Of a DNA stretch of 41,513 bases, positions 1-41,513 are shown in pieces. The stretch's first letter is position 1, and each line of letters begins with the position of its first letter. Source of the stretch: a virus; the IMG/VR virus record IMGVR_UViG_3300025030_000220, positions 1 to 41,513 of that record. One strand, 5' to 3'. Made by a program: the position numbers and the translations under genes. The notes under the pieces were generated by a model that ran no database searches, was not told where the DNA came from, and saw nothing but the letters and a program-made list of their open reading frames with translations.

Positions 1-1
1 A

Positions 2-1213
2 TATAATCTCGGCACTACGACTGACACTTTAGTCTATGAGTTCAAAGGGCTTAAACCAATTCGTACAGGTTCGGGCTTTGGCACAAATGTTTCAATGGTT
101 GTTATTGGTAATACACTTTTCTTCCAATTCAATGATGGCTCTATTTGGTCTTGCACTACCGCTAATGTAATCACGCAAGAATTTGAGAATCGAAATTCCA
201 CATTTCCTACTTCTGGCGGTCTCGTTAATCATAAAGGCATTGGTTATGGACGTGACGTTGTAATTAAAAGAAGCGGCGCTACTACCAACATTTATCAAAA
301 TCGTTTCAATGTAGCAGACGACGCAGCTTTCATTCCCGCCGCAAGCAATGGCACACTTTTATTGCATATCAATATAGATGGCAATGCGGCTGACACAAGC
401 ATTTATGGCGCTTCAACTACTTTTTATTCTTCGGGGAATTTTATCACCAGCGAGTATGCCGAGATTTCAGCGATAGACAAACTCTATTATGATGTGGTTT
501 TTAATTTCGCAACTTTAGCAAGCGGAGAGAGTGTCCAGGTTGAGTATTCGATTGATAGAGGAACTACCTACACATCTCTGGGGACGGCTTCATTCAGCGT
601 TGATGGTGCAATCACAAACAAAAACTTCCTCTTCGGAAATGCAATTGTTTCTAAAACATTAGTATTACGCATAACTCTTAATGGAGGGGGGACAAATACT
701 CCAACTTTTAAAGATTTTAGCGTGCGATTTGTCCCTATTATTACGGGAAAAAAATTATGGAATTTAAACATAAATTGCGGAGATGAGGTCAAGCGTTTGG
801 ATGGTGGTCTCGTTGCAACAGTTGGCAGAGAATTAAAAAGTATTCTAGAGGGTTCATGGTGGACGAAATCAATCCTGGATTTCCAAGATATTGATTACGC
901 TACCACTTTGGTGAATGATGCTTCTTTGGAAGCGGGAGATACTACAATCACTGTGGACAACACCTACGATTTTCCAGAACAAGGCAGAATCCGCATTGAC
1001 AATGAGGAAATAACCTACACAGGCAAGACTCCAACTACCTTCACAGGATGTGCCCGCGGAGCGCGCGAAACAAAAGCAGCCGCTCATAATGACAATTCTG
1101 TTGTTAATAATGCTTACAAAGTGATTATGACAGACCTCCAATACAGAGTTCCTATTGCTCTTGAAGACAAAGCTCTTGAATATGTGGTAGGAATTTCCTT
1201 GCGTGAAGTTTAA
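2..1213 (+). CDS. Tail-region virion protein, C-terminal part (cut by window edge)
   Basis: The frame is open from base 2, so the 5' end lies outside the window; about 403 codons remain. The protein is beta-rich, with many Thr/Gly/Asn and no membrane segment. Around residues 300-345 it has a 'LEAGDTTITVDNTYDFPEQG' stretch followed by 'RIDNEEITYTG...GCARG', a small beta module common in phage structural proteins; the capsid protein of this genome carries a similar module. Its place, just upstream of the lysis genes and (if the genome is circular) just downstream of the neck-like gene, suggests a tail or receptor-binding-region protein. It may be the C-terminus of the gene that begins at 41334. 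The exact virion role is not recognised. Confidence 0.7.
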   Translation, partial: YNLGTTTDTLVYEFKGLKPIRTGSGFGTNVSMVVIGNTLFFQFNDGSIWSCTTANVITQEFENRNSTFPTSGGLVNHKGIGYGRDVVIKRSGATTNIYQNRFNVADDAAFIPAASNGTLLLHINIDGNAADTSIYGASTTFYSSGNFITSEYAEISAIDKLYYDVVFNFATLASGESVQVEYSIDRGTTYTSLGTASFSVDGAITNKNFLFGNAIVSKTLVLRITLNGGGTNTPTFKDFSVRFVPIITGKKLWNLNINCGDEVKRLDGGLVATVGRELKSILEGSWWTKSILDFQDIDYATTLVNDASLEAGDTTITVDNTYDFPEQGRIRIDNEEITYTGKTPTTFTGCARGARETKAAAHNDNSVVNNAYKVIMTDLQYRVPIALEDKALEYVVGISLREV

Positions 1214-1224
1214 AAATATTGTGT

Positions 1225-1236
1225 TATAATAAAACT
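1225..1236 (+). promoter_or_regulatory. -10 box 6 nt before an ATG (leaderless type)
   Basis: A perfect TATAAT at 1225-1230 is followed by six bases and then the ATG at 1237. No good -35 is visible at 17 bp. The spacing would put transcription start at or next to the start codon. It just follows the end of the upstream gene, so it may drive the lysis-region genes. Confidence 0.5.
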
Positions 1237-1533
1237 ATGGCTATAGCATCCCAACAAGACATCCCAAACAAACCAAAAGCCAATGAAACTTGGACATTTA
1301 AACGATTATTTTCTTTTGGTGCAATAACAACACTGGCAAAGGTTTTTGTCAATCCATTTGATGTATTGCTTGGATTTATTATTTTGGTCATTGGTTTAGT
1401 TGAGTTGTTAGATAGACATGTTTCGTGGGGGTTTTATACATTAGCAATTCTGATTCTTATCGCTTCTATTTTTGAGAGACATATTGGATTACTAAAAAAT
1501 AACTCTAAAACAAATGGAACATCGATGCAATGA
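1237..1533 (+). CDS. Small membrane protein with two transmembrane segments, lysis region
   Basis: 98 aa. I chose the ATG at 1237 over the one at 1219 because TATAAT ends six bases before it. After a polar N-terminus there are two hydrophobic segments (about residues 45-62 and 66-82) separated by a short charged turn (ELLDRH), then a basic tail. This hairpin topology, together with the next gene and the M23 peptidase directly downstream, fits a holin or another lysis-associated membrane protein. No family is recognised. It overlaps the next gene by 20 nt, so translation is probably coupled. Confidence 0.6.
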   Translation: MAIASQQDIPNKPKANETWTFKRLFSFGAITTLAKVFVNPFDVLLGFIILVIGLVELLDRHVSWGFYTLAILILIASIFERHIGLLKNNSKTNGTSMQ

Positions 1534-1831
1534 AATAGAAAAAGATTTATATGAATTCAAGGAACAATATGCTAAAAATGGCAAAGAGATAATGCGACTG
1601 GCTATGGCTATTGAAAATATAATAAATCAAAACAAAGAGCATTTTAAAACAAGTGAAGAAAATAGGATAAAAAGACTGGCAAGAGAAGAGGAATTTAAAA
1701 AAGAATTAAAACCCGTTCTTGACAGTTATCACACCCTATTGACAGGCAGAAAGTGGATAATAGGGCTTGCTTCTTTTTTTCTTTTAGCGGGAGCAATTTA
1801 TCAAATGATTAAAAATCTAATACACAAATGA
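1514..1831 (+). CDS. Coiled-coil protein with C-terminal membrane anchor
   Basis: 105 aa. Residues 1-75 are highly charged and predicted helical (heptad-like E/K/L pattern); residues 80-98 (WIIGLASFFLLAGAIYQMI) form one transmembrane segment, followed by a short basic tail. This resembles the small haemolysin XhlA-like or membrane-anchored lysis accessory proteins of phages, but no specific family motif can be claimed. It overlaps the preceding gene by 20 nt and the following M23 peptidase by 4 nt (ATGA), which places it inside a lysis operon. Confidence 0.65.
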   Translation: MEHRCNEIEKDLYEFKEQYAKNGKEIMRLAMAIENIINQNKEHFKTSEENRIKRLAREEEFKKELKPVLDSYHTLLTGRKWIIGLASFFLLAGAIYQMIKNLIHK

Positions 1832-2445
1832 AAAGATTAATTGAAAATTTAATCTTGAAAAACTATCCTCAAGGACATATCACTCAATGGTTCGGAGAAA
1901 ATCCCTCTCTTTATGCTTGGCTAGGACTTAAAGGACATAATGGAATTGATATAGTTGCTCCTTATGGAACACCTATCTTTGCATTTAAAGGAGGTAAAGT
2001 TGTTAATGTTGAATTTCAAGATGGCGGTTATGGCGGACAAGTGAGAATAATGGATGATGATTATGAATATATTTATGCTCATCTTTCTAAAATTGATACA
2101 AAAATTGGATATAGAGTCAATGAGGGAGATAAAATAGGCGAAATGGGAAATACAGGATTTGTTGTTTCGGGCGCTACGCCATTTTGGAAATATAATCCTT
2201 ATGCAGGAACTCATCTTCATTTTGGTATAAGACCATTTTCCAAAGAAAAAACTCCTTTTATGGTTCAATATGCATCTGGTGACCAGAGATATTTGTCTGT
2301 TTGGGAGAATGGATTTAAAGGTTCAGTCAATCCCACTGATTTTATGGAGAATATGGAAAGCGCGGAAGATAAAAAAATGAAACCCTATCTTTTAACAATG
2401 TTGTCATTATTAAATAAAATGATTGCATTGATTAAAAAGAAATAG
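1828..2445 (+). CDS. M23-family peptidoglycan endopeptidase (endolysin candidate)
   Basis: 205 aa. It is a LytM/M23 zinc metallopeptidase. The visible zinc ligands are H37 and D41 in 'GHNGID' and the second His of 'HLHFG' (residues 129-133), with the supporting 'YAHLS' His at 85. Such enzymes cut peptide cross-links in peptidoglycan. There is no signal peptide at the N-terminus; the C-terminus (about 185-205) is hydrophobic and basic and could contact membrane. It starts in an ATGA overlap with the coiled-coil membrane protein and is followed by a holin-like peptide, so host lysis is the likely role. An alternative is a virion-associated hydrolase. Confidence 0.88.
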   Translation: MKRLIENLILKNYPQGHITQWFGENPSLYAWLGLKGHNGIDIVAPYGTPIFAFKGGKVVNVEFQDGGYGGQVRIMDDDYEYIYAHLSKIDTKIGYRVNEGDKIGEMGNTGFVVSGATPFWKYNPYAGTHLHFGIRPFSKEKTPFMVQYASGDQRYLSVWENGFKGSVNPTDFMENMESAEDKKMKPYLLTMLSLLNKMIALIKKK

Positions 2446-2490
2446 TCCTTTTAATTGGTCGTTATTATAAGTTAATTTTTTTTAAAAAAA

Positions 2491-2664
2491 ATGATTACCA
2501 AACTTTTAAAGTCGAGACAATTTTGGACATTGGTTGCGCTCTTCATTGTTAATGGTATTACTGGAATCCAAGATTCAATACCTGCTTCTTTTCTTCCTTA
2601 TATAAATAGCATTTTAGGTATAATGACTATTTACTTCCGAGTTTCACCAAAACAACAATTTTAG
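2491..2664 (+). CDS. Holin-like small membrane protein
   Basis: 57 aa, ATG at 2491 after an A-rich stretch with no Shine-Dalgarno. A basic N-terminus (MITKLLKSRQ) is followed by a hydrophobic segment (FWTLVALFIVNGITGI), a short polar link and a second hydrophobic segment (FLPYINSILGIMTIYF), ending in a polar tail. Small proteins of this shape are often found beside phage endolysins. It is the last gene of the late arm, 45 nt after the M23 peptidase, and is directly followed by the bidirectional terminator. Holin function is inferred from size, topology and position. Confidence 0.65.
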   Translation: MITKLLKSRQFWTLVALFIVNGITGIQDSIPASFLPYINSILGIMTIYFRVSPKQQF

Positions 2665-2668
2665 GAGA

Positions 2669-2699
2669 CATAAAACACCCCCAATCGGGGGTGTTTTAA
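2669..2699. terminator. Bidirectional terminator between late (+) and early (-) arms
   Basis: AAAACACCCCC, a 4-nt loop, and GGGGGTGTTTT make a perfect stem with T-runs on both strands. It lies exactly between the convergent ends of the two gene arms. Confidence 0.92.
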
Positions 2700-2734
2700 T
2701 TTAAGCTGAATTTATTTTAATTTCCTCACCAACA

Positions 2735-3190
2735 TCAACACAACACTTTATGAGGACAGATACCATATATATGTTTTGCTTGATTACAATTATGGCATAA
2801 GATTTGAAATCCTTTTGGGAATCCATTGTTTTTAAGCCAACGGTAAAAATTACCCCCTCCTCCTTTTCTAATCTCTTTACGATGCTTATTCCCGCCACCA
2901 TTGACATGGTCTATTACTAAAAATTTAATATCTTTTTCTTTGCAACATTTACAAATACCACCATAATGTTCAATAACTATTTTCCGCAGACGAAGCAAAA
3001 CTTCTTTTTGCAGACGATTGGCAATTTCTCTATGATTACGAGACCATTCCGCCATCTTTGCAAGACGTGCAGGACGATTTTTAATGTAATTAAGATGAGA
3101 TACTTTCTTACGACATTTCTTACAGTGTTGAATAGGTTTACCATTCACAATATAGAAATTTCCTTGTTTTTTACATTTAGTACATATCAT
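2735..3190 (-). CDS. HNH / endonuclease VII-like homing endonuclease
   Basis: 151 aa. An N-terminal zinc ribbon (C3/C6 and C23/C26) precedes a basic helical linker and a recombination-endonuclease-VII-type HNH domain: C80-x2-C83, the 'IDH' at 93-95, and C132-x2-C135 followed by 'NQAKH'. Such genes are typically free-standing homing endonucleases. It is the last early gene and has its own promoter, a perfect TTGACA at 17 bp from TATTAT, only six bases before the ATG, with the -35 overlapping the end of the deformylase gene. Independent expression supports a selfish element. Confidence 0.88.
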   Translation of the reverse strand: MICTKCKKQGNFYIVNGKPIQHCKKCRKKVSHLNYIKNRPARLAKMAEWSRNHREIANRLQKEVLLRLRKIVIEHYGGICKCCKEKDIKFLVIDHVNGGGNKHRKEIRKGGGGNFYRWLKNNGFPKGFQILCHNCNQAKHIYGICPHKVLC

Positions 3191-3196
3191 ATATCT

Positions 3197-3225
3197 ATAA
3201 TATCAAGATATAGATAATATGTCAA
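3197..3225 (-). promoter_or_regulatory. Sigma70 promoter, TTGACA-17-TATTAT, leaderless start
   Basis: On the - strand TTGACA is at 3225-3220, the spacer is 17 bp and TATTAT is at 3202-3197. Six bases (AGATAT) separate it from the ATG at 3190, so the transcript should start at about the A of the start codon. Confidence 0.8.
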
Positions 3226-3674
3226 CTATCTTTAATTTCTTCTCCGTAGTCGGGTAAGCATCTACCGTTTAAGTGGTCTAACTCGTGAGTAAAAATTATC
3301 GCATCTAATCCTTTTAATTTGAAGGAACGCTCAATGTTGTTAATATCTTTCCAGTGTGCCCATCCATAGGGTGCGCGGTTTACTTTATAAAGTTTATTAG
3401 GTACAGAGTAGCATCCTTCGGTGACTATATTAGGGGGTGCTTTAACTGGGTTCCATTTAGGATTAAAAATTACGGCTCCTTGCACGGTCATAATCTGCAA
3501 ATCTATTCCAATTTGAGGAGCGGAAATTCCTAATTTCATTCCATAAGTTTGTTTGGCAAGAGCCACCCCTAATTTGCGGACAATAGCCGACCGTTGTTTG
3601 TAGTTTATTTTTTTAAAATCAACAGGTTCTGCGATTCTTTTAAGGCGCGGGTCGGGATAAATAAGAATGGACAT
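3222..3674 (-). CDS. def: Peptide deformylase
   Basis: 150 aa from the ATG at 3674 (MSILIYPDPRLKR). All three peptide deformylase motifs are present: motif 1 as GISAPQ (49-54), motif 2 as EGCYS (86-90; C88 binds metal) and motif 3 as HELDH (130-134; metal ligands and catalytic Glu). The enzyme removes the formyl group from nascent proteins. Phage-encoded versions, known mainly from aquatic phages, lack the usual C-terminal helix, as here. A longer form from 3770 (with a basic N-terminus rich in aromatic residues) is also open and overlaps the nuclease gene by 20 nt; a GGAG lies 10 nt before the 3674 ATG, which favours the short form. Confidence 0.88.
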   Translation of the reverse strand: MSILIYPDPRLKRIAEPVDFKKINYKQRSAIVRKLGVALAKQTYGMKLGISAPQIGIDLQIMTVQGAVIFNPKWNPVKAPPNIVTEGCYSVPNKLYKVNRAPYGWAHWKDINNIERSFKLKGLDAIIFTHELDHLNGRCLPDYGEEIKDS

Positions 3675-3750
3675 TGGTTTGTTTCTCCAGTCAAGGAGTC
3701 TTTTTGCTAACTTAAAACGAGTCCATAAAAAGATTGCTTTGGGTAGATTT

Positions 3751-4068
3751 TTAAATAACACCCAATACATCGTCAAGCGAATACGCAAGGATTGCAATTC
3801 CGCCATAGGCTTTGATTCTAGCGAGGAATTCAAGTTGTTCTGGGGTTGGTTTCCCCCCTTTTTTTTTGACTTCAATTGCGACAAAAGTTCCTTGAGGCGA
3901 ACATGCGATAATGTCCGAAATCCCTTTCTCGCCACTGGGTAAGGGGATATATTTTCCTGTGTCTTTTTTGTAGATTCCAACATTGCGATGATTTATTACG
4001 ATAAATTTTTTAATACGAAGATAATCTGCTATTGTTTTTTTGATTTGTTGTTCAGAGATTTCTTGCAT
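3751..4068 (-). CDS. VRR-NUC domain nuclease
   Basis: 105 aa, a complete stand-alone VRR-NUC (PD-(D/E)XK superfamily). Visible are the N-terminal helix with E6/Q8, 'GISD' (49-52), the catalytic 'AIEVK' (64-68) and 'TPEQLEFLARI' with Q78, then 'GGIAILAYSLDDV'. Phage VRR-NUC proteins are thought to act on branched or flapped DNA in replication or recombination. TATAAT lies six bases before the ATG, inside the upstream methylase gene's end, again without a ribosome-binding site. The downstream deformylase follows in the same direction. Confidence 0.85.
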   Translation of the reverse strand: MQEISEQQIKKTIADYLRIKKFIVINHRNVGIYKKDTGKYIPLPSGEKGISDIIACSPQGTFVAIEVKKKGGKPTPEQLEFLARIKAYGGIAILAYSLDDVLGVI

Positions 4069-4080
4069 CCAACTATTATA
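4069..4080 (-). promoter_or_regulatory. -10 box 6 nt before the VRR-NUC start
   Basis: On the - strand TATAAT (4080-4075) is followed by AGTTGG and the ATG at 4068. The -35 region is poor. It overlaps the intergenic gap after the methylase. Confidence 0.45.
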
Positions 4081-4659
4081 TCATTTCATTGCCTTAAACG
4101 CTATATCACTTTCTATTTCATCTCCCCATGCATCCCATCCTTTCACTTTTTCTCTTGCGAAGAGTTCTATGCGGGGTAAATCGCCCATCAATTCTACAAT
4201 TTTTTCTCTTATAATCAATGGTTTGGCTGAATGTTCTCCTAAATGACTAATTGTTAAATTGGGGACAAAACAACTTTTTCTTTTTGGTTTCCCTTTGGTT
4301 GCTAATAAACATATTTCTGGATTCCCTCTTGTCCAATATCCCAACCCAAAGTGCCATCCATCTGATTTTTTGTTTTGTTTGACCCAAGTGAAAGCGACTG
4401 TTTTATATTCAAACCCCCACGACTTTATTGTTTGTAATGCTTCTTGAAGTTTAGGATAAGTTGCCCACAAAAATAAGATACAGTTTTTATCAGCAATTTC
4501 TCCAATAGGAAGATTATAAATATCTTTATTGTCCATTACATTATAAGGACTCCTTCCGTTTTTTCTCGCCCATTTTTCTCCTCTTGTTGCGAGTTCTTTC
4601 ATTGACCAATTTTTGAAACGCCATGGCGGGTCTGCCAATATGATTTGATATTTGAACAT
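4081..4659 (-). CDS. MT-A70 family adenine methyltransferase
   Basis: 192 aa. The DPPW catalytic motif is at residues 10-13, and the MT-A70 core follows: 'LFLWAT' (about 62-67), 'WVKQNKKSDGWHFGLGYWTRGNPEICLLATKG' context and 'EHSAKP' near 143-148 with 'RIELFARE' at the end. This is the phage N6-adenine DNA methylase type, which modifies adenine in DNA using SAM and may protect against host restriction. No partner restriction enzyme is visible. It lies between a small coiled-coil protein and the VRR-NUC gene; the ATG follows the previous stop by four bases. Confidence 0.9.
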   Translation of the reverse strand: MFKYQIILADPPWRFKNWSMKELATRGEKWARKNGRSPYNVMDNKDIYNLPIGEIADKNCILFLWATYPKLQEALQTIKSWGFEYKTVAFTWVKQNKKSDGWHFGLGYWTRGNPEICLLATKGKPKRKSCFVPNLTISHLGEHSAKPLIIREKIVELMGDLPRIELFAREKVKGWDAWGDEIESDIAFKAMK

Positions 4660-4663
4660 ATTA

Positions 4664-4930
4664 TTATATTTGTTTATTTGGGAAAATAACTTTTTGTTTT
4701 AATTCTTCGAGAACCAGCAACTTTCCAAGTTGCACAAATATCTGTTCCCAACTTGGAAGTTGAGGTTCTTTTTCAATATGATTAAAAGAATCTAACCGCG
4801 CATTTTTTACCCAATCAAATGCTTTTGCAAATTCCTTTCTTTTAATTTGGTCTTGTAAAATAAGTCTTTCGTTCTCATCTCTCAAAACCGCAATCTTCTC
4901 CACTAAATTTTCTTTTGTTATTTTTTCCAT
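4664..4930 (-). CDS. Small coiled-coil protein, unrecognised
   Basis: 88 aa. The N-terminal 35 residues (ENLVEKIAVLRDENERLILQ and on) read as a coiled coil, followed by 'FAKAFDWVKNARLDSF', a Pro-rich link (EPQLPSW) and an amphipathic helix. No enzymatic motif is present. It is packed 2 nt after the preceding gene and 4 nt before the methylase, in the same early operon. No function can be assigned. Confidence 0.6.
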   Translation of the reverse strand: MEKITKENLVEKIAVLRDENERLILQDQIKRKEFAKAFDWVKNARLDSFNHIEKEPQLPSWEQIFVQLGKLLVLEELKQKVIFPNKQI

Positions 4931-4932
4931 AA

Positions 4933-5325
4933 TTATTCTGTTGGCGCAGGAGCAGGATTCTCTTTATTTTGGAACTCTTCATTTGCCAACTTATCTTTCA
5001 AAGCATCGGCAATTACTTTAACAGCAGGCTCTCCTTTACCTTCGGCAATGTCCCTAGCGCGATGTTCTGCGGCAAGATTCTGGGCATTTACTGTTTCAGA
5101 GATATTTTCTTTAATCAACTTCTCTTTCTGTTCTGGGGTTAAGGTTTCGCCTGGGGTTATTCCGCTTAATGCAGATTCTCCTTTTGGGGTGTCAATTACC
5201 ACCTTTTCTATGTTCTCTTGAATTGATTTCAAAGATGCTTTCTGATTATCAAATTCAACTATTGAATCAACTTTTTGAACGATACCATTTAATACGAATT
5301 CTTTTATGATTTTAAATTTCGCCAT
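4933..5325 (-). CDS. Charged hypothetical protein
   Basis: 130 aa from the ATG at 5325 (MAKFKIIKEFVLNG); this start overlaps the previous gene by 14 nt and gives a typical compact N-terminal beta-hairpin ('FKIIKEFVLNGIVQKVDSIVEFDNQKA'), as in phage proteins that carry a short 'requires/variable value' like fold. The remainder is helical, rich in E/K/A, ending in a Pro/Ala tail (NPAPAPTE). No conserved catalytic motif. Unknown function. Confidence 0.6.
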   Translation of the reverse strand: MAKFKIIKEFVLNGIVQKVDSIVEFDNQKASLKSIQENIEKVVIDTPKGESALSGITPGETLTPEQKEKLIKENISETVNAQNLAAEHRARDIAEGKGEPAVKVIADALKDKLANEEFQNKENPAPAPTE

Positions 5326-5551
5326 AATCTTCTTTAATCTTTTTAATTTTAATCTTCTCAAACACGCTGTTCGCCCGACTTGTGAACAGCCCGAAAATTT
5401 CCAGCAAATCTCCCACAGTCATATCTTCCCGCAGAAGGATTTGTTCAATTTCTAAAGTAACCCGACTGATAAGTTCTCGCTTTTCTTTATTCAACCGCGC
5501 TTCTTCATCAAGAAGTTTAGGGGTTGCAGATGGATATTCATTGGGTGCCAT
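5312..5551 (-). CDS. Small helical hypothetical protein
   Basis: 79 aa from ATG 5551 (MAPNEYPSATPKLL), overlapping the preceding gene by 14 nt. After a Pro-containing N-terminus it is helical and charged (DEEARLNKEKRELISRVTLEIEQILL), then 'MTVGDLLEIFGLFTSRANSVFEKI'. The overlapping starts on both sides show tight translational coupling. No family is recognised. Confidence 0.6.
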   Translation of the reverse strand: MAPNEYPSATPKLLDEEARLNKEKRELISRVTLEIEQILLREDMTVGDLLEIFGLFTSRANSVFEKIKIKKIKEDYGEI

Positions 5552-5768
5552 AGTTAAATTCACTGGGGTTGTTTTTTATATTTTCAATAACTTGAATTTG
5601 CGCATCAGTAATAGCGTCATTGTCTATAATATAATCAAGAATTCCTAATAAAGTGCTTTCCGCATAATGATAAGCATCATAATCACCCATCATTTCCTCA
5701 ATAATTTCACGATATATTTCCGCTCGTTTTGAATTTTTATTGATGAATTGCTCCAATGCGTCACTCAT
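5538..5768 (-). CDS. Small helical hypothetical protein
   Basis: 76 aa from the ATG at 5768; the upstream extension to 5864 would overlap the lysozyme gene and reads as a shadow. It is acidic and helical ('RAEIYREIIEEMMGDYDAYHYAESTLLGILDYI'). The start lies 5 nt after the lysozyme stop and the end overlaps the next gene by 14 nt. Function unknown. Confidence 0.58.
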   Translation of the reverse strand: MSDALEQFINKNSKRAEIYREIIEEMMGDYDAYHYAESTLLGILDYIIDNDAITDAQIQVIENIKNNPSEFNYGTQ

Positions 5769-5772
5769 AGTT

Positions 5773-6189
5773 TTATAAGCCGTAAAGTTTATTATAACAA
5801 ACCCAAATATGGGGATTAATTTTGAACTTTTTTGCCGACCATTCGGCAGACCAATAAGGGTCAAGCGCTTCTTCTTTTGCCACTTCTGGGTGGCTTGGAA
5901 GATGAATTTGGAATAATCCTATTGAACTGCCGTCATCTCCTATCACTTTTGGTCTTAATGAACTTTCACATTTTGCCACCGAAAGAAATTTATTTGCGTC
6001 TATGTTGTGACGAATAGCCGTTATGATTACAATTTCTTCAATGTCTTCAATAAAACATGGGGATATTGTGTCTAGTTGCAGTTTTTTAATAACAGCATCC
6101 TTTTCATTTTTAATGGCTAGTACTTCACCAATCAGTAAAGAAGTTAACATCACTGACATTACTATCACTATAATCAAAAGAATTTTCAT
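5773..6189 (-). CDS. SLT-type lytic transglycosylase / lysozyme with N-terminal membrane anchor
   Basis: 138 aa. Residues 3-25 form a hydrophobic signal or anchor segment. The catalytic domain shows the SLT pattern: 'AIRHNIDANKFLSVAKCESSLRP' with catalytic Glu75, then 'GDDGSSIGLFQIH' (85-96) and C-terminal 'NPHIWVCYNK'. C74 and the late Cys could form a disulfide after export. The enzyme would cleave glycan strands of peptidoglycan. It sits in the early arm, far from the late M23 peptidase, so it may act before lysis, for example by remodelling the wall; it could also be a second endolysin. Confidence 0.82.
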   Translation of the reverse strand: MKILLIIVIVMSVMLTSLLIGEVLAIKNEKDAVIKKLQLDTISPCFIEDIEEIVIITAIRHNIDANKFLSVAKCESSLRPKVIGDDGSSIGLFQIHLPSHPEVAKEEALDPYWSAEWSAKKFKINPHIWVCYNKLYGL

Positions 6190-6195
6190 GGTGAA

Positions 6196-6543
6196 TTAAA
6201 CTTTCACAGAAGGCGTAGGGGTTAAAACAATCGTATAACGAGTCTTTGTCAATAATCCTGTTCGTGTGATTGAGAATCCACTACCAACCTTAACTCCTTT
6301 GTCTTGCAACTCTTTGGCGAATCGCTGGGTGCCATTGTCAAATAATTTCTCACGCAAACCTTCAGAAGTTTCCATTTCGCAAACTAAACGCAAAATTTCT
6401 TTTTCTTCCCCGCTAAATCCAGCTTTGGTAACAAGTTTAATGTCTTTTAGTTTTTTAATGACAGCAGTTTCGCCGTCTTCAAGACTTAAAAAGGGGGAAT
6501 TGGCTTTCTTTTTTGCTATAAAATCTCCAATTGAATCACTCAT
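6196..6543 (-). CDS. Putative OB-fold-like protein of the replication region
   Basis: 115 aa. The pattern 'SPFLSLEDGETAVIKKLKDIKLV', a beta-rich middle, 'DNGTQRFAKELQDKGVKVGSGFSITRTG' and 'TRYTIVL' resembles small phage proteins built like an OB fold that accompany recombination or replication genes. That resemblance is by eye, and ssDNA binding is only an inference. It lies between the HTH gene and the lysozyme, 15 nt after the former. Confidence 0.5.
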   Translation of the reverse strand: MSDSIGDFIAKKKANSPFLSLEDGETAVIKKLKDIKLVTKAGFSGEEKEILRLVCEMETSEGLREKLFDNGTQRFAKELQDKGVKVGSGFSITRTGLLTKTRYTIVLTPTPSVKV

Positions 6544-6557
6544 ATTTTTTTTATTTA

Positions 6558-6788
6558 TTATTTTTTAATTTCTTCCTCACCGAGTTTTACTCTAATGAGA
6601 CCCGCCAAGCGCTCGACTTCGCTACGCGGTATTCTAACCCGATTGGAAAATCTAACAATCTTTGTCGGGTCAAGGGTTCTTTTTTCTGAAATCCAACGAT
6701 ACACCGTAACAGGATTTAATCCAAGATACTTCGCCACATTCTGGGGAGTCCATAGTATTTCAAGTTCTTTTTTGGGTTCTTCATTCAT
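6558..6788 (-). CDS. Helix-turn-helix (excisionase/MerR-like) DNA-binding protein
   Basis: 76 aa. 'WTPQNVAKYLGLNPVTVYRWISE' followed by 'IVRFSNRVRIPRSEVERL' is the winged-helix HTH_17/excisionase-family pattern, in which the second part forms the wing. No integrase is present, so a role as transcription regulator fits better than recombination directionality. It has its own strong promoter (TTGACA-16-TATACT, six bases before the ATG) with a repeat array upstream of the -35, which suggests this regulator is a key early gene, possibly autoregulated. Confidence 0.85.
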   Translation of the reverse strand: MNEEPKKELEILWTPQNVAKYLGLNPVTVYRWISEKRTLDPTKIVRFSNRVRIPRSEVERLAGLIRVKLGEEEIKK

Positions 6789-6794
6789 ATATCT

Positions 6795-6850
6795 AGTATA
6801 TTCTATTAAAAAAGAATGTCAAGTGGATAGCTATAAATAACTATGGATAA
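6795..6850 (-). promoter_or_regulatory. Early promoter with 10-bp-phased repeats, leaderless start
   Basis: On the - strand TTGACA (6822-6817), a 16-bp spacer and TATACT (6800-6795) lie six bases before the ATG at 6788. Directly upstream, three 9-mers in exact 10-bp steps (6822-6830, 6832-6840, 6842-6850) read CTATCCACT, TTATTTATA and TTATCCATA on the - strand; the last is one base from the DnaA-box consensus TTATNCACA. The same arrangement occurs at 11207-11263 and 18415-18458. Confidence 0.75.
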
Positions 6851-7304
6851 CTCTGTTCTCCTCATCTACATCAGACATTACAGTAATGACACTACAATAA
6901 TCAAGATAATCTGAATTAGCGCCAAAGACCCACTTAACCCCCTCAAATTCTTTAATAATGCCGTCATCCTGGTGTCTTTGTTTTGAAATGTCCTTTCCCC
7001 ATACCCAAGCCCTCTTTGCTTCAAGGGCAACGAATGTGGCGAAACCTTGGGGGTCTGCGCCATTGGTTTGGTCTATCCACTTTTTTAAGAATCTTTTTGA
7101 ATACATGTCGAGAGCATGGCGTGAAACATTGATGTGTTCATCATTGAACTCGGATTCTTTAAGTTTATTCTTGGCAATTTCTAACCACTCTTTGGGAAAG
7201 TTTTGCGTCAGCATCCACCTTAAATATGAATTAGGAAGTTTTTGAATTTCCGTGCCAGCATATTTGCCGACATCAATTTTAATTTTTTCTTCTTGGTAAT
7301 TCAT
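6831..7304 (-). CDS. DUF3820-like N-terminal domain protein
   Basis: 157 aa. 'DVGKYAGTEIQKLPNSYLRWMLTQNFPKEWLEIAKNKL' (residues 11-48) matches the short DUF3820-type motif seen in exonuclease-associated and phage proteins. The rest has a basic region with 'FLKKWIDQTNGADPQGFATFVALEAKRAWVWGKDISKQRHQDDG' and a beta-rich C-terminus. No catalytic residues are obvious. It lies between the RecF-like ATPase/zinc-knuckle pair and the HTH gene. The 3' end covers the repeat array of the next promoter. Confidence 0.6.
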   Translation of the reverse strand: MNYQEEKIKIDVGKYAGTEIQKLPNSYLRWMLTQNFPKEWLEIAKNKLKESEFNDEHINVSRHALDMYSKRFLKKWIDQTNGADPQGFATFVALEAKRAWVWGKDISKQRHQDDGIIKEFEGVKWVFGANSDYLDYCSVITVMSDVDEENRVIHSYL

Positions 7305-7398
7305 CTTTTTTATTACATTCTTTACACCTCATAGAGAGTTTTTCTCTTTGATTTTTTCTACATTCTTTACAATGGTCTCCTCTTCCTCTTTTTTTCAT
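7279..7398 (-). CDS. 39-aa double zinc-knuckle peptide
   Basis: This short frame starts with an ATGA overlap on the RecF-like gene's stop and ends 26 nt into the next gene. It encodes two near-identical knuckles, 'HCKEC' and 'RCKEC', 15 residues apart in a very basic context (MKKRGRGDHCKECRKN...), which together give four Cys suited to one zinc ion. The exact stop-start overlap, the paired CxxC and the basic composition argue it is real; it may bind nucleic acid. No family is assigned. Confidence 0.6.
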   Translation of the reverse strand: MKKRGRGDHCKECRKNQREKLSMRCKECNKKDELPRRKN

Positions 7399-8684
7399 TG
7401 TTTTATTTCGCCATTTTCCATCTCAATTATATTGTGACCATTTTTCTTTATTGAGTCTCCATCTACTCTCGAAACAAAATATTGAAAATCATCATTTTCA
7501 ATTTCTTTCAAAAATGCCTCAAATGTTTCGCCATCCAAAGTTTCTATTCCATCAATGTTCACAATTTTGAAATCATTATTAAGCGACCTCACAATCTGAA
7601 GTCCAAACTTTAATTGTTCTGAACTAGACAAGTTGTCTAAACTCACGCCATTGATTTTGATGTCATTGCCGTCAATAGTAAGACCTTCTACTGGAAGTTT
7701 GGCTTTCTTAATAAGGTCTTCTGGTATTTCTTTGGTAAGTTTTTTAACTATAACATCGAGTTTATCTGCTTCTTCAATAGCCGCACTTAATTCCCTGCGC
7801 ACTTCCTCGGCGCGCTTCACAGTGAACACAGTCTCGCGCTGGCTTTCAAGTTTAACTAAAGATTCTTCGGCGGCGGCGATACTCACATCATCAGAAATAT
7901 CGAATTTCATGTCAAGCATCGCAACAATTTCTACCTCTAAATCAAGTAATTCGGCGCGGAGAGAGGTTTCTCGTTTTTGCAAGGTTTTAATCTTTTCTAT
8001 ATGGGCTTCGTATTTCTGTTTTGTAAGTTTGTCAGTTTGAATAGCCTCGCGCAATTTGGTAATTTGCTCTTCAGATGCAGACTTTGGGTCAAATCCTTCG
8101 GGAATTTTAGAATTCAAATCTTGGAGCGCCTTTTCTTTTTTGGTTGATTCGGCGTTGGCAATAGCCCGCTTGTCATAATAGAATTTACGAGCTTGCTCTA
8201 CGACTTCAAGCGCATGGACATCATAATCAAGACCAGCGAGTTTTTCGCCAGTATAAATCGCCAGTTCATCTTGACTAATTGATAATTTAATGGCGTTAAG
8301 AAGATATTTTTTACGGTCTGCGGATTTAAGCTCGAAAAAGGAGATTGGGTTAAAGGAAAATATACCCATTATCCCAGAAAGATAAGAAGCTGGACTTGGC
8401 ATCACCATTCCTTCTTTATTAGTAATTTGTAAGTAATTTCCCTTTTCTGTTAAAGTCCTTTTAATAGTAAGGTTGTTGTCTAACTCAATTGTGATTTCAG
8501 ATTTTTTTGCATCGTGTCTTATGCACGATTCATCTATTTTACCATCAAAAAGAGCGCGAATTGCTTTAAGTAAACTTGTTTTGCCTTGACGATTCTTCCC
8601 AATAATAATGTTTGTATGCTTGGGTCGAAGCTCAATATCTTTAAGTTTTAGAAAGTCTTTTATTGTGAGTAGGGTAATTTGCAT
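7395..8684 (-). CDS. RecF/SMC-like ABC ATPase
   Basis: 429 aa. The N-terminus 'ITLLTIKDFLKLKDIELRPKHTNIIIGKNRQGKTSLLKAI' is that of RecF/RecN/SMC ATPases, with Walker A GKNRQGKT at 29-36. A central coiled coil (about 155-290) follows. The C-terminal half has an ABC signature-like 'LSSSEQLKFGLQIV' and a degenerate Walker B 'FKIVNIDGIETLDG', in which the usual acidic pair is replaced. It probably works with the Cas4-like nuclease encoded just upstream, in end processing or recombination. The ATGA overlap with the zinc-knuckle peptide suggests co-translation. Confidence 0.85.
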   Translation of the reverse strand: MQITLLTIKDFLKLKDIELRPKHTNIIIGKNRQGKTSLLKAIRALFDGKIDESCIRHDAKKSEITIELDNNLTIKRTLTEKGNYLQITNKEGMVMPSPASYLSGIMGIFSFNPISFFELKSADRKKYLLNAIKLSISQDELAIYTGEKLAGLDYDVHALEVVEQARKFYYDKRAIANAESTKKEKALQDLNSKIPEGFDPKSASEEQITKLREAIQTDKLTKQKYEAHIEKIKTLQKRETSLRAELLDLEVEIVAMLDMKFDISDDVSIAAAEESLVKLESQRETVFTVKRAEEVRRELSAAIEEADKLDVIVKKLTKEIPEDLIKKAKLPVEGLTIDGNDIKINGVSLDNLSSSEQLKFGLQIVRSLNNDFKIVNIDGIETLDGETFEAFLKEIENDDFQYFVSRVDGDSIKKNGHNIIEMENGEIKQ

Positions 8685-8687
8685 AAT

Positions 8688-9347
8688 TTATTTGTTATGA
8701 TTGGTAATTTTCAAACACTGGTCTAAAAAGGAGTCTATATCGTAATGAAGTTTCATTGTGTTGCACATTGCGCAACAGGGAACGATGTTGCCATCAATGT
8801 ATCCCTTGCTTGAATCTACTCGGTCTATTCCTATTGTTGGAATCGTGGTTCCACAATAATCACACGGCTTTTGCCAGAACGACATAAAGACATCAAAAGA
8901 AATATCAAAAATCAAATTTCTTTCTTTCGCTCCGTTTCGATAGTCAGAAAACTTTTTATTTGGAGACATTCTTCGCTTCAAACGATAATCTTTCTGCCGC
9001 ACCAAAATTTTGTCTTTATTTTTTAGGTGATATTCTTTCTGCCGTGCAATAATTTTTTCTCTATTTCTTAGGTAGCTATCGTGCTTCTGTTTTCTAATAC
9101 TATCTTTATTCTCTGCGCGGTGAAATTTTCTTTTCGCAGAAATCTTATCTTTGTTTGCTACGCTGTACTCCGTCATCCTTGCCTTAATTTCATCTCGATG
9201 TTTTTTGTAATACTCTTTGTGTTTTGCCGAATGCTTATCTTTATTGTCTATGTGGTTTTGTTTTGCCCGTACTAAAATCTTATCTTTGTTTTTAAGATAA
9301 TAATTTTTAAGATGCTCCTTTCTTTTTAATACATCTTTGTACGGCAT
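8688..9347 (-). CDS. HNH endonuclease with repetitive lysine-rich N-terminus
   Basis: 219 aa from ATG 9347 (MPYKDVLKRKEHL), just after the previous stop. Residues 10-140 consist of degenerate repeats of about 12-17 residues on the theme 'YLKNKDKILVRQKE', very rich in Lys/Arg and likely one long basic helix or helical repeat that tracks DNA. The C-terminal HNH domain reads 'PCDYCGTTIPTIGIDRVDSSKGYIDGNIVPCCAMCNTMK', with two CxxC zinc pairs and the GIDRxD core. It is probably a homing endonuclease sitting between the Tad2-like gene and the ATPase. Confidence 0.85.
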   Translation of the reverse strand: MPYKDVLKRKEHLKNYYLKNKDKILVRAKQNHIDNKDKHSAKHKEYYKKHRDEIKARMTEYSVANKDKISAKRKFHRAENKDSIRKQKHDSYLRNREKIIARQKEYHLKNKDKILVRQKDYRLKRRMSPNKKFSDYRNGAKERNLIFDISFDVFMSFWQKPCDYCGTTIPTIGIDRVDSSKGYIDGNIVPCCAMCNTMKLHYDIDSFLDQCLKITNHNK

Positions 9348-9352
9348 AACAA

Positions 9353-9598
9353 TTAAACTATTACCCAATCTTGCGCTAATAAATCACCTTCCGACACAAT
9401 CCAAGAATGAAATTTATCATTTCTATGAATCGCCAGGAAGTTATCTTTTAAAAGACAGTATTCTTGTTCATCAACCCATTCTAATCTTCTAATTTTTTCC
9501 CCGCCTATAAGAGCTTTTATGGCATCGGGAAAAGAAAATTCCTTTTCATTTTTATTGATTATTGGCGGTAATGGGCTTTGTGAGTTGTTCTCGTTCAT
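9353..9598 (-). CDS. Tad2-like (DUF2829) protein, candidate anti-Thoeris factor
   Basis: 81 aa from ATG 9598. Residues 21-81 match the DUF2829/Tad2 pattern: 'FSFPDAIKALIGGEKIRRLEW', then 'YCLLKDNFLAIHRNDKFHSWIVSEGDLLAQDWVIV', ending in the typical 'DLLAxDW' motif. Tad2 proteins sequester the gcADPR signal made by Thoeris ThsB and so block that anti-phage defence; whether this copy does so is inference. A longer start at 9664 gives an N-terminus that looks like a shadow of the overlapping 38-aa basic frame, so the short form is preferred. Early position fits an anti-defence role. Confidence 0.75.
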   Translation of the reverse strand: MNENNSQSPLPPIINKNEKEFSFPDAIKALIGGEKIRRLEWVDEQEYCLLKDNFLAIHRNDKFHSWIVSEGDLLAQDWVIV

Positions 9599-9668
9599 AT
9601 TTTTTTTGTTTGCGTTGCGCGCGAACTGCTCGACGATGCAGTTTTTCCTTGCGCTTTTTATCACTCAT
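9552..9668 (-). CDS. 38-aa highly basic peptide overlapping the Tad2-like gene
   Basis: The ATG at 9668 overlaps the end of the Cas4-like gene and the frame runs to 9552, into the Tad2-like gene in another frame. It encodes a peptide in which about half of residues 3-25 are Lys or Arg (MSDKKRKEKLHRRAVRAQRK...), then a short polar end. Compared with the alternative reading of the same DNA, this one looks more like a protein. It could bind nucleic acid. Reality rests on composition and coupling only. Confidence 0.4.
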   Translation of the reverse strand: MSDKKRKEKLHRRAVRAQRKQKKYEREQLTKPITANNQ

Positions 9669-10734
9669 CTTCCTTAAATTTTAATTCTTCTGATGTTAAT
9701 TGTTCGACCTCATCAGTTCCATTGGTTATTTCAATTTTTGGCTTGGCTTTCTTTTTTACATATGGGTTTGGCATTGACGCTTTCAATTCTTTATTGCGTT
9801 GGGTAACAAGGTTCGTTGCTTCTAATACCCAACCTAATCCACAACATGAGGAGTGGTACTCGCAATAGGTTGCCAACCAGTTCTTTTGATATTGATGCTT
9901 GGCTTCAGAAAAGACAACCATTGGAGGAAGCGGAGCCACTTCGGGATTTTTGCTGGTGTATCCCTCATTGATAATATCTAGTGCGGGAATGATAATTTCG
10001 TCAACGAAATGAGGATTAAATTGGATAGGCGCGCCAATTACAGTGCAATCATCTTTACTTATATAAGAAAAAATACCATGAGGATTCACTAATTTATTTT
10101 CTGGGGAAGTAACCATATCTATATCGCATTTTTTACAATGAGGAATATTGTTTGAGAGAATAACATTTCCGCAAAGATTAGGGCATGTATATGATTCAAG
10201 AATCCTTTCCAACCACAGATAAGTCATAAGTTGAATTTGGTTCTGCCAAGCAATGAGGGTTCCCTCTTTTTCTCTCATCCAAAAAGAATCACTATGAACA
10301 GATTTGTTTTCGCCAATACGCAAAATTCCATCATCATTGATAGTAAAATCAGAGCGCCCGACAAGGGTGATGTTTTTGTATTTATATTCATATTCTCGTT
10401 GAGTGTGAACAACTTTGTCGCCAAGAGCTTGAACAATAAAATCTTCAAAGAGATTCCCCGCTTTAAATACGCCAAGTTTGCGCGCAGCCATTTCATTGTC
10501 TTTTTTAGCTCCAAGCATTTCGTGAATCACACCGCGCAAACATTTTGCGAGGGAAGTGGAATGCACAACACCTTCTCGGTGTGAAAAATAAGAAGTATCC
10601 TTATTTTTATTATCGTGAATTAGTTGCTCTTCAATTATTTTGGGGATGTTAATTTTGGAATGGGGGTCGTGAGTTTCCCCCCAAAAAATGTCTTTAATAT
10701 ATTTTTCTGCTTCTTGATATAATTTTATTGGCAT
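9661..10734 (-). CDS. Cas4/RecB-like PD-(D/E)XK exonuclease
   Basis: 357 aa. Nuclease motifs in order: 'AGNLFEDFI' (E97), 'LVGRSDF' (D129), 'GENKS' (E142, K144) and 'QLMTY' (Q168, Y172), the RecB/Cas4 arrangement. C65 in 'LAKCLRG' plus the late cluster 'YCEYHSSCCG' (about 292-301) could hold an iron-sulfur cluster as in Cas4 and AddB. A zinc ribbon (C184, C188, C200, C203) is inserted after the catalytic core. It probably resects DNA ends, in partnership with the RecF-like ATPase. No cas1, cas2 or CRISPR repeats accompany it. Confidence 0.85.
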   Translation of the reverse strand: MPIKLYQEAEKYIKDIFWGETHDPHSKINIPKIIEEQLIHDNKNKDTSYFSHREGVVHSTSLAKCLRGVIHEMLGAKKDNEMAARKLGVFKAGNLFEDFIVQALGDKVVHTQREYEYKYKNITLVGRSDFTINDDGILRIGENKSVHSDSFWMREKEGTLIAWQNQIQLMTYLWLERILESYTCPNLCGNVILSNNIPHCKKCDIDMVTSPENKLVNPHGIFSYISKDDCTVIGAPIQFNPHFVDEIIIPALDIINEGYTSKNPEVAPLPPMVVFSEAKHQYQKNWLATYCEYHSSCCGLGWVLEATNLVTQRNKELKASMPNPYVKKKAKPKIEITNGTDEVEQLTSEELKFKEDE

Positions 10735-10750
10735 ATAATTTTGATTATTT

Positions 10751-10963
10751 TTATCTTTGTGTTTCGTACCGTTGTTTTTTTATAATTCTGCATTCCTTGC
10801 ATCTTTTTGGTTGCATAAAAGTTATAGGAGAACCATTTTTATTTGTTTTTCCGTCATCAATTAGACCTTGCAAGAACGCTTGTTCTCCAGCCGTCCAAAT
10901 GAAAGGTTCTCCGCACAAACAAATTAATTCGATGTTTTGATACTGGCTTTTGTCTTGATTCAT
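10751..10963 (-). CDS. Zinc-ribbon protein (zf-Tbcl-like)
   Basis: 70 aa. 'LCLCGEPFIWTAGEQAFLQGLIDDGKT' and 'QPKRCKECRIIKKQRYE' match the probable zinc-ribbon domain of the small zf_Tbcl family, with two CxxC/CxC pairs binding one zinc. Members are common in bacteria and phages, and their function is not known. It follows the next zinc protein (10975-11199) by 11 nt and precedes the Cas4-like nuclease. Confidence 0.78.
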   Translation of the reverse strand: MNQDKSQYQNIELICLCGEPFIWTAGEQAFLQGLIDDGKTNKNGSPITFMQPKRCKECRIIKKQRYETQR

Positions 10964-10974
10964 AAATTAAATAA

Positions 10975-11199
10975 TTATATTAAAGCATTATGGTCGTCTA
11001 CTAAAGAAGTACAATCCCCACACCTTGGACATTGAACAAACTTGCCAATCTGCCCGCCAGTCCATCCGCAATTTTTACATCTTTGCATAGTAGTGCCACC
11101 GCCAGCATGGACAACGCCTCCTGTGCCATTGTCAAAGACTTCTTTACCGCAAATTTTACAAACATTATTTTGGGGTTGATTTGAATTTGTTTCAGACAT
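10975..11199 (-). CDS. Double zinc-ribbon protein
   Basis: 74 aa. Three CxxC pairs are visible: 'CKICGK' (C17, C20), 'CKNCGW' and 'CPRCGDC', separated by a Gly-rich turn (NGTGGVVHAGGGTT). It resembles rubredoxin-like zinc ribbons; no specific family is recognised. It is the first gene after the DnaC-like gene to have its own promoter (TTGACA-17-TAAACT, seven bases before the ATG) with the 10-bp repeats upstream, so it leads an operon including the nuclease, the Tad2-like gene and the ATPase. Confidence 0.72.
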   Translation of the reverse strand: MSETNSNQPQNNVCKICGKEVFDNGTGGVVHAGGGTTMQRCKNCGWTGGQIGKFVQCPRCGDCTSLVDDHNALI

Positions 11200-11206
11200 T
11201 TATTTA

Positions 11207-11263
11207 AGTTTAATTGATAAAAATAGGTTTGTCAAGTGGATAGCTGTGAATAACTTACAATAA
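11207..11263 (-). promoter_or_regulatory. Early promoter with 10-bp-phased GTTAT repeats and a DnaA box
   Basis: On the - strand TTGACA (11235-11230), a 17-bp spacer and TAAACT (11212-11207) end seven bases before the ATG at 11199. Upstream 9-mers at 11235-11243, 11245-11253 and 11255-11263 are in exact 10-bp register; the middle one reads TTATTCACA on the - strand, a full match to the DnaA-box consensus TTATNCACA. The first repeat overlaps the last base of the -35, as at the two sister promoters. Confidence 0.75.
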
Positions 11264-11264
11264 C

Positions 11265-11831
11265 TTACAACTTCATTTTAAATCGTTTGTCATTTCCCGT
11301 CAACTCAACCATATCACATGTTTCTACGATTCGGGAAGCTATGCGGTCGTCAAGATGAATAGAGAGTTCTTTAATAGATAAGTTAGAAGTGAAAATCATT
11401 GGAAGCTGATGATTGTAACGATTATTGATGACCATATAAAATGTTTCGGTTGCCCAATCAGTATTGCGTTCAGCTCCAATGTCATCAAGAAAAAGCACTC
11501 CTTCATATTTCATTAACTCTTCTTCATTGCGTTTTTTGCTATAAGCATCTCGGCTTATATCAAGTCGAATATCGCGCAAGAGTTCGGTAGTATTCCAGAA
11601 TCGTCCCCGCATTTTAGTTTTTGGCAAACACCATCGATATAGCGCATATGCAATATGCGTTTTACCTGTCCCAACAGCTCCATGAATATAAATACCTCTT
11701 TTTGTTTCTTTAATTGATTCAAATAATTTCCGTATATATTCTGGCACATCTTCATATTTCGCTTTTTCATAGCGAGCAGGAACAGATGGTATCCAGAGGA
11801 CAAGCTCATTATTTTCTTTTGTTATGTTCAT
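11265..11831 (-). CDS. DnaC/IstB-like AAA+ ATPase, helicase loader
   Basis: 188 aa from ATG 11831; the longer form from 11927 would overlap the upstream gene by 83 nt. Walker A GAVGTGKT (51-58), Walker B 'VLFLDDIG' (112-119), sensor 1 'IFTSN' (146-150) and the box VII Arg in 'LDDRIASRI' (160-168) are all present. This is the DnaC-type loader that places a replicative helicase on DNA. No phage helicase is seen, so it may load the host DnaB. Its end lies at the repeat array of the next promoter. Confidence 0.85.
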   Translation of the reverse strand: MNITKENNELVLWIPSVPARYEKAKYEDVPEYIRKLFESIKETKRGIYIHGAVGTGKTHIAYALYRWCLPKTKMRGRFWNTTELLRDIRLDISRDAYSKKRNEEELMKYEGVLFLDDIGAERNTDWATETFYMVINNRYNHQLPMIFTSNLSIKELSIHLDDRIASRIVETCDMVELTGNDKRFKMKL

Positions 11832-11844
11832 TTTTTTTATAGCA

Positions 11845-12165
11845 TCAATTCCAATACCAACGCAAATTTTTTCCGATATATTCCCACATTTTATCAATTT
11901 CGTTATATTCTTTATAAAAACTTTCATCCGGCATATTTTTAAAATTGTAAATCAAATCAAGGGTAGTTTTGTATATTTCTTTCCTTTTTTCGTTCCCAGT
12001 TATACTCATTTCTTTTAATCTTTCCTCGCAAAATTCTTTCAATGGTGGAATAAATTGAGAAAAATAACTGTCAAATTCCCACTTAATTGTTTCATCGTAG
12101 CCATATCTCACTCTTTGATAAGCGTATTTTATTTCTCGTATTAAGTCTTTTATTTTTCTAATCAT
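11845..12165 (-). CDS. Small phage protein, unrecognised
   Basis: 106 aa from ATG 12165, which shares its A with the previous TAA stop. The N-terminal 'IKYAYQRVRYGYDETIKWEFDSYFSQFIPPLKEFCEERL' resembles a short conserved pattern in many phage replication regions (aromatic RYGY, then W-x-F/L-D and a PPL turn), whose function is unknown to me. The rest is helical and polar. Position immediately before the helicase loader suggests a replication-linked role. Confidence 0.6.
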   Translation of the reverse strand: MIRKIKDLIREIKYAYQRVRYGYDETIKWEFDSYFSQFIPPLKEFCEERLKEMSITGNEKRKEIYKTTLDLIYNFKNMPDESFYKEYNEIDKMWEYIGKNLRWYWN

Positions 12166-12353
12166 TAGAATGTATTTACACACCAATTTTTAATTTCTTG
12201 ACTAACTTTGCCTGCTCTGCTTTCTTTTCTTGCTCCCTCAATACATCTGTGTTCGGCAATTTTAGATAAATATAATGTATAAGCAAAAATTATTCCAAAA
12301 ATAATTAACCCTGCAAATGCTCCTTGTATCAATCCTTTTTGAAAACTATTCAT
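12165..12353 (-). CDS. Small single-pass membrane protein
   Basis: 62 aa. After 'MNSFQKGLIQ' comes one transmembrane stretch (GAFAGLIIFGIIFAYTLYL), then a charged tail with two Cys (HRCIEG...NWCVNTF). It is coupled to the next gene by a TAATG overlap. No family is recognised; it may be an early membrane-acting protein such as a superinfection-exclusion factor, but that is only a guess from topology. Confidence 0.6.
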   Translation of the reverse strand: MNSFQKGLIQGAFAGLIIFGIIFAYTLYLSKIAEHRCIEGARKESRAGKVSQEIKNWCVNTF

Positions 12354-12362
12354 TTTATTTTG

Positions 12363-12983
12363 TTATAAAATATATTTTTTAATGTTATTTTTATAAAAAA
12401 TGTTTGGACATCTAACACTGTTTATCCATTCTTTTTTGGGCGGGGTTGCCCCTTTACTTGAATCTGCTCCAATAATTGCCAAATCAATTCCTGCCAAATC
12501 TAACGAACTCATATTACCCAAGAGAGGTTCAAAACTGATAAATTTATAAATTTCTTTCGGTAGTTGTTTTAAATAATTCAACCTTTCTTGACTAGCAAAA
12601 TCTATTGTTACACCACATTGCACATTTTTTAAAAAAAATGGCGACTTTGGATTGGTTAGACATTCAAATTCCAAATAGCGTTTCGGATTTTTTGTTAAAA
12701 ATTGGAAAGTGTGTCTCGGATTTTTTAAAATAGTTGCCATTATTGTTTTAATCCACTCATCTTTTACCCAATCTCCGAATAAATCAGCCATTGAGCAGAT
12801 GAAAATCTTGTTCGGCTTCTTTAGTTTGTACGGCTCGGTTATTCTTTCTGAATGAAAAGTTGGCTGGAAATGCCCATCAAATCTCATCGCAATACGCCGA
12901 GCGTAGCAATATGAACAGCCATTAAGACATCCCGTAATTGGATTCCAAGTATAGTTAGTCCACTCAATTTTTGTTTTGTTCAT
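12363..12983 (-). CDS. DUF5131 / phage Gp37-Gp68 family protein (radical-SAM-like)
   Basis: 206 aa. The N-terminus 'NKTKIEWTNYTWNPITGCLNGCSYCYARRIA' holds C19-x3-C23-x2-C26, the iron-sulfur binding pattern of radical SAM proteins, and 'WNPITGC...CYA' is diagnostic of the Gp37/Gp68 (DUF5131) family. Other family signatures are 'FICSMADLFGDWV' and 'HTFQFLTKNPKR'. The substrate is unknown; some relatives occur with DNA-modification genes. The C-terminus after about residue 170 is shorter than in many relatives. It lies next to the tRNA. Confidence 0.85.
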   Translation of the reverse strand: MNKTKIEWTNYTWNPITGCLNGCSYCYARRIAMRFDGHFQPTFHSERITEPYKLKKPNKIFICSMADLFGDWVKDEWIKTIMATILKNPRHTFQFLTKNPKRYLEFECLTNPKSPFFLKNVQCGVTIDFASQERLNYLKQLPKEIYKFISFEPLLGNMSSLDLAGIDLAIIGADSSKGATPPKKEWINSVRCPNIFYKNNIKKYIL

Positions 12984-13010
12984 ATATTTTGTTATCTAAT
13001 AATTCCTATC

Positions 13011-13078
13011 GGAGCCTTGCGAATTGCACGCAAGCTTCAAAATGAAGGGGTCTTGCTAGCAAGACTTTCTATCGCTCC
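13011..13078 (-). ncRNA. tRNA-like folded element next to tRNA-Glu
   Basis: On the - strand GGAGC pairs with a distal GCTCC, and directly inside it CTTGCG pairs with CGCAAG across a 7-nt loop TGCAATT, which looks like a T-arm. Between lie a perfect 16-nt palindrome (GTCTTGCTAGCAAGAC) and CTTCA/TGAAG. No D-arm or normal anticodon loop is visible. It may be a degenerate tRNA or another structured RNA co-transcribed with tRNA-Glu, which ends only two bases upstream. Confidence 0.35.
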
Positions 13079-13080
13079 TT

Positions 13081-13151
13081 GCTAAGTGAGAGGAATTGAA
13101 CCTCCGTCTTTCCTGTGAAACAGCAACGCTCTACCACTGAGCTACACTCGG
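13081..13151 (-). tRNA. tRNA-Glu (anticodon UUC)
   Basis: A 71-nt cloverleaf on the - strand: D-arm GCTCAGTGGTAGAGC is canonical, U8-A9 are present, the anticodon loop is GTTTCAC (TTC at 34-36, U33, A37) and the T-arm is GGAGG-TTCAATT-CCTCT. The acceptor stem has one C-A mismatch at the second pair, the anticodon stem has one G-G mismatch, and position 32 is an unusual G. CCA is not encoded. The mismatches lower confidence that it is fully functional. Confidence 0.75.
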
Positions 13152-13205
13152 CATATAAGAGTAGATTCTAGGCTCTACTCACGCCTTTTTTTTGTTAAAG
13201 TGCAA

Positions 13206-13388
13206 CTAATTTACCTTTTTAGGAAGAAGTTGCAACTGAATGACTTTTATTTCTCCTTTCTGGCTGATTTGTTTTAGTGAGAAATTCTGACACACTGCTT
13301 TGCCTATTCCGATATGCAGGCAATAATTTACTGTCTTGTAATTGTCAATGACTTCGTTTTTTTTCAAGCAGAACGCTTTCGTTATCAT
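13206..13388 (-). CDS. Small hypothetical protein
   Basis: 60 aa from ATG 13388, which forms an ATGA overlap with the preceding stop. The sequence (MITKAFCLKKNEVIDNYKTVNYCL...) has no recognised motif; it is mildly basic with three Cys and beta-strand character near its end (IKVIQLQLLPKK). It is the last gene of a four-gene cluster (13991 to 13206) that, unlike the rest of the genome, carries Shine-Dalgarno sites. Confidence 0.5.
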   Translation of the reverse strand: MITKAFCLKKNEVIDNYKTVNYCLHIGIGKAVCQNFSLKQISQKGEIKVIQLQLLPKKVN

Positions 13389-13561
13389 TGAGAACCTACT
13401 TTCTGGCAATCGGGGCAGAGCACTCTTTTAATTTCAACAGTGCCTTTTGCGACATAATCTTTCAGACTTTCACAGACTAACTTTGACGGGCTTTGCCAAG
13501 TTTGGTCATCTCTTCGCAAGTGCTTTCCGCAAACGCAGACTTTCACAATTACTTTTGCCAT
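13385..13561 (-). CDS. Small zinc-ribbon-like protein
   Basis: 58 aa from ATG 13561; a GTG at 13570 is also in frame. The CxC 'VCVCGKHL' near residue 10 and 'LCPDCQK' near residue 49 make one four-Cys zinc ribbon, separated by a charged stretch. A purine-rich AGGTAGGTGA lies just upstream and could be a Shine-Dalgarno site. It sits between two other small genes of the same cluster. Function unknown. Confidence 0.55.
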   Translation of the reverse strand: MAKVIVKVCVCGKHLRRDDQTWQSPSKLVCESLKDYVAKGTVEIKRVLCPDCQKVGSQ

Positions 13562-13581
13562 TTTAATCACCTACCTTTCCT

Positions 13582-13791
13582 TTACAGTTTAATTTTTCCG
13601 CAAAATAATTCACATAAACAACGAGGGCAAATTGTGAGGATGCTTTGTGTTTTGGTTGATAAATAAAACGATAAAATATATTCATCGGGCTTTATCCAAG
13701 TTTCAGAAAATACTCTAATCATCAAACAAATTTCGCAAATTTCTAAAACAGCATTGTCATCGTAAATTTCATAAAGGTCAAAGACTTTCAA
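13582..13791 (-). CDS. Small Cys-rich protein with TTG start
   Basis: 69 aa. A TTG start at 13791 overlaps the previous TGA by two bases and is preceded by AAAGGAG at an 8-9 nt spacing, a strong Shine-Dalgarno site that decides this start. 'LEICEICLMIRVFSETWIKPDEYI' and 'LTICPRCLCELFC' give two CxxC pairs, a likely zinc ribbon. No family is recognised. Stop-start coupling makes co-translation with the gene before it likely. Confidence 0.58.
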   Translation of the reverse strand: MKVFDLYEIYDDNAVLEICEICLMIRVFSETWIKPDEYILSFYLSTKTQSILTICPRCLCELFCGKIKL

Positions 13792-13991
13792 GGGACATTC
13801 TCCTTTCTCCTAAAAGGGTTCTTCCAATTTTTTGGCTCAGTTTCTTTCTTGTGTTCTTCTATGTCTTCTGCGGAATAAAATGGCAAATGAATTACGCCAT
13901 TAAGGAACGAACAAGCGAAAGCGAGAACTTGATGATTTATTTTATAATCGTGATTATGACCGCAGATAGGACATTGAATAATACCTTTCAT
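13788..13991 (-). CDS. Small zinc-binding-like protein, first gene of SD-bearing cluster
   Basis: 67 aa. 'IQCPICGHNHDYKINHQV' supplies CxxC plus His residues; the middle is hydrophobic (VLAFACSFLNGVIHLPF) and the end charged. AGGAAAGG lies about 11 nt before the ATG. A long hairpin (14021-14088) and a TATAAT (14122-14117) lie upstream, so this gene probably follows a structured leader of about 120 nt. No family is recognised. Confidence 0.55.
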   Translation of the reverse strand: MKGIIQCPICGHNHDYKINHQVLAFACSFLNGVIHLPFYSAEDIEEHKKETEPKNWKNPFRRKENVP

Positions 13992-14002
13992 TTTTCATCT
14001 GC

Positions 14003-14010
14003 CTTTCCTA
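14003..14010 (-). promoter_or_regulatory. Shine-Dalgarno site of the 13991 gene
   Basis: AGGAAAGG on the - strand, 11 nt before the ATG. This is notable because nearly all other genes here lack such a site. Confidence 0.5.
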
Positions 14011-14020
14011 AAAAAGTATG

Positions 14021-14088
14021 AAATAAAATACTGATTAGAGGTCATCACAGACAAGTAACCTGCACGACCTCTGTTCAGTATTTTATTT
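14021..14088 (-). ncRNA. Long leader hairpin, possible attenuator or riboregulator
   Basis: AAATAAAATACTGA (14021-14034) pairs perfectly with 14075-14088 and AGAGGTC (14037-14043) with GACCTCT (14066-14072), leaving a 22-nt loop (14044-14065) and a 2x2 internal loop. On the - strand it would sit in the 5' leader of the 13991 gene, followed by TTTTTT just before the Shine-Dalgarno site. On the + strand it is followed at once by a T-rich tract and could act as a terminator. I recognise no known riboswitch class. Confidence 0.55.
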
Positions 14089-14116
14089 TTTTAAAAGAAC
14101 TGACAATTCTGTATCT

Positions 14117-14146
14117 ATTATATCACATTCCCCCGCTGACACCGAA
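14117..14146 (-). promoter_or_regulatory. Putative promoter for the 13991-13206 cluster
   Basis: TATAAT on the - strand at 14122-14117; the best -35 is a weak TTCGGT at 18 bp. It would give a leader of about 120 nt carrying the 14021-14088 hairpin. Confidence 0.4.
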
Positions 14147-14211
14147 AGTTTATGAAGGCTATTTAACGGCCTCTGGCAGACCTTCGGCGCCGAAATAATC
14201 TGCCAGCGGGG
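14131..14211. ncRNA. Three-way-junction-like folded element
   Basis: CCCCGCTG (14131-14138) pairs with CAGCGGGG (14204-14211). Inside, AGGC/GCCT (14156-14159 with 14169-14172) and GCAGA/TCTGC (14176-14180 with 14199-14203) form two hairpins; the second is capped by the perfect palindrome TTCGGCGCCGAA (14183-14194). It lies 27 nt after the stop of the 14375 gene and upstream of the next putative promoter. It lacks a T-run on the - strand, so it is not an ordinary terminator. Confidence 0.5.
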
Positions 14212-14237
14212 AAAAATGATAATTTAACTTTCACGAT

Positions 14238-14375
14238 TCATCCCGTTCTGGCAAGTATGTGCTCGCCATTGTGCTTGATAATTTCTCCTTGCGTGGCGTT
14301 AAATTCTGCTTCCGTGATAGGGAAGAGATTTACGTCCCCGTGCCGCCTGAATAATACTTCTTTTTTGTTTGTCAT
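14238..14375 (-). CDS. 45-aa 'RHGDVNLFPI' protein
   Basis: ATG at 14375, stop at 14238. The pattern 'FRRHGDVNLFPITEAEF...IIKHNGEHILARTG' resembles the start of a small phage/bacterial family that begins with a (H/Q)GDV strand and later reads LAxGExTGHxH. Here it stops right after 'LAR', so it may be a shortened member. A 36-nt upstream sequence is shared with the next gene (14621). Function unknown. Confidence 0.6.
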   Translation of the reverse strand: MTNKKEVLFRRHGDVNLFPITEAEFNATQGEIIKHNGEHILARTG

Positions 14376-14411
14376 ATATTTTTTAATTCTAAATTTTAAA
14401 ACGTCGGTTCA
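14376..14411 (-). repeat. Duplicated leader sequence, copy 1
   Basis: About 36 nt directly before the 14375 ATG, nearly identical to 14622-14658 before the 14621 ATG (TGAACCGAC, then an AT-rich run ending in AAAAAATAT before the ATG). It may carry a shared promoter or translation signal. Confidence 0.6.
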
Positions 14412-14426
14412 TTTTCTAATAAATTT

Positions 14427-14621
14427 TTATTCTTTTAATAATAATTTTTTGTCTGATATTGGATTTGGAATAAAAAACCATTTTCCAGTATAAGTAAAAA
14501 TGTTAGAGTCCTCTTTTTTTATTTGTTCTTGATATTGACATAACATTCTGCCCTTATTGGTCAGAGCTATTATTTGTCCTGTGTCGCTAAGAATGAGTTG
14601 AATAATTTTTTCTTTTTTCAT
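14427..14621 (-). CDS. Small hypothetical protein with single beta-propeller-like repeat
   Basis: 64 aa. 'KIIQLILSDTGQIIALTNKGRMLCQYQ' followed by 'YTGKWFFIPNP' looks like one four-stranded repeat unit (query value, display label, W-x2-IP), a pattern found in small phage proteins. Function is unknown. The upstream 36 nt duplicates that of the neighbouring 14375 gene. Confidence 0.6.
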   Translation of the reverse strand: MKKEKIIQLILSDTGQIIALTNKGRMLCQYQEQIKKEDSNIFTYTGKWFFIPNPISDKKLLLKE

Positions 14622-14658
14622 ATATTTTTTAATTTGTAATTTTTAAAATGTCGGTTCA
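14622..14658 (-). repeat. Duplicated leader sequence, copy 2
   Basis: Second copy of the element at 14376-14411, again ending at the ATG. The two copies differ by a few substitutions and one or two indels. Confidence 0.6.
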
Positions 14659-14675
14659 CGATTCTTCGGTCAAGT

Positions 14676-15122
14676 TTAGGGAAAATAAATTTTTGTTAAT
14701 TCTATTGTGGAAAATTTATCAACATCCTTATTATTCGGCGGTTTAATTTCATCATTCCATCGTTCTTGATTCAGCCATGTTGTCGGGTGGGGAATGAATT
14801 GTCCTTTTTTATCAGTCCACTGGCGGGATTTCTTTTGATTCTCCAATGCTTCCATTATTATTTCAAATAAACTGTTGTCAACTTTCATCCGTTGCCAAAT
14901 AGTGGCGGCGCTCTTTTTTGCCATTTTGCGCGGATATTCTTTCCAAAATATTTCAAACTTTTCGTGGTCAAAGGGCGGTAATTCTTCCAGTTCTTTAATG
15001 TAATCTCGCAAATAATCGTAATGATGACACATCTCCTTGTTCTTAATGCATTCTGGGCAATCCAAAGCCAATGATTTCAGCCGTTCAAGGTTTTTTTTGC
15101 AGAAGATGGTTGTATCTTGCAT
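14676..15122 (-). CDS. Phage replication-associated protein
   Basis: 148 aa. Residues 50-125 contain 'FDHEKFEIFWKEYPRKMAKKSAATIWQRM', then 'WTDKKGQFIPHPTTWLNQERWNDEI'. This pair (FW..YP+K..K..A...W and IPhPttWLnq.rW.D) is the usual C-terminal signature of phage replication initiation proteins and DnaD/DnaT-like partners that lie before helicase loaders. The N-terminus is short, with C22/C25 in 'DCPECIKNKEMCHH' that could bind zinc. It probably cooperates with the DnaC-like ATPase. Confidence 0.72.
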   Translation of the reverse strand: MQDTTIFCKKNLERLKSLALDCPECIKNKEMCHHYDYLRDYIKELEELPPFDHEKFEIFWKEYPRKMAKKSAATIWQRMKVDNSLFEIIMEALENQKKSRQWTDKKGQFIPHPTTWLNQERWNDEIKPPNNKDVDKFSTIELTKIYFP

Positions 15123-15135
15123 AATTTTTAATGGT

Positions 15136-15594
15136 TCATACAGTATGCGGCGGTTCTTTCTCTAATTCAATCTCCAATAATTTTCCTGCGGGATTTTTGT
15201 GGCGGGGAATAAAATTGAAAGTTATAGTTCCGCCAAACTTGATACGCTCGCGGTTTAGATATTCTAGCGCGCTTTTGTGGGCTTCGGTCAATACGCTTGC
15301 GTTTCTAATCTTCCCCGCTCTCGCCCAATACATTGCTGTTTGCGAATCAGTGTAGATAGCGAGCGAATCGGCTTTTTGTTTTCCTTCATTCGCCAGCTCT
15401 ACCGCTCGCGCTATTGCAATCAATTCAAAAACATTGATGTATTGTTTGAGGCTTTCAACCCTGCCAATGGCAATTTTTTCAATACGCTCGTGGCTTTTAT
15501 CATCTATGATTGCAATCTTGCCACGCGCAACATTCTCCTTGTTAGTATCGGTGTTTTTCCAATCAAAACTGGCATCGCAATAAAATGTTTTCAT
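15136..15594 (-). CDS. rnhA: Ribonuclease HI-like protein
   Basis: 152 aa from ATG 15594, in an ATGA overlap with the previous gene. RNase H fold motifs: D7 in 'FYCDASFD', E57 in 'INVFELIAIARAVE', D83 in 'AIYTDSQTA' and H132 in 'FIPRHKNPAGKLL'. The fourth acidic residue (normally NxAD) is replaced by Gly136, which may lower activity or change metal use. It would remove RNA primers or R-loops. Its neighbours are a replication protein and an HTH protein. Confidence 0.85.
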   Translation of the reverse strand: MKTFYCDASFDWKNTDTNKENVARGKIAIIDDKSHERIEKIAIGRVESLKQYINVFELIAIARAVELANEGKQKADSLAIYTDSQTAMYWARAGKIRNASVLTEAHKSALEYLNRERIKFGGTITFNFIPRHKNPAGKLLEIELEKEPPHTV

Positions 15595-15821
15595 TGGTGT
15601 TGATTTTCTTTTTGGTATTCTTCGGTCATATAATAATAATTTTTCCAATACTCTCGCTTAATTCCCAACGCGCTTCCAAAATTGCCGACAAGATTCATTC
15701 CCTCTTTGCGCAGTTGATAAACTATCGCTCCAAGACGCAAAATATAATTTTCAATAGCCCAAAAATTATCTACATAACCAACCTCTGCAATTCTATTTTT
15801 TACCTTTTGATGTTGAGTCAT
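15591..15821 (-). CDS. Winged helix-turn-helix protein (HTH_39-like)
   Basis: 76 aa from ATG 15821. 'KVKNRIAEVGYVDNFWAIENYILRLGAIVYQLRKEGMNLVGNFG' matches the small winged HTH (HTH_39 type) found in phages, where the second half carries the recognition helix and wing. It is probably a transcription or replication regulator. It starts 5 nt after the previous stop and is coupled to RNase H by ATGA. Confidence 0.75.
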   Translation of the reverse strand: MTQHQKVKNRIAEVGYVDNFWAIENYILRLGAIVYQLRKEGMNLVGNFGSALGIKREYWKNYYYMTEEYQKENQHQ

Positions 15822-15825
15822 TTTT

Positions 15826-16014
15826 TTATACGCTTGCGTCTTCGGAGAGCGCCACGCCATACTCGCGGAGTTTGGCAATGATTGTAGCATTCAATCCAAT
15901 CATTGTTTTTTTGCCCCACTTTGTATAATATAGTCCTCTCTTATCATCTTTTATGCCAAGTAAATCAATCACTGCATTCAACGCGTCATCAATTTTTGGT
16001 ATTAAGTTCTCCAT
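15826..16014 (-). CDS. Small hypothetical protein
   Basis: 62 aa from ATG 16014, overlapping the previous gene by 26 nt. 'IDDALNAVIDLLGIKDDKRGLYYTKWGKKTMIGLNATIIAKLREYG' shows two helices and a basic centre. No motif is recognised. Confidence 0.5.
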   Translation of the reverse strand: MENLIPKIDDALNAVIDLLGIKDDKRGLYYTKWGKKTMIGLNATIIAKLREYGVALSEDASV

Positions 16015-16153
16015 AATAATAATTTGGCAATACTTCGCGCCAGTCAACCAATCCCACCCTTACGAGTATTTGCGTTCGCAAGGGCAAAGACTTGAAAAAG
16101 TTTTGAAACTCCTCCTCTGGCATTGCCTCTAATTTTTTTAATGTTTCTTGCAT
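15989..16153 (-). CDS. Small hypothetical protein
   Basis: 54 aa from ATG 16153, 11 nt after the previous stop. 'LEAMPEEEFQNFFKSLPLRTQILVRVGLVDWREVLPNYYYGEL' reads as a small helical domain. It overlaps the next gene by 26 nt. Function unknown. Confidence 0.52.
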   Translation of the reverse strand: MQETLKKLEAMPEEEFQNFFKSLPLRTQILVRVGLVDWREVLPNYYYGELNTKN

Positions 16154-16163
16154 ATTATTGTTT

Positions 16164-16394
16164 TTATTCACACACTCGCACTCTATCATTAAAGATTTCT
16201 ATAATTGCTTTTGCCTTTGATGGTGTCGTTTCAAACAATATCTCCGACCCGTCCGTTCCCCTCCAATACACGCCAACCAATTCACCCCATCCATATTTTG
16301 CTTTTGGAACAATAGATATGACTTTATCGCAAGTCAGTTTTTTATGGATTCGAGGGTTGTAAACAATTCCTTTGGCATTTTTTAAATGTTTCAT
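16164..16394 (-). CDS. Small hypothetical protein
   Basis: 76 aa from ATG 16394, 4 nt after the previous stop; longer starts would run into that gene. Beta-rich: 'KVISIVPKAKYGWGELVGVYWRGTDGSEILFETTPSKAKAIIEIFNDRVRVCE'. The 'GELVGVYWRGTDGSEILFE' strand pair resembles an SH3-like barrel. No family is recognised. Confidence 0.52.
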   Translation of the reverse strand: MKHLKNAKGIVYNPRIHKKLTCDKVISIVPKAKYGWGELVGVYWRGTDGSEILFETTPSKAKAIIEIFNDRVRVCE

Positions 16395-16398
16395 AAAA

Positions 16399-16608
16399 TT
16401 ATGATTCAATTTTATTTCCATCGTCATCAACGACACAAGAATATACAAACACCTCCCGACCTTTAAGCCCGCACTTTGCGCACTTTTGCGGAAAAGAGAC
16501 TTCGTCTATTTCAAAGTCAAAACCTCCCTCATGTTCCCAATCGTGTCCTTTCTCCCCGCACTTTTTTTGCTTTATTCCCTTTTTCGTCAGTTTTTTTATT
16601 ATTATCAT
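16399..16608 (-). CDS. Small zinc-binding-like protein
   Basis: 69 aa from ATG 16608. 'KCGEKGHDWEHEGGFDFEIDEVSFPQKCAKCGLKGREVFVYSC' provides Cys/His ligands (CxxKGH and CxxC) of a zinc ribbon, followed by an acidic end. It is typical of small accessory phage proteins. It lies 10 nt after the previous gene. Confidence 0.6.
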   Translation of the reverse strand: MIIIKKLTKKGIKQKKCGEKGHDWEHEGGFDFEIDEVSFPQKCAKCGLKGREVFVYSCVVDDDGNKIES

Positions 16609-16618
16609 AATTTTATTT

Positions 16619-16834
16619 TTAGACAAACTCTCCCAACCTTTCTTTTATCATGTCTGCGTCTGCTCTTAATGGGATAACTTTATATCCAGTTATCAAGTCG
16701 CCCTTTCTATCATCCACTTTTTCTTCAAACACTTTTGACTGCGCTTTTTCTTTTGCGTCCTCCTCGCTATCCGCAAAAAGCCACACAATATGCGTTACCA
16801 TTATTTCTACTTTGTATTTATTTTGATTTTTCAT
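16619..16834 (-). CDS. Small hypothetical protein
   Basis: 71 aa from ATG 16834. 'KYKVEIMVTHIVWLFADSEEDAKEKAQSKVFEEKVDDRKGDLITGYKVIPLRADADMIKERL' has an alternating strand-helix pattern. A GATACAATTTTATT box (complement strand) starts 3 nt upstream of the ATG; the same box precedes the 17646 gene. A long folded element lies about 80 nt upstream. Function unknown. Confidence 0.52.
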   Translation of the reverse strand: MKNQNKYKVEIMVTHIVWLFADSEEDAKEKAQSKVFEEKVDDRKGDLITGYKVIPLRADADMIKERLGEFV

Positions 16835-16836
16835 AG

Positions 16837-16851
16837 GATACAATTTTATTA
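16837..16851 (-). repeat. GATACAATTTTATT motif, copy 1
   Basis: Reads AATAAAATTGTATC on the - strand, ending 2 nt before the ATG at 16834. Other copies are at 17653-17666 and 18261-18274. Confidence 0.55.
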
Positions 16852-16911
16852 TTTTACTTATGCGATACGCTCGCACTAGCGCGACTTTTATTTAAAAGGT
16901 TATTGCGCCCT

Positions 16912-17011
16912 TTAATCCCTATTATATCCATAGCCAAGTTGATATTGTTGTTAGCTACCTTACCCGTTATCAAATGCGAGGACTTGTTTATAGCGATATA
17001 ATAGGAATTAA
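16912..17011 (-). ncRNA. 100-nt folded intergenic RNA candidate
   Basis: The 16877-17069 gap has no gene. 16912-16928 pairs with 16995-17011 over 17 bp; the single imperfect pair is C-A as + RNA but G-U as - RNA, which favours the - strand. Inside, CAAG/CTTG (16935-16938 with 16983-16986) and TTGATA/TATCAA (16939-16944 with 16968-16973) continue the stem. TTGACA (17029-17024) lies just upstream in - orientation. It is the likely leader of the 16834 operon or a small RNA. Confidence 0.55.
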
Positions 17012-17069
17012 AAAACACAATTTTGTCAATAGTTCCTATATTCCGATAGCGTTGTGCGTTTAGGCAATT

Positions 17070-17279
17070 TTAAGGTTTATAACCCTCTGGCAGTTCCAGC
17101 CCATGCGCTTTGCATTGCTCCTGTTGCCAGTCCATAGAATACCATAATGGAAACTCGCGCGACTCCGCAAGCCATTTTTGGCATTCTATGACTTCATTCT
17201 TGCTCCATCCGATTGCCAGCACCAACGTAAAGAGTGCCAGCGCGGCGATGATTGCTACGGCTTGCAATATGTTTTTCAT
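17070..17279 (-). CDS. Small membrane protein with conserved Trp/Cys tail
   Basis: 69 aa. 'MKNILQAVAIIAALALFTLVLAIGW' is one transmembrane or signal segment. The outer part, 'IECQKWLAESREFPLWYSMDWQQEQCKAHGLELPE', has two Cys and several aromatic residues; similar 'CQKW...FP.....WQ..QC' tails occur in small phage and bacterial proteins of unknown function. The start is one base after the previous stop. Confidence 0.65.
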   Translation of the reverse strand: MKNILQAVAIIAALALFTLVLAIGWSKNEVIECQKWLAESREFPLWYSMDWQQEQCKAHGLELPEGYKP

Positions 17280-17280
17280 A

Positions 17281-17646
17281 TTAGTAGCCGCTTACGGCAA
17301 GCGATTGATTTTTTTGGCGACTGTTCACATTCTCCACCATATACTCATCGCCACCTCCCGCGTTTAGGTCATAAAAATACTTCTTGATTCTTTCTTTGAG
17401 CGCGTGAAAAATTTTCTGTTCTTTTTCGGATAGTTCTGACGGTTCAAACATTGCTCCGCCCACTATTGAGCCAGCAATCCCACCGCCCAAATAGTTTTGA
17501 TATGAACCCATTACCGCCTCCTCCACGTTCGGAAACAGTTCCGACACGTCTATTTTTAGCGTTCCACCACGATATGATACATTACACTTAATGATATGCG
17601 CTTCAATATCAAACGCATCCGCAATTTTATTTTTTAGTGTTTTCAT
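17281..17646 (-). CDS. Hypothetical early protein
   Basis: 121 aa. 'VSYRGGTLKIDVSELFPNVEEAVMGSYQNYLGGGIAGSIVGGAMFEPSELSEKEQKIFHALKERIKKYFYDLNAGGGDEYMVENV' contains two Gly-rich turns around a charged helix. No catalytic motif is recognised. The upstream GATACAATTTTATT box ends 6 nt before the ATG. It is the second gene of the early arm. Confidence 0.6.
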   Translation of the reverse strand: MKTLKNKIADAFDIEAHIIKCNVSYRGGTLKIDVSELFPNVEEAVMGSYQNYLGGGIAGSIVGGAMFEPSELSEKEQKIFHALKERIKKYFYDLNAGGGDEYMVENVNSRQKNQSLAVSGY

Positions 17647-17652
17647 AAGGTT

Positions 17653-17666
17653 GATACAATTTTATT
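17653..17666 (-). repeat. GATACAATTTTATT motif, copy 2
   Basis: Identical to copies at 16837 and 18261. Here it lies 6 nt before the ATG of the 17646 gene, the distance at which -10 boxes lie elsewhere in this genome. Confidence 0.55.
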
Positions 17667-17682
17667 AATTGTCCAGCGTTGA

Positions 17683-18129
17683 CTATACGCCAGATTTTCC
17701 CAGTTGAGAGATAGCGCCATTTAATCGCGCCTCTTTTGTGTCTTCGCTTAACATGTCCCAGTCATCGGGCATTAACAGCCCCCTGCTTTCAAGTCCCGCC
17801 TTTAACATTCTAGTCTTCCAATCATTTTTTTCTTTTTGTGATTTCCCAAAAACATCGCCAAGCATTGCGACCAGTCCGACAGACCGCAAGCCCGCCATCC
17901 CTTCGGCTTCTTTGGCTTTGCGTTCTATTTCAAGTTCTGTTGCATTCCGTTCTTGCTTGACCTTTTCAAGACCAAACACATACGCAATGTGATTGATATG
18001 CTTTGATGTAGTTGTTGACCAGTAACCATGCACATATAGTTTACCATTGATTTTATCAATAGTAGCCACATGTGTATTATAACTAAACACTTTTAATCCC
18101 TCAATGTGTAGATTTTTCTTGTATTGCAT
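17683..18129 (-). CDS. First early gene, DUF8033-like N-terminal domain
   Basis: 148 aa from ATG 18129. The N-terminus 'VFSYNTHVATIDKINGKLYVHGYWSTTTSKHINHIAYVFG' resembles the small DUF8033-type domain (SYxTxVA.I and YWSxTTxKHIN). The C-terminal half is charged and helical, with 'MAGLRSVGLVAMLGDVFGKSQ'. It follows a long leader from the noncoding region. An early regulatory role would fit its position, but none can be shown. Confidence 0.6.
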   Translation of the reverse strand: MQYKKNLHIEGLKVFSYNTHVATIDKINGKLYVHGYWSTTTSKHINHIAYVFGLEKVKQERNATELEIERKAKEAEGMAGLRSVGLVAMLGDVFGKSQKEKNDWKTRMLKAGLESRGLLMPDDWDMLSEDTKEARLNGAISQLGKSGV

Positions 18130-18207
18130 AATTTTAATATGCCCTATGCATAACACTATCAGAATATAGAAACTATTTAAAAATATATTTTAATGTTCTG
18201 TCTATTA

Positions 18208-18376
18208 TTGACAACATAAGAGAAGATAAAACCAAGATAGGGATTATTTGGAGAGAATCTGATACAATTTTATTTATAATCTTTTTTAGCGGGCAATTGT
18301 GCGAACACAAGCCATCGCTGTTTTAAGATTCTCACCTCACCGCACACCCCAGTCTTATCCTCTTTTATGTTGTCAA
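18208..18376. repeat. TTGACAACATAA inverted repeat, with a further direct copy
   Basis: TTGACAACATAA at 18208-18219 (+) is repeated as its exact complement at 18365-18376 and again at 18409-18420. The first two could form a 12-bp stem closing a 145-nt loop; the last copy contains the -35 of an early promoter. Confidence 0.6.
18261..18274 (-). repeat. GATACAATTTTATT motif, copy 3
   Basis: Third copy, 132 nt upstream of the first early gene and not next to a start codon. Confidence 0.5.
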
Positions 18377-18398
18377 TTAACTTTCTAACTCCATCCTA

Positions 18399-18458
18399 CT
18401 CTTATTTTTTATGTTGTCAAGCGTATAACTGTGTATAACTATCAATAACATAAGATAA
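18399..18458 (-). promoter_or_regulatory. Main early promoter with four 10-bp repeats
   Basis: On the - strand TTGACA (18420-18415) has TAGGAT 16 bp downstream (18398-18393), giving a leader of about 260 nt before 18129. Abutting the -35 are four 10-bp units in perfect register from 18420 to 18458, each ending in ATAAC on the + strand (GTTAT on the - strand). One contains TTATACACA, a perfect DnaA-box consensus match. The layout is the same as at 6795-6850 and 11207-11263. A second TTGACA (18481-18476) lies further upstream. Confidence 0.7.
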
Positions 18459-18700
18459 CATTATATTTTAAACATTGTCAAGTTTATTGATTGGATTAGT
18501 ATTGACTAGGTTTAATTTATGTGTTGTGCTATTTTGGGGCGCTTATATTTTAGTTTAAATAGATATTTAATTAGGCGCGGTTATAGAGAAGATAAAGGAA
18601 GGCAAGGAGAGGGGAGAACTCTCATTTTTATCTCCTCCCCTCACAACACATATCCTATCTTTGTCAAGCGAACACTATCTTAATCTCTTCCAATTCCGAT

Positions 18701-19306
18701 TTTAGGTAGTGGGTATGTTCCTTTCAAAGGTTTGTAAGTCGTAGGGGACACCCCAACCTAATTTATATATCTGGGGTAAAAGTCTTTTATATACTGGGGC
18801 TTATGGTTTTAGGCAGTCTCTTCCCCCTCTTGTATTGGTAAAAACAAGAGTAGCCATATTTATATGGTTTAGTCCCTCTATGGAGTTTTACTAGGTCTTT
18901 GGTGTCTCTTCTCGCTAATATAGTGAGAAGAAGAATATATTGGGTGTGAATGGGATGTCATTTAGAGCGACATCAACCCAGTATAGCCTCCCTTACCTTA
19001 TTCGACTTTATTAGTTGTTACCTTCTAATAAAATCGAGCGCGCTCGGTTGCGTATCCGCTTTGGTAAGACCCCTTGCGCAACAGTCAGGCATCAAGCCTT
19101 CATCGAGATTCCTTTATTCGACTCCTGCGAGTGAATAATAGGTTTTCGCCTAGGAATTGAGGAGGAATGGTTACCTCCAGTCTGTGGTCTCCATAGGATT
19201 GAACAGGTGTTATTTATCAATATATAGGGATTATGCCGACATTCCACGAACTTTAGGCAAAATGTGTATATTGAATTGTTGTTTTCTTGTAATAAGTTTA
19301 CAAGAC
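18701..19306 (+). ncRNA. Large ornate structured noncoding RNA candidate (GOLLD/ROOL-like scale)
   Basis: About 600 nt without a gene but packed with stems: 18827-18833/18844-18850 (7 bp), 18908-18917/18921-18930 (10 bp), nested 18937-18945/18976-18984 and 18954-18959/18969-18974, 19003-19014/19025-19036 (11 of 12), palindrome 19035-19046, 19047-19052/19077-19082, 19116-19136, 19139-19142/19149-19152, 19161-19165/19174-19178 and 19285-19292/19298-19305. GTGG..ATGT near 18709 can pair with ACATTCCAC (19240-19248), closing the whole. G-U pairs in two stems favour the + strand, one stem favours -. A terminator follows. Large phage RNAs of this size are GOLLD and ROOL; membership cannot be decided here. 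Confidence 0.65.
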
Positions 19307-19346
19307 ACATAAAACCCCCAAGAATTACTCCTTGGGGGTTTTATGT
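19307..19346. terminator. Strong symmetric terminator after the RNA candidate
   Basis: A 16-bp perfect stem (19307-19322 with 19331-19346), C5/G5 core with A4/T4 flanks and an 8-nt loop. No gene precedes it on the + strand for over 1 kb, so it most likely ends a noncoding transcript. Confidence 0.88.
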
Positions 19347-19352
19347 AAGAAA

Positions 19353-19406
19353 CTCGATAAAAACAATGCTTCTGGTATTATCACCAGAACTCAACACATT
19401 GTCGAG
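19353..19406. ncRNA. Compound stem-loop before the late operon
   Basis: CTCGA/TCGAG (19353-19357 with 19402-19406), CAATG/CATTG (19364-19368 with 19397-19401) and TTCTGGT/ACCAGAA (19370-19376 with 19383-19389) nest in one another. A second hairpin, ATATGCGA/TCGCATAT, lies at 19453-19460/19472-19479. Roles unknown. Confidence 0.5.
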
Positions 19407-19502
19407 ACGGACTGCGTATTGAATTCTGTTTATAATGTTTAACATAATTTTTATATGCGAATTTCTTAACCTCGCATATTGAGTATAGCAAGCCGACTAT
19501 TC

Positions 19503-19544
19503 TTGTCAAGTGACAAATGTGAAAATTTGTGCTATATTGTTTTT
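19503..19544 (+). promoter_or_regulatory. Late-operon promoter, GTGACA-17-TATATT, with palindrome
   Basis: GTGACA (19510-19515), a 17-bp spacer and TATATT (19533-19538) end six bases before the ATG at 19545, so the terminase operon may start leaderless. A palindrome TTGTCA-AG-TGACAA (19503-19516) covers the -35, and ACAAAT/ATTTGT (19514-19519/19525-19530) lies in the spacer. Both are candidate operators for a repressor or activator. Confidence 0.75.
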
Positions 19545-20324
19545 ATGGAAGAAAATGATAAAGGAAGTAAAATTGAGGAAGGAACTAAAGTTGATTTAAA
19601 ATATGCAAAAACATCAATGCTGGTAGGGAAGCAATTTTACGGCGGCACTTTTGAACGATTTATGAAAGTGGGAGAGGTAAAAGAATTTATCGCCGCCTTT
19701 AAAGATTTTTATTACCAAGAAAAAATTAAAGACCCCAATGCTCGCTTGGCGGAAATTCTACAGAATTTTAATAAAGAATTTTGCGCACCGAGCGGAAAGA
19801 AATTTCATCCTTACACGGCTCAAGTCGCATGTTGGCGCGCCAAATGGGATTTGGATTTGATGCAACAACTGCAGGATAAAGAATTAAAAATTATTGAGCG
19901 TAAGAATATTCATCAGCTTATCAAGACGCGCGACGATGAACGGAATTTGGTTCTCGGCGCTCCTGACGATAATTCTTTGGAGGCGGGAGTAAGAACTCTT
20001 GGAGGAGAGCTTTTAAATGATGCGACCCAAATGCTCCGCGACGACCAGGAGTTGGAGGAAATTTATGACGATGAAACTCTTATTAAAAGAAGAAATTATA
20101 TTGTTAATGTATTTTCCCATGCCACTAAACTTGTTCATGGCAAAGCGGCGTTGATGTTGAAAGCCTCGGCGGAGAAGAGAGATACGGCTGGATTTTTAAT
20201 GAGTCTATTAGCAAGAGGAACGGCAGGTAAGATGTCAGACGAGGAGATGAATCTTTTAAAAAGCGCTTATGCGCCAAAATTAAACAGTGAAGCCATTAAA
20301 CAAAATGAACCAGCCGCACATTAA
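19545..20324 (+). CDS. Putative terminase small subunit
   Basis: 259 aa from ATG 19545, chosen because the promoter -10 ends six bases before it. The protein is helical and charged, with a compact N-terminal domain ('EFIAAFKDFYYQEKIKDPNARLAEILQNFNKEF...KKFHPYTAQVACWRAKWDLDLM') that could be a DNA-binding HTH. Its position directly before, and overlapping by 20 nt, the large terminase gene is the main evidence. No sequence family is recognised with confidence. Confidence 0.65.
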   Translation: MEENDKGSKIEEGTKVDLKYAKTSMLVGKQFYGGTFERFMKVGEVKEFIAAFKDFYYQEKIKDPNARLAEILQNFNKEFCAPSGKKFHPYTAQVACWRAKWDLDLMQQLQDKELKIIERKNIHQLIKTRDDERNLVLGAPDDNSLEAGVRTLGGELLNDATQMLRDDQELEEIYDDETLIKRRNYIVNVFSHATKLVHGKAALMLKASAEKRDTAGFLMSLLARGTAGKMSDEEMNLLKSAYAPKLNSEAIKQNEPAAH

Positions 20325-21996
20325 CCGATTCAGTTTCGATTCTCTGGCTAAAAACTTTCTAGTATCCACTATGGACGCGGAAACAAAGCAGAGATTTGTC
20401 GAAATGATTGAATCTGAACGTCGAGGAAGAGAAGATATTATTTATTTCTCTGAAGAAACACTTGGTGTCCCTTTGAATGATTATCAAAAGAAATGGTTAA
20501 TTAGAACCACAACCCCGCGCAATAAATGGATGGAAAAGTTCGGCGACAAAATTGAAGATATTGGGGGGTTTATTTTTGGTTCAAACATCTCTTCTATAGG
20601 CAACCAGTCTGGAAAAACTGTAGGTATCGCCATTAAGCATATTTGGTTCAATAAATATAAAATCGGAATGGAGCTAGAGGCGAATCTTATTAACCAGGCG
20701 CATTACGCAACTTTGAATATTTCTCCCCACAGTCGCCAAACCAAAGCATGTTATCAACATATTAAAGATATTTTGAGCGGGCAGTTTATTATAGATGAAG
20801 ACGGCAAAAAAAGATTAAATAATTTAAGTCCTTTGATGCGGGAATTTATTGTCGGTGACAATACCAATTTGGGAGAGATACGCTTTGCTAATAAATCCGT
20901 GGCTTATTCCGTTCCCACTGGTCAAGACCAAGCATCATCCCTTGCTGGCGCGCAGTTTGGATATATTAGTTATGACGAGTGCAGTCAATCGCTTCACCTT
21001 AAAGAAGAATTGGGCGCGAAGATTTTATCTCGTCTTATTAAATATGGATGTTGCCTCGATTTGATTGCCACCCCAGAGGTGGATAGTCCAAGCCACCAGT
21101 ATTATCTCCACATCGTGCGGATGGGAATGAAAGGTATTCAAGGATGGTGGGCTTTAACCAATATGGGAATGGATGATAATAAATTTATTCCCAAAGAACA
21201 AAGGGAAAGAGCCAAGGCTTCTCTTTTGGCTACTGATAAAAAAAGATATAGACAAGTTGTAAAAGGTGAATTCATCACTTCTGGCAAGCGTTTTTTTGAC
21301 AGTTCGGAAATAGAGAACTTGTGGAAATTGCCAGGGAAAAAAGATTGCCAAAAAAACGGAAAATATCTACTTGTCGCCGATTGGGGGTTTTCTGATAGTG
21401 GAGACGAATCGGTATTTATGATTCTTGACTATACAAATTTCCACATTAGTGGCAAAATAGATGTGGCGAATCACGAATCAATTAAAGGCGGTTCACCCCA
21501 AATGCAGTTCTCTCTTCTTCGCACTCTTTATGACCAATATACTTGGTATGACGATGATGGAGTCACTGCTCATCTCCCAACCTTTTTGACCGATGCGCAA
21601 GGACTTGGCGGAGTGGTTATTAAAAAATTATTGGCGCTGCTCAAACCGCATAGTTTTGAGATTGATAAAGATGAGGCGCTTTTTCTGACAAAGGGAGCAA
21701 TGTCAAAAGGCAGAGATTATATTGAATCCGAAGTGGACGGAGCTATAATTGAGAAGAATCCAGATTATGGAATTGTTCGTTCTTATTACATTGATGAATT
21801 AAACGAGCAGTTAGGCTCTTACCATGTGGAAGACAAAAAATTGACAACTGATTTTACAATGACTTTGATGATGGGAATTTCTTATATTGTTAAAAAAATG
21901 CCGAAGACACCTATTAATAAAGTTGTATTCAATCATTTGGCGGGATATAATGCCAGTATTATTAAATCCCCGACGCAAATAATTTTACATAAATAA
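20305..21996 (+). CDS. terL: Terminase large subunit
   Basis: 563 aa from ATG 20305 (a GTG at 20287 is also open). ATPase: Walker A-like GNQSGKT (99-105) and Walker B 'YISYDE' (220-225). Nuclease: 'LLVADWGFSDSGDES' near 356-370 and 'FLTDAQGLGG' near 427-436 supply RNase H-type acidic residues. The enzyme cuts and packages DNA into the prohead at the portal vertex. Walker A lacks the usual Arg before the Gly. It starts inside the small terminase gene and is followed 6 nt later by the portal. Confidence 0.92.
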   Translation: MNQPHINRFSFDSLAKNFLVSTMDAETKQRFVEMIESERRGREDIIYFSEETLGVPLNDYQKKWLIRTTTPRNKWMEKFGDKIEDIGGFIFGSNISSIGNQSGKTVGIAIKHIWFNKYKIGMELEANLINQAHYATLNISPHSRQTKACYQHIKDILSGQFIIDEDGKKRLNNLSPLMREFIVGDNTNLGEIRFANKSVAYSVPTGQDQASSLAGAQFGYISYDECSQSLHLKEELGAKILSRLIKYGCCLDLIATPEVDSPSHQYYLHIVRMGMKGIQGWWALTNMGMDDNKFIPKEQRERAKASLLATDKKRYRQVVKGEFITSGKRFFDSSEIENLWKLPGKKDCQKNGKYLLVADWGFSDSGDESVFMILDYTNFHISGKIDVANHESIKGGSPQMQFSLLRTLYDQYTWYDDDGVTAHLPTFLTDAQGLGGVVIKKLLALLKPHSFEIDKDEALFLTKGAMSKGRDYIESEVDGAIIEKNPDYGIVRSYYIDELNEQLGSYHVEDKKLTTDFTMTLMMGISYIVKKMPKTPINKVVFNHLAGYNASIIKSPTQIILHK

Positions 21997-22002
21997 AAAC
22001 AC

Positions 22003-23760
22003 ATGGGATTACTAACTTTTATAAAAGGAGGAATGTCGGTTGGAGAAACAAATCCTCGCGCTGTTGAATTGGCGAAAGAAATTACTTCTCTTGAAGGGAC
22101 AATCCGTCTCGATTGGACTCGTCGCGTGTATGGGGACGGCGTATATTCTGGGTACCAAACACTCCGAGATTTCTACAAAGGAAAACAATGGTCATTTAGG
22201 AAAGAAGGCGGAGGCACAATGCGCACCTACAATTATTGTTTCACTATTGTGGAGAATATGACGGCGTTCTTGACCAATGAACCTCCTCAAATTTCTTGTC
22301 CCCCTAGAAGTGTTACTGACCCAGTAGAGCGAAGTCTGGCGGAAGGTCGCACAAAACTTTTGGATGCGATTCACGACGACAACGCGCTTTCTCTTGTTTT
22401 TCAAAGAGCCGTCCGCACAGGGTCAATCACGGGCGATGCTTTTATTTTCGGAGCTATTCCCACCTTTAAAGCAAATGAAGACGGAGTAAAAACTTTTGAC
22501 CGCATTCGTTATTGGAATATCGAAAAGCCAGAACATATCCAAGTTCTTTGGAAAGATGAAAACTTCACAGAGATGGACGGCTTTATAAAAAAATATCGCA
22601 TCTCCGTCGAATCGGCTAAACGGCTTTTTAAAGAAGAACTCAAAGATAAGAATTTTCATATTCAAGCGGACTATGACGCGGAGAATCCAAGCGAAACCCA
22701 AAAATCAGAAGTGCCGATGGTAACAGTTAAAGAATTGTGGATGGAGGATGAGTATTTATTGATGTTTAATAATGACAACAAACCTATTCATTATGTGAAA
22801 CACGATTTTGGTTTTGTTCCACTCCAATATGTCCCCAACATTCATCTTCCTGGCGAACCCAAAGGGACATCAGATATTGAACATGAGCTTGACCCCCAGC
22901 AAGAATACAATGAAAGGGCATCGGATATGGCGGACATAATCAAGGAAATTTCCAAACCTGCCTATTGGGGCAAGAACCTTGACAATCTTACAGAAGTAAG
23001 GTCTGGTCAAATTGTGATTTATCAAGTTGGTGATGATGGCGACATTCAAGCGATGCCGAAAAGCGGTAATGTTTTTCCAATGGAAAGTTATTTAAACGAC
23101 CGCAAAAACGACATTATCGCGCTTTCGGGTTTAAACCAAGTTCTCTATCCAGGCAATCAAGTTTTACAAGCAACAGGGCGAGCTCTTTCGGTTGTCATGC
23201 AGGGAGTCAACAACAAAGTTTCTCTTCGCAAAGAATGGTGGATTCGCGCCCTTAAAGAACTCAATAAATCAATTCTCTTTCATGCCGAACAATTTATACC
23301 GCAAGCGAAACTTTTAATCGGCGGATTTTATAAAACTGATGTCTTTATCAGCTCGGTACTTTTGAGAAGTGTGGTTGATGAAATTTCCAAATTCCAAGCC
23401 AAGGTACAATCCTTGACAACTACGCAACACAATGTCGGAATAAGCAATCCAAGCGAGGAACAAAAATTAATGAAAGAAGAATTACAGGATGAGATTTTAG
23501 CCACTGAAATCGCCAAACAGCCTGGTCTTCTTCATCAAATTCTCGCTGACCGAGTGGCTCAAATGAATCAAGCCACAGGAGGTGGAATTACGGGAGCAGG
23601 AATGGGTGGTATAAATGGACAACCTCCACCAGTGACTAGCGATGAGGATACTGCGGCGGGAGTTCCGCCAGCGGCGGGAGTCGCCTCGCCTGTAAGCCCG
23701 AAAGCCGCAATAGCGGGCAACGCCGCCAGAGCGGGCGGAGTGGCGGTAAAACCAAAATAA
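22003..23760 (+). CDS. Portal protein (SPP1-like family)
   Basis: 585 aa. 'LRDFYKGKQWSFRKEGGGTMRTYNYCFTIVENMTAFLTNEPPQI' near the N-terminus, 'HDFGFVPLQYVPNIHLPGEPKGTSDIEHELDPQQEYNERASDMADII' in the clip/stem region, and 'SGLNQVLYPGNQVLQATGRALSVVMQGVNNKVSLR' are typical of phage portal proteins. The C-terminal 60 residues are Gly/Pro/Ala-rich and probably disordered. It forms the dodecameric DNA gate of the head. No Shine-Dalgarno site precedes the ATG. Confidence 0.88.
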   Translation: MGLLTFIKGGMSVGETNPRAVELAKEITSLEGTIRLDWTRRVYGDGVYSGYQTLRDFYKGKQWSFRKEGGGTMRTYNYCFTIVENMTAFLTNEPPQISCPPRSVTDPVERSLAEGRTKLLDAIHDDNALSLVFQRAVRTGSITGDAFIFGAIPTFKANEDGVKTFDRIRYWNIEKPEHIQVLWKDENFTEMDGFIKKYRISVESAKRLFKEELKDKNFHIQADYDAENPSETQKSEVPMVTVKELWMEDEYLLMFNNDNKPIHYVKHDFGFVPLQYVPNIHLPGEPKGTSDIEHELDPQQEYNERASDMADIIKEISKPAYWGKNLDNLTEVRSGQIVIYQVGDDGDIQAMPKSGNVFPMESYLNDRKNDIIALSGLNQVLYPGNQVLQATGRALSVVMQGVNNKVSLRKEWWIRALKELNKSILFHAEQFIPQAKLLIGGFYKTDVFISSVLLRSVVDEISKFQAKVQSLTTTQHNVGISNPSEEQKLMKEELQDEILATEIAKQPGLLHQILADRVAQMNQATGGGITGAGMGGINGQPPPVTSDEDTAAGVPPAAGVASPVSPKAAIAGNAARAGGVAVKPK

Positions 23761-23764
23761 ATCT

Positions 23765-25363
23765 ATGGCAAAAGAACTTACCACAAAATTTTCGGTTGAT
23801 TTGAGCGGAGTTGTTGAAAACTCCATTATTGCCGTTCGCAATATCCGTAAAAACGAGCAAGCGCGCAAAGAAGCGGAATTTCAGCGGGCTATTGCCAACG
23901 GACTTTCTTATGAAGCCCAAATTTCCATGCGCGAAGCTCAATTAGAAGAAGAAAAAAAATCTTCTCTTTTTGATGCTGATTATAGTGGCACTCTGGAAAA
24001 ATCAATTACTGACACTAAAAAATTAAATCGTTTTAATAAATATAGAACTCGTTATGCCGAATCTTTAGGAGAATTAAGTTCTGGTAAAATAAATGAAGAA
24101 CAATATCTTTCAGTTTTAAAGACTCAATTAAATGGAATTGACGACCCAGAACTTCGCCTTGAAATTCAAGGAGATATTGCTACTGCAGAAACAAAAGTAA
24201 AAACTTATAAAGATACAATTTTGAGCAATCAAGTAAAAAAAGCGAAATATGATGGCACAAAAAATGCCCTTGCCGAAGTTATCTCCAAAATAAATACTGC
24301 CCGCGCCCAGGCTTTAATAAGCGACAATCAAGATGAGGTTATTGCGTATGATGAAACTCTTTCGGCTCTTAATTCACAACTTTCATCCACTCGTATTCAA
24401 GATTCAATCACTGATTTCCATGTGAAAAGTTCCACGCGCGGAGTTAATCCTGTTGAAAAATTAAATTACATCAATTCTGAAATTCAAAAATCAGACCCGA
24501 ATACCGCTATTAAAATCGGCGACAGGACATATGCTTCCGCCCAGCAATTCTGGTCTCTTGAACGAGATAATTTTTTGGCTGGCAGTTCTCAAATTTTCGG
24601 CAAATTTTTTGATGAATTAAGCGCGAATGTTAAAAATTCAATTAACGAAGAAGGTAGTAAATTTCTTAAAATGCCTCAATTTGTTCTTGATAATGCGCTT
24701 ACTGTTTTTAATGAAGTTCGTAGCAGACCAGAGGCTGTTCCATTTTTAGATAAACTTAATAGTGTTCAATCATCAATAATGAGCGAGGCAGTGGATAAAG
24801 TGGCAAGACAAATTTATGAAGTTGGTTCTCAACAATTTGATTTTGAAAATGCGGATATACAACTCCAAAATTTTTCAACTCGTTATGGAGTGAATGTGGA
24901 TACTTATAGAACTGCCTTGAGAAATCAAAATGTTGCTTTCGCCAAAGAATCTGCGGAATTGTTGGGTAAGGAAGAAGCAGAAAAAAGAACAATTACAACC
25001 GATTTACCTATTCCAAAAATTGATTTGGAAAAACCAGTGGTTTTAGAAACCCCAGTCAAGCCAACTGAAACCCCAACCCCAATTCCAACCCCAATTCCAA
25101 CTACCGTCATACCCCCAGTCAAGCCAAAAATTTCTGAAACAATAGTGTCAACACCGCCTGCATCAAAATCCGCGTATACTGGGTCGAGTATTGTAGATTA
25201 TCTTAAATCGGTTGGGCAAGATAGTTCAGTTGTTTCGCGCGCTAAAATTGCTGTTGAGAAAGGAGTTGTCAAATCAGAGGATGAATATTTAAAAGCGGCA
25301 CAAACAAATGAAAATGCGACAATGAATACAAAATTACTTGAATCATTAAGAAAAGAACAATAA
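23765..25363 (+). CDS. Putative internal/ejection protein with peptidoglycan-binding-like end
   Basis: 532 aa, mostly helical, with no membrane segment. A Pro/Thr-rich linker (about 425-460, 'TPTPIPTPIPTTVIPP') leads to a C-terminal module, 'SIVDYLKSVGQDSSVVSRAKIAVEKGVVKSEDEYLKAAQTNENATMNTKLLESLRK', whose 'SIVDxLxSxGxDSSxxxRxxIA' start is also seen in cell-wall-binding parts of hydrolases. Between portal and scaffold such large helical proteins are usually virion internal proteins that enter the cell with DNA. Wall binding would suit an ejection protein. Confidence 0.6.
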   Translation: MAKELTTKFSVDLSGVVENSIIAVRNIRKNEQARKEAEFQRAIANGLSYEAQISMREAQLEEEKKSSLFDADYSGTLEKSITDTKKLNRFNKYRTRYAESLGELSSGKINEEQYLSVLKTQLNGIDDPELRLEIQGDIATAETKVKTYKDTILSNQVKKAKYDGTKNALAEVISKINTARAQALISDNQDEVIAYDETLSALNSQLSSTRIQDSITDFHVKSSTRGVNPVEKLNYINSEIQKSDPNTAIKIGDRTYASAQQFWSLERDNFLAGSSQIFGKFFDELSANVKNSINEEGSKFLKMPQFVLDNALTVFNEVRSRPEAVPFLDKLNSVQSSIMSEAVDKVARQIYEVGSQQFDFENADIQLQNFSTRYGVNVDTYRTALRNQNVAFAKESAELLGKEEAEKRTITTDLPIPKIDLEKPVVLETPVKPTETPTPIPTPIPTTVIPPVKPKISETIVSTPPASKSAYTGSSIVDYLKSVGQDSSVVSRAKIAVEKGVVKSEDEYLKAAQTNENATMNTKLLESLRKEQ

Positions 25364-25367
25364 TTTT

Positions 25368-26777
25368 ATGGCAAGCATTATTCAACAAAGAGCATTGCAA
25401 CAAATTTCAGATACGAGTTTTGCCCGCGCAAAAAAGCTCGCTGCTTTGGCTATTAAAACAAACACTGATAATTCTGGCAGTCCCACTGCGCGAGGGTATG
25501 AACAAGCATTGGTTTATTTGCAACCATTTATAGATTCTGGAAAAAAGAGCGAAGCATTGGATGCGCAGACTCTCATAGCTAGTTATAATAATTCTCTTGA
25601 TAATCTTTCTTCAAAAAAACGAGACCAATCAGAAACAGTTGCCGCTTTTAAACTTCAAGAACTGGATTCCTATTTCACCACCTTTGACGGCGATATGGGA
25701 AGTTTTAGAAATCCTGCTAGTTTGATTGGCGCGACTTCAGAAGCTCTTGATTCTTTACTGTTGGGAGTTATCAATGCAATTGATGAAAGGTTAGCGAATA
25801 ATGATTCAACGGATGCTCTTTATTCTTATATGAATGATTTGAATAAAAGAGCTGATAAAATGCGTGATTTAAGAAATAAATTTGATAATGGGGAGCTTAC
25901 TGGGAAAACTCTTGACGGATTTGGTTATTATGTTGATACCAATCCTATTGATGGAAGTATTCGCGGAGCGGCTTTACTTCCAGTTGGTCTTGCGCCAGAA
26001 GATATTTCAAAAGGATATAGGCGATTAGAAGCTACTACAAATATCGGCGGAGCATTATTGCCTATATATGCCCCAGCGCAACAAGATGTTATGGGTGAAT
26101 ATGTTGCGCGAGTTGGCGATGCTAGTTGGAGTGGTTCTGGTAATGGAGCGCTTCAAGCCGATAAAGCAAAACAATCAAAGAATCTTTTTCAAGAAGGAGG
26201 ATTTAATATTGGCGATGGTTCAATTTTCCCTGTTCGTAAAAATCAAATAGATAAAGGTTCATTTGGAAGAGGATTTATTGGAAAAGATGCTGAAGGGAAT
26301 CCATTTGAATCTATTTTTTACAGAGGCGCTGACAATAAACTTTATTCTGTTGACCAAACAACTATTGACCAATTCAAACAAGACCCGTTGTTGAGCAAAA
26401 AACTTGATGGATATGTTACACAATTTAGTCCAAGCGAAGTGAAAAATCTTTCAAAAGAAGCCGTGCCTTATTCCCAAGAAAAAATTGGATTTGAAAGTAG
26501 AATAAGCGGATTCCAGTCACAAATGGATGTGGCTCAAACCGAAGCAGATAGAATGCAAAATATGGGATTCTTTGGAAAAATAAAAGAGGGATTAGGCGCG
26601 ATAGGCGAGGGTGTTAAAGCTCGTCAAGAACAGCGTTCAACATCTTTTTTTGAAAATAAAAATGTTCCCAATAAGCCAGAAGAAGCTCCCACTGGAGGAA
26701 CTTCAGAGAACATTATAGAAACTGGCAAGCAATTTTTCCGAAAAGTCGGTGGATTTTTTAGTGGCAGACCGCAATAA
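25368..26777 (+). CDS. Putative internal virion protein
   Basis: 469 aa. Helical N-terminal half ('NALVYLQPFIDSGKKSEALDAQTLIASYNNSLDNLSSKKRDQSETVAAFKLQELDSYFTTFDGD' region), a mixed beta middle with 'FGYYVDTNPIDGSIRGAALLPVGLAPEDI', and a Gly/Lys-rich end containing 'FFGKIKEGLGAIGEGVKA' and 'FFRKVGGFFSG', amphipathic stretches that could touch membrane. No family is recognised. Neighbours suggest it is one of three ejection-type proteins. Confidence 0.58.
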   Translation: MASIIQQRALQQISDTSFARAKKLAALAIKTNTDNSGSPTARGYEQALVYLQPFIDSGKKSEALDAQTLIASYNNSLDNLSSKKRDQSETVAAFKLQELDSYFTTFDGDMGSFRNPASLIGATSEALDSLLLGVINAIDERLANNDSTDALYSYMNDLNKRADKMRDLRNKFDNGELTGKTLDGFGYYVDTNPIDGSIRGAALLPVGLAPEDISKGYRRLEATTNIGGALLPIYAPAQQDVMGEYVARVGDASWSGSGNGALQADKAKQSKNLFQEGGFNIGDGSIFPVRKNQIDKGSFGRGFIGKDAEGNPFESIFYRGADNKLYSVDQTTIDQFKQDPLLSKKLDGYVTQFSPSEVKNLSKEAVPYSQEKIGFESRISGFQSQMDVAQTEADRMQNMGFFGKIKEGLGAIGEGVKARQEQRSTSFFENKNVPNKPEEAPTGGTSENIIETGKQFFRKVGGFFSGRPQ

Positions 26778-26782
26778 AAACT

Positions 26783-29700
26783 ATGCCAATTCAAAATACC
26801 TATAATCCAAATCCCTCTACAGTGGATAGTCTCCTGCGCCAGCGACAAACACGGGTTGATTTGGGGCGTGAACAGGGATTGATTCCAGAAGCAGAACCAA
26901 CACCGAAAGTTCCCGAACCATTCAAGCCTTTAGGGGTGGAACAAACCCCAGATTATAAAGGAAAACCATTTCATACAAAAATTACGGAAGATGCCGCACT
27001 TCTTGCTTATGCCATTCCAGTTGGATTGGCTCAAATAGCGACTCACCCAATTCAATTTTTAAAAGAAGCTCCTGGCGCAATAATACAAAGTGTTAAAGAT
27101 GTGGTTGACCCCAATTATTATAAAGCACATCCTCTTCTTGGTGTTTTTAATCTTACTGGTTTCGTTGCTCCGATTGCTGGCGCGGCAAAAGCAGCTGCAA
27201 TGAAAATAGCGATGAGAACAGCATTAAGCACTGGTATAAAAGAAGCCGTTACTCTTGGTGTTGAAGAAACTGTGGCAAGGTCAGCTTTATCTATTGGTAT
27301 GAAAGAAGCAGGAGGTATTCTTTTAAAAAAGGGAGCTTTGGGTAATGCGGTATGGCAGGCGGCAAAAACAGGGAAAATAGAAATTGTTACCGAAGTTGCA
27401 AAGAACCTTTTAAGTAAAACAGGAATAGCTGATGATGTTGCTCTACGTGTTGCTTCTGAAATCTCAAACAATCTTTATACCACATTTTCACGACAGACAA
27501 CTAAAATGAAAGTGTTAGAATCTGTTGCTCATCCAATTGGCTCAACGGCAAAATATGTCACAGAAAAAGTTGACCCCCTCCGTAAAATACTTTTTGGTTC
27601 TCCATCAGAAACTGCTGTTGCCAAATTATATGGAGCTGATACTGTTGCCAAAAACCCCGAAGGGTTTATTGCAATTGAGCTTTGGGCTGAAGCTCAACTC
27701 AAAGAACAAGGTTTGGAAAATAGTGTTGCCAATCGACAGCGTATAATGCAAAACTGGGTGGAACAAAATTCTCAATGGGCGGCGCTTACCCCAGAAGAAA
27801 GAGTTGCTCATTTTAAAAACTACGCCGAGTCTGATTTGACCCGTCTTGCAATACATGAATCGACTGGTCTTGACGTTATTACAGTCAAAGCGCTTCCACA
27901 AAATTATGTTGATGCGATGATTGAGACTCTTAAAGAAGCTCCAGCGGATTTTGATGTCCCTAAATTGATGGCATTGATGGAAGACACTTATGGCAGAGAT
28001 TTTACTAATCATTCCGCCGAAATTAACAAAGCTCTCTTAAAAGGAAAAACAAATATTCTTAATCTTGCCTCCAACACAAAAGAGGAGTTAATAAATGTTG
28101 TTTCAAAATTGGGCGATAGCCGTTCAACTATTTCTTTTGCTAAATTTTCACCAGAAGTGCAGACTCTAGCTGAACAACTTGAGAAAACTGGTTATCGAAT
28201 TGGCTATGCTCCGACACAGAAACCTGTGTCTTTTGCGGCAGATATTTTTGAAGGAGCTGTTCCAAAAACTCCAGCAGGAACGCCGAGTGAGATTGCTATT
28301 ACTTCTTTTCGAGGGAAACCAGTTTCTTCGATTAAAGAGACTCTTCCTTATTATGAATCAACTCGCGCAAAAGGATTTGAAAATTCCTTAAAAGAAGCCG
28401 ATGTTGTTGAAAAAGTTAAAGTGCAAGGTGTTAAAAAAACAGCTGGGTCTTGGGAGGGGAATATTGAACCAAGTTTTATTGCCAAAGTGAATGGAACTAT
28501 GGAAAATAAATTAGCATATGCCGCAAGAAGAGGATTAAAGGGAAACCAGGATGCCGTAGCGATATTTACACCTGGCGAAGGTAGTGGGGCTAAATATGTT
28601 TTTAAGGATTTAGTTGACCCAGACCAAGCCCTTAAAGAAGCTCATGCTTTAGGTATTTCTGGGGCGACTATTGACATCAAGAACTTAATAGTATATGATG
28701 GAGATGGAAGTTGGGCTTCTGGCATTAAGGAGCTAGCAACTAAATTAAAAGTTAATCCTAATAAAACTAATGGAATCTTCAAACTTATCACCAAACAAGA
28801 ATATCCAAGACTCATCGAAAATAGAGGAGTCAGAGATAATCTTCATCCCGACCTTATATCCAGGGATGGAAAAACATTTTCAATCTCCGCCACTCAAGCC
28901 AAACGAACTGCCTTCGGAAACTGGATTGACCGACTCGGATTCTCTCCCAGTGGAGTAATTGAAGGCGCAGCGGAATTTTCATATAGAGAAAACTTTACTC
29001 AAGGCATACTTGGTGATTTTGCAAAAAAGCACGGCAGTATTATAAAAGCCAAAAGCATCTCTTCGGCTGGACAAGTCTCAATTCCCATTGAGAAACTTTT
29101 TGAGTGGTTAGATAAAAACAAAGCTGTTATTCGCGGAGTGAGAGAAAAATATACTCTACCAGTACGAACTGTTTTCGACTTAAAAGAAGCCGATTTAATT
29201 CGTGCTGGTTTTAAGTCAGAAATTGCCACAGATATTGTTGGAGTTTCTAAAAAAGCGCTCATTGAAGTTCCAACTTCTGTCGTAGGAATGGGAGATAAGA
29301 TTGTTAATTTTTTACGCACAAGAAACAAGGGATATAATTCTTGGATGAGTAGTATATATGACACCTATTTGAAAGCGGCGTATAGAGGTCGTTATGATTT
29401 AAGTCCATTTTTTAGCGCCCAAGAATTTGTCGAAACAAAACTTAATTCCGCTCTTTTTCTAAAAGACCCAAGCCTTTTAGCTGGTGGACGAACTATTCAA
29501 AAACTAGGCGCTTGGACAGCTGGTAGGCTTGGAAAAAAACTTGAAGGAACAGCAACATACCTTCGCGAAATTATTGAACAACCACCACTTAATGAAGTGG
29601 TTGCGGTTCGTGATGAAATTCTTGGCACTTTGCAAAAGACGATGCTTGATTATACTTCCAGCCCAGATATTATCGGTATCCAAAATACGGCAATGGGAAT

Positions 29701-30631
29701 TAAAGGTCTTGCAAGTGAAGCTGCTTTTGAACAGTCAATTAAATCTCGTAATCTTTGGTTTGCCATAACTGGACAATCTTCAGTTCGAATGGCAACGACA
29801 TTTAATAAGGCTCTTGCCAATAAATTTGGCATGACTCTTGAATCCGCCCTTGATTTTACAATGGAAGAAGGTGTAAAAAAATATAGAAATCCTCAAATGA
29901 TTCAATTGATGCGCGAAGCGACACAAGAAGTGTTTCATTACAAACCTGGTTTTTTGACTTCGCCCCTTATTAAAACAATGAACATTATTTGGTTTCCGTT
30001 TCGTTTTGAAGCAAAGACTGTTTCCCTTCTTTCAAAATATGTAAGCAATCTTTCTCCAGCAAGCAGATTGGTTGTGTTAAATAATTGGGTGCATTTTGCG
30101 AATTGGGCGGGAACAGATGAAGGCATTGAATGGAGAAGAACTAATCGAAATATGTTTTATAACATTCTTTCTTATGTGACCGCTTACGAACAAATGGGGC
30201 AAGGTCTTGAAGCTGTATCAAAAGGAAGATTTTTCGGCGGCAATGCGGGGTTAATTGGAGCAGTTCCTTTTGGTTTTGTTGTTAATCTTGCTAGAGAACT
30301 GGCAGTTCTTCCAGAAGATGAAGACCAATTTGACCCTAAAACTGGGAAGCGTTTTACAAAACAAATTCCGCGCGAATTGATTTCAGCGGCAACTTTCGCC
30401 AATGCTCTGGAGCAATTAATGATAAGTGTTAGTCCCTCCACTCCTTTTTATTCTTTGACGGGTGGAGTGATTGGCGGTGTATCGCCAAGAAAAATTTATG
30501 AATCATTGGTGCGACAAGTTGTTGGAGCGGGAAAAGGAATTATAGAAGGGAAAGACCCTGCACGTGGAAGACAAATACTAGAGCGTGATTTTAAGCGTGT
30601 GCCTTTGGATTATAATAGATTTGCTCAATAA
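26783..30631 (+). CDS. Giant internal/ejection protein (1282 aa)
   Basis: The largest gene here. Residues 65-150 are hydrophobic and Ala-rich ('ALLAYAIPVGLAQIATHPIQFL', 'FNLTGFVAPIAGAAKAAAMKIAM'), which could insert in membrane. A middle module (about 540-680) reads 'GSWEGNIEPSFIAKVNG...NQDAVAIFTPGEGSGAKYVFK...GISGATI', a globular insert seen in other large phage proteins. The C-terminal half is helical, with 'LTSPLIKTMNIIWFPFRFEAKTVSLLSKYV' near 1060-1090. No tape-measure hallmarks and a position before the capsid gene favour a DNA-ejection role. Confidence 0.6.
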   Translation: MPIQNTYNPNPSTVDSLLRQRQTRVDLGREQGLIPEAEPTPKVPEPFKPLGVEQTPDYKGKPFHTKITEDAALLAYAIPVGLAQIATHPIQFLKEAPGAIIQSVKDVVDPNYYKAHPLLGVFNLTGFVAPIAGAAKAAAMKIAMRTALSTGIKEAVTLGVEETVARSALSIGMKEAGGILLKKGALGNAVWQAAKTGKIEIVTEVAKNLLSKTGIADDVALRVASEISNNLYTTFSRQTTKMKVLESVAHPIGSTAKYVTEKVDPLRKILFGSPSETAVAKLYGADTVAKNPEGFIAIELWAEAQLKEQGLENSVANRQRIMQNWVEQNSQWAALTPEERVAHFKNYAESDLTRLAIHESTGLDVITVKALPQNYVDAMIETLKEAPADFDVPKLMALMEDTYGRDFTNHSAEINKALLKGKTNILNLASNTKEELINVVSKLGDSRSTISFAKFSPEVQTLAEQLEKTGYRIGYAPTQKPVSFAADIFEGAVPKTPAGTPSEIAITSFRGKPVSSIKETLPYYESTRAKGFENSLKEADVVEKVKVQGVKKTAGSWEGNIEPSFIAKVNGTMENKLAYAARRGLKGNQDAVAIFTPGEGSGAKYVFKDLVDPDQALKEAHALGISGATIDIKNLIVYDGDGSWASGIKELATKLKVNPNKTNGIFKLITKQEYPRLIENRGVRDNLHPDLISRDGKTFSISATQAKRTAFGNWIDRLGFSPSGVIEGAAEFSYRENFTQGILGDFAKKHGSIIKAKSISSAGQVSIPIEKLFEWLDKNKAVIRGVREKYTLPVRTVFDLKEADLIRAGFKSEIATDIVGVSKKALIEVPTSVVGMGDKIVNFLRTRNKGYNSWMSSIYDTYLKAAYRGRYDLSPFFSAQEFVETKLNSALFLKDPSLLAGGRTIQKLGAWTAGRLGKKLEGTATYLREIIEQPPLNEVVAVRDEILGTLQKTMLDYTSSPDIIGIQNTAMGIKGLASEAAFEQSIKSRNLWFAITGQSSVRMATTFNKALANKFGMTLESALDFTMEEGVKKYRNPQMIQLMREATQEVFHYKPGFLTSPLIKTMNIIWFPFRFEAKTVSLLSKYVSNLSPASRLVVLNNWVHFANWAGTDEGIEWRRTNRNMFYNILSYVTAYEQMGQGLEAVSKGRFFGGNAGLIGAVPFGFVVNLARELAVLPEDEDQFDPKTGKRFTKQIPRELISAATFANALEQLMISVSPSTPFYSLTGGVIGGVSPRKIYESLVRQVVGAGKGIIEGKDPARGRQILERDFKRVPLDYNRFAQ

Positions 30632-30632
30632 T

Positions 30633-30713
30633 ATGGAAGATTTACTGAAAGGTATTTTAGGGATAATGGGAGGATTGGCTCCGATTTTAATTTTGATGTG
30701 GTTTGATTCCTAA
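30633..30713 (+). CDS. 26-aa membrane micropeptide
   Basis: ATG one base after the giant gene's stop. Sequence MEDLLKGILGIMGGLAPILI plus LMWFDS, i.e. a single hydrophobic helix with acidic ends. Tight spacing supports translation; length limits confidence. Confidence 0.4.
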   Translation: MEDLLKGILGIMGGLAPILILMWFDS

Positions 30714-30734
30714 AATTCTGATATAATAAATTTA

Positions 30735-30792
30735 GTTATTCACAAGTAAGTTTAGTCCACTTGCTTGACATTAAAAAATAAGGTATTATAAA
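30735..30792 (+). promoter_or_regulatory. Capsid-operon promoter with DnaA-box-like site
   Basis: TTGACA (30765-30770), a 16-bp spacer, TATAAA (30787-30792), then nine bases to the ATG at 30802. GTTATTCACA at 30735-30744 contains a perfect TTATNCACA box 20 bp upstream of the -35, similar to but not in the exact register of the early promoters. Confidence 0.6.
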
Positions 30793-30801
30793 AATAAATT
30801 T

Positions 30802-31449
30802 ATGAACGAAACAGTCCCCCCTACGGCGATACCGAGTGGAATACCTCCCACTCCGCCAGTAGTCACCCCTGTGGTTAATCCGCCAGAGACGGTCTCTCTG
30901 ACAAAAGAGGCGCATGACCAATTAAAAAGGGATGCCGCGCGCGCATCAAGCAATCAGCGCAAAGCAGACCTTTGGGATAGAAATCAAGGAGGCAAAGGAA
31001 GTCATTTCAAACCTACCGCCCCTGCGACTCCGCCCTCGGAAGAGGAACGAGCGTCAGTAGCCGCGGCAGAAGACCGAAAAGCGGAGCGAGGCTTGCTTTC
31101 ATTAGCAGCCGACCCAGCTTTCCGAGAAGTGTTTGATGCAGACCCAACCCTTCGCAACCTTATGACATCTAACCCATTAGCGGTTTTGCCGATGCTTGCT
31201 CCCGACGCGCTTGATGCAGAGGATGCAATCACATTAGTAAAAGAAGCTCTTGGCAAAAGAGCCAAGCCAGCTACCCCGCTCGTACCGCCCACACCGCCTG
31301 TTTCACCCACTCCGCCTGTTGGCGCGATAAACGCGCAAGACAAACCCGTGAATGCAGAGGTTGAAGCGGCGCGCAAAATTCCGAATACTGAACGCGCAGT
31401 CGCAGGAATGATTGGCGCTAGATTGAGGGAAAGTAAGGGGAAGAAATAA
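30802..31449 (+). CDS. Putative capsid scaffolding protein
   Basis: 215 aa. Pro/Thr/Val-rich N-terminus (about 1-32), helical charged middle ('KEAHDQLKRDAARASSNQRKADLWDRN', 'ERASVAAAEDRKAERGLLSLAADPAFREVFDADPTLRNLM'), a Pro-rich linker near 155-175 and a basic C-terminal helix ('TERAVAGMIGARLRESKGKK'). This low-complexity helical build, right before the major capsid gene, is typical of scaffolding proteins, whose basic C-terminus contacts capsid subunits. No sequence match is claimed. Confidence 0.65.
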   Translation: MNETVPPTAIPSGIPPTPPVVTPVVNPPETVSLTKEAHDQLKRDAARASSNQRKADLWDRNQGGKGSHFKPTAPATPPSEEERASVAAAEDRKAERGLLSLAADPAFREVFDADPTLRNLMTSNPLAVLPMLAPDALDAEDAITLVKEALGKRAKPATPLVPPTPPVSPTPPVGAINAQDKPVNAEVEAARKIPNTERAVAGMIGARLRESKGKK

Positions 31450-31509
31450 GAAAAGACAAATGGTCTTTAGTCAAGATTATTTGATATTAAAACTTAATTT
31501 TACAAATTT

Positions 31510-32646
31510 ATGGCTTTAGCTGCAACAACTCCTTTAGCGTCTTATGACCAAAGCGCTGGTGAGTTTCTCGACCTTTCTAATGAACTTGCGGAGATAATCA
31601 GACGGGACAATGTTTCGTTCTTATCTCGCGTTGGTATCAGTGGAGAGGCGACAGAAACCACCCATTCTTGGATGGAGGATTCGCTTAATGCGAATACGGT
31701 TACCCTTGATGAATCGGGTTTTGATTCATCTGAAACGGATATGACTTTCGTATCCACCACTCCTCTTCGGATTGGTTCTTTGCTCCGAAATGTGTCGGAG
31801 GCTGGAAAGACTGAAGTTATTCAAGTTACTTTAGTGGATTCTGCTACTATCTGTACAGTTGTTCGAGGTTATGGTTCCACCACTGGTGAAGCTCATAGCA
31901 CGGGTTCAACTTGGAATGTTATCAATCCCCAACAAGAAGGACAGGATGCTCCTACGGATATAAGTAAAGTTCGCACGAAGGTGTCGAATTATACTCAAAT
32001 CTTCCAATATGGAATCAATGTGTCGCACACAATGAGGTCTGTATTGCAGGCGGGAGTAGCCGATGAGTTCACTTTCCAGGTTGCTCGAAGGCTTATGGAA
32101 GCCATGAGAGAGCTTGATGCTTCTCTTGTTGGTGGTATTAAATCAGCTTCTGCTGGTTCGGATTCTGTTTATCGTTCAATGGGCGGTATTCTTGAATTTG
32201 CCAACCAAGCGACTGGTAATTTAAACACCACTTCTGAAGCCCTTTCTCTTTCCGTCGTAAATGCGATGGCAAAGCAGATTTGGGATGACGGCGGATACCC
32301 GAACTTTATCCTCGTTGGAGGCAAACAGAAGAGAGCAATCTCTACTTTTGACCAGTCAGCAAGGCGTTCTGTTTATGACAGCACAGTCGCTGGATATGTA
32401 GTGGACAGAATTATTACTGATTTGGGTTTTGTGCTTGATGTTATTGTTGACCCTTGGATGCCCGATGACACTGCCATTGTTGGCGATTTGAACAAGTGCC
32501 GTGTTCTTCCTCTTCGCGGTTCTGCGATGAGGGCAGAAGACCTCGCCAAGACTGGCGCTTCTTTCAAAGCCCAGATTTATGGTGAATACACCGCTGAATT
32601 CAGAAACGCAACATCGGCTTTTGCCCACCACAATAATTTGACCTAG
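31510..32646 (+). CDS. Major capsid protein, SU10/DUF5309 type
   Basis: 378 aa. The order 'NELAEIIRRDNVSFLSRVGISGEATETTHSWMEDSLNANTVTL', then an inserted beta module (about 65-140, 'RIGSLLRNVSEAGKTEVIQVT...TVVRGYGSTTGEAHS'), then 'KVRTKVSNYTQIFQYGINVSHTMRSV...DEFTFQVARRLMEAMRELDASLVGGI' and 'PNFILVGGKQKRAISTFDQSAR' is characteristic of SU10-like HK97-fold capsid proteins (DUF5309). It builds the icosahedral head. A long gap (60 nt) with a small hairpin (AAAGAC/GTCTTT) precedes the ATG. Confidence 0.9.
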   Translation: MALAATTPLASYDQSAGEFLDLSNELAEIIRRDNVSFLSRVGISGEATETTHSWMEDSLNANTVTLDESGFDSSETDMTFVSTTPLRIGSLLRNVSEAGKTEVIQVTLVDSATICTVVRGYGSTTGEAHSTGSTWNVINPQQEGQDAPTDISKVRTKVSNYTQIFQYGINVSHTMRSVLQAGVADEFTFQVARRLMEAMRELDASLVGGIKSASAGSDSVYRSMGGILEFANQATGNLNTTSEALSLSVVNAMAKQIWDDGGYPNFILVGGKQKRAISTFDQSARRSVYDSTVAGYVVDRIITDLGFVLDVIVDPWMPDDTAIVGDLNKCRVLPLRGSAMRAEDLAKTGASFKAQIYGEYTAEFRNATSAFAHHNNLT

Positions 32647-32736
32647 TCAAGTTATAGTTCTCTTTCTGGTTCTCTACTTTAAGCAGAACTAGACCCCAAA
32701 AGGGTCGAACTTAATGGATAAACAAAAATAAAATTT
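32647..32736 (+). other. Intergenic gap after the capsid gene
   Basis: 90 nt holding a small GACCC/GGGTC hairpin (about 32690-32704) with no T-run. It could slow RNA decay or tune expression between the capsid and decoration genes. Confidence 0.35.
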
Positions 32737-33255
32737 ATGGCTATAACACGAAGTCAGACACAATTTGGTAAAGAAATGCCATCATTTGACCAGGCAAAAC
32801 CTGGTTATGACAGATTGGTGAATAGCATTAAATCTGATGACATTCATCCTAATGTAATTCAGTATGCGGAAGTTGCCGTTACTGTAGCAGAAATGCTTGC
32901 TATACGCGCAACTCCGAAGACTCTTATTGCCGCCCCTGGAGCTGGTTATGCCTTGGAATTTGTATCCGCAGTATTCATTTATGACTATGCGGCTGCTTTC
33001 ACTGAAACAGATGACAATCTTGCAATTCGATACACAGATGGTTCTGGCGCTACCGTTAGTTTGACTCTCGAAACTACTGGACTTTTGGATGCTGTGGCAG
33101 ACAAAGTTTCCACGATTCAACCTCTTGCTACGGATGTCCTGGTAACAGCAAACGCAGCTCTAGTGCTTCACAACACTGGAAATGGCGAACTTGGTGGTAC
33201 TGGTTCTCCTTGCCGAGTCAAAGTAGCTTATCGAGTTCACGCAACAGGTCTATAA
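32737..33255 (+). CDS. Putative head decoration protein
   Basis: 172 aa, beta-rich, no Cys until C162. 'VIQYAEVAVTVAEMLAIRATPKTLIAAPGAGYALEFVSAVFIYDYAAAFTETDDNLAIRYTDGSGATVSLTLETTGLLD' and 'LVLHNTGNGELGGTGSPCRVKVAYRVHATG' match the style of small head-decoration or fiber proteins found right after SU10-type capsid genes. It probably binds the outer capsid surface. Decoration is inferred from order and fold pattern. Confidence 0.65.
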   Translation: MAITRSQTQFGKEMPSFDQAKPGYDRLVNSIKSDDIHPNVIQYAEVAVTVAEMLAIRATPKTLIAAPGAGYALEFVSAVFIYDYAAAFTETDDNLAIRYTDGSGATVSLTLETTGLLDAVADKVSTIQPLATDVLVTANAALVLHNTGNGELGGTGSPCRVKVAYRVHATGL

Positions 33256-33309
33256 TCTTGTTCTGGATTCCCTCTGCTCCTCCTTTTTTGGGAGCAGAGA
33301 TGAGTCAAG

Positions 33310-33369
33310 AACACAGACTTGCATTAAAATAAAGGTCAATGGTATAATTAAATTAACAAAAACAAACCC
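33310..33369 (+). promoter_or_regulatory. Possible promoter for the serine-rich gene
   Basis: TTGCAT (about 33318) lies 18 bp from a perfect TATAAT at 33342-33347; 22 bases then precede the ATG at 33370. Unlike most here, this would give a short leader, without a Shine-Dalgarno site. Confidence 0.4.
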
Positions 33370-34245
33370 ATGGCAAAAACTTTACCAATTTCAACAACAA
33401 CAAATATCTTTTTATCTATAAGAAACACTTTGGTCAAAGGAGTTTCTCTTTGCGCCGCCGCCGCCAATTCTGTTCTCGAAGTTTTTGACGGAGCCATTGA
33501 TACCATCGCAACTTTTACTATTGCGGATGGAGGTTCCAGTTACGTGGTCGGAGACCTTATAACTCTAGTTGAGGGAGAGTTTGGTGGAACCAAAGCTATA
33601 TTGAGAGTAACTCAAATAGATGACCTTTCACCATCATCTTCTATTTCTTCTTCACCATCGAGTTCTATTTCTATCTCTCCTTCTAGTTCAACTTCACCGT
33701 CTAGTTCGGCTTCGCCATCTACGAGTATTTCATTATCGCCTTCAACCAGTATTTCTTCTTCTCCTTCTAGTTCAACTTCACCATCAACTTCATTATCTCC
33801 TTCAACCAGTATTTCATCATCACCCTCGGTATCTGAATCTCCTTCAACCAGTATTTCTGCTTCACCATCAACCAGTATTTCATCATCTCCTTCAACTTCT
33901 GTTTCTTCCTCTATATCACTTTCTCCTTCAACTTCCATTTCTTCTTCTCCCAGCGCCTCCTTATCGCCTAGCGTTGGGGCTGGACGAGTTACTGCGGCGG
34001 AAATTATAAATGCTGGAGGCGGTTATACTGCTGGTAATACATACGCTACGACAGGAGGAACTGGAACTGGCGCAAGAATAACAGTCGCTACTGTTACGGA
34101 TGCGGGTACATCTATCGCCAAACTAGCCTGTGTCGCTAATGAATCTGCTTCTCCGTTTGTTTTTGATTGCGGTATGCTCACCACAAAAGGTGTTAGTGTT
34201 CGTATCTCTGGAACTTCAGCAAAAGGTCATCTCACTTACGAATAA
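33370..34245 (+). CDS. Virion protein with inserted serine-rich region
   Basis: 291 aa. Residues 1-85 and 204-291 are beta-structured. Residues about 87-203 are a mucin-like insert of 'SPSTSISSSPS' repeats, over half Ser. Both flanks of the insert carry the same Gly-rich motif ('TIADGGSSYVVGDLITLVEGEFGGTKAILRVT' and 'IINAGGGYTAGNTYATTGGTGTGARITVATVT'), so the insert separates two copies of one repeat. No signal peptide. Position after the decoration protein suggests a surface protein; the insert is a likely O-glycosylation target. Confidence 0.75.
   Translation: MAKTLPISTTTNIFLSIRNTLVKGVSLCAAAANSVLEVFDGAIDTIATFTIADGGSSYVVGDLITLVEGEFGGTKAILRVTQIDDLSPSSSISSSPSSSISISPSSSTSPSSSASPSTSISLSPSTSISSSPSSSTSPSTSLSPSTSISSSPSVSESPSTSISASPSTSISSSPSTSVSSSISLSPSTSISSSPSASLSPSVGAGRVTAAEIINAGGGYTAGNTYATTGGTGTGARITVATVTDAGTSIAKLACVANESASPFVFDCGMLTTKGVSVRISGTSAKGHLTYE
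33628..33975 (+). repeat. Serine-rich coding repeats (short)
   Basis: Degenerate 12-15-nt units (tct-cct-tca-type codons) encode S/P/T/I repeats. Unlike at 39618, no long perfect unit is present. Confidence 0.8.
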
Positions 34246-34270
34246 AAATCTTATTCATAAGTAATCCACA

Positions 34271-34297
34271 GAGCGCCAACTGGCGCTCTTGTTTTTT
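34271..34297 (+). terminator. Terminator between decoration/serine-rich genes and glycosyltransferases
   Basis: GAGCGCC, a 4-nt loop, GGCGCTC, then TTGTTTTTT on the + strand: a clear intrinsic terminator. The next gene has its own promoter. Confidence 0.85.
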
Positions 34298-34322
34298 GTG
34301 TTATTTAAGATAGAATAGAGTT
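34290..34322 (+). promoter_or_regulatory. Promoter of the glycosyltransferase cassette
   Basis: TTGTTT about 16 bp from TAGAAT (34311-34316), six bases before the ATG at 34323. The -35 overlaps the terminator T-run. Confidence 0.5.
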
Positions 34323-35132
34323 ATGACAAATGTAAAACTCTCGGTAATAATCCCCTCATATCGTGACCCCCTCCTTTTTAAAACAATACAATCTCTTATT
34401 GATAATTCCGAACTTGCCAAAGAAGAACTTGAAATTATTGCGGTTTGGGATGGATATTATCCATCATCAAAACTGATTATTGAAGACCCCAGAGTTCGTT
34501 ATATTCATTTGGGTAAGAATCGGGGGATGAGAGGAGCTATTAACGCTGGTATGGAAATTGCCAGAGGAGAATTTGTCGCGCGGCTTGACGAACATTGCAG
34601 TTTTGGAAAAGGGTATGACAGAATTTTAACTGAAACTTGCGAACCAAATTGGATAGTCACTCCGACTCGTTTTTTTCTTGACCCCATAAAATGGGAATTA
34701 ATGGATATTCCTCCCGTTAATTTTTGTAAATTAGTCATCAAAGGGAACCCGCCAAAATTTAGCGGTGAAGTGTGGAAAGAAAAGGATGAGGAAATGAAAG
34801 ACATAATGATAGGTGAAACCATGGCTATGCAAGGAAGTTTTTGGATAATGCCGAGAGCTTGGTGGCAAAAAGTTATTGGAGAAATGCAGACCGAAGGATA
34901 TGGTCATCTAATTCAAGATTCTCACGAAATAGTTTTTAAGACTTGGAAAGCGGGCGGAAAATTAATGTTGAATAAAAATACATGGCACAGCCATAAACAC
35001 AGGGATTTCCCACGTATGCACAACAATGGAACTCCCGAAAATCCAGCAAATTGTCAAAACGGATATAAATATGCCCTAGATATTTGGGAAAATTATTATC
35101 GAAATGAAATTGTGCCAATATGGAAAATCTAA
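34323..35132 (+). CDS. GT2-family glycosyltransferase
   Basis: 269 aa. 'VKLSVIIPSYRDPLLFKTIQSLIDNS' is the nucleotide-binding start of the GT-A fold; 'GKNRGMRGAINAGMEIARGEFVARLDEHC' provides the DxD-like metal site as DEH (about 88-90). 'MQGSFWIMPRAWW' and 'NTWHSHKHR' follow, as in GT2 enzymes of phages. It would transfer a sugar from a nucleotide sugar. It leads a five-gene cassette lying between two serine-rich virion proteins. Confidence 0.82.
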   Translation: MTNVKLSVIIPSYRDPLLFKTIQSLIDNSELAKEELEIIAVWDGYYPSSKLIIEDPRVRYIHLGKNRGMRGAINAGMEIARGEFVARLDEHCSFGKGYDRILTETCEPNWIVTPTRFFLDPIKWELMDIPPVNFCKLVIKGNPPKFSGEVWKEKDEEMKDIMIGETMAMQGSFWIMPRAWWQKVIGEMQTEGYGHLIQDSHEIVFKTWKAGGKLMLNKNTWHSHKHRDFPRMHNNGTPENPANCQNGYKYALDIWENYYRNEIVPIWKI

Positions 35133-35830
35133 CTTGTTTATTTTTAACACTTAACAAAGTTCCATGGCAGGAATACCATCGAAAAATAATGCTTGAAGCG
35201 ATAGGGAATTATCCTCTTATTACTATTTCGCGTCTTTCAATGGATTTACCAGGCATTCAATTAAGACAAAATGAAGAACAATCTCACGACAAGATTTATA
35301 AATTAATGTTGCAAGGCGCTAAAATAGCAACGACGGATTATATTGCGATGGTAGAAGACGATATGTTATATCATAAAGACCATTTTGAACTTCGCCCTCC
35401 ACTTGATACTTTTGGTTATAATTGGAATCGTTGGTCTCTCTTTACTTTTGGAGAACCTACTTATTCTTTCAAAAGAAGATATTGCAATGGATGCAGTATA
35501 TTGCCAAGATTGGAAATGATTGATGCGCTGAAAGAAAGGTTTGCCAAGTGGAAAGAGATACCGCATGTTTTAAATGGGGAACTGGGATATGAGAAAGTTG
35601 AGAAAAATTTGGGAGTGAAAGTGAGAAAATCTATGCCAATGTATTCCAAAACCCCCGTGGTTCAAATACATCATATTTATGGTACACCAGGAATTGGGAA
35701 AATACACTTAAAGCAAGGAGATACTACAGACCTTGAAGCGCGAAAAGTAAGAAAGAGAATGGGAATGATGCGGGCATATTCAATTCCGTATTGGGGCGAA
35801 TCTAAAGAACTCGTAAAACATTTTACATGA
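35120..35830 (+). CDS. GT-A-type glycosyltransferase-like protein, tandem copy 1
   Basis: 236 aa. 'IYKLMLQGAKIATTDYIAMVEDDMLYHKDHFELRP' holds an acidic metal-site motif (VEDD, about 79-82) typical of GT-A glycosyltransferases. 'YNWNRWSLFTFGEPTYSFKRR' and 'MGMMRAYSIPYWGESKELVKHF' are shared with the next gene, so the pair is a tandem duplication with about one third identical residues by eye. It overlaps the GT2 gene by 13 nt. The sugar is unknown. Confidence 0.7.
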   Translation: MENLTCLFLTLNKVPWQEYHRKIMLEAIGNYPLITISRLSMDLPGIQLRQNEEQSHDKIYKLMLQGAKIATTDYIAMVEDDMLYHKDHFELRPPLDTFGYNWNRWSLFTFGEPTYSFKRRYCNGCSILPRLEMIDALKERFAKWKEIPHVLNGELGYEKVEKNLGVKVRKSMPMYSKTPVVQIHHIYGTPGIGKIHLKQGDTTDLEARKVRKRMGMMRAYSIPYWGESKELVKHFT

Positions 35831-36504
35831 GCGATATAACTGCGATTTTTCTAACTCAAAATGAAGTACCAGAGAGCTGGGCTGCCTATCATCGGGGGGT
35901 ATTATTAGAATCTTTGAACGGCGCGCCGCTTATTATTATGTCAAGAAAGCCGATGGATTGGGGCACCATAAACATGATACAAGACAAACCAAAGAGTTTG
36001 AGTAATATATATTGGCAGTTACTCCGCGCCGCCAAAGCCTCGACTACGGACTATGTCGCCGTAGTCGAGGACGATTCTTTATATCCATTCGAGCATTTTC
36101 TTCAAAGACCAAATAAAAACTGTATCGGCTACAACATGAATCATTGGTCAGTCTTTACACACGGGGAGCCTATTTATTCATGGAGAAATAGGCGGGGTAA
36201 TTATTCCATGTTATCATATAGGAAACTGGTCATTGAAGCCCTTGAGGAGCGTTTCGCCAAATATCCAAATGGCACGCCAGACAATATCACGGGCGAAATC
36301 GGCAGACCGATGGTAGAACACAATATGGGTATTGCACTTCGAGAAGTAGAAGAATTTGAAACCACGGTGAGCATTATAAATTTTAACCATCCTTACGCCT
36401 CTGATGATTTGCAATTAAGACAGCGAAAAGTTCACGGTCACATTAGAGCATACGACATACCCCTTTGGGGAAAAGCCAGCGAGTTAATTAAAAGATTTAA
36501 GTAA
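35827..36504 (+). CDS. GT-A-type glycosyltransferase-like protein, tandem copy 2
   Basis: 225 aa, paralogue of the previous gene and started by an ATGA overlap. Shared motifs: 'AKASTTDYVAVVEDDSLYPFEHFLQRP' (VEDD metal site), 'YNMNHWSVFTHGEPIYSWRNRRG' and 'RKVHGHIRAYDIPLWGKASELIKRF'. Divergence between the copies suggests different acceptors or sugars. Its middle contains 'GTPDNITGEIGRPMVEHNMGI', comparable to 'VLNGELGYEKVEKNLGV' of copy 1. Confidence 0.7.
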   Translation: MSDITAIFLTQNEVPESWAAYHRGVLLESLNGAPLIIMSRKPMDWGTINMIQDKPKSLSNIYWQLLRAAKASTTDYVAVVEDDSLYPFEHFLQRPNKNCIGYNMNHWSVFTHGEPIYSWRNRRGNYSMLSYRKLVIEALEERFAKYPNGTPDNITGEIGRPMVEHNMGIALREVEEFETTVSIINFNHPYASDDLQLRQRKVHGHIRAYDIPLWGKASELIKRFK

Positions 36505-36555
36505 AATATGACATTTTCAAAAGGATATACATCTTGCAACTGATAAACTAAAAAA

Positions 36556-37074
36556 ATGGACATAAATCAAGTAAGAAAACTAAATGCCAATTTGAGCAAG
36601 AACTATACTACGCATATGACTATGCTTATAAAAGTTCTACTTGCGAGTAAAGGAGATGTGGTGGAGTGCGGTGGAGGAGTATTCAGCACCCCCTTGCTTC
36701 ATTGGATGTGCAAATTTATGGATAGAGAATTGATTACTTATGAAAATGACCCTGCTTATTTTGCATTTGAACACACTTTTCAAAGTCGTCAACACAGAAT
36801 ACGATTCGTAGATGATTGGGATAAAATAAAGATACCTGACCAAGTGAGTGTTGTCTTTATTGACCATCATCCGCCAGAACGAAGAATGGTAGAAACCCTG
36901 CGCTTCAAAGATGTCGCTGATTATATTGTGATTCACGATACCGAGAGACCGAGCAGAAAATACAATCTGCCAGAGGTGTTTGCGCAGTTCAAGTATCGGT
37001 ATGATTGGAAGGAGTGCCGACCCTGGACGAGTGTGTTGTCACAGCGTTTTGATGTTGAAAAATTTCTAAAATGA
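36556..37074 (+). CDS. Class I SAM methyltransferase-like protein
   Basis: 172 aa. 'GDVVECGGGVFSTPLLHWMC' (about 33-52) is a glycine-rich motif I of the Rossmann fold, 'ELITYENDPAYF' ends in the acidic residue that usually binds SAM ribose, and 'VSVVFIDHHPPERR' and 'DYIVIHDTERPSRK' follow. It resembles FkbM-like or small-sugar methyltransferases of glycan clusters. Methylating the added sugar or the acceptor is an inference from the neighbours. Confidence 0.65.
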   Translation: MDINQVRKLNANLSKNYTTHMTMLIKVLLASKGDVVECGGGVFSTPLLHWMCKFMDRELITYENDPAYFAFEHTFQSRQHRIRFVDDWDKIKIPDQVSVVFIDHHPPERRMVETLRFKDVADYIVIHDTERPSRKYNLPEVFAQFKYRYDWKECRPWTSVLSQRFDVEKFLK

Positions 37075-37517
37075 AAAGAATACCACTTACAAAAGGAAGG
37101 TGTGCGGTAGTGGATGACGAGGATTTTGCTATGCTCAATAAGTTAAAATGGCACTACAGTGGAGGATATGCACGAAGTAATATCAGCGTTCAAGGAGGAA
37201 GAAAAAGGATTATTTCTATGCACAGTATTATCAATTGCACCCCAAGTGGGTTTTTTACTGACCATATTGATAGAAACACTCTTAATAATACAAGAAAAAA
37301 TCTTCGCACTGTTACGCGCTCTCAAAATGCTTTTAACATTAACATTCCGAAGAATAATACGTCTGGGTATATTGGTGTGCATTGGCATAAATATGCGAAA
37401 AAGTGGCGTAGCTATATAGAATTGAACGGTAGGCGTATTCATCTTGGATTGTATAAATCAATAAAATTAGCAATTAAAGCAAGAGATAATGCAAAACAAA
37501 AATACCATGCAATATGA
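37071..37517 (+). CDS. HNH endonuclease with AP2 DNA-binding domain
   Basis: 148 aa, in an ATGA overlap with the methyltransferase. 'SMHSIINCTPSGFFTDHIDRNTLNNTRKNLRTVTRSQNAFN' is the HNH catalytic region (MH, DHID, then the late N). 'NTSGYIGVHWHKYAKKWRSYIELNGRRIHLGLYKSIKLAIKARD' is an AP2-type beta-sheet domain. This is the common phage homing endonuclease, inserted within the cassette. Confidence 0.9.
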   Translation: MKRIPLTKGRCAVVDDEDFAMLNKLKWHYSGGYARSNISVQGGRKRIISMHSIINCTPSGFFTDHIDRNTLNNTRKNLRTVTRSQNAFNINIPKNNTSGYIGVHWHKYAKKWRSYIELNGRRIHLGLYKSIKLAIKARDNAKQKYHAI

Positions 37518-38463
37518 CCTCGCGGTAATCATCCCCGCCCGCGCCGAAGAATTTTTGAAAAACACGGTGGAAGATTTGCTGAAAAATAAGCGCGGTAATA
37601 CTGAAATTATCGTTGGGCTTGACGGACAATGGAGTAATCCACCGATAGACCAACACCCAGATGTAAATGTGATTTATGTTCCAGAATCTATTGGTCAACG
37701 CGCAATCTCAAATACGTGTGCCAGATTGACAAAAGCAAAATACATTATGAAACTCGATGCCCACTGTTCAGTTGATGAAGGATTTGATGTAAAAATGTTG
37801 GATGCTTTCAAAGAGGTTGGTGACAATGTTGTGATGGCTCCCACTATGAGGAACCTTCATGTATTTGATTGGATATGTAAGTGTGGCTTTACTCATTATC
37901 AAGATAAGGGAAATATCTGTCCACAGTGTTCAAGTCAGATGGACAAGAAAATAGTATGGCAACCGAGACGTGGCACCAGGAATTATTCCTACTGCTTTGA
38001 TAGCGAGCCGCACTTCCAGTATTTTCGTGAGTTTAGTCGCCGTCCAGAAGGACAGGGCGACATTACAGAATCAATGAGCTTACAAGGGAGTTGTTTCGTA
38101 ATGACGAAGGAAAAGTATTTTGACCTTAACATTGATGATGAAACAATGGGTTCGTGGGGAAGTCAAGGTTTAACTGTTGCCTGTAAATTTTGGTTATCGG
38201 GTGGAAAAGTATTGGTAAATCATCTCACGTGGTACTCGCATTGTTTCCGCACAAAATCAGCCAATGGTTTTGGGTTTCCTTATCCCCAATCTGGCAGACA
38301 AGTAGATAGTGCCAAAAAAATGGCGCGGGACTTATTTTTTGAGAATAAATGGGAGAAAGCCATACACTCATTATCTTGGCTGATTGAGAAGTTTAGCCCA
38401 GTGCCTGGTTGGACAAAAGAAGATATTGAGAGGATAAAGACTAATGAAAAAAATGTGGTATAA
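37507..38463 (+). CDS. GT2-family glycosyltransferase with zinc-ribbon insert
   Basis: 318 aa from ATG 37507 (an ATG at 37489 is also open). 'YDLAVIIPARAEEFLKNTVEDLLKN' starts the GT-A fold, 'IGQRAISNTCARLTKAKYIMKLDAHC' gives the DAH metal site. An inserted zinc ribbon, 'CKCGFTHYQDKGNICPQCSSQ', follows. 'SMSLQGSCFVMTKEKYF' and 'HLTWYSHCFRT' match the C-terminal pattern of the 269-aa GT2 gene. The zinc ribbon may help recognise the acceptor protein. Confidence 0.8.
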   Translation: MQYDLAVIIPARAEEFLKNTVEDLLKNKRGNTEIIVGLDGQWSNPPIDQHPDVNVIYVPESIGQRAISNTCARLTKAKYIMKLDAHCSVDEGFDVKMLDAFKEVGDNVVMAPTMRNLHVFDWICKCGFTHYQDKGNICPQCSSQMDKKIVWQPRRGTRNYSYCFDSEPHFQYFREFSRRPEGQGDITESMSLQGSCFVMTKEKYFDLNIDDETMGSWGSQGLTVACKFWLSGGKVLVNHLTWYSHCFRTKSANGFGFPYPQSGRQVDSAKKMARDLFFENKWEKAIHSLSWLIEKFSPVPGWTKEDIERIKTNEKNVV

Positions 38464-38471
38464 TTTGAAAT
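38459..38471 (+). promoter_or_regulatory. -10 box before the large serine-rich gene
   Basis: TATAAT at 38459-38464, partly inside the previous gene's end, seven bases before the ATG at 38472. The -35 is poor. Confidence 0.45.
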
Positions 38472-40424
38472 ATGATTAAAGACTTATTCCTAAATAAAAA
38501 TAGCAAAGAGAAATCACAAATCAAATCTTTTGAAATTGCCAAATTAAAACATTCTGGTATCTATGACAGTCTTCAATATGGAACTAAAATTGAAATCATT
38601 GGCGAGGTAAAAGCCATAGAAATAAACGGGCAACACGGGATAGAACTTTTTGCCAAAGCGTGGCGAGGAACTCAACAGCTCGGTTTCGGAGCTGACGGCT
38701 CGGTTGAAATAGAAAGGTTTAGGATTTTCAATCCACCTATTCTCGTTGATGACCCGAATGGAATAATTATCAGAGAATGGACAGACGAAATAACAAAAGA
38801 ATTAAAACAAAGAAAACTAAAAGAAGACCCGATTGAAGCGATAAGACAAGTCATCGCTCATAATGCTAAAATAGTAGGAAAAGATAACGGGAAAATAGTA
38901 ACAGGCAAAGTGGGAAATACTACATCTACTTTTTTTCCTGATTATAATCCTGAAAGCACCAGTGTTGATGGACTTCTTAGTGATGAAACAGTAAAAACTA
39001 GTTGGACACTTAAAAAGACAGCTCCTGGAACAGGGGCTGATGACATTAGTGCTTCCGCAGGCGAAATGTATACGATGTCACCAGCTTCCGAGGGAACTGA
39101 TTATTGGTATAAAATTAGATGGTCAGCTTTTCTTTTTGATACTTCTACTATTGGCGGAGGAACTGTTAATTCTGCAATCCTTTCAATTTATGGCTTAAGC
39201 AAAGTGGACAATGGTTCGTGGGCTATTGACCTCAATATTTATTCATCATCTCCTGCTTCTAACACTTCATTAGCAGCAGGAGATTTTGACAGTTTCGGTA
39301 ATGTAAATTTCTCTACAAATATTAGCTATAGTAGCTGGTCAACATCAGGATATAATGATTTTAGTTTCAATGCAAATGGAACAAGCACAATTAACACATC
39401 CGGAGTTTCTAAGTTCGGACTTCTTGATTCTAAATATCTTATTGGCTCAAACACACCAACTTGGCAATCTAGCGGACAAAATGCTGTGGGTGGTTATTAT
39501 GTCGACCAAGCAGGCACTGCCAACGACCCTAAACTGGTGGTGGTGCATAGCAACCCTAATTCTCCTTCATCTTCTATTTCCAGTTCTATAAGTTCCTCTA
39601 TCTCTAGTTCACCAAGTTCCTCAATTTCTTCCTCAATATCGTCCTCAATTTCTTCCTCAATATCGTCCTCAATTTCTTCCTCAATATCGTCCTCAATTTC
39701 TTCCTCAATATCGTCCTCAATTTCTTCCTCAATATCGTCCTCAATTTCTTCCTCAATATCGTCCTCAATTTCTTCCTCAATATCGTCCTCAATTTCTTCC
39801 TCAATATCGTCTTCTGTCAGCTCTAGTATTTCTTCATCAGTATCACCCTCCACAAGTATTTCTAGTTCTATTTCCTCAAGTCCATCTACTTCTATTTCAT
39901 CTTCAATTTCTTCCAGCATTTCCTCATCTATTTCCTTATCTATATCTACTTCCATTTCATCTTCCCCATCATCTTCGGTTAGTCCATCTAGTTCCATTTC
40001 TTCATCTATCTCTAGTTCTGTGTCTAGCTCGCCAAGCATATCAATTTCTTCTTCTATCTCTAGTTCGCCTTCTATTTCAATATCAAGTTCACCTAGCAGT
40101 TCCATTTCTTCTTCTATCTCTAGTTCTGTGTCTAGCTCGCCAAGCATATCAATTTCTTCTTCTATCTCTAGTTCGCCTTCTATTTCAATATCAAGTTCAC
40201 CTAGCAGTTCCATTTCTTCTTCTATCTCTAGTTCGCCTTCTATTTCAATATCAAGTTCACCTAGCAGTTCCATTTCTTCATCTCCATCATCATCTGTTTC
40301 TCCGTCATCATCCATTTCTAGTTCTCCATCCGCTTCTCCTTCCCCATCAGCCGCAATAGGAATTATTCTTGGCAGAAACAATGATACCAGTATAATAAGA
40401 GGTGTTCGCTTAATTAAAACTTAA
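38472..40424 (+). CDS. Large serine-rich virion protein with DNRLRE-like domain
   Basis: 650 aa. An N-terminal domain (1-145) is followed by a beta-sandwich (about 165-358): 'KIRWSAFLFDTSTIGGGTVNSAILSIYG', 'AAGDFDSFGNVNFST', 'YNDFSFNANGTSTI' and 'TANDPKLVV', resembling DNRLRE/CBM-type domains in phage and surface proteins. Residues about 363-622 are almost only Ser with Ile/Pro/Val, then comes a short conserved-looking end ('IGIILGRNNDTSIIRGVRLIKT'). No signal or anchor, so it is more likely a virion component than a host surface protein. It directly follows the glycosyltransferases. Confidence 0.75.
   Translation: MIKDLFLNKNSKEKSQIKSFEIAKLKHSGIYDSLQYGTKIEIIGEVKAIEINGQHGIELFAKAWRGTQQLGFGADGSVEIERFRIFNPPILVDDPNGIIIREWTDEITKELKQRKLKEDPIEAIRQVIAHNAKIVGKDNGKIVTGKVGNTTSTFFPDYNPESTSVDGLLSDETVKTSWTLKKTAPGTGADDISASAGEMYTMSPASEGTDYWYKIRWSAFLFDTSTIGGGTVNSAILSIYGLSKVDNGSWAIDLNIYSSSPASNTSLAAGDFDSFGNVNFSTNISYSSWSTSGYNDFSFNANGTSTINTSGVSKFGLLDSKYLIGSNTPTWQSSGQNAVGGYYVDQAGTANDPKLVVVHSNPNSPSSSISSSISSSISSSPSSSISSSISSSISSSISSSISSSISSSISSSISSSISSSISSSISSSISSSISSSISSSISSSISSSVSSSISSSVSPSTSISSSISSSPSTSISSSISSSISSSISLSISTSISSSPSSSVSPSSSISSSISSSVSSSPSISISSSISSSPSISISSSPSSSISSSISSSVSSSPSISISSSISSSPSISISSSPSSSISSSISSSPSISISSSPSSSISSSPSSSVSPSSSISSSPSASPSPSAAIGIILGRNNDTSIIRGVRLIKT
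39618..39809 (+). repeat. Eight perfect 24-bp coding repeats
   Basis: TCCTCAATTTCTTCCTCAAT plus ATCG, repeated eight times without a single change, in frame, encoding SSISSSIS. Such identity means recent expansion by slippage or recombination. No spacers are present, so it is not a CRISPR array. Confidence 0.95.
40011..40280 (+). repeat. 108-bp repeats with a truncated third copy
   Basis: A 36-codon unit starting at 40011 repeats at 40119 with near-perfect identity; a third, shorter copy (about 60 bp) begins near 40227. Internal repeats of 'tctagttc...' exist. It lies in the same serine-rich region. Confidence 0.75.
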
Positions 40425-40427
40425 TGT

Positions 40428-40439
40428 TATAATATCTTT
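40428..40439 (+). promoter_or_regulatory. -10 box 6 nt before the neck-like gene
   Basis: TATAAT (40428-40433), six bases, ATG at 40440. The -35 is weak. Confidence 0.5.
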
Positions 40440-41318
40440 ATGTTGTATAGCGCGCTTATAACACTTTTAAGAAATCAAGTTGGCGATACCCGCCGAAGGA
40501 CTCATGTTGATTTTACGGGCGATGGAAGCACAACTATTTTCCAATTGCCAGACGAAACATTTCCTGTTCTCGACCAAGCAGGCACTTATATCTTAAAAGT
40601 TGCTGGCACTACTCAAACCGAAACCACAAATTTCACCCTAGACAAAGATACGGGAACTATTGTTTTTGTGACCACAGCTCCCACAAGTGGTCAAGCGGTC
40701 ACTTTTGATGCAAGCGCGGTCTATCTCACAGACCAAAATTGGCTTGATATTATCAATCAAGTTATTTATTCAATGGGCGATGATTTCTGGAAAGAATTTA
40801 TTGATACCGCCCACACTGCCACAGCGAATATGTTGTCGCTTTCCCTTGTGTCATTACAAGTAAATGCAATAGCGGTTTATGAATTTCAGCGCCGTGTAGC
40901 AACTACTGATGATTGGACTCCTGTAGAAGAGGATTGTAATTGGAGATATGACCGCGATAATAATATAATTTATATTGGCATTAGAAATGCTTTCACTTTA
41001 ACAGGAGAACTTATTCGTCTCCGCGGGTTAAAAAAATACACGATAGGAACATTGGTCTCAAGCACCTTGGATGTGCAAGATAAATTCCTTACCATTCTTG
41101 AATATGGTTGTATTGCCCGTTATTGGAGACATCGCTATAAGAGCGTGGTCGAACTTGTTTCGAAGATGTCTCAAGAAGCATCACGCACTCCATTGCAGGA
41201 ACTTATAATGTTATCTGACCGATTTGACCGTCTCTATGAAATTGAAAAAGGGAAATTAAAACCAGGAAAACCCGCACATATTATAGCGCCCTATAAAAAT
41301 GGAGGAGGCAGACCTTAA
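40440..41318 (+). CDS. Putative neck/adaptor structural protein
   Basis: 292 aa. The start 'LYSALITLLRNQVGDTRRRTHVDFTGDGSTTIFQLPDETFPVL' has the 'dGxttxFxLpe.p' beta motif of phage virion proteins; 'SGQAVTFDASAVYLTDQNWLDIINQVI' links to a helical part with 'DKFLTILEYGCIARYWRHRYKS' and 'SRTPLQELIMLSDRFDRLYEIEKGK'. It probably belongs to the head-tail junction, from its location between capsid genes and the tail-region protein. No specific family is assigned. Confidence 0.6.
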   Translation: MLYSALITLLRNQVGDTRRRTHVDFTGDGSTTIFQLPDETFPVLDQAGTYILKVAGTTQTETTNFTLDKDTGTIVFVTTAPTSGQAVTFDASAVYLTDQNWLDIINQVIYSMGDDFWKEFIDTAHTATANMLSLSLVSLQVNAIAVYEFQRRVATTDDWTPVEEDCNWRYDRDNNIIYIGIRNAFTLTGELIRLRGLKKYTIGTLVSSTLDVQDKFLTILEYGCIARYWRHRYKSVVELVSKMSQEASRTPLQELIMLSDRFDRLYEIEKGKLKPGKPAHIIAPYKNGGGRP

Positions 41319-41333
41319 TTCGAAAATAAAACT

Positions 41334-41513
41334 ATGAGTTATGTTACAGGTGGCACAAAGGGCAAATACCATGTTGGACTAAACGGGCAAGGGTTAATCC
41401 TTTCTGGTTCTCCCGACCGTCTTGCTTATGAAATGAAGCAAGCGCCAATCTATGGAAATCGATTTGCCCAAGGAGACCGTTCCTATGGGGATTTTTCTTT
41501 CTGGTGGTTTTGG
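41334..41513 (+). CDS. N-terminal part of a tail-region protein (cut by window end)
   Basis: 60 codons from ATG 41334, open to the last base: 'MSYVTGGTKGKYHVGLNGQG' then 'ILSGSPDRLAYEMKQAPIYGNRFAQGDRSYGDFSFWWFW'. It starts 15 nt after the neck-like gene. It may be the beginning of the gene whose end is at 2-1213. Joining base 41513 straight to base 1 would hit a TAA, so bases are missing between. Confidence 0.65.
   Translation, partial: MSYVTGGTKGKYHVGLNGQGLILSGSPDRLAYEMKQAPIYGNRFAQGDRSYGDFSFWWFW

What the first reader, a model, noticed from the sequence alone, without database searches (positions are those of the whole stretch)
18701..19346. Candidate giant ornate noncoding RNA in the early/late divide
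About 600 nt of non-coding sequence holds at least ten clear stems, several nested, plus a possible closing pair between about 18709 and 19248, and ends in a 16-bp terminator that has no upstream gene to terminate. Compensating G-U pairs appear in at least two stems on the + strand. Phages are known to carry large ornate RNAs (GOLLD, ROOL) of this size; this one could be a new member or a new class.
Basis: partly seen in the sequence, partly recalled or inferred. Interest (0 to 1): 0.87.

Follow-up and report, generated by a model that had tools for sequence, protein, structure and literature searches.

The report
Giant structured RNA in uncultured phages
A group of uncultured phages carries, just beside the DNA-packaging (terminase) genes, a 650-1000-base RNA whose shape is kept by evolution although its sequence is not, and it is a new RNA family that is probably copied from the strand opposite to the one first proposed.

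Summary
The structured non-coding region is real. Phages related through terminase and portal carry it at the same place, between leftward early genes and terS. In a 330-nt core (four phages), 20 of 36 base pairs show two-sided compensatory changes (0/500 shuffles; slid controls 0-3), including long-range helices. The left-end domain is shared by 12 phages. L017/L020 independently give 28 compensated pairs. Nothing in Rfam matches, GOLLD and ROOL included.

The 16-bp 'terminator' has its T-tract, GNRA loops and 18 of 20 G-U pairs on the minus strand. Near-consensus leftward sigma-70 promoters lie just right of it (17 hits). No plus-strand promoter lies left of the RNA in any phage (0 hits in 6.5 kb). 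I read it as a leftward RNA, about 19370 to 18690, beginning with that hairpin. The claimed 18709-19248 closing pair has no support. Internal G-U pairs alone do not settle the strand.

Most likely it is a free-standing, early-made large ncRNA working like GOLLD/ROOL but unrelated to them. Function and 3' end are inferred. Runner-up: an anti-termination leader for the early operon.

The parts
18690..19370 (-). Whole structured RNA, leftward, about 680 nt; 5' end about 19370 and 3' end about 18690 (both inferred)
   Evidence: conservation and covariation; strand from promoter map and hairpin; ends not measured
19377..19405 (-). Proximal leftward promoter candidate TCGACA-17-GATAAT (10/12)
   Evidence: equivalents about 30 nt from the hairpin in L009, L014, L017, L019, L020, L021, L056
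19482..19509 (-). Distal leftward promoter candidate TTGACA-16-TATACT with extended -10 (11/12)
   Evidence: the same kind in L009 (2899), L014 (629), L004 (4120)
19305..19347 (-).
   Evidence: -29.4 (minus) against -26.2 (plus) kcal/mol; G-U pairs 18:2 in favour of minus across 12 phages
19189..19196 (-). Core closing helix H1, 5' arm (pairs with 18878-18885)
   Evidence: 3 of 8 pairs compensated on both sides in 4 phages
18878..18885 (-). Core closing helix H1, 3' arm
19161..19178 (-). Hairpin inside H1 (19178-19174 with 19161-19165)
   Evidence: 4 of 5 pairs compensated
19149..19153 (-). Helix H2, 5' arm (pairs with 18891-18895)
   Evidence: CUAGG / CUGGG / CAAGG with matching partners
18891..18895 (-). 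Helix H2, 3' arm
19047..19082 (-). Stem-loop inside the core (19078-19082 with 19047-19051)
   Evidence: 3 of 5 pairs compensated, 100% paired
18954..18974 (-). Hairpin with invariant loop (UUUAGAG on +, CUCUAAA on -)
   Evidence: 5 of 7 pairs compensated in 6 phages, covariation score 0.76 against 0.22 in shuffles (0/500); shifted variants in L004 and L014
18697..18767 (-). Left-end domain (3' end of the minus RNA), fixed length without gaps in 12 phages: P1 plus P2 hairpin
   Evidence: model R1 finds it upstream of terS in this phage group, with unused weak hits in L026 and L028 at the expected place
19510..19538 (+). terS promoter GTGACA-17-TATATT; -10 ends 7 nt before the ATG at 19545, so terS appears leaderless
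   Evidence: the same in most relatives; shows terS does not depend on a transcript through the structured region
18393..18481 (-). Separate early-gene promoters (18481-18452, 18420-18393)

Best explanation
A free-standing large structured RNA, about 680 nt in this phage and roughly 650-1000 nt in relatives, transcribed leftward by host sigma-70 RNA polymerase from near-consensus promoters between terS and the RNA, most likely early in infection. It begins with a very stable 5' hairpin, folds into a roughly 320-nt core closed by long-range helices and ends in a conserved hairpin domain. I think it acts as RNA, as a particle or scaffold in the manner of GOLLD and ROOL. Shown: conserved structure by covariation; conserved place. 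Strongly supported: leftward strand and promoters. Inferred: early timing, independence from the early mRNA, the 3' end, and the scaffold or particle role.
For: Core covariation 20 of 36 pairs, 0/500 shuffles, slid controls 0-3; loop hairpin 0/500; L017/L020 28 compensated pairs; left-end domain gap-free in 12 phages, with weaker significance. Promoter map: right zone 17 minus hits; left zone 0 plus hits in 6.5 kb and 19 minus hits belonging to early genes. 5' hairpin better on minus in 11 of 12, G-U 18:2. Alignment z stronger on minus in 7 of 10 blocks. G-U favours minus 11:3 in strand-neutral helices of 7 bp or more (my tally). terS has its own leaderless promoter, so the region is not needed as its leader. 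Early genes have their own promoters. Pattern scans of IMG/VR return only this phage group plus L048.
Against: P2 of the left-end domain reads better on plus (U-U-U facing G-G-G), its alignment z favours plus (-16.7 against -9.0), and hairpins private to this phage carry G-U on plus. The 5' hairpin looks like an intrinsic terminator, which would stop the RNA after about 70 nt unless bypassed. No intrinsic terminator marks a 3' end. The z-score comparison between strands is biased by the G+T-rich plus strand. No transcript data; host unknown.
Confidence: 0.5

Rival explanations
1. Cis-acting leader of the leftward early operon. Transcription from the right-hand promoters meets the hairpin as an attenuator, and the structured RNA acts on the polymerase (as put RNA of phage HK022 does, recalled from general knowledge) or on a host factor to allow read-through into the early genes.
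For: Promoter 25-135 nt before a U-tract hairpin in nearly all relatives; U-tract kept even where it no longer pairs (L004, L006, L020, L021, L023); early genes lie on the same strand downstream; no 3' terminator.
Against: Early genes have their own strong promoters in most phages; gap-free conservation stops at the left-end domain about 540 nt before the first early gene; size is about ten times that of known put elements (general knowledge).
Confidence: 0.2
2. Plus-strand giant RNA, ending at the 19307-19346 hairpin; the leftward promoter makes a separate small RNA.
For: P2 wobble pairs and G-U in hairpins private to this phage; alignment z of the left-end domain favours plus; this phage's hairpin has T4 on both strands.
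Against: No plus promoter to its left in any of 14 phages; poor plus-strand tails after the hairpin in L004, L008, L017, L020, L021, L023; hairpin G-U 18:2 for minus; longest helices favour minus.
Confidence: 0.17
3. Packaging RNA analogue (like phi29 pRNA): an RNA beside the terminase genes that works in the DNA-packaging motor.
For: Invariant neighbourhood of terS and terL in every relative.
Against: Location only. These phages have a conventional TerS and TerL (for TerL); the RNA lies on the opposite strand with early-type promoters; no sequence or Rfam match.
Confidence: 0.06
4. DNA-level element (replication origin or packaging site) whose hairpins act as DNA.
For: Lies at the early/late divide; Watson-Crick covariation alone is strand-neutral.
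Against: G-U pairs in the 5' hairpin are strand-specific (18:2); promoters and GNRA loops fit RNA; long-range helices about 320 nt apart are unusual for cruciforms.
Confidence: 0.05

Closest known systems
GOLLD RNA (Rfam RF02032)
   Same: Large (many over 800 nt), ornate, carried by phages, unknown function, one well conserved part and one variable part (PMC12286853)
   Different: No covariance-model match in six of these phages or in Rfam scans; not at a tRNA island (the only tRNA is 5.5 kb away); between early genes and terS; different conserved motifs
ROOL RNA (Rfam RF03087)
   Same: About 570-660 nt, phage or prophage borne, many stems
   Different: No match; location, motifs and 5' hairpin differ. 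Nanocage assembly not testable here
ICP1 abundant ~800-nt ncRNA (PMC7567579)
   Same: Unannotated large phage ncRNA in a ~1-kb ORF-free gap
   Different: Beside the lysis cluster of a Vibrio phage; homology to it was not tested directly, but the INPHARED phage search found nothing
put RNA of phage HK022 (processive anti-termination; from general knowledge)
   Same: Structured RNA near an early phage promoter with a terminator nearby (the rival reading)
   Different: put is a short two-hairpin element; this is a 600-1000-nt multi-domain RNA

Membership tests
GOLLD (RF02032) | Match to the family covariance model | tested here: not met
   0 of 6 phage records at E<=10. No known GOLLD genome was run as a positive control
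GOLLD (RF02032) | Homo-oligomeric RNA nanocage (14-mer) | not testable with these tools
   needs cryo-EM or mass photometry
GOLLD (RF02032) | Frequent location near tRNA islands | tested here: not met
   single tRNA-Glu at 13080-13152, 5.5 kb away
ROOL (RF03087) | Match to the family covariance model | tested here: not met
   0 of 6 at E<=10; the tool warned that no control genome rang, but Rfam scans also lack it
ROOL (RF03087) | RNA-only nanocage | not testable with these tools
   needs in vitro assembly
Large ornate phage ncRNA (kind, not a homology family) | Long non-coding RNA with covariation-supported complex structure, phage-borne | tested here: met
   phage context
Large ornate phage ncRNA (kind, not a homology family) | Expressed as a stable RNA | not testable with these tools
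   no transcriptome available for these uncultured phages
terS cis-regulatory leader | Located in the terS transcript | tested here: not met
   terS has a -10 box a few nt before its ATG in most relatives; read-through not excluded
Anti-termination leader (put-like) | Structured RNA that suppresses terminators in cis | not tested
   arrangement compatible; needs in vitro transcription

The most novel reading that the evidence does not exclude
A new class of giant ornate phage RNA, unrelated by sequence to GOLLD and ROOL and in an unrelated phage lineage, made early from host-type promoters and assembling into an RNA-only or RNA-protein particle. It would be an independent third instance of phage giant RNAs.
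Probability: 0.35. Interest if true: 0.85.

Novelty: new variant of a known kind. Interest (0 to 1): 0.7.

Why it matters
Giant structured RNAs of phages have no known function, and only a few families are described. A further, unrelated family with a dozen divergent members, a fixed genomic place beside the packaging genes and recognisable promoters gives comparative material to ask what such RNAs do and whether RNA particles are a recurrent phage solution. It also warns that the strand of a large ncRNA cannot be read from terminator-like hairpins by eye.

Tried and rejected
Rfam at gathering and relaxed thresholds: only a tRNA and chance hairpin matches. INPHARED phages: no DNA match and no TerL protein match. 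A first Rfam accession recalled for GOLLD (RF01998) was wrong, a group II intron part; redone with RF02032. I worked on the plus strand until (alignments A3-A11, model R1); conclusions resting on Watson-Crick covariation stand for either strand. Single-sequence z-scores per strand were set aside as biased by the G+T-rich plus strand. G-U against A-C counts in short or single-sequence stems and tetraloop counts in the body were too weak to decide. A plus-strand promoter search upstream found nothing conserved. No minus-strand intrinsic terminator at the 3' end. L048 matches the left-end domain weakly with different spacing, in a contig with no sign of kinship: probably chance. Host search: one TerL relative in a Candidatus Levyibacteriota MAG contig, none in 379 other genomes of that phylum, and no RNA match in 8 genomes of its family: host unresolved.

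Full report
What the region is. The window is a 41.5-kb record of an uncultured phage. Its left half carries leftward, early-type genes and its right half rightward late genes: terS 19545-20324, terL 20287-21996 (phrog_2), portal 22003-23760 (phrog_64) and major head protein 31510-32646 (phrog_1328) (terS assigned by position). Between the first early gene (ends 18156) and terS lie 1.4 kb without a credible gene: the longest ORFs in the structured part are 62 and 72 aa, with only a 30-aa match in the conserved core of one relative.

Is the structure more than chance? The region 18640-19350 folds with z -7.0 on plus and -7.9 on minus. Much of that is the hairpin at 19305-19347: without it z is -2.9 and -3.6. 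Folding energy alone is therefore moderate evidence. The strong evidence is comparative.

Relatives. Scans of IMG/VR with TerL, portal, TerS and the first early protein gave about 20 related contigs; about 15 cover the gap. In each there is an ORF-poor gap upstream of terS. Sensitive blastn among the gaps found a conserved left-end block in this phage and ten relatives; L056, found later, is the twelfth. Interior blocks match between different pairs. The left-end block (18697-18767) aligns without a single gap in 12 phages. A covariance model of it finds it only upstream of terS in this phage group, apart from a weak hit in L048; two of the hits, L026 and L028, were not used to build the model and are weak but lie at the expected place.

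Covariation. In the core (18867-19216) of this phage, L019, L024 and L056, RNAalifold finds two nested long-range helices and four local stems. Counted pair by pair, 20 of 36 pairs have two-sided changes, 95% of cells pair, 0 of 500 shuffles reach these values, and sliding the partners by 1-3 columns leaves 0-3 compensated pairs. The hairpin with the invariant UUUAGAG loop has 5 of 7 pairs compensated in six phages. The two-sequence alignment L017/L020, only weakly alignable to this phage outside that hairpin and the left end, gives a structure with the same general order (outer closing helix, small hairpin, inner closing helix, loop hairpin towards the 3' side) and 28 compensated pairs. The left-end domain is supported more weakly: P2 has four pairs and P1 three pairs with two-sided changes, but shuffles reach the score in 20 of 500. 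I regard a conserved structured RNA as established. Interior lengths and domains vary greatly between phages.

Which strand? Four lines point to minus. (1) In the terminal hairpin the T-run follows the stem on the minus strand in all 13 relatives, read by eye, while the plus-strand tails are poor in about half. Positions that mismatch as A-C on plus are G-U on minus: 18 G-U on minus against 2 on plus. The minus hairpin is more stable in 11 of 12 scored (one a near tie), and several loops are GNRA only on minus (the L056 row of that call was mis-placed and is ignored). (2) Over 14 phages, near-consensus sigma-70 promoters right of the hairpin number 17 on minus; left of the RNA, where a plus promoter would have to be, there are none on plus in 6.5 kb. 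(3) Against column-shuffled alignments, the consensus fold is more significant on minus in 7 of 10 blocks. (4) In conserved helices of 7 bp or more, found without favouring a strand, my tally gives 11 sites that are G-U on minus and 3 on plus; a 19-bp helix in L023/L024 is perfect only on minus. Against: the P2 wobble pairs and the left-end domain's alignment z favour plus, as do hairpins private to this phage, and short internal stems are neutral. I put minus at about 0.8.

Transcription units. terS has a -10 box a few nucleotides before its ATG in most relatives and is therefore probably leaderless. The early genes have their own leftward promoters left of the RNA. So the RNA need not be a leader of either operon. 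Two observations keep the leader reading alive: no intrinsic terminator marks a 3' end, and the 5' hairpin has a U-tract that is kept even where it does not pair, as if it terminates.

Mechanism. My best reading is a free-standing RNA made by host polymerase, most likely early, stabilised or gated by the 5' hairpin, folding into a closed core and acting as RNA, like GOLLD and ROOL, whose RNAs form homo-oligomeric nanocages of unknown purpose (PMC12286853). The particle or scaffold role is by analogy only. The chief rival is an anti-termination leader.

Known or new. GOLLD (RF02032) and ROOL (RF03087) models do not match, nor does any Rfam family. Three pattern scans of IMG/VR return the family only in this phage group, apart from the doubtful L048. 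No cultured phage relative exists in the collection searched. Literature searches found no description of this family. It is a new RNA family of a known kind, large ornate phage ncRNAs; whether it shares their way of working is open.

Noticed in passing
L009 3699-6428 and L011 3786-6536: TerL carries an in-frame insertion of about 300-340 aa exactly inside its Walker A motif (GNQ|...HN|SGKT), with terminal motifs of an intein; two unrelated insertions at the same site in two relatives. The window's TerL has none.
   Followed up: partly
window 19510-19545: terS appears to be a leaderless gene: the -10 box ends 7 nt before the ATG, likewise in most relatives.
   Followed up: partly
L062 (JACQKO010000017.1): An 84%-identical TerL lies on a contig binned in a Candidatus Levyibacteriota (Patescibacteria) MAG; it may hint at the host or be a binning error.
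   Followed up: partly
window 34323-38463: By eye, a run of glycosyltransferase-like genes among the late genes; the products at 35120-35830 and 35827-36504 look like paralogues of each other.
   Followed up: no
window 3222-3983, 4081-4659, 12363-12983: Early genes include a peptide deformylase, an MT-A70 methyltransferase and a DUF5131 protein.
   Followed up: no
window 18393-18481 and equivalents: Clusters of near-consensus leftward promoters in front of the early genes in most relatives, up to a perfect TTGACA-16-TATAAT in L006.
   Followed up: no
window 18590-18660: A purine-rich GGAGAGGGGAG-NACTCT element about 90 nt left of the RNA recurs in L004 and L019; purpose unknown.
   Followed up: no
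L048 110-171: Weak match (25 bits) to the left-end domain with different spacing, in a contig with no sign of kinship to this phage group; probably chance.
   Followed up: partly
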